Assembly (NCBI RefSeq): GCF_000223905.1
Contig: NC_015948.1
Coordinates: forward strand, 2,232,001 to 2,296,000
Length of the DNA: 64,000 bases
Direction of reading: 5' to 3'
DNA from: Haloarcula hispanica ATCC 33960
Lineage (GTDB): Archaea > Halobacteriota > Halobacteria > Halobacteriales > Haloarculaceae
Made by a program: the position numbers and the translations under genes. Shown here piece by piece: positions 1-64,000 of the stretch (the stretch's first letter is position 1; each line of letters opens with the position of its first letter). Below the pieces are notes generated by a model. The model saw only the letters and a list, made by a program, of their open reading frames with translations. It had not been told where the DNA came from and did not search any database.

Positions 1-1
1 G

Positions 2-1174
2 GTCGTCCCGTCGCGGGGCAGCCTCGGCGCGAGCGGCGACCTCGCGCCGCTCGCCCACATGTCGCTGGTCCTCATCGGCGAAGGAGAAGCCGAGGTCGAG
101 GGGGACCGACTCCCCGGCGACGAGGCGCTCGACGCAGTCGGCCTCGAACCGGTGACGCTCCGGGCCAAGGAGGGGTTGGCGCTCATCAACGGGACACAAC
201 TGACCGTCGGCGTGGCCGCACTCCTCCTCGCCGACGCGGAACGGCTGGTCGCCGCCGCCGACATCGCCGGTGCGCTCACGACGGAGGTGACCCTCTCCTC
301 GACAGTACCGTCCCACGAAGCCATCACCGACGTCCGGCCCCACGCCGGCCAGGCCGCGAGCGCGCGAAACATCCGGCGGCTGACGGCCGACTCCGATGTG
401 GTCGAGTCCCACCGCAACTGCGACCGCGTGCAAGACGCCTATGCGATGCGCTGTCTGCCGCAGGTCCACGGCGCGGTCCGCGACGCCGTCGCCCACCTCC
501 GGGAGGCCGTCGAGGTGGAACTCAACAGCGCGACCGATAATCCGCTGGTGTTCCCCCGTGAGGCGGTGGGGGACCGGGCCTCCGGCTCCGACAGCGCGGG
601 CGTGCTGTCCGGCGGGAACTTCCACGGCGCGGTACTCGCCATGCGCCTCGACTATCTGATGAACGCGCTCACCGAACTCGCGGCCATCTCGGAGCGCCGG
701 ACGGACCGGATGCTCAATCCGAATCTGCAGGAGCCACACCTCCCGCCGTTTCTCACCGAGCGAAGCGGCGTCCGGTCGGGCTACATGATCGCACAGTACA
801 CCGCTGCCGCACTGTTGAACGAATGTCGGTCCTTCGGCCGGCCCTCGATGGACAACACGCCCGTCAGCGGCAATCAGGAAGACCACGTCAGCATGAGCGC
901 GCAGTCGGCCTATCTGGCCCGAAACGCAGCCCGAAACGCCGCCGCGATTCTCGGTATCGAGCTGTGCTGTGGGGCACAGGCCGCTGATTTCGTCGACGAC
1001 GCCCTCGAACTGGGCGTCGGGTCGGCCGAGGCCTACGACGCCGTCCGTGCAGTGGTCCCGAAGCTGACGGCGGACCGACCCATTCACGAGGACATCGAGG
1101 CCGCGGGCGCGCTCGTCGAGTCGCCGGCCTTCACCGAGCGGGTTGCTGCGGCGCTCGACGAGGAACTGGAGTGA
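2..1174 (+). CDS. hutH: Histidine ammonia-lyase (5' truncated by window edge)
   Basis: Cytoplasmic enzyme that deaminates L-histidine to urocanate, the first step of histidine degradation. The reading frame is already open at base 2 and covers about 390 residues; roughly 130 N-terminal residues lie outside the window. The motif GSLGASGDLAPLAHM sits at the very start, and its Ala-Ser-Gly (bases 29-37) is the triplet that cyclises into the MIO cofactor. Further family motifs are NSATDNPLVF, GGNFHG and NQEDHVSM. No in-window start should be used, because any internal ATG would cut off the MIO motif. It converges on the AAA ATPase gene with a 7-base gap. Phenylalanine/tyrosine lyases share the fold, but the QEDHVSM context favours HutH. 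Confidence 0.95.
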   Translation, partial: VVPSRGSLGASGDLAPLAHMSLVLIGEGEAEVEGDRLPGDEALDAVGLEPVTLRAKEGLALINGTQLTVGVAALLLADAERLVAAADIAGALTTEVTLSSTVPSHEAITDVRPHAGQAASARNIRRLTADSDVVESHRNCDRVQDAYAMRCLPQVHGAVRDAVAHLREAVEVELNSATDNPLVFPREAVGDRASGSDSAGVLSGGNFHGAVLAMRLDYLMNALTELAAISERRTDRMLNPNLQEPHLPPFLTERSGVRSGYMIAQYTAAALLNECRSFGRPSMDNTPVSGNQEDHVSMSAQSAYLARNAARNAAAILGIELCCGAQAADFVDDALELGVGSAEAYDAVRAVVPKLTADRPIHEDIEAAGALVESPAFTERVAAALDEELE

Positions 1175-1181
1175 CCCGGCC

Positions 1182-3752
1182 TCAGGACCCAAGCCCCAGG
1201 TCCGCGGTCCCCTCTACTCCCTGATAGCGCTCCCGGTCGTCCCAGTCGGCGATGCTCGAATGGGTCTCCCGGACGGCGATTTCGAGATGCTCCTGTGTTA
1301 TCTCCGAGCCGTCTCGCAGGGCGTGCCGCGCCGCGTCCTCGGCGACGAGTTCGAGGTCGCTGGCGGCGTAGCCAGCCGTCGGTTCAATGATGGCGTCCCA
1401 GTCGATGTCACCGGCGACGGGCCGGTCCTGCAGGTGGATCTCCAGAATCTGTTTGCGAGCCTCGGCGTCCGGTGGCGGGACTTCCACGCGCTCGTCGAAG
1501 CGGCCCGAGCGCCGCAGCGCCGCGTCGATGTCCTCGACGAAGTTCGTCGCGGCGACCACGACGATGTCGTCGGCCGCCGCGCCTTCGAGTTCGGTGAGCA
1601 GTTGGTTGACCAGTTGCTGCTCGCTCGTGTTCATCGACCCGCGCCGCGAGCCCGCGATGCCGTCGATTTCGTCGATGAACAGCACGCAGGGCGCGTTCGC
1701 GCGGGCCACCTCGAACACCTCGGCGACGTTGCGGGCCGGCTCGCCCATCCACTTGCTAGTCACGTCTGCGGGGCTGATCTCGACGAAGCTGTGGTCGAGT
1801 TCGCCAGCGAGCGCGCCGGCGAGGTGGGTCTTCCCGCAGCCGGGCGGACCGTACAGCAGCAGGCCGGAAAGCACGTCGATGCCGTACGTTTCGTATTCCT
1901 CGGCGTTCTCAAGCGGATCGAGGACCGTGTCTTCAAGTCGGTCCTTCAGTTCACCCATCCCGCCCACGTCGGCGAAGTCGCGTCCGGCGTCAGTCTCGAC
2001 GAGCGAACTGGCCTGCAGGTCGACGCCGTCGGGCTGGACGACGCCGTTCTCGGCGACCATCTCGGGGTCGACCCAGTCCGGGATGCTGGTGTCGGTCTCT
2101 GTGGCGGCCTGCAGCAGATGGTCCGTCCCAATCGGGGCGTCGGCCCGCAACGCCTTTCGGGCGGCGTCCTCGGCAAGGAGTTCGATGTCGCTGGCCGCGA
2201 AGCCGGCCGTCTCCTCAACGACGGGGCCGAGGTCGATGTCGGCCGCTGTCGGCCGGCCGGCGAGGTGAATCTCCAGAATCTGCGTTCGCGCCGCGGGGTC
2301 CGGCGGCGGGACCTCCACGCGCTCGTCGAACCGGCCCGAGCGGCGGATCGCGTCGTCCACGTCCTCGACGAGGTTCGTCGCGCCCAGCACCACCACGTCC
2401 TCGTCGGCGATCCCTTCGAGTTCGGTGAGCAGTTGGTTGACCAGTTGCTGCTCGCTGCTGTTCATGTTGCTGTCGCCGTCGCGTGCGCCGGCGATGCCGT
2501 CGATTTCGTCGATGAAGAGGATACAGGGGGCGTTCGCGCGGGCGATCTGGAACAGTTCCTCGACTTTCTGTGCGGGTTCGCCCATGTACTTGCTGGTCAC
2601 GTCGGCGGGCGTGACCTCGATGAAGGCGTGGTCGACCTCGCCCGCGAGTGCGCCTGCGACGTGTGTCTTCCCACAGCCGGGCGGGCCATGCAGCAGGACA
2701 CCGTTGACGACGCCGATGCCGTACTCCTCGAAGGCACTTGGGTCCTGCAGCGGCCGGACGACCTTGTGGTTGAGCGTCTCAAGTAGCTCGGACATCCCAC
2801 CGACATCGGCGAAGCTCCGGGACGGGTTTGGGTCGACCAGCCCGTCGGCTTGCATATCGACGCCGTCGGGCTGGACCACCGTCCCGTCGTCCGAGGGTCG
2901 TTCGCGGTTTATCGAGGGCGGGCCGTCATCGTCGTCGTCAGAACTACCACGACTGGGAGTAGAGTCCCGGTCCGTCCCGGCCGAGCCGGAGTCGTCGGAT
3001 TGGTCGATCCGCTCTCGGATGTTCCGTTCGAGCCGGTCGGGGTTGACCTCGTAGCCGTACTCGGCCAGCCGTCGGGGTTCGGCGCTGAGGAATTCCGCGA
3101 GCCAGCCGTGGCGCTGCAGGTCCTCGGTCGGGGCGTCCGGGTCCCGGAACGTGACGAGCTTGACGTCCGAGCTGTCGGGCGAGTGGTACTCGGCGAGCCA
3201 GAAGGGGAGATACAGGCGCTCGATGCCGGTCACGCCGTCGAATCCGTCGGGGTCGAAATCCCCGGGGAGCCCGTAGGACTCGCGAAGCTTCCGGAGGAAC
3301 ACGTTCGCCGCGCCCGAGGCGGAGTCGTGGCGCTGCTCGCGGTACTCGGCGACACGCTGGGGCAGTAGCGACCGGGCGTCGTCGTCGGTGACCTGGAACT
3401 GCAGCAGGACGGAGCGGCCAAGCGCGGGGTCGTCGCGGCCGAAGTCGTAGTCGCCCGTCGGCCGGCGGACCACCGAATCAGTGTCCTCGACGTACTGCGA
3501 GACGGCCCGGTCGTTGTCCGCCCAGAGACCGTCGAGGAACGCGGTCTCGGATCGCGTCGTCGTGCCGAACAGCTTCCCCTCGCCGGTCTCGTACTCGTAG
3601 TCGACTTTGAACACTGGATAGAACACCCGGTGGAGCCGTTCGAGTCGTTCGGTATCGCCGAACGCTGTCATCGTCCGCTGGTCGAGCGTCTCTCTGACAG
3701 TGTCCTCGTCGGGGACCCGACGGTCGGCGTAGATGTACGGCGGCAGGCTCAT
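1182..3752 (-). CDS. CDC48-like double AAA+ ATPase
   Basis: 856-residue protein with an unrecognised N-terminal domain (about 1-230), an acidic Ser/Asp-rich linker, and two AAA modules with Walker A GPPGCGKT near residues 356 and 635 and Walker B LFIDEIDG in each. Arginine-finger regions (RRSGRFDERVEVPPP) are present in both. It should act as an ATP-driven protein unfoldase or remodeller in the cytoplasm; the substrate is unknown. The N domain does not look like the double-psi barrel of classic CDC48/VAT, so it is probably a haloarchaeal side branch. Each AAA module is preceded by a similar linker (VVQPDGVD...FADVGGM), showing that the repeated unit is larger than the AAA domain alone. Its ATG overlaps the stop of the upstream ligase gene by 4 bases (ATGA), which implies translational coupling. 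Confidence 0.9.
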   Translation of the reverse strand: MSLPPYIYADRRVPDEDTVRETLDQRTMTAFGDTERLERLHRVFYPVFKVDYEYETGEGKLFGTTTRSETAFLDGLWADNDRAVSQYVEDTDSVVRRPTGDYDFGRDDPALGRSVLLQFQVTDDDARSLLPQRVAEYREQRHDSASGAANVFLRKLRESYGLPGDFDPDGFDGVTGIERLYLPFWLAEYHSPDSSDVKLVTFRDPDAPTEDLQRHGWLAEFLSAEPRRLAEYGYEVNPDRLERNIRERIDQSDDSGSAGTDRDSTPSRGSSDDDDDGPPSINRERPSDDGTVVQPDGVDMQADGLVDPNPSRSFADVGGMSELLETLNHKVVRPLQDPSAFEEYGIGVVNGVLLHGPPGCGKTHVAGALAGEVDHAFIEVTPADVTSKYMGEPAQKVEELFQIARANAPCILFIDEIDGIAGARDGDSNMNSSEQQLVNQLLTELEGIADEDVVVLGATNLVEDVDDAIRRSGRFDERVEVPPPDPAARTQILEIHLAGRPTAADIDLGPVVEETAGFAASDIELLAEDAARKALRADAPIGTDHLLQAATETDTSIPDWVDPEMVAENGVVQPDGVDLQASSLVETDAGRDFADVGGMGELKDRLEDTVLDPLENAEEYETYGIDVLSGLLLYGPPGCGKTHLAGALAGELDHSFVEISPADVTSKWMGEPARNVAEVFEVARANAPCVLFIDEIDGIAGSRRGSMNTSEQQLVNQLLTELEGAAADDIVVVAATNFVEDIDAALRRSGRFDERVEVPPPDAEARKQILEIHLQDRPVAGDIDWDAIIEPTAGYAASDLELVAEDAARHALRDGSEITQEHLEIAVRETHSSIADWDDRERYQGVEGTADLGLGS

Positions 3753-4498
3753 TCGAGGTCACCCTCCCGAATCGTCCGCTCGGCGGCAGTCAGGGCGCTA
3801 TCGGCGTCGAACGTCTCGATAGCGTCCCGCTGGGCATCGGGTTCACCGCGGAGATTACGGGCGTGCTCGGTAATGTTTGGTATCGCGCGGATGATGTTGT
3901 CGATGATGGGGACCGTCGCCACCTCGGCAGAGCGGCTTCGAGGGTTGAGGTCAATGACCAGTTCCGTCTTCCCCATCTCGCCCAGCGCCTCGGCGCGGTC
4001 GCCGTCCTCCAGCGGGACGAGCACCACGTCTGCCGCGCCGATGCCGTCGGCGTCGACCTTGGCGCGCTCGTGGTCGAGCCCGGGGATGCGCCCGTCGGCG
4101 GTAAGTCCCTTCACGTCCGTCGCTCCGTGCTCGCGGAGGTAGTCGGCGATGGCCTCGATGCGCTCCTCGGTCCGGTTGAACAGGTTCACTTCGAGGTCTG
4201 CGCGGGTCACCTCGGCCAGTTCGACGAGTTCGCCGGGCACGAGGGCGGCGGCGTTGCCGTTGACCGAGACGACGGCGTGCTCGGCGGACAGAAGGTGTGC
4301 CGCGGCGGCACGCTCGGCGTCGTCGGCGCTGTCGATGGTGCGCTCGCCCAGCAGGTAGTCGAAGGCTTCGCCGCGGCCCTGTGCGATGAGGCCCTGACGG
4401 GAGGTGATACCGCGGTCGACGCCCGCTTCGATACGGTGGCGGGTCAGAAGCGACTCGTAGCGGGGGTGGCTTTCAGGGAGGTCGACGTCCTCACTCAT
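3749..4498 (-). CDS. 4-phosphopantoate--beta-alanine ligase
   Basis: Archaeal enzyme that joins 4-phosphopantoate to beta-alanine using ATP, giving 4'-phosphopantothenate for coenzyme A. At 249 residues it matches the family length. Family-typical stretches are SHPRYESLLTRHRIEAGV near the N-terminus, GLIAQGRGEAFDYLLGE around residues 35-52, VNGNAAALVPGELVEL and VIDLNPRSRS. It is the first gene of a two-gene unit with the AAA ATPase. The beta-alanine substrate could come from the aspartate decarboxylase encoded at 9089. A TATA-like element (minus-strand CTTTAGTA) lies about 30 bases ahead of the start. Assignment is by recognition of the conserved motifs of the archaeal COG1701 family. Confidence 0.88.
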   Translation of the reverse strand: MSEDVDLPESHPRYESLLTRHRIEAGVDRGITSRQGLIAQGRGEAFDYLLGERTIDSADDAERAAAAHLLSAEHAVVSVNGNAAALVPGELVELAEVTRADLEVNLFNRTEERIEAIADYLREHGATDVKGLTADGRIPGLDHERAKVDADGIGAADVVLVPLEDGDRAEALGEMGKTELVIDLNPRSRSAEVATVPIIDNIIRAIPNITEHARNLRGEPDAQRDAIETFDADSALTAAERTIREGDLE

Positions 4499-4606
4499 AC
4501 GTTCCAGTGATAGCTCCCTGTACTAAAGTCGTCCGTCAGGCGCGTCCCGGGCGTTGTTGCGTGTCTCACCGGAACCGATCACCGGACGACGATGGCTAGC
4601 TCCGGA

Positions 4607-4616
4607 AAAGATTATC
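4607..4616 (+). promoter_or_regulatory. TATA-like element before the PhzF-like gene
   Basis: The AT-rich run AAAAGATTAT lies about 25-34 bases upstream of the ATG at 4641 in a GC-rich divergent intergenic region, the usual spacing for a short-leader haloarchaeal promoter. Position-based inference. Confidence 0.4.
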
Positions 4617-4640
4617 TGCGGGTCAGCACAACTCCGTGCC

Positions 4641-5552
4641 ATGGATACCCGACAGGCGTTGCTTGTCGACGCGTTCGCCGCGGAGCCGACGGCGGGCACA
4701 CCGACCGGCGTCGTCCCTGAAGCCGACGGACTGACCGACGACCAGATGCAGGCCGTCGCCAGCGAACTGGGGGCCACCGAGACGGCCTTTGTCCTGCCGG
4801 CGGCGGACGCCGACCGCCGACTTCGCTGTTTCTCGCCGACCGAGGAACTGGCGCAGGCAGAGACGGCGACAATCGCCGCGTACGCGGCGCTCTACGAGCG
4901 TGGTGAAGTCGACGCCGCCGAATTAACGGTCGCCACAGCTGGAGGCGAAATCGCCATCGAAACCAAACCGAACGGCATGGTCTGGGTCGAGCAGGGCCGG
5001 GCCGACATCACCGAGGTCGATATCCCCTACAGCGATGTCGCGGACGCGCTCGGACTCGACGCGGCCACGCTCAAGGACGTGGGCGCGGACCTCCCGCTCG
5101 TGACAGCCGACGCGAGTGAGTCGTGGCTCATGGTCCCGGTCAACTACTTCGAGCATCTGAGCACCCTTGCCGTGGATGGGACCGCCGTCGCCTCGCTCTG
5201 TGACCGCGCGGACGCAGTCGGCGTGTACCCGTTCACCTTCGACACCGTTGGCGGCGACGCAACGCGCCGGTCGACGTTCCACGGGCGAGCCTTCCGCGCG
5301 GGGAGCCGGACAGAAGAGCCGGTAAGCGCGGCAGCATCGGGGGCCTGCGCGGCGTTCGTCCGCCGCTACGGGGCGCTCGATGACACCGTCGAACAGATCA
5401 TCGCCGAGGGCGGGCATTTCCGCGACCGACCCGGGACGGTGTCAGTCGATACCGACGGGACCGAGGTGTGGGTCGGCGGTCGCGGCGTGACCGCATTGGA
5501 CGGCACGGTAACTGTCCCCGCTGTTGACGACGACGATATTATCGAAGCGTGA
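4641..5552 (+). CDS. PhzF-family isomerase-like protein with altered active site
   Basis: 303-residue protein of the PhzF/diaminopimelate-epimerase fold. N-terminal LLVDAFAAEPTAGTPTGVV corresponds to the family's VDVFT...GNP segment, and TETAF (Glu47) aligns with the catalytic Glu of PhzF. The segment normally reading CGHAT reads AETAT (residues 73-77), so the usual His is replaced by Thr, and the DPATGSA-type loop is diverged to EEPVSAAASGA. The fold is therefore supported but isomerase activity is not. ATG 4641 is chosen over an in-frame start 87 bases upstream because the similarity begins there and a TATA-like box lies at 4607-4616. It is monocistronic between divergent and co-directional neighbours, and its substrate is unknown. 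Confidence 0.75.
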   Translation: MDTRQALLVDAFAAEPTAGTPTGVVPEADGLTDDQMQAVASELGATETAFVLPAADADRRLRCFSPTEELAQAETATIAAYAALYERGEVDAAELTVATAGGEIAIETKPNGMVWVEQGRADITEVDIPYSDVADALGLDAATLKDVGADLPLVTADASESWLMVPVNYFEHLSTLAVDGTAVASLCDRADAVGVYPFTFDTVGGDATRRSTFHGRAFRAGSRTEEPVSAAASGACAAFVRRYGALDDTVEQIIAEGGHFRDRPGTVSVDTDGTEVWVGGRGVTALDGTVTVPAVDDDDIIEA

Positions 5553-5639
5553 CCGTCCACACCGCACCGGCAGCCTGACCGCCTAATTCACTCGAAATCG
5601 AGTGAAGAGCGATCTCTCACTGGTTGCAACCGGAACATC

Positions 5640-5647
5640 CTTAATTG
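5640..5647 (+). promoter_or_regulatory. TATA-like element for ppsA
   Basis: CTTAATTG lies 27-34 bases upstream of the ATG at 5674. It overlaps an alternative upstream in-frame start region, which favours the shorter ppsA product. Confidence 0.4.
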
Positions 5648-5673
5648 TCGTTGAAGATGGTACGAATGAGTCC

Positions 5674-7983
5674 ATGCCAACACTGTGGCTCGACGAAATC
5701 GGTGCCGACGACCTGGCGCGGGTCGGCGGCAAGGCGGCGTCTCTCGGAGAACTGACCGGAGCGGGCCTGCCCGTTCCGTCGGCGTTCGTCGTTACCGCCG
5801 ACACGTATCGGTCGTTCATCGAAGCAACTGGAATCGACGAGCCGCTGTTCGAGGCCGTCGATGTCGACAGCGACGACTCGCAGGCGCTGGCCGAGGCAGC
5901 CGAACGCGCTCAGGAGTTGATCCTGGAAACCGACACCCCGCCGTCGGTCCGCGAGGACCTGCTGGCTGCATACGACGAGATGGGCGACGAGGACGTTGCG
6001 GTGCGGTCTTCGGCAACTGCCGAGGACCTCCCGGACGCCTCCTTCGCCGGCCAGCAGGACACGTACCTGAACGTCTCGCGTGCGGACCTCCTGCAGCGAG
6101 TCAAGGAGTGCTGGGCCTCGCTGTTCACACAGCGGGCTATCTACTACCGCAACGAGAACGACTTCGCCCACGACGCCGTGGACATCGCCGTCGTCGTCCA
6201 GCAGATGGTCGACGCGGAGAAGTCCGGCGTCATGTTCACCAGCCACCCCTCGACCGGCGGTCCAACGGCCATCATCGAGGCCGCGTGGGGGCTGGGCGAG
6301 GCGGTCGTCTCCGGTGCGGTTTCGCCCGACAACTACATCGTCGACCGCGAGACGGGCACCATCGATGAGGTGACCGTCGCCGACAAGAAGGTGATGTGTG
6401 TTCGGGGAGAAGACGGCGAGACAATCGAGCGCTCCGTCCCCGAGGAGAAGCGCAACGAGCGCGTCCTCTCGGAGGACGAGATTCACCGGCTCATCGAAAT
6501 CGGTGAGCGCGTCGAAGACCATTACGATACACCACAGGACGTGGAGTGGGCGGTCTACGAGGGGGAGGTGTACCTGCTGCAGTCCCGCCCGATCACCACT
6601 ATCGACGATCCTGAAGGGAGCGCCGGCTCGGCCAACGAAGCCGAGAGTCAACCGCCGGGGGCAAAATCGGGTGTCGCCGACGGCGGAGCGATGGAGAGCC
6701 AGTCGGAGTCGGTCCGGCTCTCCGGAATCGGCTCCGCGCCGGGCCGGGTCACTGGCGTCGTCCGCATCGTCGACAAACTCGACAACCTCGACAAGGTCGA
6801 GGACGGCGACATCATCGTCGCCGAGATGACCACGCCGGACATGGTCCCGGCGATGAAACGCGCCAACGGTATCATCACCGACGAGGGCGGGATGACCAGC
6901 CACGCAGCCATCGTCTCCCGTGAACTCGGCGTTCCAGCCGTCGTCGGTGCCGAGGACGCGACACAGAAACTCCGGGACGGCGAAACGGTCACGCTCGACG
7001 GCGACAAGGGCACAGTCGAGAAAGGGGCCAAGGTTCCCGAGACGACCGGCGAGGAAGAGGACGCCGGGCCGGTCGAGGCACACTCGCCCGTCAAACCGAT
7101 GACCGGAACGGAGGTCAAGGTCAACGTCTCCATTCCGGAGGCCGCCGAACGGGCCGCCGCGACGGGGGCCGACGGCGTCGGCCTGCTGCGCATCGAGCAC
7201 ATGATCCTCTCGACGGACAAGACGCCCTCGCGCTACGTCGAGGACCACGGCGAGCGCGCCTACGTCGACGAAATCGTCGAGGGCGTCCGCTCGGTCGCCG
7301 AGGCGTTCTACCCGCGCCCGGTTCGGGTCCGCACGCTCGATGCCCCCTCCGACGAGTTCCGACAGCTCCAGGGCGGCGAAGACGAGCCGAGCGAGCACAA
7401 CCCGATGCTGGGCTACCGGGGCATCCGGCGCTCGCTTGACCGACCCGGCGAGTTCAAGCTCGAACTCCGCGCGTTCGAGCGCCTGTACGACCTCGGGTAT
7501 GACAACGTCGAACTGATGCTCCCGCTGGTGACCGACGCCGAGGACATCCTGCGGGCGAAGGCGCTGATGCAGGAGGTCGGCATCGACCCCGAGAAGCGCG
7601 ACTGGGGCGTCATGGTCGAGACGCCGGCGAGCGCGCTGTCCATCGAAGACATCTGTGAGGCCGGTATCGACTTCGTCTCCTTCGGGACGAACGACCTCAC
7701 GCAGTACACGCTGGCCGTCGACCGCAACAACGGGAACGTCGCCGACCGCTTCGACGAACTACACCCGGCCGTTCTGGAACTCATGCGCCAGGTCATCGGG
7801 ACCTGCCGCGAGCACGACGTCGCCACGAGCATCTGTGGCCAGGCCGCCTCGAAGCCCCAGATGGTCGACTTCCTCGTCGACGAGGGAGTCACCTCTATCT
7901 CGCCGAACATCGACGCCGTGCGTGACGTCCAGCACGAGGTCAAGCGCGTCGAGCAGCGCCTCCTGCTGGAATCGGTCCGCTGA
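5674..7983 (+). CDS. ppsA: Phosphoenolpyruvate synthase
   Basis: Converts pyruvate, ATP and water to PEP, AMP and phosphate for gluconeogenesis. The 769-residue product has the full three-part layout: an N-terminal ATP-grasp domain (starting LARVGGKAASLGELTGAGLPVP; QSRPITT near residue 305), the swivelling phosphohistidine domain with GGMTSHAAIVSRELG (His410 the phosphorylated residue) and the C-terminal PEP/pyruvate TIM barrel with SFGTNDLTQYTL and SICGQAAS (Cys721 the catalytic acid). ATG 5674 is preferred to an in-frame start at 5602 because PPS proteins begin close to the VGGKAASLGE motif and the TATA-like box lies between the two starts. Usual length for the family, no anomalies. Confidence 0.95.
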   Translation: MPTLWLDEIGADDLARVGGKAASLGELTGAGLPVPSAFVVTADTYRSFIEATGIDEPLFEAVDVDSDDSQALAEAAERAQELILETDTPPSVREDLLAAYDEMGDEDVAVRSSATAEDLPDASFAGQQDTYLNVSRADLLQRVKECWASLFTQRAIYYRNENDFAHDAVDIAVVVQQMVDAEKSGVMFTSHPSTGGPTAIIEAAWGLGEAVVSGAVSPDNYIVDRETGTIDEVTVADKKVMCVRGEDGETIERSVPEEKRNERVLSEDEIHRLIEIGERVEDHYDTPQDVEWAVYEGEVYLLQSRPITTIDDPEGSAGSANEAESQPPGAKSGVADGGAMESQSESVRLSGIGSAPGRVTGVVRIVDKLDNLDKVEDGDIIVAEMTTPDMVPAMKRANGIITDEGGMTSHAAIVSRELGVPAVVGAEDATQKLRDGETVTLDGDKGTVEKGAKVPETTGEEEDAGPVEAHSPVKPMTGTEVKVNVSIPEAAERAAATGADGVGLLRIEHMILSTDKTPSRYVEDHGERAYVDEIVEGVRSVAEAFYPRPVRVRTLDAPSDEFRQLQGGEDEPSEHNPMLGYRGIRRSLDRPGEFKLELRAFERLYDLGYDNVELMLPLVTDAEDILRAKALMQEVGIDPEKRDWGVMVETPASALSIEDICEAGIDFVSFGTNDLTQYTLAVDRNNGNVADRFDELHPAVLELMRQVIGTCREHDVATSICGQAASKPQMVDFLVDEGVTSISPNIDAVRDVQHEVKRVEQRLLLESVR

Positions 7984-8008
7984 GGCCGCGGCCGCCCGAC
8001 GTAGCCAG

Positions 8009-8018
8009 CAGATTTTTT
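8009..8018 (+). promoter_or_regulatory. T-rich tract: ppsA end and downstream promoter
   Basis: GATTTTTTTG follows ppsA by about 25 bases and precedes the ATG at 8042 by 24-33 bases. It could serve as ppsA's oligo-T terminator, as the TATA-type element of the next gene, or both; the sequence cannot separate these. Confidence 0.4.
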
Positions 8019-8041
8019 TGCACCGTTCGCTTCGTTGCGGT

Positions 8042-8944
8042 ATGGCACCCGAATCGACACCGGAAGCCAAGAGTATCAGTTCCGGTGTGTCCTACATCCC
8101 TTTCGGCATCCCCGGACTGGACGGACAGGTCCGCGGGATTCCGACCGGGAGCACGGTCCTGCTGGCCGGGGCGTCGGACGCGGGCGGCGATGCGTTCACC
8201 TACACGAGTCTCGCGACGCTGATGCTCGCGAAACACCGGCCCGAGATGGTCCCGAACAGCGTTGCCCGGCGCAGCGAGGCGATTCCCGACTCGGTGACCT
8301 ACATCACGCTCTCGCACGACCGCGAACACGTCTACAGCGAACTCGACGCCGTGCTCGACGGCTATCAGTTCGACACGCTCACGGACAACATGACCGTCGC
8401 GGACTTCTCCCAGCGTTTCATGGAGCTGTTGCCGGTTCCGGAGCCGCTGTTCGATGCGCGACGGAGCGACGCCGAAATCGAACAGCCCGACGCGGAGCCA
8501 CCAGAGTCGGAGCCCGACGAGGGGACCTTCGAGAAACTGCTCGCCGACATCAGCGACCGGGTGAGCGACGCCGCGGAGACGCTCATCGTCATCGACTCGC
8601 TGACCGACCTCGAACGAGCGACGGAGTTCGGTCTGCCCCAGAACCACGAAATCGCGTTCCTCATGGGGCTCCGGGAAGCGGTCGTCAACTGGGGGACCGT
8701 GGCCTTCGTCAAACTCGACCGGCCCGCGGGCGACGTGCGCTCGGACGAACTCATCCACGGCCTGCTGCACGGCAGCGTCTACTTCTACTCCAACGACAAG
8801 GGGTTCGAGACGTACCGGACGATGCGGGTCGGCTCCTTCGGCGGCGCGCTCGACACTGAGCGCCAGACCGTCTTCGAGTCGCTGATCGGTCCCACGGGCT
8901 TTCGAGCGAAGGCGACGAAGAAGATCGGGCCGTCGAACTGGTAA
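8042..8944 (+). CDS. RecA/KaiC-superfamily-like protein with degenerate P-loop
   Basis: 300-residue haloarchaeal protein resembling those annotated as HTR-like or RecA-superfamily ATPases. The N-terminus (SYIPFGIPGLDGQVRGIPTGSTVLLAG, residues 17-43) matches the KaiC/RadA entry pattern of FGIPGLD followed by G-x-x-x-LL-x-G. The nucleotide loop reads AGASDAGGDAF (residues 42-52) and lacks the Lys-Thr of a Walker A. A Walker B-like segment TLIVIDSLTDL is present near residues 180-190. An acidic Glu/Pro/Asp-rich spacer lies in the middle. It probably keeps the fold without normal ATP hydrolysis. It stands alone between ppsA and mfnA with its own promoter-like tract; function unknown. Confidence 0.6.
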   Translation: MAPESTPEAKSISSGVSYIPFGIPGLDGQVRGIPTGSTVLLAGASDAGGDAFTYTSLATLMLAKHRPEMVPNSVARRSEAIPDSVTYITLSHDREHVYSELDAVLDGYQFDTLTDNMTVADFSQRFMELLPVPEPLFDARRSDAEIEQPDAEPPESEPDEGTFEKLLADISDRVSDAAETLIVIDSLTDLERATEFGLPQNHEIAFLMGLREAVVNWGTVAFVKLDRPAGDVRSDELIHGLLHGSVYFYSNDKGFETYRTMRVGSFGGALDTERQTVFESLIGPTGFRAKATKKIGPSNW

Positions 8945-9088
8945 TTCGGTCGGGACGAGCGCTACAGGACCAACTACGGACGGCTGCCCCGTTCTGGCCA
9001 CCGTTTCGCCGTCAGGGCGAATAAACAGCAGACAACGGACATGCCCGAGCACAACGGCTAAACCGCTCCCCCTCTATACTCGCGATAG

Positions 9089-10141
9089 ATGCTCCAGCGG
9101 GCAGAGCCACAGGACTTCGAGCGCGTCCTCTCGTCGATGTGTACGGTGCCGCATCCGTCGGCACGCGAAGCGGCGGAACGCTTCCTCGCGACGAACCCCG
9201 GGGACCCCGGTACGTACGAGACCATCGCCGACCTGGAACGCGAGGCCGTCGACTATCTCGGCGACATCACCGGGCTCTCGGACCCCGCGGGCTACGTCGC
9301 CTCGGGCGGGACGGAGGCCAACCTCCAGGCGATACGTATTGCCCGTAACCGCGCCGATACGGACGACCCGAACATAGTTGCGCCCGTCCACGCACACTTC
9401 TCCTTTACCAAGGCCGCTGACGTACTCGGTGTGGAACTGCGGACCGCGCCAGCGACGGACTACCGCGCCAACATGGAAGCGATGGGTGAACTCGTTGACG
9501 AGGACACGGTGTGTGTCGTCGGCGTCGCCGGCTCGACCGAATACGGCTACGTCGACCCGATTCCGGCCATCGCCGACCTCGCCGAGACGGTCGACGCACT
9601 CTGTCACGTTGACGCCGCGTGGGGCGGTTTCTACCTCTCCTTCACCGACCACGACTGGCACTTCGGCCACGCGAACATCGACACGATGACGATTGACCCG
9701 CACAAGGTCGGGCAGGCGGCGGTCCCCGCCGGCGGGCTACTCGCGCGCGACCGATCACTGCTTGATCAACTCGCCGTCGAAACGCCATATCTGGAGTCGA
9801 CTGACCAGCTCACGCTGACCGGCACGCGCTCGGGCGCTGGCGTGGCCTCCGCCGTCGCGGCGATGGAGTCGCTGTGGCCGGCTGGCTACGAGCAGCAGTA
9901 CGAAACGTCGATGGCCAACGCCGACTGGCTGGCCGACCAGCTGTCGGCGCGGGGCCACGACGTGGTCGGCCCCGAGCTTCCGCTTGTCGCGGCCGATCTC
10001 TCGATGCCGATGACCGACGAACTCCGGGACCGCGGCTGGCGGGTCTCAAAGACCGGGGCTGGCGAGATGCGTGTCGTGTGTATGCCCCACGTTACGCGGT
10101 CGATGCTGCGGTCGTTCGTGGCGGACCTCGACTGGTACTGA
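9089..10141 (+). CDS. mfnA: PLP-dependent L-aspartate (or L-tyrosine) decarboxylase, MfnA type
   Basis: Group II PLP decarboxylase of 350 residues. In archaea without methanofuran it is taken to decarboxylate L-aspartate to beta-alanine for CoA; methanogen homologues make tyramine. Diagnostic segments are [11 protein letters not shown] near residue 71, [13 protein letters not shown] in the middle, and TIDPHKVGQ with Lys206 as the PLP-binding lysine. The C-terminus ADLDWY matches the family end. The beta-alanine-consuming ligase is 5 kb upstream. The last 20 bases of the gene, including part of the stop codon, are repeated directly downstream (separate entry). The substrate is inferred from the absence of any sign of methanofuran metabolism and is not readable from the sequence. 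Confidence 0.87.
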
Positions 10142-10164
10142 ATCGCGGACCTCGACTGGTACTG
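10121..10164 (+). repeat. 20-base direct repeat of the mfnA 3' end
   Basis: Bases 10121-10140 (coding ADLDWY plus the first two bases of the stop codon) recur exactly at 10145-10164, separated by AATC (period 24). Removing one unit would leave the frame open past the current stop, through TGC instead of TGA, so the stop codon exists only because of the junction of the two copies. Confidence 0.9.
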
Positions 10165-10223
10165 CGTCGCCGCCCTCGGTCCCGAACATACTGGTATTGA
10201 CTACTCCCGAGAAGACATACGAA

Positions 10224-10229
10224 GGTTTA
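10224..10229 (+). promoter_or_regulatory. TATA-like element for the VTT membrane protein
   Basis: TTTAGA within GGTTTAGAAG lies 27-32 bases upstream of the in-frame GTG at 10256, and only 12-17 upstream of the TTG at 10241. The spacing favours GTG 10256 as the translated start of a leaderless message. Confidence 0.35.
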
Positions 10230-10255
10230 GAAGTGCCTGTTTGCTACAGAGGGTC

Positions 10256-10840
10256 GTGGACCTGGTAGTACCGACCACAGCGTTCATTGCCTTCATCGGT
10301 GACTGTACGACCGCCGGCACTCCACTGTCGCCGCTGGAAGAGGCCGTCTGTACGGCCACCGGTCCAACCGGACTGGGTATCATCGCGGTGTACTCGTTTC
10401 TGATCGCGTTCATTCTCCCACTCCCGAGCGAAGTTGTACTAGTTCCGGCCGAAACGCTTCGGCTTGGACTCTCTACGAACGGGAATCTGGTGGCGATTAT
10501 CCTCGTCAGTGGTCTCGGGAAGGCGTTCGGCAGTCTCGTCGCCTTCCACATCGGTCAGGAGGCAAAGGAGTACGGCCCACTCGTGCGCTGGATCAAGCGC
10601 TCACGGTTCAATATCATCGAATGGTCGGAGAAGAAGACGGTACAGCTCGCACAGAAGTACGGCTACGTCGGTCTGGCGCTCGCGCTCTGTGTTCCCTTCT
10701 TCCCCGATACGATCTCTATCTACGCGTTTACCGTCCTCGAACGCGACTACTATCGGTTCGGCGCGGCGACGTTCTTCGGCAGTGCCGGGCGGCTTGTCGT
10801 GACACTCGGGCTTGCCAGCGGCACGCTCGTGCTGCTGTGA
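10256..10840 (+). CDS. DedA/VTT-domain membrane protein
   Basis: About 194-residue integral membrane protein with hydrophobic segments around residues 40-65, 80-100, 140-160 and 170-190 and the amphipathic family loop FILPLPSEVVLVPAE. The second loop, PFFPDTISIYAFTVLERDYYRF, fits the VTT (SNARE-associated/DedA) topology. VTT proteins act in membrane homeostasis or lipid scrambling; the substrate is unknown. There is no ATG near the start; TTG 10241 and GTG 10256 are the candidates, and GTG is chosen because of the TATA-like box at 10224. It lies between mfnA and metG in the same direction but with its own promoter-like element. Confidence 0.72.
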   Translation: MDLVVPTTAFIAFIGDCTTAGTPLSPLEEAVCTATGPTGLGIIAVYSFLIAFILPLPSEVVLVPAETLRLGLSTNGNLVAIILVSGLGKAFGSLVAFHIGQEAKEYGPLVRWIKRSRFNIIEWSEKKTVQLAQKYGYVGLALALCVPFFPDTISIYAFTVLERDYYRFGAATFFGSAGRLVVTLGLASGTLVLL

Positions 10841-10905
10841 CCCGGAGCGCGGCCACCACGCCGAAACCAACCCCCTTTTGACCCGTCGGTGGCACACGAA
10901 CAGGT

Positions 10906-13059
10906 ATGAGCAACGACGAGTTTCCGACGGACCAGCCGGCGGTCGTGACCTGTGGGTTGCCCTACGCGAACGGTGACTTGCACGTCGGCCACCTCCGGAC
11001 GTACGTCGACGGGGACGCGCTGTCGCGCTCCCTCCGACGGATCGGCCAGCAGACGGCGTTCGTTTCGGGGTCGGACATGCACGGTACACCGGTAGCAGTC
11101 AACGCCGCCGAAGAGGGCGTCGAGCCGCGGGAGTTCGCGCTTGACTTCCACGAGACCTACGCCGAGACGTTCCCGCAGTTCAACATCGAGTTCGACAACT
11201 ACGGGCACACTGACGACGAGACCAACGTCGAACTCACTCAGGAGTTCGTCCGCTCGTGGGTCGAAAACGATCACGTCCACGAGAAGGAGATCGAGGTTGC
11301 CTGGGACACCGAGGAGGACCAGCCCCTCCCCGACCGCTACGTCGAAGGGACCTGTCCCTACTGCGGGGAACAGGCCCGCGGCGACGAGTGCGACGAGGGG
11401 TGTCAGCGCCACCTCGAACCCGGCGAAATCGAGGACCCAGTGTCGACGCTGACCGGGAACCCCGCCGAGTACCGCACCCGCGAACATAAGTTCCTCCGGC
11501 TCGCCGACTTCCAGGAGTACCTCCAGGGCTTCCTCGACCGCTTGGAAGGCACCGACAACGCCCAGAACCAGCCCCGCGAGTGGATCGAGGGCGAACTGCA
11601 GGACCTCTGTATCACGCGGGACATGGACTGGGGCGTCGATTATCCGGAGGACGTCGATGGCGGCGACGAACTGGTGCTGTACGTCTGGGTCGATGCACCA
11701 ATCGAATACGTGGCCTCGACGAAGCAGTACGCCGAGCGCGTCGGCGACGACGAGTACGACTGGGAGCAGGTCTGGAAGGTCGACGGCGAGGAGCACCACG
11801 GCACCGAGTGGGACGACGAGTGGTCCGACGACAACGGCGAAATCATCCACGTCATCGGGCGCGACATCATCCAGCACCACGCGGTGTTCTGGCCGGCGAT
11901 GCTTCGCGGCGCGGGCTACAACGAGCCACGGTCGATTCTGGCGACCGGGTTCGTCGGCATCGACGGCAAGGCGCTCTCGACCTCGCGCAACCGCGCCGTC
12001 TGGGCCGACGAGTACCTCGACGCCGGCTTCCATCCCGATCTGTTCCGGTACTACATCGCGACCGGCGCTCAGATCGACACCGACGTGGACTTCTCCTGGG
12101 ACCGCTTCCAGGAGCGGGTCAACGGCGAACTCGTCGGCAACGTCGGCAACTTCATCTACCGCTCGCTGCTGTTCGCCGAGCGCAACTACGACGGGACGCC
12201 CGACGCGCCCGTCAGCGACGACGTGCGCGACCGAATCGAGTCGGCCATCGAGGACTTCGAGGCCGCCGTTCGGGAGTACGACGTGCGCGAACTCGCCGAA
12301 ATCGCCATCGAACTCTCGAACTACGGCAACGAGTACATCCAGCGCAACGAGCCCTGGAACCTCGTCGACGACGACCCCGAGCGCGCCGAGCAGGTCATCC
12401 GTGACTGCGTCCAGCTAACGAAGGCTGTCGCGGTGCTCATGCAGCCCGTTCTGCCAGGCAAGGCCGAGCGCCTCTGGGGCCAGCTCGGCGAGCAGGGCTC
12501 CGTCGCCGACGTGACCCTCGACAGCGCGCTCGAAGCGCCGCCGGCCGAGTTCGGCGAGCCCGCGGAGCTATTCGAACAGGTCGAGGACGACCACATCGAG
12601 GCGCTGAACGAGGAACTGCAGGAACGGGTCGAGGAGGCCAGCGAGGCTTCGGCAGAAGCCTCGAATGAAGGCGGCGAAGCCGCCGGAGACGAAGTGGACG
12701 ACGGCGACGTGGACACCGCCGACCTCCAGCCACTCGTCGAGGACCGCATCAGCTTCGAGGACTTCGAGGGCGTCGACATGCGCGTCGGCGAGATCCGCAG
12801 CGCCGAGCCGGTCGAGGGCGCGGACAAGCTCCTGCGTCTGGAAGTCGATATCGGCCACGAGGTCCGGCAGGTCGTCGCCGGACTCCGGCAGCTCCACGAC
12901 GCCGAGGCCCTCCCCGGGACGCGCGTCATCCTGCTTGCGAACATGGAGAAAGCCGAGCTGTTCGGCATCGAATCCAACGGGATGGTGCTGGCCGCCGGCG
13001 ACGAGGCGGACCTGCTGACGACTCACGAGGACGCGCCGCTGGGGACCCGCATCAAGTAA
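10906..13059 (+). CDS. metG: Methionyl-tRNA synthetase
   Basis: Class I aminoacyl-tRNA synthetase charging tRNA-Met, 717 residues. The HIGH-type site is HVGH (residues 26-29) after LPYANGDL. A zinc knuckle region has CPYCG at about 150-154 followed by CDEGC about 10 residues later. The KMSKS-type loop reads KALSTS near residue 355, an archaeal variant. The anticodon-binding helical domain follows, then an acidic linker rich in Glu/Ala, and finally a C-terminal EMAP-II/tRNA-binding OB domain (from about residue 610; VDMRVGEIRSAEPVEGADKL, ESNGMVLAA). In some archaea the OB domain is a separate protein; here it is fused. Complete, with usual architecture. Confidence 0.96.
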   Translation: MSNDEFPTDQPAVVTCGLPYANGDLHVGHLRTYVDGDALSRSLRRIGQQTAFVSGSDMHGTPVAVNAAEEGVEPREFALDFHETYAETFPQFNIEFDNYGHTDDETNVELTQEFVRSWVENDHVHEKEIEVAWDTEEDQPLPDRYVEGTCPYCGEQARGDECDEGCQRHLEPGEIEDPVSTLTGNPAEYRTREHKFLRLADFQEYLQGFLDRLEGTDNAQNQPREWIEGELQDLCITRDMDWGVDYPEDVDGGDELVLYVWVDAPIEYVASTKQYAERVGDDEYDWEQVWKVDGEEHHGTEWDDEWSDDNGEIIHVIGRDIIQHHAVFWPAMLRGAGYNEPRSILATGFVGIDGKALSTSRNRAVWADEYLDAGFHPDLFRYYIATGAQIDTDVDFSWDRFQERVNGELVGNVGNFIYRSLLFAERNYDGTPDAPVSDDVRDRIESAIEDFEAAVREYDVRELAEIAIELSNYGNEYIQRNEPWNLVDDDPERAEQVIRDCVQLTKAVAVLMQPVLPGKAERLWGQLGEQGSVADVTLDSALEAPPAEFGEPAELFEQVEDDHIEALNEELQERVEEASEASAEASNEGGEAAGDEVDDGDVDTADLQPLVEDRISFEDFEGVDMRVGEIRSAEPVEGADKLLRLEVDIGHEVRQVVAGLRQLHDAEALPGTRVILLANMEKAELFGIESNGMVLAAGDEADLLTTHEDAPLGTRIK

Positions 13060-13104
13060 GCCCAGTCGCCAGCGCTTTTGTAGTCACGGCACGTACCGCG
13101 GACC

Positions 13105-13476
13105 ATGGATGACGACGGGGCCGCACGAGACGATGCGGCCGCTACGGGTGACACGTTCACCGAGGAGTACGAACTGGCGACGGAAGCCGACATGATTCAG
13201 GTCGACGGTGACGCGGCCGATACGGACGCAGCCGACGAGGAGGAGGGCGCGGTCGCCGGCTCGTTCGCCCCGGACCTAGAAGTGACTCCCGATGCGCCGA
13301 AGCCTGAGAACGTTGTCTTCGTCGCGCTTGGGGTCTGCATCGCGATTCTCGCCCTCGGACGGATGTTCCTCGGGGCGGAGATGTACACGCCGTCCATACT
13401 CGGCGGCGTGGTCCTGTCTGTCGCGCTCGGAACCGCTGTACTGTACGGGTTCTTTGTCCGGACGAGCGACGCGTAA
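13105..13476 (+). CDS. Small two-helix membrane protein, haloarchaeal, unknown
   Basis: 123 residues: an acidic, Ala/Asp/Glu-rich cytoplasmic-like N-terminus of about 65 residues, then two predicted transmembrane segments (VVFVALGVCIAILALGRMF and GGVVLSVALGTAVLYGFFV) and a short tail. No catalytic motif is visible. It sits 45 bases after metG in the same direction and may be co-transcribed. I recognise the layout as common in haloarchaea but know no function. Confidence 0.65.
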   Translation: MDDDGAARDDAAATGDTFTEEYELATEADMIQVDGDAADTDAADEEEGAVAGSFAPDLEVTPDAPKPENVVFVALGVCIAILALGRMFLGAEMYTPSILGGVVLSVALGTAVLYGFFVRTSDA

Positions 13477-13549
13477 GACCTGCACCGGTGCCTTCAGAGT
13501 CGCGCTCTCTACCCCGACACTTAATCCTGCTCCGACACTAAGTCGGGGC

Positions 13550-14152
13550 ATGGTGAACCCGCTGGCGGCAGTTGCCCCACTGCAGGCCGAACCACTGTTA
13601 GGTATGTCGCTCTCTATTCTGCTGTTTCTGGCCGGCGCGGGCCTCATCGTGGGCGAAGCGCTCGCCCCTGGGACCCACTTTTTCGTCCTCGGCGTGGCCC
13701 TGCTGACGGCGGGGCTGGTCGGGCTGTTCATCCCAGCGAGCCTGGGTATCCTCGCGCCACTCATCCTTACTGTCGTCGTGCTTGCAACGACGGCGGTCAC
13801 GCTCTGGGGATATCGAAAGCTCGATTTCGCTGCGCCGGGCCGCGGCCAGACGCTCAGTTCTGACTCGCTTACGGGCCAGTTCGGAACCGTTACCGAGCGC
13901 GTGACCCGGAGCGACGGCCAGGTCAAACTGGAAGACGGCGGCTTCAATCCGTACTATCAGGCCCGCAGTTCCGGCGACCCGATAGAGGAGGGAACGGAGG
14001 TCATCGTCATTGACCCCGGCGGCGGGAACGTGCTGGATGTCGAGCCGGTAGAGTCGGCGAGCGACGAAATCGACCGCGCACTCGAACGTGATCGAAACCG
14101 GGGCAACGAGAGCGACGACACCGAACCGGAGCGAGAGTCGGAGCGGGCGTAG
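13550..14152 (+). CDS. NfeD-family membrane protein
   Basis: 200-residue protein with an N-terminal hydrophobic region of three to four helices (about 18-85), an Ala/Gly-rich segment with the family signature ILLFLAGAGLIVGEALAPG, then a soluble OB-type domain (about 110-165; LTGQFGTVTERV, GGFNPYYQARSSG, GTEVIVIDPGGGNVLDVEP) and an acidic C-terminal tail. NfeD proteins pair with SPFH/stomatin proteins in membrane microdomains, and the next gene encodes exactly such a partner 71 bases downstream. This appears to be the short form without a ClpP-like protease domain. ATG 13550 lies just before the hydrophobic region and fits homologues. Confidence 0.85.
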   Translation: MVNPLAAVAPLQAEPLLGMSLSILLFLAGAGLIVGEALAPGTHFFVLGVALLTAGLVGLFIPASLGILAPLILTVVVLATTAVTLWGYRKLDFAAPGRGQTLSSDSLTGQFGTVTERVTRSDGQVKLEDGGFNPYYQARSSGDPIEEGTEVIVIDPGGGNVLDVEPVESASDEIDRALERDRNRGNESDDTEPERESERA

Positions 14153-14208
14153 GTGTGTAATTCGGTAGTTTGTGACAGGGACACCGAAGCCTTTTCCTTG
14201 AGCGCTCC

Positions 14209-14214
14209 GGAGGT
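14209..14214 (+). promoter_or_regulatory. Shine-Dalgarno GGAGGT for the SPFH gene
   Basis: GGAGGT ends 9 bases before ATG 14224. It decides between this ATG and an in-frame TTG at 14215, which lies directly against the motif and is therefore unlikely to be used. Confidence 0.65.
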
Positions 14215-14223
14215 TTGACTGTC

Positions 14224-15411
14224 ATGTTCCCCGCGACAGCACCGCTACAACCCGGAGGACTCATCGGTTTCGTTACCGTAATCTTCCTCCTGATCGCCAT
14301 CGCGCTGGTGTACTCCAGCGTCGTGATCATCCGCCCGTACCAGAAAGGTGCCTACACGGTCCTCGGCACCTATCGCGGCGTCCTCGACCAGGGGATTCAC
14401 TTCATCTACCCCTTCGTCTCAGACGTGACGCGGTTCGACATGCGGACCCAGACACTCGACGTGCCACGGCAGGAGGCAATCACCCGCGACAACTCGCCGG
14501 TGACCGCCGACGCCGTCGTCTACATCAAGGTGATGGACCCGAAGAAGGCGTTCCTTGAAGTCGACAACTACGAGCGTGCCGTCTCCAACCTCGCCCAGAC
14601 GACCCTCCGTGCCGTGCTGGGTGACATGGAGCTGGACGACACGCTGAACAAGCGGGGCGAAATCAACGCCCGCATCCGGAAAGAGCTCGACGAACCCACC
14701 GACGAGTGGGGTGTCCGCGTCGAGAGCGTCGAGGTCCGCGAGGTCAACCCGTCCAAGGACGTCCAGCAGGCCATGGAGCAACAGACCTCCGCCGAGCGGA
14801 AACGCCGTGCCATGATTCTGGAAGCCCAGGGTGAGCGGCGCTCCGCCATCGAGACGGCGGAAGGTGACAAGCAATCGAACATCATCCGCGCACAGGGTGA
14901 GAAGCAGAGCCAGATTCTGGAAGCCCAGGGTGACGCAATCTCGACCGTCCTGCGTGCGAAATCCGCCGAATCGATGGGTGAACGCGCCGTTATCGACAAA
15001 GGAATGGAGACGCTCGCCGAGATCGGGCAGGGCGAGTCGACGAAGTTCATCCTCCCGCAGGAACTCACCTCGCTGGTGGGCCGCTACGGCAAGCACCTCC
15101 AGGGGTCGGACGTCAAGGAGAACGGCCACTCGCTGGAAGCGCTTGACTTCGACGACGAGACCCGCGAAATGCTCGGTCTGGACGACATTGAGAAGATTCT
15201 CGGACAGATCGATGAGGAAGCTGAGGTCGATGTCGAGGCGATGGAAGAGGAGGCCCAGAAAATCAAACAGGGGCAGGACAGTGGTCTCGACAACGCTGAC
15301 GACGTCATCGAAGAGATGGACGCCGAGATAGACGACGACCCGGGCACGACTGACGTGGCCGGCGGTCCGGACGACACGACGCGAACGTCGGAAGTCGACA
15401 AGGACAATTAA
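14224..15411 (+). CDS. SPFH (stomatin/prohibitin) family membrane protein
   Basis: 395 residues. One N-terminal membrane segment (about 12-35), then the SPFH/Band-7 domain with IRPYQKGAYTVLGTYRGVL, HFIYPFVSDVTRFDMRTQT and RQEAITRDNSPVTADAVVY, followed by a helical Ala/Glu/Gln-rich flotillin-like stretch with repeated EAQGE/RAQGE motifs, and a long acidic tail. Such proteins oligomerise on the inner face of the membrane and scaffold microdomains or regulate proteases. Its position directly after NfeD is the classic partner arrangement. A strong Shine-Dalgarno motif precedes the ATG, unlike the many leaderless starts nearby, consistent with translation from an NfeD-SPFH transcript. Confidence 0.92.
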   Translation: MFPATAPLQPGGLIGFVTVIFLLIAIALVYSSVVIIRPYQKGAYTVLGTYRGVLDQGIHFIYPFVSDVTRFDMRTQTLDVPRQEAITRDNSPVTADAVVYIKVMDPKKAFLEVDNYERAVSNLAQTTLRAVLGDMELDDTLNKRGEINARIRKELDEPTDEWGVRVESVEVREVNPSKDVQQAMEQQTSAERKRRAMILEAQGERRSAIETAEGDKQSNIIRAQGEKQSQILEAQGDAISTVLRAKSAESMGERAVIDKGMETLAEIGQGESTKFILPQELTSLVGRYGKHLQGSDVKENGHSLEALDFDDETREMLGLDDIEKILGQIDEEAEVDVEAMEEEAQKIKQGQDSGLDNADDVIEEMDAEIDDDPGTTDVAGGPDDTTRTSEVDKDN

Positions 15412-15432
15412 CTGAGAATCAGGCGAAGACGT

Positions 15433-15439
15433 TTTATTA
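15433..15439 (+). promoter_or_regulatory. TATA box of the winged-helix regulator gene
   Basis: TTTATTA lies 23-29 bases upstream of ATG 15462, typical of a leaderless haloarchaeal promoter. Confidence 0.5.
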
Positions 15440-15461
15440 CCAACCCACCTTTTCGGTAGCA

Positions 15462-16067
15462 ATGACACGTGAGGGCGACGTGGACGAGGACAAGCGAGCG
15501 ACGCTCCGTCGCTTTGCCGCCCTCGGTGCAGCGAGCCCGTTTGCCCGCTTCGGCGACAGCGGGAGCGAGAGCGATGCACCCGATGCCATCGCCGGGTACG
15601 TCTCGGCACACCCCGGAACGCACTTCTCGAAGCTTCGTGACGACCTCAAACTCGGGACCGGTGAGGCCCAGCACCACCTCCACCGACTGGAAAACGAGGC
15701 CGTCGTCACGTCACAGAAAGACGGCGACTACCGACGGTACTTCCCGGCCGACCAGTTCTCCGAGTTCGAACAGGTGGCGCTTGGTTACCTGCGGCGCTCG
15801 ACGGCCCGCGGGATGCTCGTCACGCTCCTCCGCCGCCCGGACGTGACGGCGTCGGAACTGGCAAGCGAACTTGATGTTTCACGACCGACAGTGAGCAACT
15901 ACGCCGCTGACCTGGAGTCAGCCGGGCTCCTGTCAAGAGAAAACGGGTACGCAGTTACTGAGCCAGAGACAGTGCTGACGCTGCTTATTCGGTATGCCGA
16001 CTCGTTCGGTGACGATGTTGCCGCGCTGGCCGGCGAGGCCGATTCGCTGCTGCGATACGATCCGTGA
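15462..16067 (+). CDS. Two-domain winged-helix transcriptional regulator
   Basis: 201 residues with two HTH units: residues about 45-90 (IAGYVSAHPGTHFSKLRDDL...AQHHLHRLENEAVV) and about 113-160 (GMLVTLLRRPDVTASELASELDVSRPTVSNYAADLESAGLL). The pattern of de-repression-type winged helices, with a first domain reading HFSKLRDDLKLGTG, is typical of haloarchaeal regulators related to the MarR/ArsR classes. No metal-binding cysteines are visible. It lies downstream of the SPFH gene with its own TATA box and converges on a histidine kinase gene. The targets are unknown. Confidence 0.75.
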   Translation: MTREGDVDEDKRATLRRFAALGAASPFARFGDSGSESDAPDAIAGYVSAHPGTHFSKLRDDLKLGTGEAQHHLHRLENEAVVTSQKDGDYRRYFPADQFSEFEQVALGYLRRSTARGMLVTLLRRPDVTASELASELDVSRPTVSNYAADLESAGLLSRENGYAVTEPETVLTLLIRYADSFGDDVAALAGEADSLLRYDP

Positions 16068-16118
16068 CGCTTGCGCCGGTGATCGCTCGCTATTGGTCCA
16101 CTTGGGTCTGTGTCGCCG

Positions 16119-17999
16119 TTACATTTCTTTGTCGACACCGGTGATTTCAAACCTGGCACCACCCGATTCGCTGTCGGTCACACTGACATCCCAGCCGTGG
16201 ACGGCGGCGATATCGGCCACGATTGCGAGGCCGAAGCCGGTGCCTTCAGATGCGGTCGAGTAGCCCGCTTCGAACACTGTGTTTCGTTCGTCTTCGGGGA
16301 TGCCCGGACCGTCATCAGCGACGTAGAAGCCGCTTGCGTCGTCGATATCTCCGAGAGTGACCGTTACCCCGCCGCCGTTCTCGACAGCCTCGCCGGACTG
16401 TCCCGGCTGCCCCATCTGGCCATGCTCCATGCTGTCTTGCTGCACCTGAGAGGGCGAAGATTCTGACCCGTGTGCCACGCAGTTCCGAAACAGGTTCGAA
16501 AGCAGGCGCTGCAACCGGCCGGGGTCAGCAAGAACGACGCTGTCGGTATCAGTCTCTAGAGCCGCACTCTCCGTCTCGATAGTCTCCCAGCACGCAGTTG
16601 CGGCGGTTTGGAGGGTGACAGGCTCGGTAGTCGTTGCCTCGCGTCCCTCTCGTGCCAGCGTCAAGATATCGTCAATGAGCGTCTGCATCCGCTCGTGAGC
16701 GGCATCGATACTGTCGAGGTGGTCGTTGGCCACGTCCTGCTGGGCCAGTTCCAGATGCCCCTGTGCGACTGTCAGTGGTCCCTGCAGGTCGTGGCTGACG
16801 ACACTGGCGAAGGAATCCAGCCGTTCGTTCTGAACGCGGAGCCTGCGTTCACGCTCCTTCTGTTCGGTGATGTCCTGAATGAACCCCCGAACGGTCGGCT
16901 TCTCCGCGCCCTCGACGCGTTTGCCGCGGGTCCGGACCCACCGGTGGTTTCCTCTGGCGGTGATGAGCCTGACCTCGAGGTCGTACGGATCTCCATCATT
17001 GAGGGCCGCGTCGACGGCGTCCGAAACTGTCTCTCTGTCCTCTGGATGGTAGAACGACAGCCCGTCCTCGACTGTCGGGTCAAAGTCGTCGTCGACCTCG
17101 TGGATGCGGCGGGTACCCGCTGTCCAGGTCGACATTCCGCTCTCGTCGTACTCCCAAGCGCCGAGGGCGCCGAGTTCCTCCGCCTCGGCGAAGAAATCCC
17201 GTAACTGGGCAAGGTTCTGTTCGTGCTCAATGCGCTCCGTAACGTCCTGACAGTGTGAGAAGATGGTGACAACATCGCCCGAATCGTCGGTAACGAGGCG
17301 GTTGTGCCACTCGACCACGATTCGCTCGCCGTCTTTCCGGACGTTCTCATTGACGCTGTGGTAGCCGCCACTGGCCTCGCTGAGAGCGGACGTAACCGCA
17401 TCGACATCGTCGTAGCTCTCCGAGCTCACGAATATCTCCCACGTTTCCCCGAGCAGTTCCGTTTCGGTGTAGCCGAATATCTCTGTGAGAGTTTCGTTGA
17501 CGCGGACGATCTCGAAGTCCTGATTATATTCGACGAACCCGAGCGGCGACTGGTCGATAAACAGCGAGAGCCGGTCTTTACTCGCTTCGAGGGCGCGCTG
17601 TGACCGGTACTGTTTGACGGCGTTGACGATTCGGTTTGACAGAAGGGCGTAGTGGCTGGTGTCGGGCGCTTTCTGTAGATAGTCAGTGACACCTGCGGAG
17701 ATAGCATCACTGGCGACAGCTTCGCTACCACGGCCTGTGTACAGGATAAACGGGAGGTCAGGATAGTCTTCGCGGACAGATTCGAGGAAGTCGATACCGT
17801 TCTGGCCGGGCATTTCGTAGTCAGAAACGATACAGTCGACTGCTGCCGTTTCAAGCAGACGCAAGCCCTTTCGGGCACTCGTTGCGATCTCGATATCGAA
17901 CGCAACCCGCTCTCGCTTGAGGAACGCCGCTGTCGTCTCTGCGTACTGCCGGTCGTCGTCGACGTGAAGCACCCGGATGGCGGAACCAGCCTCGCCCAT
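16119..17999 (-). CDS. Hybrid sensor histidine kinase: receiver-PAS-PAS-HisKA-HATPase
   Basis: 626-residue soluble sensor with no membrane segment. An N-terminal receiver (about 1-120; acidic pocket DDD at 14-16, phospho-acceptor Asp60 in IVSDYEMPG) is followed by two PAS domains (about 140-260 and 275-385), the HisKA dimer domain with SHDLQGPL (His403) and the HATPase domain (N box LFRNCVAHG, G1 DDGPGIP, G2 GTGFGLAI). A Gln/Ser/Gly/Met-rich insert follows the N box. It probably receives a signal or phosphate at the receiver and passes it to another receiver protein; no response regulator lies beside it. The layout is one of the most common haloarchaeal kinase types. Confidence 0.92.
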   Translation of the reverse strand: MGEAGSAIRVLHVDDDRQYAETTAAFLKRERVAFDIEIATSARKGLRLLETAAVDCIVSDYEMPGQNGIDFLESVREDYPDLPFILYTGRGSEAVASDAISAGVTDYLQKAPDTSHYALLSNRIVNAVKQYRSQRALEASKDRLSLFIDQSPLGFVEYNQDFEIVRVNETLTEIFGYTETELLGETWEIFVSSESYDDVDAVTSALSEASGGYHSVNENVRKDGERIVVEWHNRLVTDDSGDVVTIFSHCQDVTERIEHEQNLAQLRDFFAEAEELGALGAWEYDESGMSTWTAGTRRIHEVDDDFDPTVEDGLSFYHPEDRETVSDAVDAALNDGDPYDLEVRLITARGNHRWVRTRGKRVEGAEKPTVRGFIQDITEQKERERRLRVQNERLDSFASVVSHDLQGPLTVAQGHLELAQQDVANDHLDSIDAAHERMQTLIDDILTLAREGREATTTEPVTLQTAATACWETIETESAALETDTDSVVLADPGRLQRLLSNLFRNCVAHGSESSPSQVQQDSMEHGQMGQPGQSGEAVENGGGVTVTLGDIDDASGFYVADDGPGIPEDERNTVFEAGYSTASEGTGFGLAIVADIAAVHGWDVSVTDSESGGARFEITGVDKEM

Positions 18000-18030
18000 T
18001 GATGCGATTGACTATGGCCTCAACGGTTAT

Positions 18031-18041
18031 CAATATAGACA
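18031..18041 (-). promoter_or_regulatory. AT-rich promoter region of the histidine kinase
   Basis: Minus-strand GTCTATATTGA lies 32-42 bases ahead of the kinase ATG at 17999. A second AT-rich patch (minus-strand GGATATATTGG) lies a further 15 bases upstream. Either could be the TATA element; the nearer would give a leader of about 5-15 bases. Confidence 0.4.
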
Positions 18042-18198
18042 TTCGGTTTTTCCAATATATCCTGAAAAATCAACGTGAAGGGGCTGAAACGAAGAGTGAG
18101 CGACGACACCGACTGTTCTCTACGTAGCCCTACATCACGGGCCCGTGGGGACGGTCAGGTGGGAGTCCCGATATATCCGCGTCGGAGTCAGCGCCGGT

Positions 18199-18441
18199 TC
18201 AGGCCTCGACCATCCATGTCGTCGAGGAAGAGTAGCCCCACTTCTCGACGGCCAGATCGTGGTCGCCGTCGGCGATGGCGGTCATGTTCGTGCCCACTTC
18301 TTTGGCCGAAAGGCCGAGTTCGTCGCCGATGAGTCGCGATTTGAAATACGTCTGGTCGTCAGCATTGGAACGGAGATACTCCAGAATACGTCGCTGCTTG
18401 TCCGAGAGCGGACTGTTGGGGGTTTGTGCGGTGGCGCTCAT
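18199..18441 (-). CDS. Small winged-helix-like haloarchaeal protein
   Basis: 80 residues, most of them an HTH-like unit: LSDKQRRILEYLRSNADDQTYFKS followed by LIGDELGLSAKEVGTNM, the recognition-helix region. The C-terminus (VEKWGYSSSTTWMVEA) could form the beta wing. The size fits a stand-alone DNA-binding domain; the family is frequent in haloarchaea, but no member's role is known to me. A TATA-like element (minus-strand CCAATAAGG at about 18470-18478) lies about 30 bases upstream. It lies 200 bases from the histidine kinase and is probably a separate unit. Confidence 0.7.
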   Translation of the reverse strand: MSATAQTPNSPLSDKQRRILEYLRSNADDQTYFKSRLIGDELGLSAKEVGTNMTAIADGDHDLAVEKWGYSSSTTWMVEA

Positions 18442-18650
18442 TGTACAGTTATCAACAGTACCGAGACACCCTTATTGGATTTGGTACAGACGGTTAACGG
18501 CCCGCCCTCTGGCGGTTTTCCCTCACTCGAAGCGGGGATACTGCCGCGAGTTGGGCCACGCGGAGCCCGGTTGGTACAGGCGGGAAACACCGTCGCTGCT
18601 CGTCGTCGCCTCGCAGTTTGAACGACAGCGATCGCTCGCTCCGGCAGTTC
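18442..18650. other. Intergenic region with no gene recognised
   Basis: Between the divergent HTH and TRAM genes. It holds the HTH promoter at its left edge and the TRAM TATA box just beyond its right edge; the GC-rich middle (about 18480-18640) shows no ORF with haloarchaeal protein character and no recognisable RNA. Confidence 0.4.
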
Positions 18651-18685
18651 TTTAATAATGGGCCGTTTTGTGGCCGAACGGAGGT
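18651..18685 (+). promoter_or_regulatory. TATA box and Shine-Dalgarno that fix the TRAM gene start
   Basis: TTTAATAA (18651-18658) is a good TATA box that overlaps the in-frame ATG at 18658, so that ATG cannot lie within the transcript. GGAGGT (18680-18685) lies 8 bases before TTG 18694, the likely true start. Confidence 0.6.
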
Positions 18686-18693
18686 CTATCACA

Positions 18694-19092
18694 TTGGAAA
18701 TCTCGGATCAACTGCTGTGTCTGTTCAGTGCCGATATCCGCGACGAGGGGGACCGGTACGTCGTGGAGGTCCCGCGTCGAGAGGTCGAGACGGGCGCAGT
18801 CGACTCAGGCAGTACCTATCGCATTGCGCTCATCTCCGCAGATGAGGAGACAGAGACGGACGAGGAGACGGTGTCAGACACGCCGCCGGACCAGCCACAG
18901 CCGCCGGTCGAACCGGGTGAGACGCGCTACGTCGAGATCGAAGACATCGGGAAGCAGGGTGACGGCATCGCTCGGGTCGAGCGCGGCTACGTCATTATTG
19001 TCCCAGGAGCCGAAATCGACGAACGAGTCAAGATCGAAGTCACAGAGGTCAAGTCGAACTTCGCGGTCGGCGAAATCATCGACGACGTGTGA
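18694..19092 (+). CDS. TRAM-domain RNA-binding protein
   Basis: 132-residue protein when started at TTG 18694. The N-terminal part (LEISDQLLCLFSADI...VVEVPRREVETG) is a haloarchaeal extension and a Thr/Glu/Pro-rich linker follows. The C-terminal TRAM domain (about 73-132) has RYVEIEDIGKQGDGIARVERG and VIIVPGAEIDERVKIEV, the beta-barrel that binds tRNA/rRNA in TrmA- and MiaB-type enzymes. Stand-alone archaeal TRAM proteins are proposed RNA chaperones. TTG is chosen because the upstream ATG sits inside the TATA box and TTG has a well-spaced Shine-Dalgarno. It converges on the cysteine-cluster gene with a 2-base gap. Confidence 0.85.
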   Translation: MEISDQLLCLFSADIRDEGDRYVVEVPRREVETGAVDSGSTYRIALISADEETETDEETVSDTPPDQPQPPVEPGETRYVEIEDIGKQGDGIARVERGYVIIVPGAEIDERVKIEVTEVKSNFAVGEIIDDV

Positions 19093-19094
19093 CG

Positions 19095-19829
19095 CTACTC
19101 ATAGGGACTGCCGTCGGGGCGCTTTGCCCCTTCAGAGTCGTGGACGACGACCTGTCCGGCTGATGGGTCGACAGGTCGATAGGTGTCGCGGACGCCGATT
19201 GCTTCCGTCAGTTCTCGAACGGCGCGTTCTTTGAGCGCTGCAGCCAACTCCTCGGCGTCGGCTCTGGAGATATCTCGGCCGAGCCCCTCACACTCGTGGG
19301 CCCGAACGATACCTTCCTTGTCGACAGCTTCACCCATCGGCTGGCTCGTCCCGCCGAGCGCGACGCTGAAGGGGTAAGTCTGACAGATGAGCGGGCGGTC
19401 GCCGTGGACCGTGCAGGCACCCGTACCGTCATCGCCCTCAGCGTAGAATGTGCAGTCGCCGCAGTCGTCGGTCTGGAGCGCCCACTCGAAGGTCTCTCCT
19501 TCGGGGCCCTCAGGGCCGTCGGCCAGTCCGTACGGCATCGGCCGAGCGACATCGCGGAAGTCGTACTCCCCGGCCGCCTGTAGCTGCCGAATCTCGTCAG
19601 GAAACACCGTCGCAGTGTGGGGTTCGGCATCGGTTTCGGCCGAGTCAGCGTTCTCGTCGGGCGCATCGACGGCCTCGTCAGCACTCTCTCCGCCTTCGCC
19701 ACACGCCGACTCGGCCTTGCAGCAGGCCCCACAGCGGGTGCATTCGAACCCGATAGTCTCGATTGCGTCGGCCAGTTCCGACTCCTCAAGGGCACGGGCC
19801 CGTTCGAGTTCGGTTTCCAGAGAGTCCAC
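19095..19829 (-). CDS. YkgJ-type cysteine-cluster (Zn/Fe-chelating) protein
   Basis: 244 residues. The N-terminal CTRCGACC (Cys30, 33, 36, 37), the central CGDCTFY and the later CTVHGDRPLICQTYPF form the cysteine pattern of YkgJ/UPF0153 proteins, which bind a metal (Zn or an Fe-S cluster). An acidic insert (about residues 45-75) follows the first cluster, a haloarchaeal elaboration. The biochemical role is not established for the family. It is followed upstream (minus strand) by the MBL hydrolase and MarR-like genes, with a 33-base gap to the MBL gene, so the three may form one transcript. Confidence 0.8.
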   Translation of the reverse strand: MDSLETELERARALEESELADAIETIGFECTRCGACCKAESACGEGGESADEAVDAPDENADSAETDAEPHTATVFPDEIRQLQAAGEYDFRDVARPMPYGLADGPEGPEGETFEWALQTDDCGDCTFYAEGDDGTGACTVHGDRPLICQTYPFSVALGGTSQPMGEAVDKEGIVRAHECEGLGRDISRADAEELAAALKERAVRELTEAIGVRDTYRPVDPSAGQVVVHDSEGAKRPDGSPYE

Positions 19830-19862
19830 AGCCCTGATAGCAGGCGGATGGGCAAAAAGGCG

Positions 19863-20648
19863 TCACTCCGCCGGATTCGGTGCGGCCCGCTCGCTGTCCC
19901 ATGAAATAGCGCCCTCGGCAGCCAGTTTTTCAAGATGGGTCAGCACTGTCCCACGGGCCAAATCGCGCACGCCGGTGAGGTCCTTCTCGTAGGCGGCCTC
20001 AAGGATTTCATCCAGCGTGGCGGCCCCGTCGTGGACAGCGTCCCGAACACGCCGCTCGCGCGCCAGTCGGTGATTGATGAGGCGCGCACAGGTCTCCCGC
20101 GGCGTCTCGATACGCGGGCCATGGCCCGGTAACAGCACGTCGGGGTTTCTGGCGTGGAGTCGCCGCAGTGACGCGAGATAGGCCCGAACGTCGCCCTCGG
20201 GTGCGCCGACGACGACGCTACCCTCAGCAACGGCGAGGTCACCGGAGACAACGGCTCCATCCGTGGCGAAGGCGACGTGTTCCGGCGCGTGCCCCGGTGT
20301 ATCGATGACAGTCACTGGGCCGGCATCGGTCGGAATCGTCGTCCCGCCGCTGAACAGTCTATCCGGGGTAATGCCGGTCGCGGCTTCGAACGCGCTCGCC
20401 CGACCGCGGCGCGCCCAGACCGTCGCGCCTGTCTCTCTGGCGTAGTGTGCAACAGCACCAGCGTGGTCAGGGTGGTGGTGCGTGAGTGCAATGTGAGCGA
20501 GGGAACGGTCGCTGAGAAGCGAATCGAGCGCATCCCCGGCGTCCGGAGGGTCCACAAGAAGAGCGGCCTCATCGCCGCAAACGTATGCTGCCGTGCTGCC
20601 GGTCGGTGCCCGTGTCGGGACGGACACGTCGGCCCGGTGCCAGTCCAT
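19863..20648 (-). CDS. Metallo-beta-lactamase fold hydrolase with C-terminal winged helix
   Basis: 261 residues. The metal-binding THHHPDHAG motif is at residues 56-64 (ligands His57, His59, Asp61, His62); downstream are DTPGHAPEHVAF, SGDLAV and the GHGP element near residue 175. The C-terminal about 70 residues look like the winged helix of LACTB2-type enzymes (RDAVHDGAATLDEILEAAYEKDL...GTVLTHLEKLAAEGAI). These are zinc hydrolases of the glyoxalase II/RNase-like class; the substrate is not predictable from the sequence. A MarR-like regulator gene lies 9 bases upstream in the same direction and is likely co-transcribed. Confidence 0.87.
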   Translation of the reverse strand: MDWHRADVSVPTRAPTGSTAAYVCGDEAALLVDPPDAGDALDSLLSDRSLAHIALTHHHPDHAGAVAHYARETGATVWARRGRASAFEAATGITPDRLFSGGTTIPTDAGPVTVIDTPGHAPEHVAFATDGAVVSGDLAVAEGSVVVGAPEGDVRAYLASLRRLHARNPDVLLPGHGPRIETPRETCARLINHRLARERRVRDAVHDGAATLDEILEAAYEKDLTGVRDLARGTVLTHLEKLAAEGAISWDSERAAPNPAE

Positions 20649-20657
20649 GCCGATGGG

Positions 20658-20927
20658 TCAGACCGTGAGGAAATAAACCTGTTTGCGTGCGTCGGTGAAA
20701 CTGTACCGCGAATCGACCAGACCGGACTCCTCCAGCCGGTTCAGTGCATATCTGACAGTGCGGTCCGGGAGCAGCGAGTTCTCGGCTAGTTCGCCCTGTG
20801 ACAGCGGGGCGTCGTCCTCCAGCACCTTCGCGACGAGCTTCGCGCTCGGCGGGAGTTCACGCAGGGTGTCGCGGAACTCCTCGTCGGTGAAAGGTGCTGG
20901 TGCAGCGTTTTCAGTTAATGCGCTCAT
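20658..20927 (-). CDS. Small MarR-type HTH regulator
   Basis: 89 residues forming one winged helix (LPPSAKLVAKVLEDDAPLSQ, then GELAENSLLPDRTVRYALNR as recognition helix, and LEESGLVDSRYSFTDARKQVYFL as wing). It is a single-domain type frequent in haloarchaea and predicted to bind DNA as a dimer. A TATA-like element (minus-strand TTTTACC at about 20953-20959) lies 26-32 bases upstream. Its place directly before the MBL hydrolase suggests autoregulation of that unit; this is inference. Confidence 0.78.
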   Translation of the reverse strand: MSALTENAAPAPFTDEEFRDTLRELPPSAKLVAKVLEDDAPLSQGELAENSLLPDRTVRYALNRLEESGLVDSRYSFTDARKQVYFLTV

Positions 20928-21019
20928 AGTGGCTGATATTCCAGACTTACTGGTAAAACTTGGCTATATGCATGACCAAACAATACAGATTCTATGAAGT
21001 GTTTAATGTGTCCTTATAC

Positions 21020-21041
21020 AGAACCGCCATCGTGCGGTTCT
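21020..21041. repeat. Perfect hairpin in the MarR/methyltransferase intergenic region
   Basis: AGAACCGC, a 6-base loop, then GCGGTTCT: an uninterrupted 8-bp stem. It stands in the 249-base divergent region between two promoters, preceded by an AT-rich stretch (TTTAATGTG...CTTATACA). No ORF covers it. It could be an operator, the end of a small RNA, or a structural relic. Confidence 0.6.
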
Positions 21042-21145
21042 CGTCGCTATCCGGAAAGTACGACCAGAACTATCAGGGCCGAGAGCGCGAGCGGATCTGA
21101 CCTGACTGGAAAACAGCCAAACCGATGAAAGGGGATTCCAGTATC

Positions 21146-21152
21146 GTTTTAT
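21146..21152 (+). promoter_or_regulatory. TATA box of the methyltransferase gene
   Basis: GTTTTAT lies 25-31 bases upstream of GTG 21177, supporting a leaderless GTG start. Confidence 0.45.
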
Positions 21153-21176
21153 CCCCCGCGGGGTGAGCAATACACC

Positions 21177-21881
21177 GTGAAAGGGCAGGAGTGGTATCAG
21201 GCCGACACCGTGGCCGAAGAGTACGAGGCCAAGCGGTTCTCCCGTGGCGGTCGGCTTATCGACCGACGCGAGAAACAGGCCGTCCTCGACGCAATCGGCC
21301 CCGTGGCTGACAAGGACGTGTTAGAGGTAGCTTGCGGAACCGGACGGTTCACTGTGATGCTGGCCGAGCGCGGCGCGAACATCACCGGGCTGGACATCTC
21401 AGGACCGATGCTCCAGCAGGGCCGTGAGAAAGCACAGGCGACTGGTGTCGACGACCGTGTCGAGTTCATGCGGGGTGATGCGGCCCGGCTCCCGTTCCCG
21501 GACGACCACTTCGACACCGTGTTTGCGATGCGCTTTTTCCATCTGGCGGACACGCCGGCGGCGTTCCTCGCTGAGATGCGCCGCGTCTCGAAGGAACAGG
21601 TCTTCTTCGATACGTTCAACCGGTTTTCGACCCGGTCGATATACAACTGGGCGCTCCCGATGGGGTCGCGGCTCTACTCCCGCTGGGAGATCGACCGGCT
21701 GCTGGACGGAGCCGGACTGGAACTGACCGAGGCGAACCACGACTGGCTGCTTCCCTACGGATTCTACCGGAAGATTCCGAACGAACTGGCCGCCTCGTTC
21801 CGCTCGCTCGATACGGCGCTCGGCGGCACGCCACTCGGCGAAAAGCTGGCATCGGTGTCGTACTGGAACACCCATGTGTAG
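21177..21881 (+). CDS. Class I SAM-dependent methyltransferase
   Basis: 234 residues starting at GTG. Motif I is VLEVACGTGRFTVMLA (about 48-63), motif II GLDISGPML, and the acidic/adenine region FMRGDAARLPFPDDHFDTVF, all typical of UbiE/small-molecule methyltransferases. The substrate is unknown. GTG is chosen because a TATA box lies at the right distance and no ATG precedes the conserved N-terminal EWYQADTVAEEYEAKRF. It is followed after about 90 bases by a GT2 glycosyltransferase with its own promoter, so functional linkage is uncertain. Confidence 0.85.
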   Translation: MKGQEWYQADTVAEEYEAKRFSRGGRLIDRREKQAVLDAIGPVADKDVLEVACGTGRFTVMLAERGANITGLDISGPMLQQGREKAQATGVDDRVEFMRGDAARLPFPDDHFDTVFAMRFFHLADTPAAFLAEMRRVSKEQVFFDTFNRFSTRSIYNWALPMGSRLYSRWEIDRLLDGAGLELTEANHDWLLPYGFYRKIPNELAASFRSLDTALGGTPLGEKLASVSYWNTHV

Positions 21882-21942
21882 CTCGCCGCCGCTCGGACAG
21901 CCCGTTTTCCCTGAATGGATGTCGCCGTCCGTCTCCCGCGAC

Positions 21943-21949
21943 TTTTAAG
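21943..21949 (+). promoter_or_regulatory. TATA box of the GT2 gene
   Basis: TTTTAAG lies 26-32 bases upstream of ATG 21975 and downstream of an alternative in-frame ATG at 21915, which favours 21975. Confidence 0.45.
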
Positions 21950-21974
21950 CGCCTTCGCCGCCGTACCCAGAGGT

Positions 21975-22880
21975 ATGGATATCTCGGTAGTGGTCCCGAC
22001 GTTGAACGGCCGGGAGGAGCTGTCCGGCTGTCTGGACGCACTCACCGAGCAGGTTCCCGATGCCGAAGTGATTGTGGTCAACGGCCCGTCGGCCGACGGC
22101 ACGACGGGCATGGTCCGCGACCGGGACGACGTGTCGATCCTCGTCGAGATCGCCGACCGCTCGGTCACGGTCGCCCGCAACGCAGGGATCGACCGGGCAA
22201 CGGGAGACGTTATCGCGCTCGTCCACCAGGCTCTCTCGGTCGAGTCCGGCTGGGCTGACGCGGTGAAAAACGGGCTCTCGGGGGCAACCCAGGCCATCAC
22301 CGGGCCGACACACCAGCAACTCTGGGCCGGAATGACGACCGAAACCGAGGAGACGCGGACGATAGCCGGCCGCGACGTGACGTATTTCAATCCCGGAAAC
22401 GTCGCGTTCGACGCGGAGGTGCTGGAAGCGCTCGACGGGTTCGACGAGTACCTGAACGTTGGCAGCGCCCGGGACTTCGCACACCGGATGGCCGCCAGTG
22501 ATTACGGCGTCGACTGGAGCACGGCGATGTGCGTCAGCCGCGAGTTCGAGGCCGACGGCGGCACCACGGAGACCGACTGGAACTGGAAGTACCGCTCGCT
22601 CGCCTACCGGCTGGTGAAGAACTACAACGTCCGCCCAACCGTGTTGCGGCGACTCCTCAGCCACGCGGTGAGTGACGCGACGGACGCGCTGATCGATGTC
22701 GTGCGCGGGGAGACGACGCCGTCGCAGTGGCTCGGCAACGGGCAGGACGTGTTCGGCGGCGTCGGGTCCGGCATCGTCGACGGCCTCCGCGCACGCGTGA
22801 CCGACCGGACACCCTGTCGGAACCCGAACGGCCGCTCCGCGCGCGCGGACCGCGCGGTGACTGTGTACGACTGGCGGTAG
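21975..22880 (+). CDS. Family 2 glycosyltransferase
   Basis: 301 residues with the GT-A start ISVVVPTLNGREELSGCLDAL, followed by VIVVNGPSADGTTGMV and VTVARNAGIDRATGDVIAL, all hallmarks of GT2 enzymes. The usual DxD metal motif is replaced by VHQALSVESGW at the equivalent place, so donor binding may differ. The C-terminal half lacks predicted membrane helices, suggesting a soluble or peripheral enzyme. Donor and acceptor are unknown; there is no glycan cluster around it. ATG 21975 coincides with the family N-terminus. Confidence 0.8.
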   Translation: MDISVVVPTLNGREELSGCLDALTEQVPDAEVIVVNGPSADGTTGMVRDRDDVSILVEIADRSVTVARNAGIDRATGDVIALVHQALSVESGWADAVKNGLSGATQAITGPTHQQLWAGMTTETEETRTIAGRDVTYFNPGNVAFDAEVLEALDGFDEYLNVGSARDFAHRMAASDYGVDWSTAMCVSREFEADGGTTETDWNWKYRSLAYRLVKNYNVRPTVLRRLLSHAVSDATDALIDVVRGETTPSQWLGNGQDVFGGVGSGIVDGLRARVTDRTPCRNPNGRSARADRAVTVYDWR

Positions 22881-22935
22881 TAGCGGTAACCGGTACTGGC
22901 CGCAACCGTTCGACCGGAATAGGAGTTGTCGGCGG

Positions 22936-23745
22936 TCAGGGGGCCAGCGCCTCGATGACGCGGTTGGGATTGTTCGAGAACACCTTTCGCATCGCGTCTT
23001 CGGGAACGTCCAGTGTCAGAATCTCCATCACGGCCACGTTCGGGTGGACGCTGGGGACGCCGCTCCCGAAGAGAACGCGGTCAGGGTGTTCCAGAATCGC
23101 CCGCTCCATCGGCCGCCGGTAGCGGACCGCACTGGTGTCGAGATACAGATTGTCGTGGGTCTCCAGCAGGTCGATAGCTCGTTCCATCAGGTCCCGCCGG
23201 AGCGGGTGGGCACCGAAATGCGAAAGGATGACCGGGAAATCGTACGCTAACAGCGATTCGGCGACAGTTTCGGGCGGAAACCCTTCGCCGCCGTGGACGA
23301 TGACGGGCAGTGATACGGACGCCAGTTCTGCGAGGACTTCTTCGTCGGGTAGTCCGTCAGTCGGTGGATGGATCTTGAAGCCATAGAACCGGTCGTCGTA
23401 GGCGTACTGCTCGATGTCCTCGGGCGAGGTGTGTTCCTCCGTGCGACTGCTCGCGAGGTTGCGGAGGGTCGACCCGGGACCGGTCCCCGGGTCCCGAGCG
23501 CCGTTGACTCTGGCGAAGGCGACCATCGGCCGCTCGACAGTCATCCGGGCGACGGCGTTGTTCGCTTTCAGATACGAGCCGTCTCGCTCGCCGGGAAAGA
23601 CGACGGAGCGGACGACACCGGCCTGGTGCATCTCCCGTTCCAGTTGCTCCGGGTCACCCATACCGTCTCGGGGTCGGCGCTGCTCGTCGGGTTCCAGTCG
23701 CGCGTGCACGTCGACCACCCGAAAGCCGTGCTCCAACTCCAGCAT
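22936..23745 (-). CDS. Amidohydrolase-2-type TIM-barrel protein
   Basis: 269 residues. It starts with VVDVHARL, where the metal motif DxHxH of amidohydrolases has Arg in place of the second His. Later family elements are FKIHPP (strand 4 region), VIVHGGEG, ILSHFGAHP, NLYLDTSA and RVLFGSGVP near the end, where the canonical catalytic Asp (often GSDxP) appears as GSGVP. The fold is supported, but a changed or lost metal site is likely. Family members include decarboxylases and lactonases. It is divergent from the thermosome gene with a 154-base shared upstream region. Confidence 0.72.
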   Translation of the reverse strand: MLELEHGFRVVDVHARLEPDEQRRPRDGMGDPEQLEREMHQAGVVRSVVFPGERDGSYLKANNAVARMTVERPMVAFARVNGARDPGTGPGSTLRNLASSRTEEHTSPEDIEQYAYDDRFYGFKIHPPTDGLPDEEVLAELASVSLPVIVHGGEGFPPETVAESLLAYDFPVILSHFGAHPLRRDLMERAIDLLETHDNLYLDTSAVRYRRPMERAILEHPDRVLFGSGVPSVHPNVAVMEILTLDVPEDAMRKVFSNNPNRVIEALAP

Positions 23746-23854
23746 CTACTATACGGTGTGTATACTCCCATATTAAAAGGTGTGTAGGTCCAGCCGGGAT
23801 TACAGGGACAGCACGGCGCTGTCACCCGACGAGCGGTCTACGCCGTTAGAAAGT

Positions 23855-23863
23855 TTTATATAG
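23855..23863 (+). promoter_or_regulatory. TATA box of the thermosome gene
   Basis: TTTATATAG is one of the strongest TATA matches in the window, 37-45 bases upstream of ATG 23900. The predicted message would have a leader of roughly 10-15 bases containing GTGAGGT, a Shine-Dalgarno-like sequence. Thermosome promoters in haloarchaea are heat responsive; that is known for the family and not visible here. Confidence 0.65.
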
Positions 23864-23899
23864 AACCGCTTGCCTTGTCTTAAGTGAGGTTCAACACAT

Positions 23900-25480
23900 A
23901 TGTCATCTGGCCAGCGACGCATGGGCGGCCAGCCTCTTTTCATCCTTGATGAGGACGCCCAGCGCACACACGGGAAGGACGCACAGTCATCGAACATCTC
24001 CGCCGGAAAGGCCGTAAGCGAGTCCGTACGGACCACGCTCGGTCCCCGCGGCATGGACAAGATGCTCGTCTCCGACGACGGTGATGTGGTCATCACCAAC
24101 GACGGGGCGACCATCCTCTCCGAGATGGACATCGAACACCCCGCGGCCCAGATGATCGTCGAAGTCGCCCAGACCCAGGAGGACGAAGTGGGCGACGGCA
24201 CGACGACGGCGTCCGTGCTGGCCGGGGAACTGCTGACGAAAGGCGAGGACCTGCTCGATGACGACGTCCACCCGACAACAATCGTCGAGGGGTACTCCGC
24301 CGCGGCCGAACTCGCACAGGACGCTATCAACGAGCTCGTCCTCGACGTCGACCTCGACGACGAGACACTCGTCGAAGTTGCCGAGTCCTCGATGACCGGC
24401 AAGGGAACCGGTGACGTCGAGGCCGAGAAACTCGCCGAAGTCGTCGTCGACGCCGTCCGCCACGCCAAGAGCGACAACGGCGTCCGCCGGGACAACATCG
24501 AAGTCCACACCCAGACGGGTGCGGCTTCCTCCGCGACCAAGCTCGTCGAGGGCGTTATCGTCGACGAGACGGCCGTCCACGACAACATGCCGACCTCGGT
24601 CGAGGACGCGTCCATCGCGGTCATCGACACCGAACTCGACGTCCGCGAGAGCAACATCGACGCCGAGTACAACGTCTCCAGCGTCGACCAGCTCAACGCC
24701 GCGCTCGATGCCGAGGAGCAGGAACTCAGCGGCTACGCCGAGGAAGTCGTCGAAAGCGGCGCTGACGTGGCCTTCGTCACCGAGGACGTCGCCGACCGCG
24801 TCGCCTCCCAGCTCGCCAAGGAAGGCGTCTTCGTCGCCGACAGCATCGGCTCCTCGACCGCCAAGGACATCGTCGAGGCCACCGGCGCAAAGCGCGTCGG
24901 CTCGCTGGAAGCCCTCGACGAGGACTCGCTCGGCCACGCCGACAGCGTCGACGTCGAGAAGCAGGGCGACGACGACGTGACGTTCATCACCGGCGGCGCG
25001 ACCGCCGAGTCCGTCACGGTCATCGCCCGCGGCTCCACCGAACACGTCGTCGACGAGCTCGAACGCGCGCTCAACGACGCGCTCGACACCGTCATCGCCG
25101 CGCTCGACGCCGGCGGTGTGGTCCCCGGCGCAGGCGCGACCGAAATCGCCATCGCCGACCACATCCGCTCCGAAGCGGCGTCCATCGAGGGCCGCAAGCA
25201 GCTCGCCGTCGAAGCGTTCGCCGACGCCGTCGACGTGCTGCCCCGAACCCTCGCGGAGAACACGGGCCTCGACGCCATCGACGCGCTCGTCGACCTCCGC
25301 GCAGAACACGAGAGCGAGGGCATCGCTGGCATCATCAGCGAAGGCCAGACCGGCGTCGTCGGTGACCCCGTCGACTACGGCATCCTCGACCCCGCCGCTG
25401 TCAAGCGCGAAGCGGTCGACTCCGCCACCGAGGCGGCGACGATGATCGTCCGCATCGACGACGTTATTTCGTCGAGCTAA
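23900..25480 (+). CDS. Thermosome (group II chaperonin) subunit without GGM tail
   Basis: 526 residues covering the whole group II chaperonin chain: nucleotide-binding [13 protein letters not shown] (about 45-57), NDGATIL (about 73), [15 protein letters not shown] (about 98-112), the apical domain in the middle, and [15 protein letters not shown] near residue 407 with [14 protein letters not shown] towards the end. ATP-driven protein folding in a double eight-fold ring is the expected role. The chain stops at RIDDVISSS right after the equatorial domain; the Gly-Gly-Met-rich tail of most archaeal thermosome subunits is missing. The length matches what I recall for the third subunit type (CCT3) of Haloferax, so it is probably one of several paralogues. 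Confidence 0.95.
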
Positions 25481-25498
25481 GCTGGTTTAGACATCAAA

Positions 25499-25513
25499 CC
25501 TGTTTTCTTTTGA
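25499..25513 (+). terminator. T-rich terminator-like tract after the thermosome gene
   Basis: CCTGTTTTCTTTTGA about 20 bases after the stop codon contains two runs of four T in a GC-rich setting. It fits an archaeal oligo-T terminator between convergent genes. Confidence 0.45.
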
Positions 25514-25553
25514 CTGCGCCAGAGAGCGGCGCGACCGCTGTAGAAACTACCGC

Positions 25554-25985
25554 TCAGTCGCCGCTGGGTTCGACAGAAAGCGTCAGCGTCGCATCGTGGC
25601 CGTCAGCGAGCGCTTCGACGAGGTCCCGGTCCACGTCGCCGGCTGCCGTGTCGGCGTTCACCATCACGGTCCGGTCATCGACGTAGTCGCTCGTCCGCAG
25701 GACGTGGCTCCGGTCGTTCTCGAAGGAGAGGTCGGGATGGCCGGTTCCGGTCACAGTAACGGTCTGCTCGCCGGCTTCGATAGTTGCCGTAATCGTCGCG
25801 TCGGCGTCCTGGCAGGCCGTCACGAACTCGCTGTCGAAGTCGGCGGGGACGCGGTCGGCTTCGATAGCGAGGATGCAGTCACCTGCAGGAGTCAGAAAGT
25901 CGTCGCTCGTCACTTCCAGCGTGCTGGCGTGCTCGCCGGAGACGTTCTCGTGGCCCTGTGCGTGGACCACTTCCTCGAGTGTCAT
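25554..25985 (-). CDS. DUF371-type conserved archaeal protein
   Basis: 143 residues resembling the archaeal DUF371 family: VVHAQGHENVSGEHASTLEV at the N-terminus, FLTPAGDCILAIEADR (about 30-45), and repeated beta-strand-like segments ending LTLSVEPSGD. The Gly-His pair near the N-terminus is invariant in the family as I remember it. No function is known. It is followed upstream (minus strand) by a 57-residue zinc-type microprotein gene, 26 bases apart, probably on the same message. Confidence 0.78.
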   Translation of the reverse strand: MTLEEVVHAQGHENVSGEHASTLEVTSDDFLTPAGDCILAIEADRVPADFDSEFVTACQDADATITATIEAGEQTVTVTGTGHPDLSFENDRSHVLRTSDYVDDRTVMVNADTAAGDVDRDLVEALADGHDATLTLSVEPSGD

Positions 25986-26011
25986 ACCTCCCGGTCACTG
26001 CCGGGCGTACT

Positions 26012-26185
26012 TCAGCGGGACGACTCCGACCTGACGACGGTAACCGTCACCGCACCGCAGGCGCACTCGTGGGCCTCGCGGCGGCCGGCCTCGGTCTCGA
26101 ACACCAGCGCTGGCTCGCCGAGCGGGCGCTCGCAGTGCTGGGCCTCGCAGGTCGGTGTCGCCGCCTCGTGTAGTTCGGTGAGCAT
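26012..26185 (-). CDS. 57-residue four-cysteine microprotein
   Basis: Reading frame of 57 codons plus stop, beginning MLTELHEAATPTCEAQHCER. Cysteines at 13, 18, 41 and 43, spaced C-x4-C and C-x-C, could bind one zinc, as in other haloarchaeal zinc microproteins. The codon choice (G/C third positions) matches real genes of the window, and the frame closes the gap between the DUF371 gene and the upstream promoter region. It shares the direction of the DUF371 gene. No motif indicates function; a role in nucleic acid or protein binding would be a guess. Confidence 0.55.
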   Translation of the reverse strand: MLTELHEAATPTCEAQHCERPLGEPALVFETEAGRREAHECACGAVTVTVVRSESSR

Positions 26186-26293
26186 ATCTGGATAGTAGAT
26201 GGCTACCTATGTCAAGGCGAGCCATCCCCGTAGTGAAAGTGAAAGTGAAGCCGTGGGGCAAAGGATATGCCCCCGCGGAACGGGCCACAAGGT

Positions 26294-28138
26294 ATGTCGC
26301 TGGAGTGGCGCGGCGCGGCGGTTGCGCCGGACGACGAGATGCCGTCCCCGGAGTCGTGGGAACCGGTGTCAGTGCCCGGCCGGCCCGAGGGGTTCGCCGG
26401 CGCCGAGGCCGTGGCCTACGAAACGACGTTCTCGGACCCGCGGGACGAGAGCGATGCACACACGCTGCTGGTGCTGAACGGAGCGTACGCGCACACGCGC
26501 GTGTGGTGCAACGGGGATCTGCTCACCAGCCACGACGCCTACTTCGAACCGCTCCGGGTTCGACTCCCCGAGAGCGAGGAGTACCGGATCGTCGTGGAGT
26601 GTCGCGCGCCGGCGGACCGTTTCGGCGGGTTGCACGCGACCGACCAGCTACCGCCGGAGCGCTGTGTCCCGGGCATCTGGTGGGACGCACGGCTCGAAAC
26701 CCGGCCCGACCCCTGCGTGAGCGAGCTTTCGGCCCAGCCACAGGTATCGGAAGCCGACGTAACCGATGCGACAGTGGAAGTGTCGGCGACTGTCCTGTCC
26801 GAAGAGCCGCTTGACGACCGGATTACGCTCTCACTCCGGCCGGAGGGTGACGTTCGTGGCGGCGGGATGATGGACCGCGCTCGCGTCTCGACTGACGAGG
26901 AGACGACGTCGGTGACCTACACGATAGACGTGCGCGACCCGTCGCTGTGGTGGCCCCACGACCGCGGCGAGCAGTCCCGCTACGTCCTCAGCGCGAAGCT
27001 CGATGACGACGAACACTCGGTGACGACGGGACTACGTACTGTTTCGTACGACGACGGCCTGCAGGTCAACGGCGAGGAGGTGCCGGTTCGCGGCGTGACA
27101 CTGCTGGACCCGACCGCGGAGGACGTCGTGCGGGCCGTCGACGCCAACGCAAATCTGGTCCGGGTTCGGGCACAGGGGACGCCGCCCGAAGTGGCCCGCG
27201 CCTGTGACGACCACGGCGTCCTGCTCTGGCAGGACCTCCCGTTGTCGGGCCCCGGTTCGTTCGACAACGAACGGGGAACCAATCTCGCGGCACGGCTCGA
27301 TGCGACCTACGCGCAGCATCCCAGTTTCGCGGCGGTCGGCGTTCACGACGAGCCAGTGTCACCCTACGCCGACGGCCTTGGGTCCGGGTTCCTCGACCGA
27401 CTACGCTTTCGCTGGCGGGCCTGGCGAACCGGATACGACAGCACCGAGGCCGAGACCGTGGCTGGGGCCGTGGACTCCGTCCCGACGTTCCCGGTGGTCG
27501 GCCCGCCCGGAATCGACCCCGACGCGGCCACGCTGTACCCGGGGTGGCGGTACGGCGACACGGCCGACCTCCCATGGCTCTGTTCCCAGTTCGGCGTCGG
27601 CGACGTCGTCGCCGGCTTCGGGGCCGGCGCGCTCGGGACGGCCGACCCGGTGGATACCCCGGGGTTCGACCGCGCCCGGCACGACCGCCACATCGACGAC
27701 GGGGTGGCTGGGTCACAGGCGTACCAGGCTGACGTCGTCCGCGAGGTGGCCGAGGGATTGCGCCAGCGCCGCGCACCGGTCGTCGTCCTCGACAGCCTCC
27801 GGGACGTCGGCGACGCGGGCATGGGTGTACTCGCCGCTGACGGGAGCGAAAAGACGGCACACGACGTGCTCGCCGACAGCTACGAGCCCACACAGGTCGT
27901 CCTCTCCGCACCCAGTCCCGGAGAGCGGGACGTCGTCGTCCTCCACGACAGGCCGGAGAGCACGAACCTCACCGTCGAGTGGGACTGCAACGGCGAGCGC
28001 GAGCAGGCCGAACACACTGTCGGTCCTTTCGCCCGCGTCCCCGTCGACACGCTCACGCTGTCGGCCGGCGACGAAGTGACACTCGCCGTCACCGACGGGC
28101 AGCGGGTCGTCAAAAACGAATACACCATTAGCCAGTAA
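26294..28138 (+). CDS. Glycoside hydrolase family 2-like protein, probably not a classical glycosidase
   Basis: 614 residues with GH2 layout: N-terminal jelly-roll sugar-binding domain (about 1-150; LVLNGAYAHTRVWCNGDLL), an Ig-like beta-sandwich (about 155-265) and a TIM-barrel region with VNGEEVPVRGVTLLDP and LLWQDLPL (Trp312-Asp314), ending in an extra beta domain. The acid/base region reads VGVHDEP (Glu353) where GH2 enzymes have Asn-Glu, and the nucleophile motif SEFG reads SQFG (Gln432). Loss of the nucleophile argues against retaining hydrolysis. No signal peptide, so it appears cytoplasmic. ATG 26294 is preferred to one 27 bases upstream because similarity starts there. Confidence 0.7.
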   Translation: MSLEWRGAAVAPDDEMPSPESWEPVSVPGRPEGFAGAEAVAYETTFSDPRDESDAHTLLVLNGAYAHTRVWCNGDLLTSHDAYFEPLRVRLPESEEYRIVVECRAPADRFGGLHATDQLPPERCVPGIWWDARLETRPDPCVSELSAQPQVSEADVTDATVEVSATVLSEEPLDDRITLSLRPEGDVRGGGMMDRARVSTDEETTSVTYTIDVRDPSLWWPHDRGEQSRYVLSAKLDDDEHSVTTGLRTVSYDDGLQVNGEEVPVRGVTLLDPTAEDVVRAVDANANLVRVRAQGTPPEVARACDDHGVLLWQDLPLSGPGSFDNERGTNLAARLDATYAQHPSFAAVGVHDEPVSPYADGLGSGFLDRLRFRWRAWRTGYDSTEAETVAGAVDSVPTFPVVGPPGIDPDAATLYPGWRYGDTADLPWLCSQFGVGDVVAGFGAGALGTADPVDTPGFDRARHDRHIDDGVAGSQAYQADVVREVAEGLRQRRAPVVVLDSLRDVGDAGMGVLAADGSEKTAHDVLADSYEPTQVVLSAPSPGERDVVVLHDRPESTNLTVEWDCNGEREQAEHTVGPFARVPVDTLTLSAGDEVTLAVTDGQRVVKNEYTISQ

Positions 28139-28405
28139 TATATGTCCGTGATATACAAGGGTAATCCGGTGAGGTTACGACCGGTTCACCCGCCGAATTG
28201 GGGCGTGTGAGACGTTGACGCGGTATTCAATGCACCGGAATGTTTAAACAATATCCACCTCTATTTGTAGACACCAGAACGCTTCCGCGTTCAGGCAGTA
28301 TCGCTTTCAGCCCAACATGAGAGGGAACCCTTGTTATTGGTGTCAGCCCCTCAGTAGTGGGCCGACTGTCTGTGCTGAAGCGGTGATGGCATAGAGGATT
28401 CAACA
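28139..28405 (+). other. 267-base region upstream of the coiled-coil gene
   Basis: No convincing ORF. It contains an AT-rich patch (TGTTTAAACAATAT near 28240), a perfect 6-bp hairpin at 28277-28292 (GAACGC-TTCC-GCGTTC), and a second TATA-like sequence (CTTGTTATTGG near 28331). Depending on which element is used, the coiled-coil message has a leader of roughly 45 or 135 bases, long for this organism. Confidence 0.45.
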
Positions 28406-29296
28406 ATGGCAGACTCGATAGACGAATCAAAGAACGTTACAGTAACCGAAGAGGATCTCGAAAACAAATCGAAAGGCGAGCTTATCAAACTCGCCGGCCA
28501 GCTCCGCGACCGACGGAACGAGCTGAACCAGATGGCGTCCGAGCGGGCCTCCGCCCGTGACGACCTGAACGCGAAGACTCGCGAGAAGGTCGACGAGGCC
28601 CAGGAACACCGCGAGAAGCGCGACGAGCTCAACGAGCAGGTTCAGGAGCACAAGGACCAGCGCAACGAGCTCAATGCGGAAGCAAACGAGCTGTTCGACA
28701 AGGTCGACAACCTGAAAAACGACCTCGAACTCGACGAGGGCACGTCGGTCGAACAACTCAAAGAGGAGATCGAAGACCTCGAGTTCAAGCAACAGACCGA
28801 AGTGCTCTCCTCGGAGGACGAGAAGGAGCTCATCGAGAAGATCGAGACCAAGCGCGAGAAGCTCCAGGAGAAACAGGAGAAGCTCGACCAGGGCGGCGAC
28901 CTCGAAGAGCTCAAAGAGGAAGCGGAAGAGGTCCGCTCGGAAGCCTCAAAGCACCACCAGAAGGTCACGGAACTGGCCGACGAGGCCCAGAAGCACCACA
29001 ACGAGATGATCGAGGCCTACCGCGAGGCCGACGAGATCCGTGACGAGGCCGACGAGAAGCACGAGGAGTTCGTCGAAGCGCAGGAAGCGGCCGACCAGCA
29101 CCACGAAGACTTCGTCCGCGTCCAGAAGCGCCTGCGCGAACTCGACAAGAAGGAAGAGGAGCAGGAGCGCTCCCAGCGCGAGGAGAAGCAGGAAGCCGCG
29201 CGCGAGGAAGCCGAGGAGATTTATCAGAAGTTCAAGGAGGGCGAGACCCTCGACACCGAGGACCTGATGAAGCTCCAGAAGGCCGGCAAGCTGTAA
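28406..29296 (+). CDS. Long coiled-coil protein, archaeal (COG1340-like)
   Basis: 296 residues, almost entirely charged helix: Glu, Lys, Asp, Arg, Gln and Ala dominate from residue 20 to 275, with heptad-like spacing of Leu/Val/Ile and repeated patterns such as EHREKRDELNEQ and EHKDQRNELNAE. A short terminal unit (EIYQKFKEGETLDTEDLMKL) looks like a folded cap. No nucleotide-binding motif, so it is not an SMC/Rad50 type. It resembles the uncharacterised archaeal coiled-coil family COG1340. Its role may be structural or as an adaptor. It has a long upstream region of its own. Confidence 0.75.
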   Translation: MADSIDESKNVTVTEEDLENKSKGELIKLAGQLRDRRNELNQMASERASARDDLNAKTREKVDEAQEHREKRDELNEQVQEHKDQRNELNAEANELFDKVDNLKNDLELDEGTSVEQLKEEIEDLEFKQQTEVLSSEDEKELIEKIETKREKLQEKQEKLDQGGDLEELKEEAEEVRSEASKHHQKVTELADEAQKHHNEMIEAYREADEIRDEADEKHEEFVEAQEAADQHHEDFVRVQKRLRELDKKEEEQERSQREEKQEAAREEAEEIYQKFKEGETLDTEDLMKLQKAGKL

Positions 29297-29333
29297 GTCT
29301 GTAGGATTTTCTCTCTGTTTTCACCGATTGTAG

Positions 29334-30032
29334 ATGCATCACTCACTCGGCCTGCTCCAGCTCGGCGCGCTCTCGCTCGTCCCGACAGCTCTCGGTGGAG
29401 TCCTGTTCGGCCTCGCACTCGCCGCGCCACCGGGTCCGATGAACGCCGTCATTGCTGAGGAGAGCGCACTGCGGGGCTGGCGGGCCGGCTTTTTCGCCGG
29501 CCTCGGCGCGATGACCGCTGACGCCTGTTTCCTCGTGCTCGCCGTGCTCGGCGCTGCGACAGTCATCACCGAGACGCCAGGCGTTCGGCGCGTGATGGTC
29601 GGGGCCGGCGGGCTCCTGATGCTCTGGTTCGCCTACGGTGCAGTCAAAGAAGCGAATACAACAGTTACCGAGGGGGACTCGTCGGTCACGTCTGGGGACA
29701 GTCGCGGCTTTCGCAAGGCACTCGTGCTGGCGCTGACCAACCCCTATCAGGTCGCCTTCTGGCTCACCGTCGGCGTCGGCCTCCTCGAACCCGGTGTGGT
29801 CGACGTGGCGTCGTACGTGCCTGCGGTCGGGACTGATGCGCTAACCGTCCAGACCGGACATCCGGTGCTGCTGGGTGGGTTTTTCGGCGGTATCGGCCTC
29901 TGGATCACGGGGTTTCCGGCGGCGATTGTCGCCGCGAGAACGCGTATCGAGCGGCTCGCACCGCTAATCGCGTGGGTCAGCGCTGCTGTTCTCGCCGGGA
30001 CCGGCGTCCTGTTCCTGCTGCGAGCGCTATGA
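29334..30032 (+). CDS. LysE/RhtB-family exporter
   Basis: 232-residue membrane protein with six hydrophobic segments. The family hallmark PPGPMNAVIAEESALRGWRAGF (first loop, about residues 33-54, containing PxGP) and the later LTNPYQVAFWLTVGVGLL (TNP motif) place it in the LysE superfamily of amino-acid and small-metabolite efflux. A hydrophilic Ser/Thr/Glu-rich loop separates helices 3 and 4. The substrate is unknown. It overlaps the convergent HD gene by 6 bases at the 3' ends. Confidence 0.83.
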   Translation: MHHSLGLLQLGALSLVPTALGGVLFGLALAAPPGPMNAVIAEESALRGWRAGFFAGLGAMTADACFLVLAVLGAATVITETPGVRRVMVGAGGLLMLWFAYGAVKEANTTVTEGDSSVTSGDSRGFRKALVLALTNPYQVAFWLTVGVGLLEPGVVDVASYVPAVGTDALTVQTGHPVLLGGFFGGIGLWITGFPAAIVAARTRIERLAPLIAWVSAAVLAGTGVLFLLRAL

Positions 30033-30743
30033 GTCGCCCATCCCGGTCGCCACGTCATCGAGGTCGTCTTCGACGGCCATTTCGGCGACCTCCATCGTCA
30101 GCCACTCCTGGAACCAGCGGGTCCGCTTGAGCCGCTGGTGGACGATGGACTCAGCGGTGTCGCTCTGAACACGCTCGCGGGCATCCTCGCCGCGCTCGAT
30201 GACCCGGTCGACCATCTCGGCCGCGTCCATGTGCGTCCGGGACTCATAGCCCATCCGCAACAGCATCAGGGCGGTCCCGTTCGCGCCCACCTTATCCAGA
30301 ATGTCCGCCTCGATGAGACACTGTACTTCCAGGGGTAGGTCGTCCAGCGGCCCCTGATACGAGTGGGCATCGACGGCGGAGCAGACCTGTTCGATAAACG
30401 ATTCGGGGTAGTCACCGTGTGCCTTCAGGTACTCGCGTGCGATCCGAGCGCCGGCTTCCGCGTGGAGGTCCTGCTCGGCTTCCAGTTTCGCGATGTCGTG
30501 AAACAACGCTGCCACGCGAGTCACGTCCACGTTCGCCCCTTCCTTGCGGGCGATTTTTGTCGCGATGTCGACGACGTTGAGGATGTGGTTGAAGCGGTAT
30601 TCCGCGGAGTGCCACGGGTACCAGCGCATGCGGCCGCCCTCTTCTTCGTTTTCGACGCTCGCCGCAAGGTAGTCGTGGACGAACTCCTTCATATCCTCGA
30701 ACGCGTCGGCTGAGACAGGTGACTCCCTAATCTCGACGCCCAC
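30027..30743 (-). CDS. HD-domain phosphohydrolase
   Basis: 238 residues. The HD superfamily metal ligands are visible as RFNHILNVV (His), ALFHDIAKLEAEQD (His-Asp), DAHSYQG (His) and EADILDKVG (Asp). Such domains cleave phosphomonoesters or nucleotides; here no second domain gives the substrate. The N-terminal region (about 1-45) is acidic and helical. It lies upstream of a 287-base region with no other convincing gene on its strand. Confidence 0.82.
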   Translation of the reverse strand: MGVEIRESPVSADAFEDMKEFVHDYLAASVENEEEGGRMRWYPWHSAEYRFNHILNVVDIATKIARKEGANVDVTRVAALFHDIAKLEAEQDLHAEAGARIAREYLKAHGDYPESFIEQVCSAVDAHSYQGPLDDLPLEVQCLIEADILDKVGANGTALMLLRMGYESRTHMDAAEMVDRVIERGEDARERVQSDTAESIVHQRLKRTRWFQEWLTMEVAEMAVEDDLDDVATGMGDS

Positions 30744-31000
30744 AGCACCACCTCCGGAGACGGATTTCGATAGTCATCTTACACATATAGACGTACGTTC
30801 GACTCTTTAGCGTTACGACAGGGAGAACGGCTGCCACACCCGGTATTTCTGTCTGCAAACAGCGTCACAGAACCGGCCTTCGGAGCGGTTGTCCGGACGC
30901 CGGACAGCCACCATCCCTGGCCCCGACTCCGTGTCGAGTTGGGTCGCTGTCGGGTGACTGCCGACGACTGGTTCTCAACGGCTGAGAACATTAGTCCGGC
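30744..31000. other. Intergenic region between divergent genes
   Basis: Contains the HD-gene promoter at the left (CTTACACATATAG near 30778), a 6-bp palindrome at 30892-30906 (GTCCGG-ACG-CCGGAC) and the inverted repeat listed separately at 30971-30989. A 70-codon minus frame exists but looks like noise. Confidence 0.4.
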
Positions 31001-31008
31001 TTTTTACA
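30971..31008 (+). promoter_or_regulatory. Inverted repeat plus TATA box before a small membrane protein
   Basis: GTTCTCA-N5-TGAGAAC (30971-30989) is a perfect 7-bp palindrome. TTTTTACA (31001-31008) lies 23-30 bases upstream of ATG 31031. The palindrome abuts the promoter on its upstream side, where haloarchaeal activators often bind. Confidence 0.5.
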
Positions 31009-31030
31009 GCTAATAGATAAATCAGTACAT

Positions 31031-31228
31031 ATGCCTCTCCAGCCACTCCACACGCCCGTCGGCGATGTGTCGATCGTTACCCACGCGATAAACGAACACG
31101 CAGTGACTGACGTACTCGTCGGCGTCGGTATCGCCCTGTGTCTGTTCGGACTGTACTACAAGCTGATACTGGTCCCGGCGAACAGGCAGGAATCGTCACA
31201 GCGCTCGGGAGACCAGTCGCCCCCGTAA
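31031..31228 (+). CDS. Small single-helix membrane protein
   Basis: 65 residues: a short N-terminus, one clear transmembrane helix (VTDVLVGVGIALCLFGLYYKLIL, about 25-47) and a polar Ser/Gln-rich tail. No conserved catalytic feature. It is supported by a well-placed TATA box and an operator-like palindrome directly upstream, and by its tight fit against the convergent GNAT gene. The function is unknown; small helices like this often regulate or stabilise membrane complexes. Confidence 0.55.
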   Translation: MPLQPLHTPVGDVSIVTHAINEHAVTDVLVGVGIALCLFGLYYKLILVPANRQESSQRSGDQSPP

Positions 31229-31957
31229 TTACAGGTAGGCGGCGTCCCAGCGCATCGGCTTGCGAACGTTCCCGCAGTTGTCACATTCGATGCGCCCCAT
31301 CGAGTCCATCGCGTTCGCCAGCGTCTCGCAGTTACTGCAGTAGTAGCCGTAGCGGTCGCTGCCCTCCTCTGTGACGTGGACCACATGGAACGGCGCCATC
31401 GACCCTGACTCGTGGTTGTTGTGGTCGACGTAGACCGTCCGACCGTCGTCAGTTACGGGTTCGCGACCGAGTTCGTCGGCGTCGGTGTAGAGGTTCTCGA
31501 CGTAGGTTCGTCCGGCGATGTCGACTTCACCCGTGCCGGCGCGTTCGAAGCCGCGGTCCTCGTAGAAGCTGTTGCCCTCGACGTTGTCGGCCAGCACGCG
31601 CCCCTGGAGTGTCTCGGCACCCCGGTCATGGAGTTCCCCGTGGGTCTCGTCGAACAACGCTGACCCAATCCCCTCGCCGCGGTATGCCGGGTCGACGTGC
31701 AGCCAGAGAATCGTCCCGATACTGTCGCCCGACAGGACGCTCTCGGAGAGGCCGACCACCTGCCCGTCCTGCTCACCGACGAGAATCAACCGATTACTAT
31801 CGTCGTCCAGCACTTCCTCGATGCGCGCTTCGTCGTACCACTCCTCGATAGCGCTCGTAATCGCCTTCGGCCCCAGCGAATACGACGCCTCTAGTGAGCG
31901 ACGCGCCACGTCACGGATAGCCGGCCGATCCGACGGCACTGCCTCCCTGATTTTCAT
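31229..31957 (-). CDS. GNAT acetyltransferase with C-terminal zinc ribbon
   Basis: 242 residues. The N-terminal GNAT domain (about 1-150) has acetyl-CoA motif A LWLHVDPAYRGEGIGSALF and the later EGNSFYEDRGFERAG. The C-terminal part (about 190-242) carries YYCSNCETL and IECDNCGN, two CxxC pairs forming a zinc ribbon, ending MRWDAAYL. This combination recurs in haloarchaea. The substrate is unknown; it could acetylate small molecules or proteins. It has its own promoter with a TATA box at 31984 and a palindrome just upstream, suggesting regulation. Confidence 0.83.
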   Translation of the reverse strand: MKIREAVPSDRPAIRDVARRSLEASYSLGPKAITSAIEEWYDEARIEEVLDDDSNRLILVGEQDGQVVGLSESVLSGDSIGTILWLHVDPAYRGEGIGSALFDETHGELHDRGAETLQGRVLADNVEGNSFYEDRGFERAGTGEVDIAGRTYVENLYTDADELGREPVTDDGRTVYVDHNNHESGSMAPFHVVHVTEEGSDRYGYYCSNCETLANAMDSMGRIECDNCGNVRKPMRWDAAYL

Positions 31958-31983
31958 ATGCCACTAGTTGGCACGGAACATCA

Positions 31984-32019
31984 TAAATCTACAGTTCAGT
32001 GTCAGAATTTGTGACACCC
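31984..32019 (-). promoter_or_regulatory. GNAT gene promoter with palindromic operator-like site
   Basis: Minus-strand GATTTATG (31984-31991) lies 27-34 bases ahead of the start at 31957. GTGTCA-N7-TGACAC (32001-32019) is a perfect inverted repeat about 10 bases further upstream. Confidence 0.5.
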
Positions 32020-32076
32020 GTTGGGCTATTCATGCGAGGACACCGTAAATTGTGACCTCGACCGGCCTGTAGCTAT

Positions 32077-32105
32077 CCTGTCCACTCGCTTGCGCGTCGG
32101 ACAGG
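32077..32105. repeat. Hairpin following the third tRNA-Gln 3'-end copy
   Basis: CCTGTCC (32077-32083) pairs with GGACAGG (32099-32105), 15-base loop. On the minus strand it comes after the most distant tRNA 3'-end copy, as a hairpin does after each other copy. Confidence 0.6.
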
Positions 32106-32143
32106 AATGCGGGCGCTGTTCGTGCTCATGTCGTAGGGTACTT

Positions 32144-32363
32144 CGGGCGGATTCGAACCGCGGTCGCTCCGCGTTGCTCCACTCCCTGCTTTGAATCCGC
32201 TGAACATATTTGTCGCTCGCGGTGTTGCTCGCGACAAAAGTAGTCCCGGGCGGATTCGAACCGCGAAGGCTCGAATCCTCTCGCCTTCTGGGCCGCGAAT
32301 CCACCGTGCGCTATTCGTCCTCACTTCGTTCGGACAGAATAGTCCCGGGCGGATTCGAACCGC
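32144..32363 (-). repeat. Array of three tRNA-Gln 3'-end copies with hairpins
   Basis: The 3' end of tRNA-Gln (T arm, acceptor and discriminator, 32340-32363) recurs exactly over 24 bases at 32241-32264, and over 18 bases (T arm and start of acceptor) at 32144-32161. Spacings are 99 and 103 bases. On the minus strand each copy is followed by a hairpin: CTATTC.GTCC...GGAC.GAATAG with one bulge near 32311-32342, TTTGTCGC...GCGACAAA near 32210-32240, and the one at 32077-32105. The spacers also share GAC(A/G)AATA and GGATTC. No full cloverleaf can be drawn for the two extra copies. Confidence 0.8.
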
Positions 32364-32412
32364 CGTCAAGGGCTCCAAAGGCCCTTATGATTGGCCACTA
32401 CACCACGGGACT
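32340..32412 (-). tRNA. tRNA-Gln (anticodon UUG)
   Basis: 73-nt cloverleaf. The acceptor arm AGUCCCG pairs with CGGGACU, with discriminator A at 32340. The D arm begins UGGUGUAGUGG, the anticodon stem AGGGC/GCCCU encloses loop CUUUGGA with anticodon UUG, and the T arm GGCGG-UUCGAAU-CCGCC is perfect. CCA is not encoded. No intron. Its 3' end is repeated twice downstream and a 12-base 5'-end copy lies upstream. Confidence 0.95.
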
Positions 32413-32473
32413 TCGCTTCGCTCGTCCCGCGTACCTCGCAGAACCGTCCGGTTCTGCTCACCACCACGGGACT
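32403..32473 (-). repeat. Copy of the tRNA-Gln 5' end with palindrome
   Basis: CACCACGGGACT, the tRNA 5' end on the plus strand (32401-32412), recurs at 32462-32473, followed in both cases by similar GCTCGCT/TCGCTTCGCT sequence. Between them is a perfect hairpin GCAGAACC-GTCC-GGTTCTGC (32438-32457). Confidence 0.65.
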
Positions 32474-32547
32474 GCGCTCGCTGTGAGCAAGCTAACCGTA
32501 TTCGGTGTAATCGACGGAACGCACTTGAACGCTTCGAGAGCGGGCGG

Positions 32548-32982
32548 TCAGTCGCTGGTGACTTCGGCCTCGACTTCGAGCAGGCCACAGACGTCACCCT
32601 CGGGGTCGAAACAGTCCGGACACTGCGGTTCGCGGTCGATAATCGTATCGAGGCGATCAGCGACCGTTTCGTCGATGACGCCCTCCAGTTGTTTTGCCTC
32701 GGCCTGGAACTCCTCGACCTCTAGCACTTCGATGAGGAACCGCTCGATGATGCAGTAGTTCTGGAGCGCCTCGCGAGCCTGTGCGATGCCGTCGTCGGTG
32801 AGGTCGACGCCCTTGTACTTCTCGTGGTTCAGCAGCCCTCGGTTTTCGAGTTTGCCGATCATCTCGTTGGCGCTGGCCGGACTGACATCGAGCATGTCGG
32901 CCACGTCGCCGGTGGATGCCGGACCGTCTTCTTGCTGTTGCGTGAGATAGATCGCTTTCAGATACTGGGCCTGCGTGTTCAT
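32548..32982 (-). CDS. DtxR/MntR-family metal-dependent regulator
   Basis: 144 residues. The N-terminal HTH (about 1-60; YLKAIYLTQQQEDGPASTGD, then VSPASANEMIGKLENRGLL) and the dimerisation/metal domain (about 65-115) match DtxR proteins; Cys77 in NYCIIERFL is at the usual regulatory metal position. There is no C-terminal SH3 domain; instead CPDC (121-124) and Cys132 close the chain, a feature of haloarchaeal iron regulators of this type. It probably represses iron uptake or storage genes when Fe(II) or Mn(II) is bound. Its ATG overlaps the stop of the ferritin-like gene (ATGA), so both are made together. Confidence 0.88.
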   Translation of the reverse strand: MNTQAQYLKAIYLTQQQEDGPASTGDVADMLDVSPASANEMIGKLENRGLLNHEKYKGVDLTDDGIAQAREALQNYCIIERFLIEVLEVEEFQAEAKQLEGVIDETVADRLDTIIDREPQCPDCFDPEGDVCGLLEVEAEVTSD

Positions 32983-33500
32983 TGATAGTCCTCCATCAGG
33001 TCGGTCACGTCTTCGACACCCTCTGCTTCGTCCTCGCGGATATCCGACAGCACGGCAAGCAGCCGCTCGCGGTCGATGGTGAATGTCACGTCGGACGCCT
33101 CGATGGCTTCGATGAGGTCGTCGTAGAACTTGTACGCCGTCTCCTCGTTACAGAGTTGGTCGTACAGCACGCCGTCGAAGTCCTTGTCGGCTTCGTACTG
33201 GGCCTCGACTAGCATCTCGATTTCCTCGAAGGGGACGGTGTCCGCTTCGAGGTCGTCGATGAGCGCCTCCAGTTGCCGGCGGTGCTCGGCCGACTCCGTC
33301 TCGGCGTGCGCGAGGAGGTCGAGCACCGCCTGTTCGTGCTCTCCGCTCGTTTCCTCGGCATGCTTGGCCGACCGTGCCTCGACGACCTCTTCGAGGACGA
33401 TACCGATCTGTAGCAACCGGGCGAGCTGATGGTCGGATGCGACCGGCTGTGTAAGACTCACGGCAACACCCCCACTCGGCACTGTGCTGCAGTCATACAC
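32979..33500 (-). CDS. Ferritin-like di-iron four-helix protein
   Basis: 173 residues, helical and Glu/His rich. Candidate di-iron ligands occur in IVLEEVVEARSAKHAEE, AETESAEHRRQLEALI and VEAQYEADKDFDGVL, the E-x6-Y/E-x2-H type spacing of ferritin-like proteins. Storage or redox handling of iron is a reasonable inference given the coupled DtxR gene. ATG 33500 is used because minus-strand CTTAAGTC lies about 26 bases upstream; GTG 33461, preceded by GGGGGTG and starting at SLTQPVASDHQL, is an alternative that would drop 13 residues. Confidence 0.7.
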   Translation of the reverse strand: MYDCSTVPSGGVAVSLTQPVASDHQLARLLQIGIVLEEVVEARSAKHAEETSGEHEQAVLDLLAHAETESAEHRRQLEALIDDLEADTVPFEEIEMLVEAQYEADKDFDGVLYDQLCNEETAYKFYDDLIEAIEASDVTFTIDRERLLAVLSDIREDEAEGVEDVTDLMEDYQ

Positions 33501-33681
33501 GTAGTTCGGGGAGGCCCGGACTTAAGCGGTTCCCTGTCGTCGAGCCCGCGTTTCGCTCCGGTAGGGGACGTTCTCAATCTCCGCCTGCCGAGCACTCGTA
33601 TCAGGCGGACCGCCACGATACCGGCGCGAATGAAATGAGCGTAGACGACATCAAGCAACGCTCTGATGAGCCCGCGTTTAC
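33501..33681. other. Promoter and spacer between ferritin-like gene and sufD repeats
   Basis: Carries the ferritin-like promoter (minus-strand CTTAAGTC near 33522-33530) and otherwise no believable gene; a 66-codon minus frame across it looks composed of repeat and spacer sequence. Confidence 0.45.
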
Positions 33682-33819
33682 AGCCCTACGGGCTATTCAC
33701 GAAGACGCCGCGGGAACAGAGTTCCCGCGAGCCTGTGCTCGCGTTACTCGTGCAGACACCGGGTGAGCAAAGCTCTCCCGAGACTTCGTTCGTAGCCTAC
33801 CGGCTACTCACGAAGACGC
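33682..33819 (-). repeat. Array of three diverged copies of the sufD 3' end with hairpins
   Basis: Copy A (33794-33819) is the real end of sufD and its stop; copy C (33682-33708) matches it at nearly every base; copy B (about 33730-33759) is weaker. All three contain a short hairpin next to the TAG/TAA region: GTAGCC-TACC-GGCTAC, GCGAGC-CTGT-GCTCGC and AGCCC-TAC-GGGCT, so the stems differ but remain paired. Between copies lie longer hairpins: a perfect 9-bp stem at 33709-33729 (loop AGA) and a 9-bp stem with one mismatch at 33760-33780 (loop AAA). Confidence 0.75.
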
Positions 33820-35015
33820 TCGTAAATCAGCTGGTCGAGGTCCTCGCGGAGTTCGTCGACCTGCACTTCTTCGAGCACGGGGACGTAGAACCCTTCGACG
33901 AGCATGTTCTTCGCTCGCTCAGGGTCGACACCGCGGGAGGTCATGTAGAACATGTCCTCTTCGTCGACCTGCCCGACCGTCGCGGAGTGGGAGGCCTCGG
34001 TGTCGTGGTTGTTGATGATGAGCTTCGGCGACGCGTCGGCCTCGGAGTCGTCAGAGAGCATGAGCGTGTTCTCACGCTGGTACGACGACGTGTCCCAGGC
34101 CTCGCGACCGACGTCCTGAACGCCCTCGTACACCGAACGGGCGTCGTCGTCGAGGACGCCGCGGGTGACGAGGTCGGCGATGGTGTGTTCGGCCTCGTGC
34201 CAGACACGCGACGCGATGTCGAAGTGCTGGTCCTCGTGGCCGAAGAAGGCCCCGAGAATCTGGGACTCCGAGGAGTCGCCGAGCAGTCGGGTCTCGACGT
34301 TGGACTTGGTCAGGCGGGAGCCGATGTTGCCGTCGATCCAGTTGACCGTGGCGTAGGTGTCGGCGTGGCCGCGCTTGACCTGGAAGTTGTAGGTCTCTTC
34401 CGAGAGGTTCTGGAGCGCGCCGTACTGGACGTAGGCGTTCTCCTCGGCGACGACCTCGACGATACCGGAGTAGTACTGGTCAGCGTCGGTCGTCTCGCCC
34501 GTCTGCTGGCGCTCCAGAATCGTGACCGAGGAGGACTCCTCGGCGAGGACGAGCGTGTAGTTGAACAGCGACTGGCTGTTCATCGTTGTCCGGATCTTCA
34601 CGTCCTCGGCGTCGACGCCCTCGGGGACGTAGACGACCGTTCCGGCAGAGAACAGGGCCGTCGACAGCGCAGTGAGGTAGTCCCGCTGCGGGTCAACGGT
34701 ACTGCCGAAGTGCTCCTTGACGAGGTCCGCGTGCTCGTCGAGCGCCTCGCTCCAGGACAGCACTTCGACGCCCTCTGCGTCGACGCGGTCCTTGTCCTGG
34801 GCGTAGTCGAGCGGGTCGACCAGCGACTCGTATTCGAGCGCGTCGAGGTTCGTCCAGGTGCGACCCGGCGTCCGGATGACGTCCGGCATGTCGAGCTCTT
34901 CGAGCGCTGCGAGCGCGTCCTTTCGCGTCTCGAGCAGCCACTCGGGCTCGCCGAGGTCGTCTGAAATCTGTTCTACCTGGGCCTCTGTGAGATTGGCGTG
35001 TACCTGCGTACTCAT
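33804..35015 (-). CDS. sufD: Fe-S cluster assembly protein SufD
   Basis: 403 residues of right-handed beta-helix flanked by helices, paralogous to SufB. It forms the SufBC2D scaffold with SufB and SufC on which Fe-S clusters are built. Near the C-terminus, HDTEASHSATVGQVDEEDMF contains the His that aligns with the SufD cluster-site His of bacteria. Segments GTVVYVPEGVDAEDVKI and NMLVEGFYVPVLEEV are family typical. It is the last gene of sufC-sufB-sufD, starting 2 bases after the sufB stop. The 3' end and its stop codon are the template of the repeat array that follows. Confidence 0.94.
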   Translation of the reverse strand: MSTQVHANLTEAQVEQISDDLGEPEWLLETRKDALAALEELDMPDVIRTPGRTWTNLDALEYESLVDPLDYAQDKDRVDAEGVEVLSWSEALDEHADLVKEHFGSTVDPQRDYLTALSTALFSAGTVVYVPEGVDAEDVKIRTTMNSQSLFNYTLVLAEESSSVTILERQQTGETTDADQYYSGIVEVVAEENAYVQYGALQNLSEETYNFQVKRGHADTYATVNWIDGNIGSRLTKSNVETRLLGDSSESQILGAFFGHEDQHFDIASRVWHEAEHTIADLVTRGVLDDDARSVYEGVQDVGREAWDTSSYQRENTLMLSDDSEADASPKLIINNHDTEASHSATVGQVDEEDMFYMTSRGVDPERAKNMLVEGFYVPVLEEVQVDELREDLDQLIYERLRE

Positions 35016-35017
35016 GG

Positions 35018-36448
35018 TTATCCGAGCGACCCCTCCATCTCAAGCTCAATGAGGCGGTTCAGCTCAACGGCGTACTCAATCGGCAGTTCCTCCGTAATCG
35101 GCTCGATGAAGCCAGCGACGATCATCTGCTTGGCGTCGTCGTCGTCCAGTCCGCGGGACTGGAGGTAGAAGACGTCCTCGTCGCCGATCTTGCCGACGGT
35201 CGCCTCGTGGGCAACGTCGACCTTGGACTCCTGAATCTCCATGTACGGCATCGTGTCCGACGTCGACTCGTTGTCGAACATCAGAGCGTCACACTCGACA
35301 GAAGTCGAGGAGTCCTCGGCTCCGTCGGCGATGTGGACGAGGCCACGGTAGTTCGTGCGGCCGCCGTCCTTGCTGATGGACTTGGACTCGATGGTGGATT
35401 TCGTATCAGGCGCGTTGTGGTAGACCTTCGCGCCCGTGTCGATGTCCTGGCCCTCGCCGGCGAAGGCGATGGTGATGTGGTTGTCCGTCGCGCCGGGACC
35501 CTTGAGAACGGTGGAGGGGTACAGCATCGTGGCCTTCGAGCCCATGCTGCCCGAGACCCACTCCATCGTGCCGTCGGCCTCGCAGATGGCGCGCTTGGTG
35601 TTGAGGTTGTACGTGTTCTTCGACCAGTTCTGCACCGTCGAGTACTGGACGTGCGCGTTCTCCTTGACGAACACTTCGACGCCGCCGGAGTGGAGGTTGA
35701 ACTCGGAGTACTTCGGGGCGGAACAGCCCTCGATGTAGTGGACCTCGGAGTTCTCCTCGGCGATGATGAGCGTGTGCTCGAACTGGCCCATGCCGTCGGA
35801 GTTCATGCGGAAGTACGCCTGGACCGGCATGTCGACCGTGGTGTCCTCGGGGACGTAGACGAACGACCCGCCGGACCAGATGGCACCGTGCAGCGCCGCG
35901 AACTTGTTGTCGCTCGGCGGCACGGCCTTGGTCATGAAGTACTCTTTGAGGATGTCTTCGTGCTCCTGAACGGCTTTGTCCATGTCACAGAAGATGACGC
36001 CCTTGTCCTCCCAGCGCTCCTGCATGTTCTGGTAGACAATCTCGGACTCGTACTGCGCGCCGACGCCCGAGAGGGCGTTCTTCTCGGCTTCCGGGATGCC
36101 CAGTTTGTCGAAGGTGTCCTGAATCTCTTCGGGGAGATCGTTCCAGTCGTCGACGCCGCCGCGTGTCTCGATGTCGGGGCGAATGTACGGGACGATCTCG
36201 TCGACGTCGACCTCGGAGAGGTCGGGTGCACCCGGCCAGCCGTCCGGCATCGGCATTTCCTGGTACTGCTCGAGTGCGCGAAGGCGGCGTTCGAGCATCC
36301 ATTCGGGCTCGTCCTTGTCTTCGGAGATGACCCGGATGGTCTCCTCCGTGAGGCCCTTCTCGGCTTCGAAGGCGGACTTCTCCTCTTTCTTGAACTCGAA
36401 GCGCTTCTCGGTGTCGGTCTCTTTGAGGTGGTCTTGATCTGAACTCAT
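35018..36448 (-). CDS. sufB: Fe-S cluster assembly protein SufB
   Basis: 476 residues, the largest scaffold subunit of the SUF system. Conserved elements are AEKNALSGVGAQYESEIVY, GGSFVYVPEDTTVDMPVQAY, IEGCSAPKYS, CDALMFDNES (the Cys aligns with the cluster-assembly Cys of E. coli SufB) and HEATVGKIGDEDVFYLQSRG. The N-terminus (about 1-40) is highly charged, a haloarchaeal adaptation. Middle gene of the suf operon, 36 bases after sufC. No frameshift or missing segment. Confidence 0.96.
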   Translation of the reverse strand: MSSDQDHLKETDTEKRFEFKKEEKSAFEAEKGLTEETIRVISEDKDEPEWMLERRLRALEQYQEMPMPDGWPGAPDLSEVDVDEIVPYIRPDIETRGGVDDWNDLPEEIQDTFDKLGIPEAEKNALSGVGAQYESEIVYQNMQERWEDKGVIFCDMDKAVQEHEDILKEYFMTKAVPPSDNKFAALHGAIWSGGSFVYVPEDTTVDMPVQAYFRMNSDGMGQFEHTLIIAEENSEVHYIEGCSAPKYSEFNLHSGGVEVFVKENAHVQYSTVQNWSKNTYNLNTKRAICEADGTMEWVSGSMGSKATMLYPSTVLKGPGATDNHITIAFAGEGQDIDTGAKVYHNAPDTKSTIESKSISKDGGRTNYRGLVHIADGAEDSSTSVECDALMFDNESTSDTMPYMEIQESKVDVAHEATVGKIGDEDVFYLQSRGLDDDDAKQMIVAGFIEPITEELPIEYAVELNRLIELEMEGSLG

Positions 36449-36484
36449 AGTGTGTGTAATGTTATCGCTGTGTACGGAAGGGCG

Positions 36485-37417
36485 TTACGCGGCCTCGTAG
36501 GCTTCCTCTCGGACCCAGTCGTACCCTTCGTCTTCGAGCTTTTCGGCGAGTTCGGCACCGCCGGAGGTGGCGATCTGGCCGTCGAGCATTACGTGGACGT
36601 GGTCGGGTTCGACGTAGTCGAGGATGCGCTGGTAGTGGGTGATCTGGAGGATGCCCGCGCCCTGCTCGTCACGGAGCGCGTTGATGCCGTTGGAGACGTC
36701 CTGCAGTCGGTCGATGTCCAGCCCGGAGTCGATCTCGTCGAGCACGGCAACGGAGGGCTCGAGGATCGCGGCCTGAAGGACTTCGTTTTGCTTCTTCTCG
36801 CCGCCCGAGAAGCCGGCGTTGAGATACCGGGACGCGAACTTCTCGTCCATATCTAGCTGCTCCATCTTCTCCTGGAGGATCTCCTGGAACTCGGCGACGC
36901 CGATTTCGCCCTCTTCGACGTTGCCTTCCATCGGGGAGGTGTCGTAGCCGGCGGCGTCCTCGTTGGTGTCGCCGCCCTCTGCGTCGGCTTCCGCTTCTTC
37001 GTCGTCATCCTCGAAGAGTTCCTCGCGCTCTTCGAGCTTGGCGTTGAGCGCGGTGCGGAGGAAGTTCACCATCGTGACGCCCTCGATCTCGGCCGGGTAC
37101 TGGAAGCCGAGGAAGATGCCGAGCGCGGCGCGCTCGTTCGGTTCGAGGTCGAGCAGGTTCCAGGTGCGGAGGTCCTCCGGGATTGCCTCGTCACCGAACT
37201 CGTTCTCGTCGAGGTGGATGAGCACTTCCCCGTCGGTTACCTCGTAGGCGGGGTGGCCGGCGATGATCTTCGCCGTCGTCGACTTCCCCGAGCCGTTGGG
37301 ACCCATCAGCGCGTGGATCTCACCGGACTCGACTTCGAGGTCGACACCGCGGAGAATCGTCTCACCGTCCTCTTCTGCGACTTCTGCGTGGAGATTGTTG
37401 ATTTCGAGTTTAGCCAT
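36485..37417 (-). CDS. sufC: Fe-S cluster assembly ATPase SufC
   Basis: 310-residue ABC-type ATPase energising the SUF scaffold. Walker A GPNGSGKST (39-47), Q-loop FQYPAEIEGV (about 105), signature FSGGEKKQNEV (203 on), Walker B VAVLDEIDSGLD (223 on) and the H-loop QITHYQRIL. Bacterial SufC is about 250 residues; the extra length is mainly an acidic, Glu/Asp/Gly-rich insertion at about 129-174 in the helical subdomain that contacts SufB/SufD, plus a smaller one near 70-82. First gene of the operon; its promoter is not clear, but a TTAGG half-site (37427-37431) lies just upstream. Confidence 0.95.
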   Translation of the reverse strand: MAKLEINNLHAEVAEEDGETILRGVDLEVESGEIHALMGPNGSGKSTTAKIIAGHPAYEVTDGEVLIHLDENEFGDEAIPEDLRTWNLLDLEPNERAALGIFLGFQYPAEIEGVTMVNFLRTALNAKLEEREELFEDDDEEAEADAEGGDTNEDAAGYDTSPMEGNVEEGEIGVAEFQEILQEKMEQLDMDEKFASRYLNAGFSGGEKKQNEVLQAAILEPSVAVLDEIDSGLDIDRLQDVSNGINALRDEQGAGILQITHYQRILDYVEPDHVHVMLDGQIATSGGAELAEKLEDEGYDWVREEAYEAA

Positions 37418-37542
37418 AGGTATCTCTTAGGTCAACCGAAAGAAGGTACGTTTCACCCATGAAGCTTTCGCATTGCTGTGAACTCAACTTCTTCATATGG
37501 AAACAATATTTCTCGTAGAGGTAATTGCCCGTATTCTGTGGG

Positions 37543-40350
37543 TTACATGAAGCTCCCGAGTCCCGTCTGTTCCTGACCGGACTTGACCTCCTCCCAAGAG
37601 ATATCCATGGCTTCCAGAATCCGAGCAATCGGGCCTTTCAGCGTCTTATCGAGCATCTTGTCCCAGTCGATTTCGAACTCCTCGGGAATCTGGTCCGCGT
37701 ACTCGAAGCAGATCACGTCGGGGTCCCGTCGGAACTCGCCGTACAGCGGGTCCCGCTGGGGGTCCAGCCCCTCCTCGTCCTCGATTCGCTGGAAGAAATC
37801 CGAGTGGACTCGGTCGAGATACAGCCGCTTTGGCTTCGACCCGCTCTGGAAATTCGTCCCCAGCAGGAGGTTGGCGTACTTCGCGCCCCGGACCTGTGCG
37901 GTGTCGGTGTCGTAGTTGTCGAGTTTCTTCCCGATGCCGCCGGGAATGCCCACGTCGTCGTAGTTGACGTTGCCGTCCTGATAATCCTCGATAACATCGC
38001 TGACATACTGCTTGATGGACTCGGCATCCTCACCGCGGACGATGCGGTCGATGACCTCTTTCTGGACCCGTTTGGTGATGGGGGCGATATCCGAGCGCTG
38101 GTACTCGAAGCCCGTGATGTCGATGTCGTCGACGTGCTTGCCCTCCTTCCAGACGATGTTGCCCGCGTAGCGCTTCTTTTTCCCCGCCTGGAAGAACCGC
38201 CGGTAGAGCTTCTCGAACTCGATCTCGAAGCGGTGGAACTCGGCGTTGAGCTGCTCCATCGCGAACTCGTCGTAAGAGGCGTTGATCGTCTCCTCCAGCT
38301 CGAACCCTTTCTGAATGGTCGTGGCGATGAGTTCGAGTTCGTCGTCACCCATTTCGGGGTGCTTCTCGCGCATCTCGTCGGTGATTTCGACGTCGCCTTC
38401 TACGTCGTTGGGACCCACATCGCCAAGCTGGAGCATGACGGAGTCGGTGTCGCCGTAGACGACCTCGTACCCCTCGTCGGCAACGACTTCGTCGGTGTAG
38501 TCGATGACCTCGCGACCGGTGGCGGTAACGGCGGCTCCCATCTCCTTGTCGTAGAGGCGGAAGCGATCCCATCCCAAAACGCCGTATAACGAGTTCATTA
38601 TCACCTTAACTGCCGCTTGCTGGCGGTCTAAGCGCCCATAATCCGGGTTTTCGGGATCGAATTCATTTCGCTTGGTCTTCTTTTCCTCTCGTTCTGACAG
38701 GAGTTCGTCGACCATCTCCCGGATGACGCCGTCCGGTTCTTTCCGAAAGTGGGTGCCGTTGGGCGCGCGGTAGGTGTCGCCGTCGTAGGCATCGGGGTCG
38801 ACCTTTGTCTCCGGGCTGGCGTTAGTCGTCACCATGCACATCGGGTACAATGATTTCAAGTCTAGAACCGTGACATTTTCACGAACGCCGGTGATGGGGT
38901 CGAACACGGCCCCGCCCTCGTAGTCCTCGCTCTCCTGTTGGCCTTTCGAGGGGAGCGCGAACTCGCCGTGGAGCTTGTGGAGGACGTACATGTCGACGGC
39001 GTCGCCGGGCGTGGTGGCGTCTTCCAGTTTGCAGCCGACGAAGGTACGGACTTCGTCCCAGAAGTCGATGATGTCCTGCTCGCGGTCGAGTTCGACACAC
39101 AGCTCCACGTCCCGGAGGTTGTACTCCAGTAGCTGCTCGGGGTCCTGTTCCCAGAGATCGCCGATGTCGCCGGTGTAGCGTTCCTTGCCGACGCCGAGTT
39201 CCTGCTCGCCGACGGCGTCGAGCCGGTAGGATTCGAGTTCGGTGAACTGGGTGCGCTTGTAGGCATAGAGAAGGTCGAAGACGACCCGGCCCTTGATGTC
39301 CGGGCCGCCCCAGCCCGAGCGCCAGACCTCGTCGACCCGCGAGAGGCGGTCTATCTGGAGGTCGAAGTCGTGGTTGTAGCTCTGGAGTTCCTCCAGCCGG
39401 TCGAGGAAGTACGGCGCGTCGAAGTCGTCGAAGTTCCAGCCAGTCAGCACGTCAGGGTCCGTGTCGACGATGTAGTCGACAAAGGCCTCCAGCATGGCCT
39501 CCTCCTCGTCGAAAACCCGAACGTCGGCCTCGAAATCTTCCCGAATCGGCTCGTAGCCGGCCAGCGCCTCGGGACCGTTGATGCCGTCGGGGGACTCGTA
39601 CAGCCAGACGACGTATTCGTCGCGGTAGGAGTCGTGGGAGGTGAGACAGATGATCGGCTCCTCGCCGTCCTCGGGGAAGCCGTGGCGGTCGTCTACCTCG
39701 ATGTCGAAGGTGTTGACCCGCGGCTCGGCGTGGGCTTCGACCGGCGTTATCTCCTCGTGATGGACTTTCAGGCTGCCGTCGTCGAGTTCGCGGGCGGGGA
39801 CGCGCACGCCGCTCGTGATGTCCTTGTCGATGAGCAGGCGGTTAGGAAAGAGGATGTCCGCCTCGTAGTGGTCGAAGTCGTCACGAATTTGGCCCACGTC
39901 GCGGGGCGTCTGGCCGAATATCTTCGTCAGGCGCTCGCCGCGAATCGACTCGTAGGGCTCGCCGTCCTCGTCGGCCGCTTTCCAGTCGGTGATGCTGTCG
40001 TACTGGCGGAGTTCGTCCTCAGTGACGCTGTCGGTCGGCGCGTAGAAGTACGGCTTGAAATCGAAGACCCGCGCGTGGATCGGTTCGTTGTCGTCGGTAC
40101 GCCCGAAGACGTGGACGACCGGGAACTCGTCGTCGCCCTGCCCTTCGATGGTGTAATCGACCTGCGTGACGACGAACTCGACGGTCTCCTCGACCGGCGG
40201 GAACTGGCGCTCGTCGATGTCGACGACGCTCGTCCCGCCGGTGTCACTCCCACCGTTGCCCGCGATGGCCGCCGCTTCGTCGGCGACCGGGCGGTCCTCA
40301 TCCGCGTCTTGCTCGAAATCCCCCAGCGTGCCCTGGGTCCCGTCACTCAT
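37543..40350 (-). CDS. polB: Family B DNA polymerase
   Basis: 935-residue replicative polymerase. 3'-5' exonuclease motifs: Exo I FDIEVD, Exo II GWNFDDFDAPYF, Exo III YNLRDVELC. Polymerase motif A DLKSLYP (497-503), motif B KVIMNSLYGVLG, motif C YGDTDS (about 632-637), KKRYAG downstream. No intein interrupts motifs A, B or C. Sequences resembling PCNA-binding boxes occur at both ends: QGTLGDF (6-12) and QTGLGSFM (928-935). ATG 40350 is chosen because a TATA box lies at 40374-40382; longer in-frame starts up to 40473 lie upstream of that promoter. Confidence 0.96.
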   Translation of the reverse strand: MSDGTQGTLGDFEQDADEDRPVADEAAAIAGNGGSDTGGTSVVDIDERQFPPVEETVEFVVTQVDYTIEGQGDDEFPVVHVFGRTDDNEPIHARVFDFKPYFYAPTDSVTEDELRQYDSITDWKAADEDGEPYESIRGERLTKIFGQTPRDVGQIRDDFDHYEADILFPNRLLIDKDITSGVRVPARELDDGSLKVHHEEITPVEAHAEPRVNTFDIEVDDRHGFPEDGEEPIICLTSHDSYRDEYVVWLYESPDGINGPEALAGYEPIREDFEADVRVFDEEEAMLEAFVDYIVDTDPDVLTGWNFDDFDAPYFLDRLEELQSYNHDFDLQIDRLSRVDEVWRSGWGGPDIKGRVVFDLLYAYKRTQFTELESYRLDAVGEQELGVGKERYTGDIGDLWEQDPEQLLEYNLRDVELCVELDREQDIIDFWDEVRTFVGCKLEDATTPGDAVDMYVLHKLHGEFALPSKGQQESEDYEGGAVFDPITGVRENVTVLDLKSLYPMCMVTTNASPETKVDPDAYDGDTYRAPNGTHFRKEPDGVIREMVDELLSEREEKKTKRNEFDPENPDYGRLDRQQAAVKVIMNSLYGVLGWDRFRLYDKEMGAAVTATGREVIDYTDEVVADEGYEVVYGDTDSVMLQLGDVGPNDVEGDVEITDEMREKHPEMGDDELELIATTIQKGFELEETINASYDEFAMEQLNAEFHRFEIEFEKLYRRFFQAGKKKRYAGNIVWKEGKHVDDIDITGFEYQRSDIAPITKRVQKEVIDRIVRGEDAESIKQYVSDVIEDYQDGNVNYDDVGIPGGIGKKLDNYDTDTAQVRGAKYANLLLGTNFQSGSKPKRLYLDRVHSDFFQRIEDEEGLDPQRDPLYGEFRRDPDVICFEYADQIPEEFEIDWDKMLDKTLKGPIARILEAMDISWEEVKSGQEQTGLGSFM

Positions 40351-40373
40351 TCTTGGCCTTGTTTCGAGATGCC

Positions 40374-40382
40374 GCATAAAAA
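40374..40382 (-). promoter_or_regulatory. TATA box of polB
   Basis: Minus-strand TTTTTATGC is 24-32 bases ahead of ATG 40350 and fixes the leaderless start of polB. Confidence 0.6.
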
Positions 40383-40457
40383 CACCGGCGGTCGACGGGG
40401 TATTGCCACAGGCAGAAAGTATATGACATCGAGTACCATACCCAAGTTTGACGGCCA

Positions 40458-40649
40458 ATGTCGCACCACGCATCCCCCCACGGCGAGGCGGATAGGTCCG
40501 AAGAACTGCGGTCGGAGCCGGCGCTCCCGGACGCCATCCAGACGACCGAGACCTACGAGACCGAGGAGGGGACAGTGTTTTACGACGCCGAGAACCCTCT
40601 CGCGTGGCTGCAGACCGATACGGCGCTCACCTTACAGGAGATCGCCTGA
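40458..40649 (+). CDS. Small acidic haloarchaeal protein
   Basis: 63 residues, acidic, ending ENPLAWLQTDTALTLQEIA. The FYDAENPLAWLQ stretch is the only conserved-looking part; the N-terminal half is low complexity. It is divergent from polB with a TATA-like AGTATATGA at about 40418-40426. The family is common in haloarchaea but of unknown role; the position between polB and the repair genes is suggestive only. Confidence 0.62.
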   Translation: MSHHASPHGEADRSEELRSEPALPDAIQTTETYETEEGTVFYDAENPLAWLQTDTALTLQEIA

Positions 40650-40660
40650 CACAGAGTCCT

Positions 40661-40668
40661 TTTATTTG
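40661..40668 (+). promoter_or_regulatory. TATA box of the two-helix membrane protein gene
   Basis: TTTATTTG lies 24-31 bases upstream of ATG 40692; a GTG at 40689 is the only close alternative start. Confidence 0.5.
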
Positions 40669-40691
40669 CCGGACGACGTAATGCGCCTGTG

Positions 40692-41096
40692 ATGGATATC
40701 CCCGGCGAGGACGACCCCAACCAGAGCCCGGGGGTTCTCTCCGAAAAGAGCGAGCACGAACCCGCTGAGTTCGATCCGGAGAGCCTCGGCCCGGACGTAC
40801 CCTCGCCGTCAGACAGCGATTACGATGGCGAGGCCACGGGCCTGTTCGTCAGGCTCGTTATCGTGTTCAACGTCGCGCTGCTGGCCCTCTCGCTCGGGCC
40901 GATGCTGGCCTACTTCGAGGGGCAGGTCGACCTCGGGATACGGATCTTCCTCGTCGGTGTCATCGCCTTCGGCTACGGAACGTTTCGGTACGTGAAGTTC
41001 GAGCGGGAGCGCAAATCGGACGACGACGAGGGCGAAACAGCCGAGACAACGGATACCCAGCCTGACAGCGCGGAGTCGGGCGACCACAACGGCTAA
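40692..41096 (+). CDS. Two-helix membrane protein, haloarchaeal, unknown
   Basis: 134 residues. An acidic N-terminus with Pro/Glu/Asp (about 1-50), two transmembrane helices (VRLVIVFNVALLALSLGPML and IRIFLVGVIAFGYGTFRYV, about 55-105) and an acidic Thr/Asp-rich tail. No motif identifies a function. It is leaderless by promoter position and followed 27 bases later by the wHTH-like gene in the same direction. Confidence 0.65.
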   Translation: MDIPGEDDPNQSPGVLSEKSEHEPAEFDPESLGPDVPSPSDSDYDGEATGLFVRLVIVFNVALLALSLGPMLAYFEGQVDLGIRIFLVGVIAFGYGTFRYVKFERERKSDDDEGETAETTDTQPDSAESGDHNG

Positions 41097-41123
41097 CCGG
41101 CCCGATCAGCTACGGACGGCCAT

Positions 41124-41546
41124 ATGCGTACTGTGCGGGACAACGACGGCACGCGTTACTTACTGCTGAAGGAGTCCACCGAGTCGAGTCTGGTCCGGGA
41201 CCCCGAAACCGGCGAGCAGCGCCACATCCCGAACGCCGATCTCGAACCCATCGAGGGTGAGTCACCGCTGGCCACGGCCGCCGCAGCGGTTCCCGACGCC
41301 GCTCGTCGCGTCCTCACAGCGGCCCACGACGACCAGGCACTTGGCCTGCTCGTGGAACTCGACGAGCGTGGGCCGGTCTCCGTGGCAGAGCTGCTTTCGG
41401 CCTACGACCTCTGTGAGAGCGACCTCCACGGCCTGCTGGCCGAGTTCCGCGCCGCCGGCCTGCTCGTCGAAGCGACGGTCCACGGCCAGCGAGGGTACGA
41501 CACAACTGAGACTGCCAGCGACGGGCTCGCTCAGCTTCGGGACTGA
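41124..41546 (+). CDS. Winged-helix-like haloarchaeal protein
   Basis: 140 residues. The N-terminus (MRTVRDNDGTRYLLLKES...VRDPETGEQRHIPNADLEPI) forms a small beta domain of a type seen repeatedly in haloarchaea; the C-terminal half (about 65-130; VLTAAHDDQALGLLVELDER, then VSVAELLSAYDLCESDLHGL and LAEFRAAGLLVEATVHGQRGY) is a winged helix. It may bind DNA. It converges on rad50 with a 26-base gap. No name assigned. Confidence 0.7.
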   Translation: MRTVRDNDGTRYLLLKESTESSLVRDPETGEQRHIPNADLEPIEGESPLATAAAAVPDAARRVLTAAHDDQALGLLVELDERGPVSVAELLSAYDLCESDLHGLLAEFRAAGLLVEATVHGQRGYDTTETASDGLAQLRD

Positions 41547-41572
41547 GGGCAAGTCACTACCGCGCACCAGGC

Positions 41573-44248
41573 TCAGGCCAGTTCTGCGACCGTCGCTTCG
41601 ACCTGCTCGACCCGTGAGCGGTTGGTCGTGGCGTCTTTCTCAACGCGGACGAGGTCGTCCGCCGCACCGACCAGTTCTTCGTCGTGGCTGACCACGAGAA
41701 TCTGCTCGACGCCGACCTCATCGCGCATGTACTCCACGAGGTCAAGCAGTTGCGTGACGTGGCCCGAGTCCAGAAACACCGTCGGCTCGTCGAGGATGAG
41801 CGGGGGCATCGGCGCTGCGCCTTCGATACCCTCCGCGAGCAACCGGTAGATGGCACACCGCAGGCTGAGGTTGAACAGCGCCCGCTCGCCGCCGGAGAGC
41901 TGTTCGGGCTCCAGCGGCTCGCCGTCCTTTTGATACACCGTCAGCTGGTACTGCCCGTCGAGTTCGATGTGGGAATAGGAATCGTTCTGATACACCAGAT
42001 CGAACGTCTGATTGAGCATCCGTTCGAGCGTTTCGACGTTGCGCTGGCGCAGTTCCGCCCGAAGTGTGCCGTACATTTCCTGTAGTTCCTCTGTCTCCTC
42101 GTACAGCGTTTCGAGTTTCTCTAGGGTCGCTTCGAGGTCCTCGCGGCGCTCCCGTAGCGACTCCAGCTCCTCGATCTCGTTTGTGACGCCGCCGATGGCG
42201 TTCTGGAGTTCGTCGCGCTTTTCGCGTTTCTCCGCCAGTGCTTCCTCGGCCTGCTCGATGTACTTTTTCGCGCGCTGCTTCTCACTTCTCGCTTCTTCGA
42301 TACGGTCCTCGTCGAACGACTCAGCCAGGTCCTGCTTGCGCTCGCGCTTCTCCGCGAGCTGTTCGCGGCGCTGGTCGTTCAGTTCGGCTTGCTGACTGCG
42401 CTTCTCGCGCAGGCGCTCGATGTCGTCGTCGCAGTCGTCGATGTTCCCAAGGAGGTCTTCGACCCGCTCTAGGCGCTCAATTGACTGCTTGACCTGCTGG
42501 CGCTCCTGGTTGCATTCGGCGACGACCGAACGGCAGTCCTCGGCCTGTTCGCGGGCCTCGGCCGCCTTCTCGCGTTTCGTCTCGGCCTCGGACTCGTGGT
42601 CCGCTGCTTCCTTGCGAAGCGTCTCGATGCGCTCCTGATCCGCGTCCAGCCCGTTCTCCTTCTCCTCGACGAGTTGGACGATATTCGAGCGGTTGTTTTC
42701 GAGCGTCGATAGCTCGTCGGCAGTCTCGACCAGCGCTTTCGCCGTCTCGTGTTTCGACTCTAGGGCTTCGACGTCCTCGCGGGCGTCGGTAAGCGTGGCC
42801 TCCAGCTCCGATATCCGCTCGCGGTCGTCCTCGATGGAGTCGACGTGGGGCGACTCGGCCACGTCCTGCCCGCATTCGGGGCACTTGCCGGCCTCCAGCA
42901 GCGCCTCGGCTTCTTCGAGTGACTCCCGCTCGTTCTTTAGCTTCGTCTCCAGTTCGGTTACCCGCTTCCGGGCCTCTTCGAGGTCACTGGCGACGGATTC
43001 CTTGTACGACTGTGCCTCCTCGCGGCTGGTCGGCCCATTCTCGAACTCGGCTTCGAGGTCAGCGGTCTGGTCATCGATGTCGCTGATCTGTTCGCGGCGC
43101 TCGGCGATGGTCTCCCGCGCCGCTTCGAGATCGGCTTCCAGTTCGTCGGCCTCCTCGCGCTTGTCCTCGGCCCGCGATTCGAGGTCGGTGGCGCTCTCGG
43201 CCAGCGCGTCGGCGGTGCTGCTGTGTTCCTTCGCGTCCACGCGCTGGTCCTCGATTCGGCTCTGCAGGTCGTCGTCGCGGGACTGCAGTTCGTCGAGTCG
43301 CGCGTCGACGGTGTCCGGGTCCGGCTCTGCGCTGTCGAGGTCTGTTTCGGCCACCGTTTCCGAGAGCTCCTCCCGTAGCGACTCCCGGTGGTCCTGCAGG
43401 TCGCTGATCTGCTCTTTGAGCTCGGTTCGTTCCGTCTCCGTCTCGGTGATAGTCGCTTCCAGATCCTCGATGTCGGCTTCGAGGGTCGACAGTTCGTCGC
43501 GTTTCTCTTCGTACTCTTCGAGGACGGACTCGGCCTGGGTGAGCGTCTCCTCGGCGGTGGCCTTCTGGTCCTCGATGTGCTCGATCTCGTCCTGCAGATT
43601 GGATTCCTGCGTTTCCAAACTGTTCAGGCGCTCGTGAAGCTCTTTCTCCTCTTTCTCCTGAATCTGCTCGTCGAGTTGTGAGAGTGCCCCCTGTTTGTCA
43701 TCGCGCACGCGGCCGACGCCGACGCGGGCATCGCTGGCCCGCTCGCGGTACGCCTCCAGTTTCCCGAGTTGCAGGAGGTCGTCGAGCATATCCTGCCGGT
43801 CGCCGGGGGAGGCGTTGATGAGTTTGTTCACCTCGCCCTGACGGACGTAGGCGCAGTTGACGAACGCCTCGCTGTCCATCCGCAGGAGTTCCGTAACGCG
43901 TCGGCGCACATCGCGCGCGCCTTCGTAGTTCCCCTCGGGCGTCTCCAGAACGCATTTCGCCGTTGTCGGCTGCGCTCCGGTCGCGCGGACCCGGCGCGTG
44001 AGGTGGTAGTCGCCGCCGGCGTGGGAGAACCACAGTTCGACAGTACAGTCGTCGGCCCCGATGGTGACCACGTCACCGAGGTTTTCGTCCAGCGCTTTCG
44101 AGCCGTACAGCGCGAAGAAACAGGCCTCCAGCAGGGAGGACTTCCCGCTCCCGTTGAGCCCGTGGATGACGGTCACGCCGTTGTCCAGTCGCAGGTCAGC
44201 ATCGTCGTAGCACTTGAAGTTGGATAGTTTGACGCGTTCGAATTTCAT
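41573..44248 (-). CDS. rad50: DNA double-strand break repair ATPase Rad50
   Basis: 891 residues: N-terminal ABC half with Walker [10 protein letters not shown] (30-38), long antiparallel coiled coil, zinc hook CPEC (Cys456 and Cys459) at its apex, and C-terminal half with signature [14 protein letters not shown], Walker [14 protein letters not shown] and D/H loops. It clamps DNA ends together with Mre11, whose gene lies just upstream. ATG 44248 begins the canonical [14 protein letters not shown], preceded by GGAGGG at 44255-44260; an in-frame start 45 bases further upstream would lie inside mre11. The neighbouring polB and small genes make this a replication/repair region. Confidence 0.96.
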
Positions 44249-44254
44249 TGTCGA

Positions 44255-44260
44255 CCCTCC
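44255..44260 (-). promoter_or_regulatory. Shine-Dalgarno of rad50
   Basis: Minus-strand GGAGGG ends 6 bases before the rad50 ATG, in the 13-base gap after mre11, indicating translation from the shared mre11-rad50 message. Confidence 0.65.
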
Positions 44261-44261
44261 A

Positions 44262-45518
44262 TTAAAGGAACTCCTCGACGCTCGCCTGGCCATCGTCGTC
44301 TGTGCCGTCGGCCTCGTTCACCGCCGCTCCGTCTTCAGTATCGTCCTCGTCCGTGCTTGCGGCCGCATCTGTGCTGTCTGCTCCATCGCTCGCGGCCGTC
44401 TCAGCGTCGGCTGCGAGGGCGTCTGAACCCTTAGAGAGCAGTTCACGAACGTGCCGTTCGACCTCGTCTTTGACGTTCGCATCGGCGACCTTCGAGGCGC
44501 GAATGGTCTCGTCGATGTCGTGGGCGGCCTCACTCAGTCCGAGGTCGCGGACGCGCTCGGTGACGGCGTCGTCGGGGTCGGCGAAGCTGATATCCGTTTC
44601 TTGCTCCTCGGCCGTGATTTCCCGGTGGTCGGTGACGCGAGCCACGAGCGCCCCTCGGTCAAGCGCGAACGATTCGACGCTGGCTGGGGTCACTGGGTCG
44701 CCGTCGCCGCTGATAGAGACGATGACGACGGCGTCCTCCAGGTCGTGCTGGCCGACGCGGCTCCGGACCCGTTCGACACCCTCTTCGGGGCCGAGGTCAA
44801 CGTCGACGAAGACGAACTCGCGGGTGTCGAGGCCGCGGCGAGTGATACGGACCTCATCGTCGAAGGTGACGATATTGTAGCCGCGGTCCTCTCGTTCACT
44901 CGCGCTCGCGCGCTCGGTCGACCCGCAGTAGGTGACCCAGGCGTCCTCGACCTGCTGTTTGCCGGGGTCGTGGTTGTCGCCGAGCAACATCGCGTCGAAG
45001 GTCACCGACGACTCGGCCAGGATTTCTTCGGCGTCCCAGTCGCCGTAGTCGAAGGGCTGGAACAGGCCGTGAGTGACCAGCGCGGCGCTGTCGGCGTCGT
45101 GGGCGGCGAAGTCATAGTCGAGGTCGTCGCGCTGCGAGCGCGGGACGAAATCGAGGCCGTAGAAGGCGGTGTCGCCGACGACCGTCGGCTCGTCGTCGAG
45201 CCGCGTCGCCAAGCCCAGCGACTCGTACAAATCGAGCCACTGGGCGTCCCGTTTGGCTTCATGGTTACCCACGACGGCGAGAAACGGAACATCGGCTTCG
45301 GAGAGTTCTTCGAGAACGGTCAGCGTGCCCATGATATCAGCCAGCGCCGGACGGCGGTCGTGGAACAGGTCACCGGCGTGGACGACGGCGTCGGCGTCGT
45401 CCGCGATGGCGTCTCGGACCACCTGCCGGAACGCATCGAGGAAGTCGTCCCGTCGGTCGGGGACGTTGTACTGCTGATACCCGACGTGGGTATCGCCGGT
45501 GTGTATCACCCGTGTCAT
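44262..45518 (-). CDS. mre11: DNA double-strand break repair nuclease Mre11
   Basis: 418-residue metallophosphatase-type nuclease. Phosphoesterase motifs are complete: [28 protein letters not shown] and GDNHD. A capping domain follows (about 220-310), then the Rad50-binding region and an acidic, low-complexity tail of Ala/Ser/Thr/Asp. The last eight residues, QASVEEFL (411-418), resemble a PCNA-interacting box. mre11 precedes rad50 in one operon, as in other haloarchaea. No truncation. Confidence 0.95.
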
Positions 45519-45587
45519 TTGCCCATCCGTAAGCCAGCGCCACCTAAAGGGGTATCGTGACCGCAGTGAAAGTGGTCGACCCGGTGG

Positions 45588-45956
45588 CTACGACCCATCG
45601 CTGGGCCCCGCCGCGGCGTCCCGGTACCGCCGGAACGCTCGCAGAGCCGCCCGACCCTCGTCGGCCAGCCCGCTCACTTCGTGTTCGGCCTGTGCGACGG
45701 CCGCTTCGAGTCGCCCGACACCGAACGTCTCGACGAAGGCGACCGCCTCGTCTAAATCGTCGGTCGCCTGGGTCGCTCGCCCAATGACTGTCCGATAGTC
45801 GGCGTTGCCGCCTGTATCGTGGGTTCCAATCCGGCCTGCGCTACAGTCGCCCTCTCCGTCGGCTATTCCCATCGTCCCGCCTCCGTCGTCGCTGTTGTCG
45901 GCCTCCCCGTCAGCGAGTGCCGCGAGTGCCGCTTTCACCTGGTCGCTATCGGCCAT
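45588..45956 (-). CDS. Haloarchaeal hypothetical helical protein
   Basis: 122 residues. The N-terminal part is Asp/Gly rich and probably unstructured; residues about 55-115 (DYRTVIGRATQATDDLDEAV, FVETFGVGRLEAAVAQAEHE) look helical. I do not recognise a family with known function. ATG 45956 is preferred over an upstream in-frame ATG because the extension (MPWPRRS) lacks haloarchaeal composition. It lies upstream of mre11 on the same strand with a gap of about 70 bases and could be the first gene of that unit. Confidence 0.6.
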   Translation of the reverse strand: MADSDQVKAALAALADGEADNSDDGGGTMGIADGEGDCSAGRIGTHDTGGNADYRTVIGRATQATDDLDEAVAFVETFGVGRLEAAVAQAEHEVSGLADEGRAALRAFRRYRDAAAGPSDGS

Positions 45957-46018
45957 AGAACGGCGTGGCCACGGCATCCGAAATAAACGTTTGCTGGCTC
46001 CGGGTCAGTTGATGGCGC

Positions 46019-46090
46019 GTTCGAGAACCCGTTCAACTCGAACCGATTGAAAAAGCGTACAGTTTGGTGACGTAACCGGTTCGATAGAAC
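46019..46090 (+). promoter_or_regulatory. Three GTTC...GAAC inverted repeats upstream of the pilus-like cluster
   Basis: GTTC-GA-GAAC (46019-46028), GTTC-AACTC-GAAC (46031-46043) and GTTC-GATA-GAAC (46079-46090). The first and second combine into a larger palindrome, GTTCGAG...CTCGAAC. They lie 57-128 bases before the first gene of the cluster. AT-rich GATTGAAAAAG (about 46044-46054) lies between them. Confidence 0.4.
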
Positions 46091-46146
46091 TAACAGCCCA
46101 GTCCCGGTGGTACAGGACGAAAATCCACTGTCGGATGGCCTCCACA

Positions 46147-46269
46147 ATGTCTCTACGCGCACTCCGATCCGACGACAACGCGCTCTCCCCGGTCACAATC
46201 GTCGCGCTACTGATTCTGGCAACCCTGCTCATTTCCGTCGTCCTCGCGCTGTTCATCCTCGGCGGGTGA
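46147..46269 (+). CDS. 40-residue minimal type IV pilin-like peptide
   Basis: The frame encodes 40 residues: a basic/polar start MSLRALRSDDNA followed by LSPVTIVALLILATLLISVV and a final hydrophobic stretch ending FILGG. This is the class III signal plus H-domain of haloarchaeal pilins/archaellins (consensus around A-V-S-P-V followed by about 20 hydrophobic residues), with no globular head. PibD-type peptidase would be expected to cut before the hydrophobic part. It opens the cluster that contains a pilus-type ATPase and platform. It is too short for most gene finders. A stand-alone small membrane peptide is the alternative. Confidence 0.6.
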   Translation: MSLRALRSDDNALSPVTIVALLILATLLISVVLALFILGG

Positions 46270-46360
46270 GGCGGGACGAGCACTTGCTGGCAGCAGCCGG
46301 TACGCTTCCCGCAGTCCCCCGTCCGAGCATTCAAATACTAACACGCGACCAGGGACGGGC

Positions 46361-46873
46361 ATGACAGATATCGAGACGCTGGCCGAACGGCTCCGCACGG
46401 TCGAACGCGCGGTCACGGACGGAACGACTGAGTTCCCGGAGGTGACGGAACTCGCTGAGTTGGAAAGCCGCGTGGACTCCGTTGAGCAGCGAATCGACGA
46501 CATCGACGAGCGGACGGCGGAGCTCGAAGCCGCCACGCAGGCCCTCCGCGGCTACGTGGGGAACATCCGCGCGGTCAACGAAGATGTCGAGCAACGCGCC
46601 GACGCGGCGCTGGCGGCGACCGACCGACTGGAAGTCCGACTCGACGAGGAACTGGCATCGCCGTCGGCATCTGACCCATCAGCGGCGGGGACCGACCAGT
46701 TACGGGCGGAGGCGGTACAAGGCCATCCAGGCTTGTCGGATAGCGGCGAGCACACAGAAGCGAACGCCACGACCGGGAAACCGACCGATTTCTCCGCCAT
46801 CACCGACGGCGGTGATCCCGACGACGAGACCACTGACGCGGGCGTTATCGGACGTATCCGTGCGCTGCTGTGA
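46361..46873 (+). CDS. Coiled-coil protein of the pilus-like cluster
   Basis: 170 residues. Residues about 1-100 form a coiled coil (LAERLRTVERAVTDG, LAELESRVDSVEQRIDDIDE, VEQRADAALAATDRLEVRLD); the rest is an unstructured Ser/Thr/Asp/Gly-rich linker ending GVIGRIRALL. No signal peptide, so it is probably cytoplasmic and may associate with the ATPase. Its stop overlaps the GTG of the next gene (GTGA). Function is not known to me. Confidence 0.72.
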   Translation: MTDIETLAERLRTVERAVTDGTTEFPEVTELAELESRVDSVEQRIDDIDERTAELEAATQALRGYVGNIRAVNEDVEQRADAALAATDRLEVRLDEELASPSASDPSAAGTDQLRAEAVQGHPGLSDSGEHTEANATTGKPTDFSAITDGGDPDDETTDAGVIGRIRALL

Positions 46874-47343
46874 TATACCGGCTGGTTCTCGCCGTCGCGG
46901 TCATGACCGCACTTGTCGGTGCAACAGCGCCAGCGCTATCGACGGCCCGAGCAGACGCAGCCAGTGGTGCCATGGAGCGTCAACTGGACGAACTGGGGGC
47001 CGAATTGACCACTTTAGTCGAGACTGACGACGCGACGGCGAACGGCGACGCGCGGCGTGCAGTGGAGATACGACTCCCCCCGCGGAGCTACACGAACGCC
47101 GGCGTCAGTCGACTGCAGTTCGCCGAGCGGGCCGGTGTTGGCGTCGCGACCTGGACAGTCGAGTCCCGGAAGCGGACCGAGCGGCTGGTCGGTATCCCGA
47201 TCCAAACGACGGCGTCGACCGACCGGCTCGACGAACCCGGTACACATCGACTCGTGTTCGTCTTGACGCGGTCGGACAGCCAGCGGGTGCTGCGGGTCCA
47301 TCGGTTTAAGTCCGAAGCCGCGGCGAGGAACGACCATGCGTGA
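46870..47343 (+). CDS. Exported protein with N-terminal hydrophobic helix
   Basis: 157 residues starting at GTG. A hydrophobic N-terminus (IYRLVLAVAVMTALVGATA) is a signal peptide or pilin-like anchor; the rest is a beta-rich domain (VEIRLPPRSYTNAGVSRLQF, THRLVFVLTRSDSQRVLRVH). It overlaps both neighbours: 4 bases with the previous gene and 8 bases with the ATPase gene, indicating translational coupling. It may be a pseudopilin-like or assembly component. No recognised family with known function. Confidence 0.72.
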   Translation: MIYRLVLAVAVMTALVGATAPALSTARADAASGAMERQLDELGAELTTLVETDDATANGDARRAVEIRLPPRSYTNAGVSRLQFAERAGVGVATWTVESRKRTERLVGIPIQTTASTDRLDEPGTHRLVFVLTRSDSQRVLRVHRFKSEAAARNDHA

Positions 47344-49195
47344 GTGGCTCTTCGGGTCATCGGCGTCGGACTGCCGCTGTGAAACGGCAATCGAGGGTGA
47401 GCGGCTGGTAGTGACGGCGGACCAGTGTCCGGTCGGTGGTGACCTCGCCGCGTCGGCTGACTGCCGGGCGACGGTCGTCGATTCGCTCTCGTTGACCGGT
47501 ATCGATACCGTCGTCACGGAGCAAGCAGGACAGGAGCGAGTGTACGTCGACCGGGCGGCGGCGGTACTCACCGCGGCTGGCCGGTTCGCGACCAGAGTCG
47601 CCTCGCTGGACGACCGCCTCGCAGACCGCGCTCGCCGGGACCCCGTCGCTGCCGCCGCGGAGGCAGTCGGCCGAGCGGGGCCGGTCGCTGACCTGGCGGC
47701 GGAGACCGGGTTGGCGGTCGCCACAGAAGGCTTCGATACCAGCGAGCAGGCGCTCACTGCATACACTGGGCCAACGATTAGCGACGCCCGCGTCGGCGCA
47801 GCGCCGCCGGCGGCTGCGGCTCTCCGGGACCAGCAAACGCTCCCGACAGAGGCCGTCGTTCGGCGATACGACACGCGCAGCGACCACCTGCCGATGTATC
47901 ATATCGAGCCCCGCGAACAGCGGTTCGACGCGGACACGATGGAGACGCTCGTCGAAGCGTACGGGCGAGTCGCCACCGCTGCCGCTGACGGCGGCTGTCA
48001 CCCGTACGACGCAGCTACCGCGGTGGCCGGCGACAGTACGACGGCAACCGCTGTCGGTGCCGTGCTGGAGAAACACACGGGCGGGCTCGGGATTCTGGAA
48101 GATATCTTCGCCGATCAGCGGGTGTCCGACGTGTTCGCGACAGCCCCAGTGAGTGATACCCGGCTCCGAGTGCGTTGTGACGGCGAGACGATGCGAACGA
48201 ATGTCCGCCTGACGCCGGCGGGCGCGAACACGCTGGCGTCGACGTTCAGACGGTCGAGCGGCCGGGCGTTCTCGCGAGCGAGCCCGACGCTCGATGCAAC
48301 GGCGACGGTGGCTGACCGACAGATTCGCGTCGCTGGCGTGAGCGAACCGGTCAGCGACGGCCTCGCCTTCGCCTTTCGCGCCCACGACAGCGACGTGTGG
48401 CGACTGGCCGACTTCGTCGACAACGGGACGATGCCGACAGCCGTCGCCGGGCTGCTCTCCGTCGCCGCGGAGCGCGGCGGGGCCTGCCTCGTCGCCGGCC
48501 CCCGCGGTGCGGGCAAGACGACGACACTCGGGGCGTTGCTCTGGGAACTCCCCCACGAGGTCCGGACGCTACTCATCGAGGACACGCCCGAACTGCCGGC
48601 GTCGTCACTGCAGTCCGACGGCCGGGACGTACAGGCGCTTCGGACCGCCAGCGGAGAGGGGCCGTCGGTCGACGCCACGGAAGCCCTGCGGACCGCGCTC
48701 CGGCTCGGCGAGGGCGCGCTCGCCGTTGGGGAGGTCCGCGGCGAGGAGGCCAGCGTTCTCTACGAGGCGATGCGTGTCGGTGGCGGCGACGGGGCCGTCC
48801 TCGGGACGATTCACGGCAACGGCCCCGAAGCGGTTCGGGAACGGCTGGTGTCTGACCTCGGCGTCCCGGTGCAGTCGTTCGCTGCGACGGACCTCGTGGT
48901 GACGCTGGCTCCGCCCGCGTCGGAGCACGGCCGCGGCATCGCATCTGTCGCGGAAATCGTCTCCCACGGCGACGACGTTTCTTTCGAGATGCTCTATGAG
49001 CGCAATGGGCCGACAGCGACAGCCACCGGTCGCTTAGAGCGGGGTAGCAGCCGTCTGGTGGAGTCGCTCGCCGCACCCGGCGAGTCCTATGCTGAGGTAC
49101 GCGACACTATCGAGGCGCGAACCGAACGATTCGAGGAGTCAGTGGCTGTCGAGACACGCGGGAACGAACCGCCCACAGACGAGGCCCAGCCGTGA
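47336..49195 (+). CDS. Type II/IV secretion (pilus assembly) ATPase, TadA/PilB-like
   Basis: 619 residues. The N-terminal about 340 residues are a haloarchaeal extension and N2-type domain (ILEDIFADQRVSDVFATAPV, RVRCDGETMRTNVRL). The ATPase core has Walker A AGPRGAGKTTT (Lys394), the Asp box LLIEDTPELP, Walker B EGALAVGEVRGEEA and the His box GTIHGNGPEAVRERL, all diagnostic of the GspE/TadA/VirB11 superfamily. It should power assembly of pilin-like subunits via the membrane platform encoded next (GTGA overlap). No retraction ATPase is present. Confidence 0.9.
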   Translation: MREWLFGSSASDCRCETAIEGERLVVTADQCPVGGDLAASADCRATVVDSLSLTGIDTVVTEQAGQERVYVDRAAAVLTAAGRFATRVASLDDRLADRARRDPVAAAAEAVGRAGPVADLAAETGLAVATEGFDTSEQALTAYTGPTISDARVGAAPPAAAALRDQQTLPTEAVVRRYDTRSDHLPMYHIEPREQRFDADTMETLVEAYGRVATAAADGGCHPYDAATAVAGDSTTATAVGAVLEKHTGGLGILEDIFADQRVSDVFATAPVSDTRLRVRCDGETMRTNVRLTPAGANTLASTFRRSSGRAFSRASPTLDATATVADRQIRVAGVSEPVSDGLAFAFRAHDSDVWRLADFVDNGTMPTAVAGLLSVAAERGGACLVAGPRGAGKTTTLGALLWELPHEVRTLLIEDTPELPASSLQSDGRDVQALRTASGEGPSVDATEALRTALRLGEGALAVGEVRGEEASVLYEAMRVGGGDGAVLGTIHGNGPEAVRERLVSDLGVPVQSFAATDLVVTLAPPASEHGRGIASVAEIVSHGDDVSFEMLYERNGPTATATGRLERGSSRLVESLAAPGESYAEVRDTIEARTERFEESVAVETRGNEPPTDEAQP

Positions 49196-50937
49196 GACAC
49201 GCCAGCGGTTCAGACGACTCCGGCGACAGCGCGAGCACGGCACCAGCCGCACCGCTCACAACCGCGGTCGGTGCGACCTATCCTGACACTATCGAGGTAC
49301 CAGACGACTACCGGCGAGCGTGTCGGCTGCTCTCGGTTTCGGCCCCGCCTGAAGCACTGCTGACGGCGAGCTACGCCGTTTCGGTGTGTGGCTCCCTGCT
49401 CGCACTGCTCGCCGCTGTGACGGTGACCGGACTGCTGGCGACGACTGTCAGCCTCGGACTCCTTGCTCTGTCCCTGAGCGTCGCGGCGCTGGGACGGTAC
49501 GGCGTGCCGTTCGCCGCCGAAGCAAAGCGGATTCGAGCGCTGGGGACCGCGCCGTCGCTCGTCACGACACTGGTGCTCGGCGCAACGCTGTGGCCCAGTG
49601 CTGAGCGGGCGGCGGCGTTCGCCGGACGGGCCGGAAACGGCCTGCTCGCCACACGGCTGCAACACCATCGACAGCGAGCCGCGGGCACGCCACGGAGCGG
49701 TCTGGGAACGTTCGCGGCGGCCTGGAGCGACCGGTTCCCGGCGCTCGAACGCGCAGTCGGACTGGTCGAGAACGCGACGGCGGCCCCAGCCGAGGAACGG
49801 CCCGAGGTCCTCGAACGCGCGCGGCGATGCATCCTCGACGGGACGCGCGACGAGATGGCGGCCTTCGCGGCCTCGCTCCGCGGCCCAGCGACCGGCCTGT
49901 ACGCGTTCGGTGTGCTCCTACCGCTGGCGATGGCGTCGCTGTTGCCCGCCGCCGCTGCCGCGGGTGTGCCAGTGACCGCCCCTGTGCTGGTCGGGACCTA
50001 CGTCGTGGTCTTGCCCGGCGCACTGTTGGTCGCCTGTTGCTGGCTCCTGGGCCGGCGACCGGTCGCGTTCCCGCCGGCGACAATCCCGCGAAGCCACCCG
50101 GACGTGCCGGCATCGGCACTCCCGTCAGTTGTGGTCGGCATCGTCGCCGGAATCGGGGGGTGGCTCCTTGCCGGCGCGCTCGTCGCTGCGTGGGCGTCTC
50201 CTATCGGGGCACTCGGGGCCGGCGTCGGGAGCGCGCTCGTCAGCTACTACCGACCCGTCGCCGAGGTCCGGGCCCGTGTCACCGACATCGAAGCGGGCCT
50301 CCCCGACACGCTGTCTGCCGTCGGTCGACGGCTGGGCCGCGGCCAGTCAGTCGAAGCCGCGCTCGTCGAGGCTGTCGACGAGACTCCCGAACCGACCAGC
50401 GCCGTCATCGAAGCCGCCGTCGCGCGTCAGGAGCGTCTCGGCACCAGTGTCGAGGGGGCGTTTCTGGGTCCCGGCGGCGCGCTCGCTGATGTTCCGAGCC
50501 ATCGGGCCCGTCGGGTGGCGACACTGCTGGATACAGCCGCAACAATCGGGCCACCAGCGGGACCGTCAGTGACGACGATGGGTGAGCATCTGGATGCGCT
50601 CCGCACCATCGAGCGTGAGACGCGTCGTGACCTCTCGCAAATAACCGAAACGCTGTCGAACACGGCCGCGCTGTTCGGTCCGCTGATCGGCGGCGCGACG
50701 GTTGCGCTGGCCGGGTCGATGGGCGGCGGCGAGCAGTTCAGCACTATTTCGAGCGCGCTGCTGGGCCCGGTCGTCGGCTGGTACGTTCTCGTCCTGGCTG
50801 TCCTGTTGACGGCGCTGTCGACGGGCCTGCACCGGGGCCTCGACCGGGCGCTCGTCGGCTACCGAACCGGTCTGGCGCTCCTGTCGGCCACGGCCACCTT
50901 CCTCGTCGCCGTGGTCGCTACCGGGCTGCTGGTCTGA
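49192..50937 (+). CDS. TadB/C-like pilus platform membrane protein
   Basis: 581 residues, polytopic. Hydrophobic clusters around 65-110, 225-290, 305-345 and 530-580 enclose two copies of the T2SS-F-type cytoplasmic domain; the second shows VRARVTDIEAGLPDTLSAVG and RLGRGQSVEAALVEAVDE. As platform protein of a type IV pilus-like machine it would couple ATPase movement to subunit extraction. Its GTG start overlaps the ATPase stop. The archaeal PilC-type double F domain is usual for haloarchaeal pili. A TATA box lies directly after it. Confidence 0.85.
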   Translation: MRHASGSDDSGDSASTAPAAPLTTAVGATYPDTIEVPDDYRRACRLLSVSAPPEALLTASYAVSVCGSLLALLAAVTVTGLLATTVSLGLLALSLSVAALGRYGVPFAAEAKRIRALGTAPSLVTTLVLGATLWPSAERAAAFAGRAGNGLLATRLQHHRQRAAGTPRSGLGTFAAAWSDRFPALERAVGLVENATAAPAEERPEVLERARRCILDGTRDEMAAFAASLRGPATGLYAFGVLLPLAMASLLPAAAAAGVPVTAPVLVGTYVVVLPGALLVACCWLLGRRPVAFPPATIPRSHPDVPASALPSVVVGIVAGIGGWLLAGALVAAWASPIGALGAGVGSALVSYYRPVAEVRARVTDIEAGLPDTLSAVGRRLGRGQSVEAALVEAVDETPEPTSAVIEAAVARQERLGTSVEGAFLGPGGALADVPSHRARRVATLLDTAATIGPPAGPSVTTMGEHLDALRTIERETRRDLSQITETLSNTAALFGPLIGGATVALAGSMGGGEQFSTISSALLGPVVGWYVLVLAVLLTALSTGLHRGLDRALVGYRTGLALLSATATFLVAVVATGLLV

Positions 50938-50940
50938 GTG

Positions 50941-50948
50941 TTTAAATC
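50941..50948 (+). promoter_or_regulatory. Internal TATA box in the pilus-like cluster
   Basis: TTTAAATC lies 24-31 bases upstream of ATG 50972. It suggests that the four downstream exported-protein genes can also be transcribed separately from the ATPase and platform genes. Confidence 0.5.
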
Positions 50949-50971
50949 GGAGGCCGCGGCCAGGCCGTTCT

Positions 50972-51433
50972 ATGTTCGAGACGTACGTCGATACGCTGTA
51001 CCTCTGGGTCGGTCTGGGAACGGTGAGCGTGGCCGTTCTTGGCGTCGTCGTCGGCCTGCCGACGACCGCACCGCCGGACGCGACGGCGACAGCCGCAACT
51101 ATCGATGAGGTCACCACCAGCCCGCCCGGGTCCGTCGCACACCGACGAGTCGTCGCTACGGAGTGGCGGTTTAACGGGCGTGACCTCCGCCTTCGCAACG
51201 ACGGCGGGACAGCCACCGCACGACTGATCCGAGCGGCTGTCCCGGCGCGGACCGACCGGCTACAGGCTGTGTTGAACGGTGAGCGACCGAAGGCGGTGTA
51301 CGACTCGCCCGACGCCTTCCGTCGGGACACCCGCCAAACTCGGGCCGGTGACGACGGGTGGCGACCGGCCCCCGACCGACTGACGGTCAGGCACGTCGCC
51401 TGGGGAGGGACCGATGTCACCATCGTCGGATAG
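50972..51433 (+). CDS. Pilus-cluster exported protein A
   Basis: 153 residues. An N-terminal membrane helix (LYLWVGLGTVSVAVLGVVVGL, about 9-29) is followed by a beta-rich extracytoplasmic part containing VVATEWRFNGRDLRLRNDGG and ending TVRHVAWGGTDVTIVG. The single N-terminal helix and lack of a cut site near it resemble pilin-like or minor-pilin architecture. It overlaps the next gene by 20 bases. I believe it belongs to a named but uncharacterised haloarchaeal domain family; no function is known. Confidence 0.7.
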   Translation: MFETYVDTLYLWVGLGTVSVAVLGVVVGLPTTAPPDATATAATIDEVTTSPPGSVAHRRVVATEWRFNGRDLRLRNDGGTATARLIRAAVPARTDRLQAVLNGERPKAVYDSPDAFRRDTRQTRAGDDGWRPAPDRLTVRHVAWGGTDVTIVG

Positions 51434-51809
51434 AGCGACGACGGAGCCGCTGGCCGCACTCGTCGCCGTCTTCGCCGTCACGCTCGGCGTGGCGCTGTAC
51501 GCCGGCGTAGTAGACGAAGCATTCGGAACGCTCGACGACGACCGCAATATCGCCACCCCGACCGCCGATGCTGTGGAACAGCGGCTCTCGTCGGCCGGCA
51601 TCGTTCAGCCCGGCGCGCTCGACACCGCGCTCGATGCAGTGCCGGCGAATTACCACGGGAACGCGACCATCACGGCGACGGCTGGCGGGCGATGGAGCAG
51701 TGGCCAGAAGCCACCGAGCAGCGCCGACACCGAAACCAGAACAGTGAGCGTGCAGGTCGGGCCGGGGGCAGTCCGCCGGGGAACGCTCACCGTTCGGGTG
51801 TGGCGATGA
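51414..51809 (+). CDS. Pilus-cluster exported protein B
   Basis: 131 residues. N-terminal RATTEPLAALVAVFAVTLGV is a pilin-type segment: a Thr-Glu pair before a hydrophobic helix, as in bacterial Tad pilins and pseudopilins. Beta-rich C-terminal part (ATITATAGGRW, TRTVSVQVGPGAVRRGTLTV). Preceded by GGGGAGGGA just before its ATG within the upstream gene. Its stop overlaps the next start (ATGA). Probably a minor pilin. Confidence 0.7.
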   Translation: MSPSSDRATTEPLAALVAVFAVTLGVALYAGVVDEAFGTLDDDRNIATPTADAVEQRLSSAGIVQPGALDTALDAVPANYHGNATITATAGGRWSSGQKPPSSADTETRTVSVQVGPGAVRRGTLTVRVWR

Positions 51810-52678
51810 CCCGAGCCATGAGCGCCGTCGCCGACGTGACGGTGTTTCTTCTGCTCGTCGGTGCGGCCGCAGGGACTCTCGTGAGCGGTGTCGGGGTGGA
51901 AAAGCCGGTAGCAACCCCAAACCCTGCGGCCGAGCAAGCGTCGGCGCTGGCGACGAGCACCGCGAGCGTCGAGTACGATTTGCTCGTCCCACCGTCCGAC
52001 CGCCACAGGCCACCCGACCACGCCACGCGACGGCAGCGGACGAGTCACGGGACCGTCGCGGAACTGCTCGGTGAGGCGGCGATGAGCGGTGTCACCGTGG
52101 ACGGCGAACGGGTATCGAGCGCCGGCACGGACTTCGAGTCACGAGTCGCTGCGGCAACGCGTGACAGACTCCACAGCCGCGGGCATCGAACGTCCGTCCG
52201 TGTCACCTGGGCACCGTATCCCGGTGCGCCAGTCAGCGGCGAGTACCGTGTCGGCGACCGGCCCCCTGACAGCGTGGACGTTCGGGCGGCGACGGTAACA
52301 GTTCCGAGCGGGATGGAGGCCGTCTCGGAGCCGGCCCGTGAAGCAGCAAAGACAGGCGGCTACGACGGCGTGGCGACGGTCGTAGCTCGGAGCGTCGTCG
52401 ACGGGCTGTTCCCGCCGACACAGTCGCGGTACGCTCTCCGTGGCGACTACCCCTCGGACGTGCTGCTGGCCGCGCGGTACGAGCGCATGGCCGACCTGAC
52501 GGGGGCGAGCGTTGCCGTTGAGCAGCAATCGGCGACAGAAATGAACCGCGACCTGACCGCGGCGCTCGCCGCCCGGCTTCGGACCGACATGCGGTCGCGG
52601 TACGACTCGCCAGCGGACGCCGCCCGCGCCGTTCGAGTGAGCCGTGTCCGCGTAACTGTCAGGACGTGGTCTCCGTGA
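51806..52678 (+). CDS. Pilus-cluster exported protein C
   Basis: 290 residues starting at ATG 51806, coupled to the previous gene by ATGA. Helical anchor MSAVADVTVFLLLVGAAAGT near the N-terminus, then an Ala/Ser/Thr-rich exported domain with several Arg-rich turns. A longer in-frame start at 51692 would lie wholly inside protein B and adds a low-complexity extension, so it is rejected. The family is unknown to me; its place fits a TadE/F-like or minor pilin subunit. Confidence 0.7.
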   Translation: MTRAMSAVADVTVFLLLVGAAAGTLVSGVGVEKPVATPNPAAEQASALATSTASVEYDLLVPPSDRHRPPDHATRRQRTSHGTVAELLGEAAMSGVTVDGERVSSAGTDFESRVAAATRDRLHSRGHRTSVRVTWAPYPGAPVSGEYRVGDRPPDSVDVRAATVTVPSGMEAVSEPAREAAKTGGYDGVATVVARSVVDGLFPPTQSRYALRGDYPSDVLLAARYERMADLTGASVAVEQQSATEMNRDLTAALAARLRTDMRSRYDSPADAARAVRVSRVRVTVRTWSP

Positions 52679-55668
52679 GGGACGACACCCGCGGCCGGAT
52701 CCCGTTCGCGTTGCTCGGCGTCCTCCTTCTGGTAAGCAGCCTCACGCTGGCCCCGACGTTCGTTAGCGAGCCGGCCCCGAGCGAAACAGCCGTCGAGCGG
52801 GCGCTGAATCAGGCCACGGCGGAGACGCAGGTCGCCGTGCGGGACGGCGTCTCGACGGCCGGCCGGCAGGCGGCCGCGAACCCGGTCGTCACGCCGGCCG
52901 ATACGCCCACTGGCCGGGTGCTGAACGGCTCGACGGCGTTCCGGGACTCGCTCAGAATCCGCGCCTATCTCCGGGTTGCGGACCGACTGGAGCGCGTCAC
53001 CGGCCGAAGCGGTGACGTGACCGTGACCGCCAGTTTGCCGACGGTTTCTAACGCGAGCGACCTCCGGGCTGCGAAACGTCGCGTCTCGGTCGAACGCGCC
53101 GGGCCGAACGAGACCGCGATGCGGGCGACGGTCGAGAATATCGTTCTGACGGTTCGGCGCAACGGAGCGGTGGTCTCGACACGGCGGGTTTCGCCGACCG
53201 TCGTCGTTCCGAACCAGGCGCTCATGCTCCACGACCAGGTGTCAACCTACCAGACGCGGTTGAACAACGGTCTGGACAAGCCGGGCCTGAGCCAGCGGAT
53301 GACAGCGCGGCTGTACCCGATGGCGTGGGCGAGAGGATATGCCCAGTACGGCGGCGCAGGCGTCGAGAACGTCGTCGCGAACCGGCACGTCTCGCTGGCG
53401 ACGAACGGCGCACTGCTCGGCGTCCAGCGGTCGACCTTCGGGCGGAGTGACCCCGCCGGTCGTCGTGCTCTGACAGAGGCGACAGCGATGACGGGAATCG
53501 AAGACGTCGTTCGGGGGAGCAGGGGTTCCGCTGTCTCCAGCGACGTGCTCGATCAGGCCGACTACAAACCGGTCAGCGAGACGCCGCCGCGCCCGAAGTC
53601 CACGGCCAGTCCGAGCCCGGGGGATTCGATGACCATCGGCGTCAACGAGACGGCCGACACCGCGTTCCGGTCCGTCACCGAGCCGTCGGCGCTCAACGAA
53701 ACGCTCGAAGACGCGTACACCGTCGAGGTAGCGCTGGAAGTCGACGAGCACCGACTGGGCGGGGGGCCGCCGGGGAAGCCGGCCTCGCCGGGCAGCGAGT
53801 GGACACTAGTCGCCGACCGGACGACTACATCCGTTGAGGCGGTCGGGAACGCCAGCGGGGGTGTTGCGACGCCGGACGGCTGGCACAGATTGGAGACGTT
53901 CAGCCGGACCGTCGAGCGACAGTACACGCGGACCGCCGTCTGGCAGAACGGGTCAGTGCGTCGGCGCACGACTGTGTCGAGCACCGCGCGCTATCGCGTG
54001 ACCGTCGCCGTCGTCGGCCGCCATCACGGCCGCTCAGTGGCACCGAACCGCTCGATTCGGACCGCACACGACGCCAGCGCAAGCCCGTTGAACGGGTCGA
54101 ACCTCGCCGATGTGGAGCCGAAAGCGATGGACAGGCTCGTCGGCCACGCCGGGGGGAGAGACGAGACCGCCGAGCGAGTCGTCGACGACAGCCTGGGCCG
54201 GACGGAAGCGACGGTGACGGCCGACCGACCACCGGAACTGCACGAGTGGGTGTATCGGGACCTGATGGCTCTACGGGAGCCAATCCGCAACACGACCGTC
54301 ACCGTCGAGCGCGGACGTGTAGGGACCTTCGAGACGAATCCCCCGCGGGAACTTCGGGAGCGGGTCGCACAGCGCCGTGCCGACCTCGCGGCCGTGCCGG
54401 ACACCTACGACAGTACGGCCCAGAAGGCCCGCGCCGCGGCCCGGCTGACCTATCTGAATGCAGTGTTGACGGAGCTAGATAGGCAGGCCTCGGTTCGGGA
54501 CAGTAACCGGAAGCGAGTCGACGCACAGCTAACGGAACGCACCGAGGGGTCGCTGCGTGCCCTCCGGAAAGGATTGACGGCCCGTGAGACGCGCGTCCCC
54601 CGGTCACGCCCGGTCCCGGTCGGTCCGGCCGGTCCCGTCAGGACGCGGGTCGATACGCAAACGCCGTATCTGACGCTGGCCGAACTGAACGAGAGTCGGT
54701 ATCGCGCGCTGGACGGAAGCGAGCATCCGCTGGTGGCGCGGAACGCGAACGTGTTCACGGTCCCCTACGGCGACGCCGCCGACGCCGTCGTTGGCGGTGC
54801 GTTCGAGGGTGGCGATAGGGTGCGCCTTGCAACGGCAGCGAACGCACTCGCAGCCGCGAACGAAACCCTCGAAGACGAGTCGAGCGCCACGCTCGCTTCG
54901 GAACGTGATGCGCTCCAGCGGGAGGTGGAAGCGGCCAACGAGGAGCTGACGACGACGCTCTGGCTGGCAGTCTCCCAGCACACTGAAGCTGAACAGGGCG
55001 AGAGCAAGGCCATTGTCACTGAAGCGCTGTCGCCATGGGACACACCGGCGGCCCGAGCGCTGGCGCTGACCAACGGCTCCGCGCAGGAACGGGTCGCCCA
55101 CGTCGCCGGTGCCCGGCTGAACCTCACGCGGGTCGAACGCGACCGTCTCCGCCTGACGCTGTTCTCAGTCGACACGCCAGCGACCAGACCGACGCTGGAG
55201 TCGACAAACGGGACGGCCTCGGCGGTACGGTCCGTTGCGAAAGACGAACTGAGCAAAGCGCTGGCGAACGCAGGGGAACAGAAGGTCCAGCAGTTCGCGA
55301 AGAAGCGTCTCGGAACGGACAAACTGCCGGCTGGCCTCCCGCTGGCACCGCCGGTCACCCCCTGGTACGCGACGGCGAACATCTGGTGGGTTACCGTCAA
55401 GGGCGAGTACGCCAGGTTCGCCGTCTCTGCGAGTCACGGCCCGCCGAGGGAGCCAGGCGCACGGACCACCTATGCGCGTGACGGGCACAACGTCACGCTC
55501 GACGTGGACGACGACGGATCGACAGAGCGATTGGGTACCGCCGACCGCGTCTCGTTCAGCGCCGATACGGGCGTTGTCGTCGTGGTACCGCCCAAACCGC
55601 GCGGGGTCGGTGACAAGGGCGGGACCGCCGTGGAGGAATCGAGCGGGTGGCCGCACGCAGGTACCTGA
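52675..55668 (+). CDS. Pilus-cluster giant exported protein D (about 1000 residues)
   Basis: 997 residues from GTG 52675, which overlaps the previous stop (GTGA); GTG 52666 is an alternative adding three residues. A single N-terminal hydrophobic helix (PFALLGVLLLVSSLTLAPTF) anchors or exports it. The rest has many Asn-x-Ser/Thr sequons, helical stretches around 560-660 and 740-830 (Ala/Glu/Arg rich) and a C-terminal region VTLDVDDDGSTERLGTADRV with a Ca-binding-like DxDxDG. The size and sequons suggest a surface-exposed filament, tip or adhesin component. No homologous domain recognised. Last gene of the cluster. Confidence 0.72.
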   Translation: MRDDTRGRIPFALLGVLLLVSSLTLAPTFVSEPAPSETAVERALNQATAETQVAVRDGVSTAGRQAAANPVVTPADTPTGRVLNGSTAFRDSLRIRAYLRVADRLERVTGRSGDVTVTASLPTVSNASDLRAAKRRVSVERAGPNETAMRATVENIVLTVRRNGAVVSTRRVSPTVVVPNQALMLHDQVSTYQTRLNNGLDKPGLSQRMTARLYPMAWARGYAQYGGAGVENVVANRHVSLATNGALLGVQRSTFGRSDPAGRRALTEATAMTGIEDVVRGSRGSAVSSDVLDQADYKPVSETPPRPKSTASPSPGDSMTIGVNETADTAFRSVTEPSALNETLEDAYTVEVALEVDEHRLGGGPPGKPASPGSEWTLVADRTTTSVEAVGNASGGVATPDGWHRLETFSRTVERQYTRTAVWQNGSVRRRTTVSSTARYRVTVAVVGRHHGRSVAPNRSIRTAHDASASPLNGSNLADVEPKAMDRLVGHAGGRDETAERVVDDSLGRTEATVTADRPPELHEWVYRDLMALREPIRNTTVTVERGRVGTFETNPPRELRERVAQRRADLAAVPDTYDSTAQKARAAARLTYLNAVLTELDRQASVRDSNRKRVDAQLTERTEGSLRALRKGLTARETRVPRSRPVPVGPAGPVRTRVDTQTPYLTLAELNESRYRALDGSEHPLVARNANVFTVPYGDAADAVVGGAFEGGDRVRLATAANALAAANETLEDESSATLASERDALQREVEAANEELTTTLWLAVSQHTEAEQGESKAIVTEALSPWDTPAARALALTNGSAQERVAHVAGARLNLTRVERDRLRLTLFSVDTPATRPTLESTNGTASAVRSVAKDELSKALANAGEQKVQQFAKKRLGTDKLPAGLPLAPPVTPWYATANIWWVTVKGEYARFAVSASHGPPREPGARTTYARDGHNVTLDVDDDGSTERLGTADRVSFSADTGVVVVVPPKPRGVGDKGGTAVEESSGWPHAGT

Positions 55669-55718
55669 CCCCGGGCCGCATAACGGAAGTGAAATACCCC
55701 GGGGCCATACCGACACCC

Positions 55719-56147
55719 ATGCTTCGAGGCGAGTTTCCGGACGCGGGCGAGCAGTCCCACGAGGAGTTACTGGCGGCCTACAGCACTGTGCTGGCCGAGA
55801 CAGTCGAGACAGTCGGCATCGAGGAAATCGTCGCCGAGACCGATCTCGATCAAGCGACAGTGACAGCGTTCGCCGACAGCGATATCGGCGACCGAACGCT
55901 CGATGAGGCGGTCTCGGTCCTGGCGACCCACCCGAACCGGCCGGACGCCGACGCGCTGCAGGCCGAAGCGCAGGACATCCTCCTGATGGGGATGACGACA
56001 GCCGTGATAGACGTAGAATCGCTGGCCTCCGGCATCGACGACGAACTGGAGCCGAAAGAGATCCAGCAGAAAATCGAGGGTCGCTACCCGATAACACTGG
56101 CCGAGTACGCCCTCCTGCACAGCTACATCGAGGGGGAGAAGCGGTGA
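55719..56147 (+). CDS. Haloarchaeal conserved protein, unknown
   Basis: 142 residues, acidic and helical: LRGEFPDAGEQSHEELLAAY, VIDVESLASGIDDELEPKEI and a final QQKIEGRYPITLAEYALLHS. Composition suggests a soluble cytoplasmic protein. It overlaps the next gene by 4 bases (GTGA) and is likely co-transcribed with it. An upstream in-frame ATG at 55647 is rejected because the extension (MAARRYLTPGRITEV) is basic, unlike the rest. Function unknown. Confidence 0.65.
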   Translation: MLRGEFPDAGEQSHEELLAAYSTVLAETVETVGIEEIVAETDLDQATVTAFADSDIGDRTLDEAVSVLATHPNRPDADALQAEAQDILLMGMTTAVIDVESLASGIDDELEPKEIQQKIEGRYPITLAEYALLHSYIEGEKR

Positions 56148-57034
56148 CGGAACGCGTCGCCATTCTAGGCTGTGGCTACGTCGGCTTGGAACTCGGACGG
56201 CAGTTGCGGAGCAGCCACGAGGTCGTGGGCGTTCGCCGGTCCGACGACGGCATCGCAGCTATAGAGGACGCCGGCTTCGAAGCGGTCCGCGCCGACGTGA
56301 CCGACCCCGAGTCGCTGTCGGCGGTGCCGGACGCCGACTGGCTCGTCTTCGCCGCGAGTTCCGGCGGCAGGGGAGCTGAGGCCGCCCGCGAAGTGTACGT
56401 TGAGGGACTCCGGACGGCTATCGACCACTTCTGGTCGCGGGCGGACCCGCCCGAGCGACTGGTGTACACCTCCAGCACCGGCGTCTACGGCGACCACGAC
56501 GGCGCGTGGGTCGACGAAGAGACGGGGCTGGACCCACAGACCGAGAAGACCGAGGTACTGGCCGAAGCAGAGCGCGTAGCCCGTGAGCGCCCCGTGGAAC
56601 ACGGCGGCCACGGCTCGGTCGCTCGCTTCGCCGGCCTGTACGGCCCGGACCGCTACCGACTGGAGCGGTACCTGGAGGGACCGGTGACGGCCGGCTACCT
56701 GAACATGGTCCACCGGGCCGACGCGGCCGGGGCCGTGCGCCACCTGCTGACGGGAGACCACCGGGAGGAAGTCGTGCTGGTCGTCGACGACGAACCCGTC
56801 GAGAAGTGGGCATTCGCCGACTGGCTGGCCGAACAGTGTGACGTCCCGTTCCCGCCGAAACAGACGACGGCGGAACGACTGGCCGACGACAGCCTCTCGG
56901 AGACGGCGAAGCGCCGTATTCAGACGAGCAAGCGATGCTCGAACGACCGGCTCCACGAACTGGGATACGAATTCGAGTACCCGACATTCCGGGAAGGGTA
57001 CCGCGACGCCGTCCGGGAATACCGGCAAAATTAG
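56144..57034 (+). CDS. NAD(P)-dependent epimerase/dehydratase-like SDR
   Basis: 296 residues from GTG. The N-terminal Rossmann motif is VAILGCGYVGLELGRQL (GxGxxG variant), then VFAASSGGRG and VYTSSTGVYG, with the Ser/Tyr region of extended SDRs (the S-x-GVYG pattern is typical of YeeZ/sugar-epimerase-like members). Downstream GLYGPDRYRLERYL and LNMVHRADAAGAV continue the family. It probably acts on a nucleotide sugar or thioester, but the substrate is unknown. Coupled to the upstream gene by GTGA. Confidence 0.82.
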   Translation: MTERVAILGCGYVGLELGRQLRSSHEVVGVRRSDDGIAAIEDAGFEAVRADVTDPESLSAVPDADWLVFAASSGGRGAEAAREVYVEGLRTAIDHFWSRADPPERLVYTSSTGVYGDHDGAWVDEETGLDPQTEKTEVLAEAERVARERPVEHGGHGSVARFAGLYGPDRYRLERYLEGPVTAGYLNMVHRADAAGAVRHLLTGDHREEVVLVVDDEPVEKWAFADWLAEQCDVPFPPKQTTAERLADDSLSETAKRRIQTSKRCSNDRLHELGYEFEYPTFREGYRDAVREYRQN

Positions 57035-57050
57035 CTGTATCGGGGGCGAA

Positions 57051-57058
57051 CTTTATTA
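57051..57058 (+). promoter_or_regulatory. TATA box of the DHH phosphoesterase gene
   Basis: CTTTATTA lies 26-33 bases upstream of ATG 57084. Confidence 0.55.
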
Positions 57059-57083
57059 CTGATAGGCTGGCGAACAGCGTGGT

Positions 57084-58268
57084 ATGACACGCGTTGCCGC
57101 CGGCGGACTCCAGATCGACGCCGCCGCGGCGTTCGCTAGCGAGAACCCCCTGCTGGTCGCTGGTGTCGCTGTGGTTCTTCTCGCCCTCCTCGGTGCCGGC
57201 ATCTGGTTGCGTCGGTATCTCAGCCGAACGCCCGGCGAGCGACTGCGTCGGACGCTGACCGGCTACGACCGGATCGCGGTGTTGATGCACCCGAACCCGG
57301 ACCCGGACGCGATGGCCTCCGCGCTGGCCGTCAACCAACTCGTCGCCGGCACTGATACGTCAGCGTCGTTGCTGTACCCCGGGGAGATACGCCGCCCGGA
57401 GAACCGGGCCTTCCAGACGGTGCTGGATCTGGATTTCGACCACATCGAGACTGTCGACGACATCGACGGCGAGGCAGTCGTCCTCGTCGACCACAACACG
57501 GCACGCGGCTTCCCCGGTGCCGAAGAGATAGAACCGGTCGCCGTCATCGACCACCATCCCGGCAACGGCAGCGGGGACGAGTTCACGGACATCCGGTCCG
57601 ATTACGGGGCCTGTGCGACCATCTTCGCGAGCTACTTCAATCAGTTGGAGTTCGAGTTCAGCGACACACAGGGGAACGGGGGTATCGATATCGACGCGTC
57701 ACCGGCAGAGACCATCCCCTGTGCGCTGGCGACGGGGCTGATGTACGGTATCCAGTCGGACACCCGGTCGCTGACCAACGGGTGTAAGTCCGAGGACTTC
57801 GCGGCTGCCGCGTACCTCTACGATGGGATGGACAGCGACCTGCTCAACCGCATCGCGAACCCGCAGGTCGACGCCGAAGTCCTCGACGTGAAATCCCGAG
57901 CCATCGGGAAACGAGAGGTGCGAGCGCCCTACGCGTTCAGTGATGTGGGCGAGGTGTCGAACACGGACGCGATTCCGCAGGCGGCGGACGAACTGGAGAC
58001 GTTAGAGGGCGTCTCGGCGGTCGTCGTTGTCGGCGAGAAGAAAGGGACCATGCGCATCGCCGGGCGCTCGCGGGACGACCGCGTCCACATCGGCCGGGCG
58101 ATAGAGGCCGTCGTCGACGATATCCCGATGGCCGAGGGCGGCGGCCACGCTCGGATGGGCGGCGGCAAGGTCCCGGTCGAGCACATGGCCGGCCTCGGCC
58201 CCAGTAACGGCGTTTCCCGGGAAGATTTCCGCGAGCGGGTGTTCGATGCGATGAGCGGCGAACTGTGA
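57084..58268 (+). CDS. Membrane-anchored DHH/DHHA1 phosphoesterase
   Basis: 394 residues. One N-terminal membrane helix (LLVAGVAVVLLALLGAGIWL, about 24-43) precedes a DHH domain with MHPNPDPDAMASA, VVLVDHN and VIDHHPG, the Mn-binding motifs of RecJ/GdpP/NrnA-type enzymes, and a DHHA1 domain ending GGGHARMGGG. Such enzymes degrade cyclic di-AMP, pApA or short oligonucleotides; with a membrane anchor but no GGDEF or PAS domain, c-di-AMP or nanoRNA cleavage are both possible. It is leaderless by TATA position. Confidence 0.85.
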   Translation: MTRVAAGGLQIDAAAAFASENPLLVAGVAVVLLALLGAGIWLRRYLSRTPGERLRRTLTGYDRIAVLMHPNPDPDAMASALAVNQLVAGTDTSASLLYPGEIRRPENRAFQTVLDLDFDHIETVDDIDGEAVVLVDHNTARGFPGAEEIEPVAVIDHHPGNGSGDEFTDIRSDYGACATIFASYFNQLEFEFSDTQGNGGIDIDASPAETIPCALATGLMYGIQSDTRSLTNGCKSEDFAAAAYLYDGMDSDLLNRIANPQVDAEVLDVKSRAIGKREVRAPYAFSDVGEVSNTDAIPQAADELETLEGVSAVVVVGEKKGTMRIAGRSRDDRVHIGRAIEAVVDDIPMAEGGGHARMGGGKVPVEHMAGLGPSNGVSREDFRERVFDAMSGEL

Positions 58269-58340
58269 CAGGCGACTCCTGCGCTGTCGCCGACTCCAGT
58301 GAATCTCTGTCCTTTTGTCACTGCCCGACCAACACCCGGT

Positions 58341-59426
58341 ATGGCCACACGGGAGGCGACCTGGGCGTACCGGGACGACCACGACGAGTTCGCGCGCACG
58401 TTCTACCGGCGGTTCGGCGACGGCGTCGTCTCCAGCATCGGCATCGGAACGTACCTCGGCGACCCGACCGACGAGCGGGACGCGAGTTACCACGACGCTA
58501 TCGTGACGGCACTCGAATCCGGCATCAACGTCGTCGACACGGCGATAAACTACCGTCACCAGCGCTCCGAGCGGGTCGTCGGCGACGCCGTCGCGGACGC
58601 CGAGGTGGACCGCGATGCGATTGCCGTTGCGACGAAAGGAGGGTTCATCCCGTTCGACGGAGAGCGCCCGGCGGACCCCGGCGCGTTCGTCCGGTCGGAG
58701 TACCTCGACACCGGCATCGTGGACCGCGACGACCTCGTCGCGGGCCAGCATTGCATCGCGCCCGACTACATTGACGACCAGGTCGACCGCTCGCTCGCGA
58801 ATCTGGGGCTGGACACCATCGACCTCTACTACGTCCACAATCCGGAGACGCAACTGAAATCCAAGTCCCGTGAAGCGGTGTACGACCAGCTAGAGGCAAC
58901 CTTCGAGCGACTGGAGGAGCGCGCTGCAGCCGGCGACATCGAGCACTACGGTGTCGCGACGTGGGAGGCGTTCCGCGTGGCCGCTGCCCACGACAGCTAT
59001 CTCTCGCTGCCCGAGGTCGTCGAGCGCGCACGCGCCGCGGCAGAGACGGTCGGCAACGCGGCGACGCATCTCCGCGCGATTCAGTTGCCGTTCAACGTCT
59101 CGATGGCCGACGCGTTCACCGTCGAATCCCACGACGGCGCGGAGGGGGCGCAGTCGGCGCTGTGGTTCGCTCACGAGGCCGGGCTGGACGTGTTCACCAG
59201 CGCATCCATCATGCAGGGCAAGCTGGCCGCAGCGGTCCCAGACGACGTGGCGGCGAAGCTCTCGGGCGAGACGAGCGCACAGCGCGCCATCAACTTCGCA
59301 CGCAGCGCGCCGGGCGTGACCTGCTCGCTGGTCGGCACGGGCTCGGTCGAGCACGCCCGGGAGAACGTCGATGCCGGTCGGTACGAGCCGCTCGGTGCGG
59401 ACGCGTTCGACGCCGTCTTCGAGTAG
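58341..59426 (+). CDS. Aldo/keto reductase
   Basis: 361 residues of the AKR TIM barrel: SSIGIGTYLGD at the start, the catalytic region DTAINYRHQRSERVVGDAV (Asp and Tyr), VATKGGF (the Lys), TIDLYYVHNPE (the His), and the late cofactor loop TCSLVGTGSVEHARENV. Reduces carbonyls with NAD(P)H; the physiological substrate is unknown. ATG 58341 is chosen over an in-frame ATG 42 bases upstream because the latter adds a Cys/Pro-rich stretch atypical of the family. It abuts the convergent zinc microprotein gene with no intergenic base. Confidence 0.9.
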   Translation: MATREATWAYRDDHDEFARTFYRRFGDGVVSSIGIGTYLGDPTDERDASYHDAIVTALESGINVVDTAINYRHQRSERVVGDAVADAEVDRDAIAVATKGGFIPFDGERPADPGAFVRSEYLDTGIVDRDDLVAGQHCIAPDYIDDQVDRSLANLGLDTIDLYYVHNPETQLKSKSREAVYDQLEATFERLEERAAAGDIEHYGVATWEAFRVAAAHDSYLSLPEVVERARAAAETVGNAATHLRAIQLPFNVSMADAFTVESHDGAEGAQSALWFAHEAGLDVFTSASIMQGKLAAAVPDDVAAKLSGETSAQRAINFARSAPGVTCSLVGTGSVEHARENVDAGRYEPLGADAFDAVFE

Positions 59427-59597
59427 CTAGCTGAGTTCCTTCCACTTACCGTCGCACTCGGGGCAGACGCGCACTTTCCCGACCTCGTCCGGGTCGTTCT
59501 CCGTCGCGAGCGGCTCGTCACAGCTGGTACAGGAGAGCCGTCCGTAGTTGTCCTTCTCGACGTCGCCGGCCCGGAGGGCCTTCCTCACTGAGTCCAT
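59427..59597 (-). CDS. 56-residue zinc-finger microprotein (HVO_0758-like)
   Basis: Frame of 56 codons plus stop starting MDSVRKALRAGDVEKDNYGR. Two pairs of CxxC (CTSC at 23-26 and CPEC at 45-48) form a zinc-binding knuckle; between them ENDPDEVGKVRV. As I recall it, the sequence closely follows the Haloferax zinc microprotein HVO_0758 (RKGLRDGELEKDTYGRL... CPxCG...WKEL), which is needed for biofilm/swarming-type phenotypes in that organism. It ends exactly next to the aldo/keto reductase stop. Confidence 0.78.
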   Translation of the reverse strand: MDSVRKALRAGDVEKDNYGRLSCTSCDEPLATENDPDEVGKVRVCPECDGKWKELS

Positions 59598-59620
59598 ACC
59601 TGCCAGTGTGCTACCCGCGT

Positions 59621-59628
59621 GTAAAAAC
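59621..59628 (+). promoter_or_regulatory. TATA-like element of the MFS gene
   Basis: GTAAAAAC lies 29-36 bases upstream of ATG 59657, just past the divergent microprotein start. Confidence 0.4.
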
Positions 59629-59656
59629 CCCGTGGCGGCGTTCCGGAACGTTGTTC

Positions 59657-60853
59657 ATGGCTTCCGGTCTATCACCGGTCGTGTCTCGTCGCCGTATCTT
59701 CGGCTCGCTGTTGGGGATGGTGTTCTGCATCAACCTCGCGAGAGTCGTCTTTGCACCACTTATCGAGCCGATCCGGGCGACGACGGGTGCGTCCGATGCG
59801 ACGCTCGGACTGCTCGCAACGATGGCCTGGGCCGGGAGCGCCCTCCCGAGGCTTCCCACCGGCGTCCTGCTGACCCGGATATCGCGGGCGAAGGTCATCT
59901 TCGGCTCCGGTGTCGTGTTGACGCTCGGGACGACGTTCACCGCGTTCGCGTTCGACCCGACGTTGTTGCTCGTCGGCGCGTTCACTATGGGGCTTGCCAG
60001 CGGCGTCTACCTGACTGCGGCGAACACGCTGGTCAGCGAACTGTACCCGGAGCGGCCCGGCCGCGCCCTCGGGCAACATGGGGTCGCTTCCCAGCTCGCC
60101 GCCGTCGGCGCGCCGGCGCTGATCTCGTTCGTACTCATCGTCGGAACGTGGCGGACCGCGCTGCAGGGGATAGCGGTCGCCGCGGGACTGGTGACCATCG
60201 CGTTCACGCTCATTGCGAGACGCTCGCAACTCCCCGACGCCGGGAGCGAAGACCGCGACCTCCTCGGCGCGGCGCGCGCCCAGTGGCACATCATCGTCAC
60301 CAGCGTCGCCACCATCGGCGTCGCGGGCCTGGTCTGGAACGGACTGTTCAACTTCTACGTCACCTACGCCACGAGCGTTGGGCTGTCCGCGGGGTTAGGT
60401 CGAACGCTGCTGTTGCTCGCGTTCGGCGCCGGCGTACCGGCCTTCTACGTCAGCGGTCGGCTGGCCGACCGTCTCCCGTCGATTCCGTATCTCCTGACGA
60501 TTCTGGCGGCCTTTACCGGCTGTGTGCTGGTGCTCCCGTCACTGACCGGATTCTGGTCGCTGGCCGCGTTCAGCGTCGTCGTCGGCTACGTCATCCACAG
60601 CATCTTCCCGGCGGTGGACGCGTACCTGCTCGGCTCGCTCCCGGACCGCCACCGCGCGAGCGCCTACGCCACCTACGGCGCGGGAATGATGGTGATGCAG
60701 GCCCCCGGGAGCGCGCTCGTCGGCCGACTGCTTGATGCCGGCGTCACGTTTCCGACACTGCTTCGCGGCATGGGAATCGCGTTGCTCGTCGTCCTCGTTG
60801 CGATGGTGTCGCTGCACCTCGACGGTCGCCTGCCGAGCGCAGCCCGAGCCTAA
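59657..60853 (+). CDS. Major facilitator superfamily transporter
   Basis: 398 residues with about 12 hydrophobic segments. MFS signature between helices 2 and 3 appears as GVLLTRISRAKVIFGSGVVL, and the second half repeats it as YVSGRLADRLPSIPYLLTIL, the classical G-x-x-x-D-R-x-x loop. It resembles the NarK/CynX-type or multidrug-like MFS group, but the substrate cannot be read from sequence. ATG 59657 follows a TATA-like box, and a longer in-frame start at 59606 would lie upstream of it. Monocistronic. Confidence 0.83.
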   Translation: MASGLSPVVSRRRIFGSLLGMVFCINLARVVFAPLIEPIRATTGASDATLGLLATMAWAGSALPRLPTGVLLTRISRAKVIFGSGVVLTLGTTFTAFAFDPTLLLVGAFTMGLASGVYLTAANTLVSELYPERPGRALGQHGVASQLAAVGAPALISFVLIVGTWRTALQGIAVAAGLVTIAFTLIARRSQLPDAGSEDRDLLGAARAQWHIIVTSVATIGVAGLVWNGLFNFYVTYATSVGLSAGLGRTLLLLAFGAGVPAFYVSGRLADRLPSIPYLLTILAAFTGCVLVLPSLTGFWSLAAFSVVVGYVIHSIFPAVDAYLLGSLPDRHRASAYATYGAGMMVMQAPGSALVGRLLDAGVTFPTLLRGMGIALLVVLVAMVSLHLDGRLPSAARA

Positions 60854-60885
60854 AGGCTGAAGCCGCTCGGTGCCGCGTCACCTGT

Positions 60886-61356
60886 ATGGACCTGCAACCG
60901 GACGAGCTGGCTGGCGTCGTCGACCTCTTCGGCTCGCTCACCAGAGCGGAACTCGTCGACGCCTGCGGCGAACTCGCCTTCAAGCAGGGCGTCGACGCCG
61001 ACCCGGACGCGGTCGCGGCGGCCATCGACGGCGCTATCGACTCGTATCACCTCGTCGCCGTCGACGACCACGCCGCCGATACAGACGAGACGCTGCTGGT
61101 AGTCGGCCCGGTCGCGTTCCCGGCCCTGCCCGACGGCGCGGCCGACCTCCCGCATATCATGGACGTCCCGTCCCGCGACCTCGCGCGCGACGCTGTCATC
61201 GAGGCCGTCAAGTCCCGTTTCCGGGAGGACGCGGTGATGGCCGTCAAGAACGGCGACGAGGACCGCGTCGAGACACTGCTCGACGTGAGCTACGACATCG
61301 AAGCCTGGGAGAGCGTTGAAATGGACGGCCTCCGCGACCGTCTGGACGACGTGTGA
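60886..61356 (+). CDS. Haloarchaeal conserved protein, unknown
   Basis: 156 residues, acidic. An N-terminal helical part (LAGVVDLFGSLTRAELVDAC, then GELAFKQGVDADPDAVAAAI) looks like a small regulatory or winged-helix-like unit; the second half contains VVGPVAFPALPDGAADLPHI and a helical end. I recognise the pattern as a conserved haloarchaeal protein without known function. It starts 32 bases after the MFS gene in the same direction. Confidence 0.65.
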   Translation: MDLQPDELAGVVDLFGSLTRAELVDACGELAFKQGVDADPDAVAAAIDGAIDSYHLVAVDDHAADTDETLLVVGPVAFPALPDGAADLPHIMDVPSRDLARDAVIEAVKSRFREDAVMAVKNGDEDRVETLLDVSYDIEAWESVEMDGLRDRLDDV

Positions 61357-61413
61357 GCCCGACATCCGTATTCTGCACCATTAAATCGGCTAGTTCGCAG
61401 GAGTGAGCCACCC

Positions 61414-61421
61414 GAATTAAG
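61414..61421 (+). promoter_or_regulatory. TATA-like element of the Nudix gene
   Basis: GAATTAAG lies 25-32 bases upstream of ATG 61446. Confidence 0.4.
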
Positions 61422-61445
61422 ACGCTCGGGTACCTACGATGTGCT

Positions 61446-62066
61446 ATGCAGTTCGACCGGGTCGCGGCCCACGAGCCAGTCGTCGTGGACGACGAGCCAC
61501 AGGAGGCCGCCGTCATCGCCCCGGTGGTCACGCGACCCGAGGGCGAGGCGATACTGTTCACGAAACGCGCTGACCACCTGTCTGACCACCCCGGGCAGAT
61601 GTCGTTCCCCGGCGGCGGCCGCGAACCCGAAGACGAGGACCTGCTGCGGACGGCGCTCCGGGAGGCCAACGAGGAGATCGGACTCGACCCGCTGGCAGTC
61701 AACGTCGTCGGCCGGCTGGACGACATCAGGACCATCACGCGCTACTCCGTGCGCCCGTTCGTCGGCCGGATCCCGGACCGCGACTATCTGCCCTCGGACG
61801 AGGAAGTCGCCGAGATCGTCCCCCTGCCGGTGTCGGAGCTGACGGACCTGGACAACTACGAGTCCGAACACCGCGACCATCCCCACTACGGCGAGATACG
61901 GCTCCACTTCTTCTACGTCGACGGCTACACCGTCTGGGGCGCGACGGCTCGGATGCTCGTCCAGTTGCTCGAACTCGCAACCGACTGGCGGATGCCGCCC
62001 GAGCCGGACCGCTACATGGAGCCGGACGACGACCTCCCGCCGAGCGTGCGCGACGAAGCTGAGTGA
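61446..62066 (+). CDS. Nudix hydrolase of the CoA diphosphatase type
   Basis: 206 residues. The Nudix box spans residues 57-80 (GGREPEDED then REANEEIGL), and directly before it LSDHPGQMSFPGG (45-57) matches the UPF0035 signature that distinguishes CoA diphosphatases (NudL/Pcd1) from other Nudix proteins. It would cleave CoA, acyl-CoA or related dinucleotides to phosphopantetheine and 3',5'-ADP. With the ligase and decarboxylase genes earlier in the window this is the third CoA-related gene here. Mg-dependent, cytoplasmic, leaderless by its TATA position. Confidence 0.87.
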   Translation: MQFDRVAAHEPVVVDDEPQEAAVIAPVVTRPEGEAILFTKRADHLSDHPGQMSFPGGGREPEDEDLLRTALREANEEIGLDPLAVNVVGRLDDIRTITRYSVRPFVGRIPDRDYLPSDEEVAEIVPLPVSELTDLDNYESEHRDHPHYGEIRLHFFYVDGYTVWGATARMLVQLLELATDWRMPPEPDRYMEPDDDLPPSVRDEAE

Positions 62067-62136
62067 CACAGAGTGGGTTGTGGTAGGGCCGAGAGCGACA
62101 GGATTTTGCGACCCCGAGACGTTGATCGCGTACTGG

Positions 62137-62922
62137 ATGACCACGCTTACCGGTGCGACACTGGCGGCCGCCGGCATCGACGCGGTGGCGCTCAAGCCGA
62201 CAGAAGTGGACGTGTCGCGGGCGACAGACCTCGACATCGAGACGCTCGCAATTGACTACGAGGGGGCGGCCCACGTCCCAGAACCGGACATTATCGAGCG
62301 ACTGGCATCGACCGCCGACGTACGCGTCACCACGCCAGTCCGGGCCGACGGCTTCGATCCGCTGGGAGACGACAGCGGGTTCGACGCGCTGCCGGCCGGT
62401 GCGGGACACGTACTGGTCGCCGGCCACAGCGCGTATCTCTCGGAGGACGAGGCCGAACGGGCCGTCGCACCGCGGTTGCGGGCGGCCGTCGACGACGCCA
62501 GCGACCCCTGGGTCGGCACCGAGGGCATCGAACGCCTCGCGCTGGCGGTCGGGGGCACGCAGTACGAACTCCTCTCCCGGACGACGGCCCGCGACGTGCG
62601 GACGCTCCGGACGGCCGGCTTCGAGGGATCGATTGCCGTCTACGCCCCGCTGGTGCTCTCGAACAGCGAGGACGCGATGCTGGACGCCGTCGGCGACTAC
62701 GCGGCCCGGCGCGGTCCGGTCCGGAACGCGCTGCCTGACGGTGCGCCGACGGACAGCCGAGCGACGGGTCGGGCCAGAGACGTACTCAAACAGGCCATCC
62801 GCGACTACGCGCTCGTCGGCTCCGTCGAGACAGTCGCCGAGCGAACCGAGCGACTCCACGACATCGGCGTCGACACAATTGTCGGCTATCCGGCGCGTGG
62901 GCTTGACCCCTTCCTCTCGTAA
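62137..62922 (+). CDS. Haloarchaeal luciferase-like/TIM-barrel protein, unknown
   Basis: 261 residues from ATG 62137. The C-terminal VAERTERLHDIGVDTIVGYPARG is reminiscent of the end of luciferase-like flavin (F420/FMN) monooxygenases, and RTLRTAGFEGSIAVYAPLVL fits an earlier strand, but the N-terminal half is diverged and the family is uncertain. GTG 62080 is an in-frame alternative adding 19 residues; ATG 62137 is preferred because GATTTTG (62102-62108) sits about 30 bases ahead and the conserved-looking sequence begins there. The stop meets the start of the next gene directly, so both are probably one operon. Confidence 0.55.
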   Translation: MTTLTGATLAAAGIDAVALKPTEVDVSRATDLDIETLAIDYEGAAHVPEPDIIERLASTADVRVTTPVRADGFDPLGDDSGFDALPAGAGHVLVAGHSAYLSEDEAERAVAPRLRAAVDDASDPWVGTEGIERLALAVGGTQYELLSRTTARDVRTLRTAGFEGSIAVYAPLVLSNSEDAMLDAVGDYAARRGPVRNALPDGAPTDSRATGRARDVLKQAIRDYALVGSVETVAERTERLHDIGVDTIVGYPARGLDPFLS

Positions 62923-64000
62923 ATGAACGTCGCCGTCGTCGGCGGCGGGGCCGTCGGTCTGTCGACCGCACTGACGCTGGGCCGTCACGGCGCGTCGGTC
63001 ACGGTGTTCGAACGCGATGAACTGGGCAGCGGTGCGAGCGGCCGCGCCGCCGGCCTCTGCTACGACGCCTTCGCCGACGACGTGGACGCGGCCGTCGCCG
63101 CGGACGCGATCACTCGCTACCGCGACCTGGACCTGTTCGAGCCCCAGCCCTACGTCTGGGTCGCACGAGACGAGAGCGACGCCGCGGCCGTCCGCGAGCA
63201 GATCGCGGGGATGCAGCGAAACGGCGTCGCGGTCGAAGCGCTCACGCCGGCGGAACTCGGCGACCGCTACCCGGCGCTGGACACGAGCGGCATCGAGGTG
63301 GCCGGCCTCGCCAGCGACGCCGGCGTGCTCGACCCGGACGCTGTGGTAGCCACGCTCGCCGAAACAGCCCGCGAAGCGGGCTCGACCATCGAAACGGAAA
63401 CCCCGGTCTCGCTCGCGTCGCCGACGACCGTCGAAACGCCGGACGAAACGCGGACGTTCGACGCGGTAGTGGTCGCGGCCGGCCCACAGACGAAGCCACT
63501 CGTTGCCGACATCGGCGTCTCGCTTGCGCTGAAAGCTTACCGGGCGCAGGCGCTCGTGACCGAGCCGGTCGACGCCGCGTTGCCATCGTTCTACGACGCG
63601 ACGCGTGAGTTCTACTGGCGGTCGAAAGCCGACGCGCTGCTGGTCGGCGACGGCGCACACGAGGTCGACCCGACGGAGTGGAACCCGGAGGCTGACGCCG
63701 AGTTCGTCACTCGGAGCCTCGACCGTGTCGAGCAGTCAACGGCGCTCTCGCCGGCTTGTGACCGAGCCTGGTCTGGTCTGTGTACAGCGACGCCAGACGG
63801 CGCGCCGCTGGCCGGGCAGGTCGCCGACGGGCTCTGGGTGGCGACCGGCTGGCAGGGCCACGGGCTCATGCGCGCGCCAGCGATGGGCGACTATCTCGCC
63901 GCAGACGTTCTCAATCGCCCGAATCCGCTCTCCGAGCATTTGCCCGACCGGGTCGACCCAACGCGGTTCGACGGCTCCGAAGAGTTCGCCGCGCTGGACG
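62923..64000 (+). CDS. FAD-dependent oxidoreductase, DAO type (3' truncated by window edge)
   Basis: 359 residues visible before the window ends. It begins MNVAVVGGGAVGLSTALTLG, the GxGxxG FAD site of D-amino-acid-oxidase-type enzymes (glycine/sarcosine oxidase, DadA, SoxB family). The second conserved element near the end, GLWVATGWQGHGLMRAPAMG, is the C-terminal FAD-contacting motif of the same family, so little is missing. The amine substrate is unknown. It starts immediately after the stop of the luciferase-like gene (TAA then ATG), which indicates co-translation. Confidence 0.85.
   Translation, partial: MNVAVVGGGAVGLSTALTLGRHGASVTVFERDELGSGASGRAAGLCYDAFADDVDAAVAADAITRYRDLDLFEPQPYVWVARDESDAAAVREQIAGMQRNGVAVEALTPAELGDRYPALDTSGIEVAGLASDAGVLDPDAVVATLAETAREAGSTIETETPVSLASPTTVETPDETRTFDAVVVAAGPQTKPLVADIGVSLALKAYRAQALVTEPVDAALPSFYDATREFYWRSKADALLVGDGAHEVDPTEWNPEADAEFVTRSLDRVEQSTALSPACDRAWSGLCTATPDGAPLAGQVADGLWVATGWQGHGLMRAPAMGDYLAADVLNRPNPLSEHLPDRVDPTRFDGSEEFAALD

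Follow-up and report, generated by a model that had tools for sequence, protein, structure and literature searches.

Five exported proteins encoded with a type IV pilus-like motor in Haloarcula hispanica: an operon that fits archaeal subclade 4F

We asked whether a run of genes in a 64,000-nucleotide stretch of the Haloarcula hispanica ATCC 33960 genome (the window, to which all positions refer) encodes a pilus-like surface machine, and whether such a machine is new. The original prediction described nine co-directional genes, almost all of them overlapping. All nine ORFs were present on the + strand, as are all features described below, and eight of them form a near-overlapping operon (46361-55668) with successive intergenic gaps of -4, -8, -4, +34, -20, -4 and -13 nt. 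However, the ninth, which encodes a 40-residue peptide (46147-46269), is detached from this run by a gap of +91. Motif inspection of the sequence between the peptide and the first operon gene, DUF7310, identified a candidate promoter (46330-46349), with a TATA-like TTCAAATA at -31 and a CCA element near -14 relative to the DUF7310 start. Most of 39 loci carry both elements at an unchanged spacing, and together they probably represent the operon promoter, producing a leaderless transcript. Since they lie between the two genes, the peptide is probably outside the operon.

The peptide consists of a leader (RSDDNA), one pilin-type hydrophobic segment and a stop. Of 17 other Haloarcula loci, 13 retain its ATG and H-domain, with identity of 80-98% across the coding region and often 20-40% in the flanking 60 nt, and with a pN of 0.109 versus a pS of 0.232. 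This conservation and coding signal indicate that it is a real headless pilin-like gene, as predicted, but one located 5' of the probable promoter and seen in Haloarcula only. No equivalent was found at the same position in other genera, and outside Haloarcula the peptide family matches best to proteins that are for the most part ordinary pilins (about 140-250 aa). A role as a conserved core part was rejected because the peptide is missing from the corresponding loci of other genera; it is probably specific to the genus.

The predicted type IV pilus-like motor was supported by the identity of two operon products. The ATPase (47336-49195; PF00437, 1.1e-18) is of the FlaI/CpaF(TadA)/afGspE type, and its nearest solved structures are afGspE (2oap, 7.9e-49), CpaF (5e-37) and FlaI (1.1e-31). 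Its N-terminus contains cysteines C15, C31 and C43, which are invariant in an alignment of 15 halo- and methanoarchaeal sequences. In a tree constructed without crenarchaeal sequences, this ATPase and its methanogen counterparts form one clade with support of 100/100, separate from 30 paralogs. The genome's other ATPases (L001-L003) occupy a separate region of this tree. The following gene (49192-50937) encodes a membrane platform protein of the TadC/T2SSF type. This protein had no Pfam match when queried alone, and its assignment comes from its relatives: T2SSF (PF00482) was matched by 12 of 20 platform family members (best 2.3e-5), and hhalign aligned the family with paralogous platforms at 5.3e-6. 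A single motor family, CpaF/TadA, powers both extension and retraction (PMC11300603), and the lack of a retraction ATPase is therefore normal for a motor of this family. The first operon gene (46361-46873; PF23991, 3.1e-32) encodes the cytoplasmic coiled-coil protein DUF7310, whose gene is in the adjacent position in 70 of 74 named loci.

The original prediction depended chiefly on conserved linkage of the exported genes to those for the ATPase and platform, and this association was found in 69 of the 74 named loci. In these loci all eight genes are retained in the same order and on one strand, which shows that the run has not arisen by chance, and the linkage spans over ten families. DUF7286, the largest exported protein, is missing in 83 of 295 Halobacteriales and present in about 70% of the genomes sampled. 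Absence from so many Halobacteriales means that the system is dispensable. DUF7283 was missing from all 15 of 15 genomes without DUF7286. Full-strength ATPase matches (at least 690 bits) were obtained in six genomes, every one of which has DUF7286, and ATPase matches in genomes without DUF7286 reached at most 196 bits.

In methanogens the five exported genes occur together in the same order, unlinked to the ATPase yet co-occurring with it, and each genome has one ATPase of the operon's type together with a platform. Matches to the methanogen counterparts by hhalign were 1.5e-7 for DUF7311, 9.8e-5 for DUF7283 and 9e-10 for DUF7285, and each exported family tested in this way matched only its positional counterpart. 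A methanogen coiled-coil protein encoded 5' of the exported module has suggestive N-terminal similarity to DUF7310, which was not significant by hhalign. Prepilin-like motifs were seen by eye in the methanogen counterparts of DUF7311 and DUF7283, and exported MAST/sarcinarray genes follow DUF7286 in these genomes. This distribution bears on whether the exported genes simply lie next to a pilus motor, with no functional tie to it. The 3' synteny of the haloarchaeal operon would allow this reading, as it includes DUF5791 (55647-56147; PF19104, 3.4e-45; predicted soluble), an epimerase and a DHH protein, a part which is probably housekeeping. DUF5791 overlaps DUF7286 by 22 nt (gap -22) and adjoins it in most loci. 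However, exported set and motor are found in the same genomes even when their genes are not linked, and both are lost together. The reading was already disfavoured, and we regard it as barely credible.

The original prediction held that only the ATPase and platform were recognisable. In fact, every remaining operon product belongs to a Pfam family, as a full-length or near full-length member of DUF7310, DUF7311, DUF7283, DUF7285, DUF7284 or DUF7286. Pfam gives a function for none of these, and we found no mention of their names in the literature searched. The five exported pilin-like proteins are DUF7311, with an N-terminal helix (46870-47343; PF23993, 5.7e-30); DUF7283 (50972-51433; PF23954, 4.3e-46); DUF7285 (51414-51809; PF23956, 1.1e-34); DUF7284 (51806-52678; PF23955, 3.2e-92); and the 1000-aa DUF7286 (52666-55668; PF23957, 1072.6 bits), a candidate tip subunit. 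Prepilin-like motifs are present in 39 of 41 DUF7286 sequences (R[GA]R-x-P), 33 of 41 DUF7285 sequences (usually RGQ-x-EP) and 29 of 36 DUF7284 sequences (RA-x-S), and the conserved RA-x-S N-terminus places the DUF7284 start at 51806 rather than 51692. Among haloarchaeal sequences a leader motif was detected in 3 of 27 DUF7311 proteins and in 0 of 41 DUF7283 proteins. A link between the exported families and clade 2 pilins was rejected, hhalign support being weak at best (DUF7285, 0.0024).

AF2 models of DUF7286 (pLDDT 82.9) and DUF7284 (pLDDT 90.9) each failed to match any pilin or other fold in a search of the PDB, and a sequence search of the PDB with DUF7286 returned noise only. These folds, which are not pilin folds, would agree with a model in which the ATPase and platform merely insert or move DUF7286 and its partners as a membrane-anchored surface complex that forms no polymer. 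Such an arrangement could also accommodate the missing leaders in two of the five exported proteins and the loss of the DUF7284 RA motif in several orthologs. However, most DUF7286, DUF7285 and DUF7284 sequences retain prepilin-like motifs. To our knowledge, the ATPase and platform of this superfamily occur only in filament or pseudofilament systems, which also counts against a non-filamentous complex. We consider this explanation very unlikely.

We found no Pilin_N protein or other major pilin within the operon. Seven to eight Pilin_N proteins are encoded elsewhere in the genome, none of which could be assigned to the operon. A prepilin peptidase is likewise missing from the window, as originally noted, but one A24 peptidase is encoded elsewhere. 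A machine with no major pilin gene of its own might resemble type II secretion, with a short pseudopilus, in place of a surface pilus, driving a substrate across the S-layer or out of it and the exported proteins, several small and one large, acting as counterparts of GspH-I-J-K. The clustering of four to five pseudopilin-like genes, one of them very large, agrees with this model, as does the archaeal GspE 2oap being the closest solved ATPase, and the methanogen MAST/sarcinarray genes could encode cargo or partners. However, no consistent secreted substrate gene lies beside the haloarchaeal operon, and searches with the DUF7286 and DUF7284 models found no resemblance in fold to GspK or any other pseudopilin. 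We therefore regard a type II-like function as unlikely, if less so than a non-filamentous complex.

We think it likely that the operon encodes a haloarchaeal machine belonging to the type IV filament superfamily (subclade 4F), driven by the ATPase and platform, with the exported proteins as a minor-pilin tip complex. A hexameric FlaI/CpaF-type ATPase (47336-49195) would act on the platform protein (49192-50937), and the DUF7310 coiled coil would serve as a putative cytoplasmic adaptor. PibD, encoded elsewhere, would trim the leaders of DUF7285, DUF7284 and DUF7286, and these proteins may combine with DUF7311 and DUF7283, both leaderless, into a minor-pilin priming complex. This complex would bear the 1000-residue DUF7286 at the filament tip, where it may serve adhesion or contact, and the shaft would be built from a major pilin encoded by one scattered pilin gene. 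The 40-aa headless pilin may also be incorporated in Haloarcula. Several observations stand against filament assembly: the operon lacks a major pilin, haloarchaeal DUF7283 and most DUF7311 lack a prepilin leader, modelled DUF7286 and DUF7284 are unlike pilins or any PDB fold, and the system is missing from many Halobacteriales. We found no report of a filament from this locus in the literature consulted. More tentatively, the exported five could belong to a separate class of archaeal machine, for filaments or secretion, that haloarchaea and methanogens have in common. They would form its tip or pseudopilus complex, with pilin-type tails on unseen folds (290 aa and 1000 aa), and the Haloarcula peptide would be a shaft or spacer.

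The operon defines a set of components, open to experimental test, of a pilus-like machine carried by about 70% of sampled Halobacteriales and many methanogens, for which we found no reported phenotype in the literature consulted, and gives five DUF-only exported proteins a common context. DUF7286 and DUF7284, with confident models lacking a PDB match, are good structure targets. In control searches H. volcanii matched DUF7286 and DUF7283, and Haloferax gibbonsii and H. prahovense have the whole operon, making knockouts practical.

Comparison with known systems addressed whether the machine is new. As predicted, no archaellum gene was detected, with FlaH, FlaJ and archaellins all missing among the scanned proteins of the locus and its flanks, and the ATPase lies outside the paralog groups in the tree. 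The bacterial Tad pilus (CpaF/TadA, TadB/C, Flp, TadE/F/G) likewise uses a single-ATPase motor family and has several pseudopilins following TadC, one of them large, and the operon's machine would operate in a similar way. However, the operon has one platform gene rather than TadB plus TadC, and no exported protein matched TadE, TadF or TadG in Pfam. Nor does it correspond gene for gene to any experimentally characterised haloarchaeal pilus (PilB3, PilB4, pil-2), as anticipated. The Haloferax PilB3-C3 and PilB4-C4 adhesion pili (clade 2) share a PilB/PilC-type motor and pilins that may be encoded elsewhere, but the genome's other ATPases (L001-L003) lie apart from the window ATPase in the tree. 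H. salinarum pil-2 (OE1347R-OE1332R) also combines a VirB11-type ATPase, a multispanning partner and three predicted prepilins, is confined to haloarchaea, and is transcribed at higher levels in attached cells as seven ORFs of 6.9 kb starting from pilB2 (PMC4292770). In the window, ATPase to DUF7286 spans 8.3 kb and six genes, one of 3 kb, a size that the pil-2 locus could not accommodate. In addition to its DUF7286 locus, a Halobacterium genome (G080) contains a distant ATPase, encoded separately and belonging to a different clade, and identity with pil-2 was rejected on this basis and on published gene sizes. The archaeal type IV pilus census of Makarova, Koonin and Albers (2016) places the H. 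salinarum locus under 4C (PMC4858521).

The closest correspondence was with subclade 4F of the same census, whose description includes an ATPase of crenarchaeal origin within clade 4, with a variable cysteine-rich N-terminal domain common to methanomicrobia, and a coiled-coil protein (arCOG07564) encoded at halobacterial loci, and names an S-layer-like protein and major pilins of the PilA family (arCOG02981, arCOG10216) (PMC4858521). The operon lacks a Pilin_N gene, unlike the PilA-family pilins named in that description. However, its ATPase has a cysteine-rich N-terminus common to methanogens, a TadC partner and a coiled coil, DUF7310, which we equate with arCOG07564 by description rather than by identifier. 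The N-terminal cysteines and the halobacterial coiled-coil partner support assignment to subclade 4F. So far as this comparison of sequences with the available part of the census extends, the machine fits one already catalogued in silico, and with its exported proteins also in Pfam DUF families, the claim of an undescribed surface system was not upheld.

Translation confirmed the nine co-directional ORFs of the original prediction on the + strand. The last eight (46361-55668) overlap or almost touch, but the near-overlap does not extend to the 40-residue peptide (46147-46269), located 91 nt 5' of the remaining ORFs. The claim that only the ATPase and platform were recognisable did not hold, since Pfam assigns a family to all operon products but the platform: DUF7310 (the coiled coil), DUF7311, the T2SSE ATPase, DUF7283, DUF7285, DUF7284 and DUF7286, followed by DUF5791. 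The DUF7284 start is better placed at 51806, where the RA-x-S stretch that opens its orthologs is found. On the opposite strand, the cluster is immediately preceded by Rad50-like and Mre11-like genes (41573-45518, -). DUF5791, which overlaps DUF7286 in the window, an epimerase-like gene and a DHH/DHHA1 gene (55647-58268, +) also lie 3' of DUF7286 in most haloarchaeal loci.

The exported genes proved to be conserved with the ATPase and platform, as had been proposed for checking. The order coiled coil-7311-ATPase-platform-7283-7285-7284-7286 recurred in ten families of the order in single-sequence searches, and with profiles all eight genes were found in order on one strand in 69 of the 74 named loci that extend far enough upstream, including those of Haloferax gibbonsii and H. 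prahovense. DUF7286 was found in 212/295 Halobacteriales genomes. The genes were also absent together: DUF7283 was not found in 15/15 tested genomes without DUF7286, nor was the window-type ATPase found in these genomes (best profile score 196 bits, versus 690-798 bits in six genomes having it). Exceptions were two methanogen-side drafts, G426 (84% complete) and G469, with weak or partial DUF7286 and without such an ATPase, and haloarchaea G045, G181 and G056, with DUF7286 scraps only. ATPase N-terminal pieces in G005 (C21) and G002 (C45), genomes without the full system, are apparent remnants; together with the DUF7286 scraps, they suggest losses of the system. The exported half is apart from the motor in a few haloarchaeal loci (L118, L125, L136 and genome G234). 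In G234 (L043, L245) the ATPase is on another contig than the exported half, and its reading frame contains an in-frame TGA.

DUF7286 relatives are present in other families of the phylum, with M. acetivorans positive in a control. Several of these genomes carry the same exported-gene run without a nearby ATPase. In profile comparison, four methanogen-side profiles matched solely their haloarchaeal positional counterparts (DUF7311, 1.5e-7; DUF7283, 9.8e-5; DUF7285, 9e-10; DUF7284, 4.3e-11). Six such genomes each have one window-type ATPase, adjoining its platform, elsewhere in the genome. That the two are found together even when unlinked is the strongest evidence for the exported set and motor working together. 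At methanogen loci L165, L166, L170 and L173, exported sarcinarray/MAST proteins (TIGR04209, TIGR04204; archaeosortase-type substrates) are encoded 3' of DUF7286, as tandem copies in a Methanosarcina-like genome. A divergently transcribed coiled-coil membrane protein directly 5' of the methanogen module (L165:8082-8582, -; L168:6070-6537, -) is possibly the DUF7310 counterpart; its similarity to DUF7310 was below significance.

The platform is identified through its relatives, 12/20 of which matched T2SSF, and its profile matched platforms from three other loci (5.3e-6). The nearest solved relatives of the ATPase are Archaeoglobus GspE (2oap), CpaF and FlaI. CpaF powers both extension and retraction (PMC11300603), and the absence of a PilT-like ATPase is therefore not remarkable.

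A prepilin-like motif precedes the hydrophobic helix in DUF7286 (39/41), DUF7285 (33/41) and DUF7284 (29/36), in 3/27 DUF7311 and in 0/41 DUF7283 proteins; such leaders are visible by eye in the methanogen counterparts of the latter two. Foldseek searches of the PDB with confident AlphaFold models of DUF7286 (pLDDT 82.9) and DUF7284 (90.9) gave no convincing match, so the term pilin-like rests on N-terminus and gene company, not fold. The main rival reading is a type II-like secretion pseudopilus. The sequences establish the motor and platform, the gene linkage and co-occurrence, and prepilin-like leaders in three proteins. For a pilus-like machine, the single A24 peptidase found in the genome would process the leaders, a tip complex would assemble with DUF7286 outermost, the shaft would come from pilins encoded elsewhere, and the role may be in adhesion or contact.

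The 40-residue peptide is a real gene: 13/17 other Haloarcula loci retain its ATG, reading frame and H-domain, and pN is 0.109 versus pS 0.232, with diverged flanks. The peptide was not found at the equivalent place in other genera, where the best matches in the family are mostly ordinary, longer pilins. Many loci share a TATA-like box at -31 and a CCA element near -14 relative to the DUF7310 start; the operon would accordingly begin downstream of the peptide, which probably lies outside it. The palindrome AACGTT, a candidate regulator site, occurs within 150 nt upstream of the DUF7310 gene in 16/39 related loci, not in the window. About 0.55 would be expected, and most copies sit between -46 and -52.

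In the tree, methanogen-side ATPases group with the haloarchaeal ones (100/100, stem 2.14), and 30 paralogs fall outside this group. The PilB3 and PilB4 types are probably separate systems, judging by where the paralogs of the window genome fall in the tree and by their gene context. Identity with H. salinarum pil-2 was rejected, as pil-2 comprises seven ORFs in 6.9 kb (PMC4292770) and is filed under 4C in the archaeal census (Makarova et al. 2016, PMC4858521). Two features mark subclade 4F in that census: an ATPase whose N-terminus is rich in cysteines, a trait prominent in methanomicrobia, and a coiled-coil protein of halobacteria. The window has both, with a coiled-coil protein and an ATPase N-terminus bearing three invariant cysteines.
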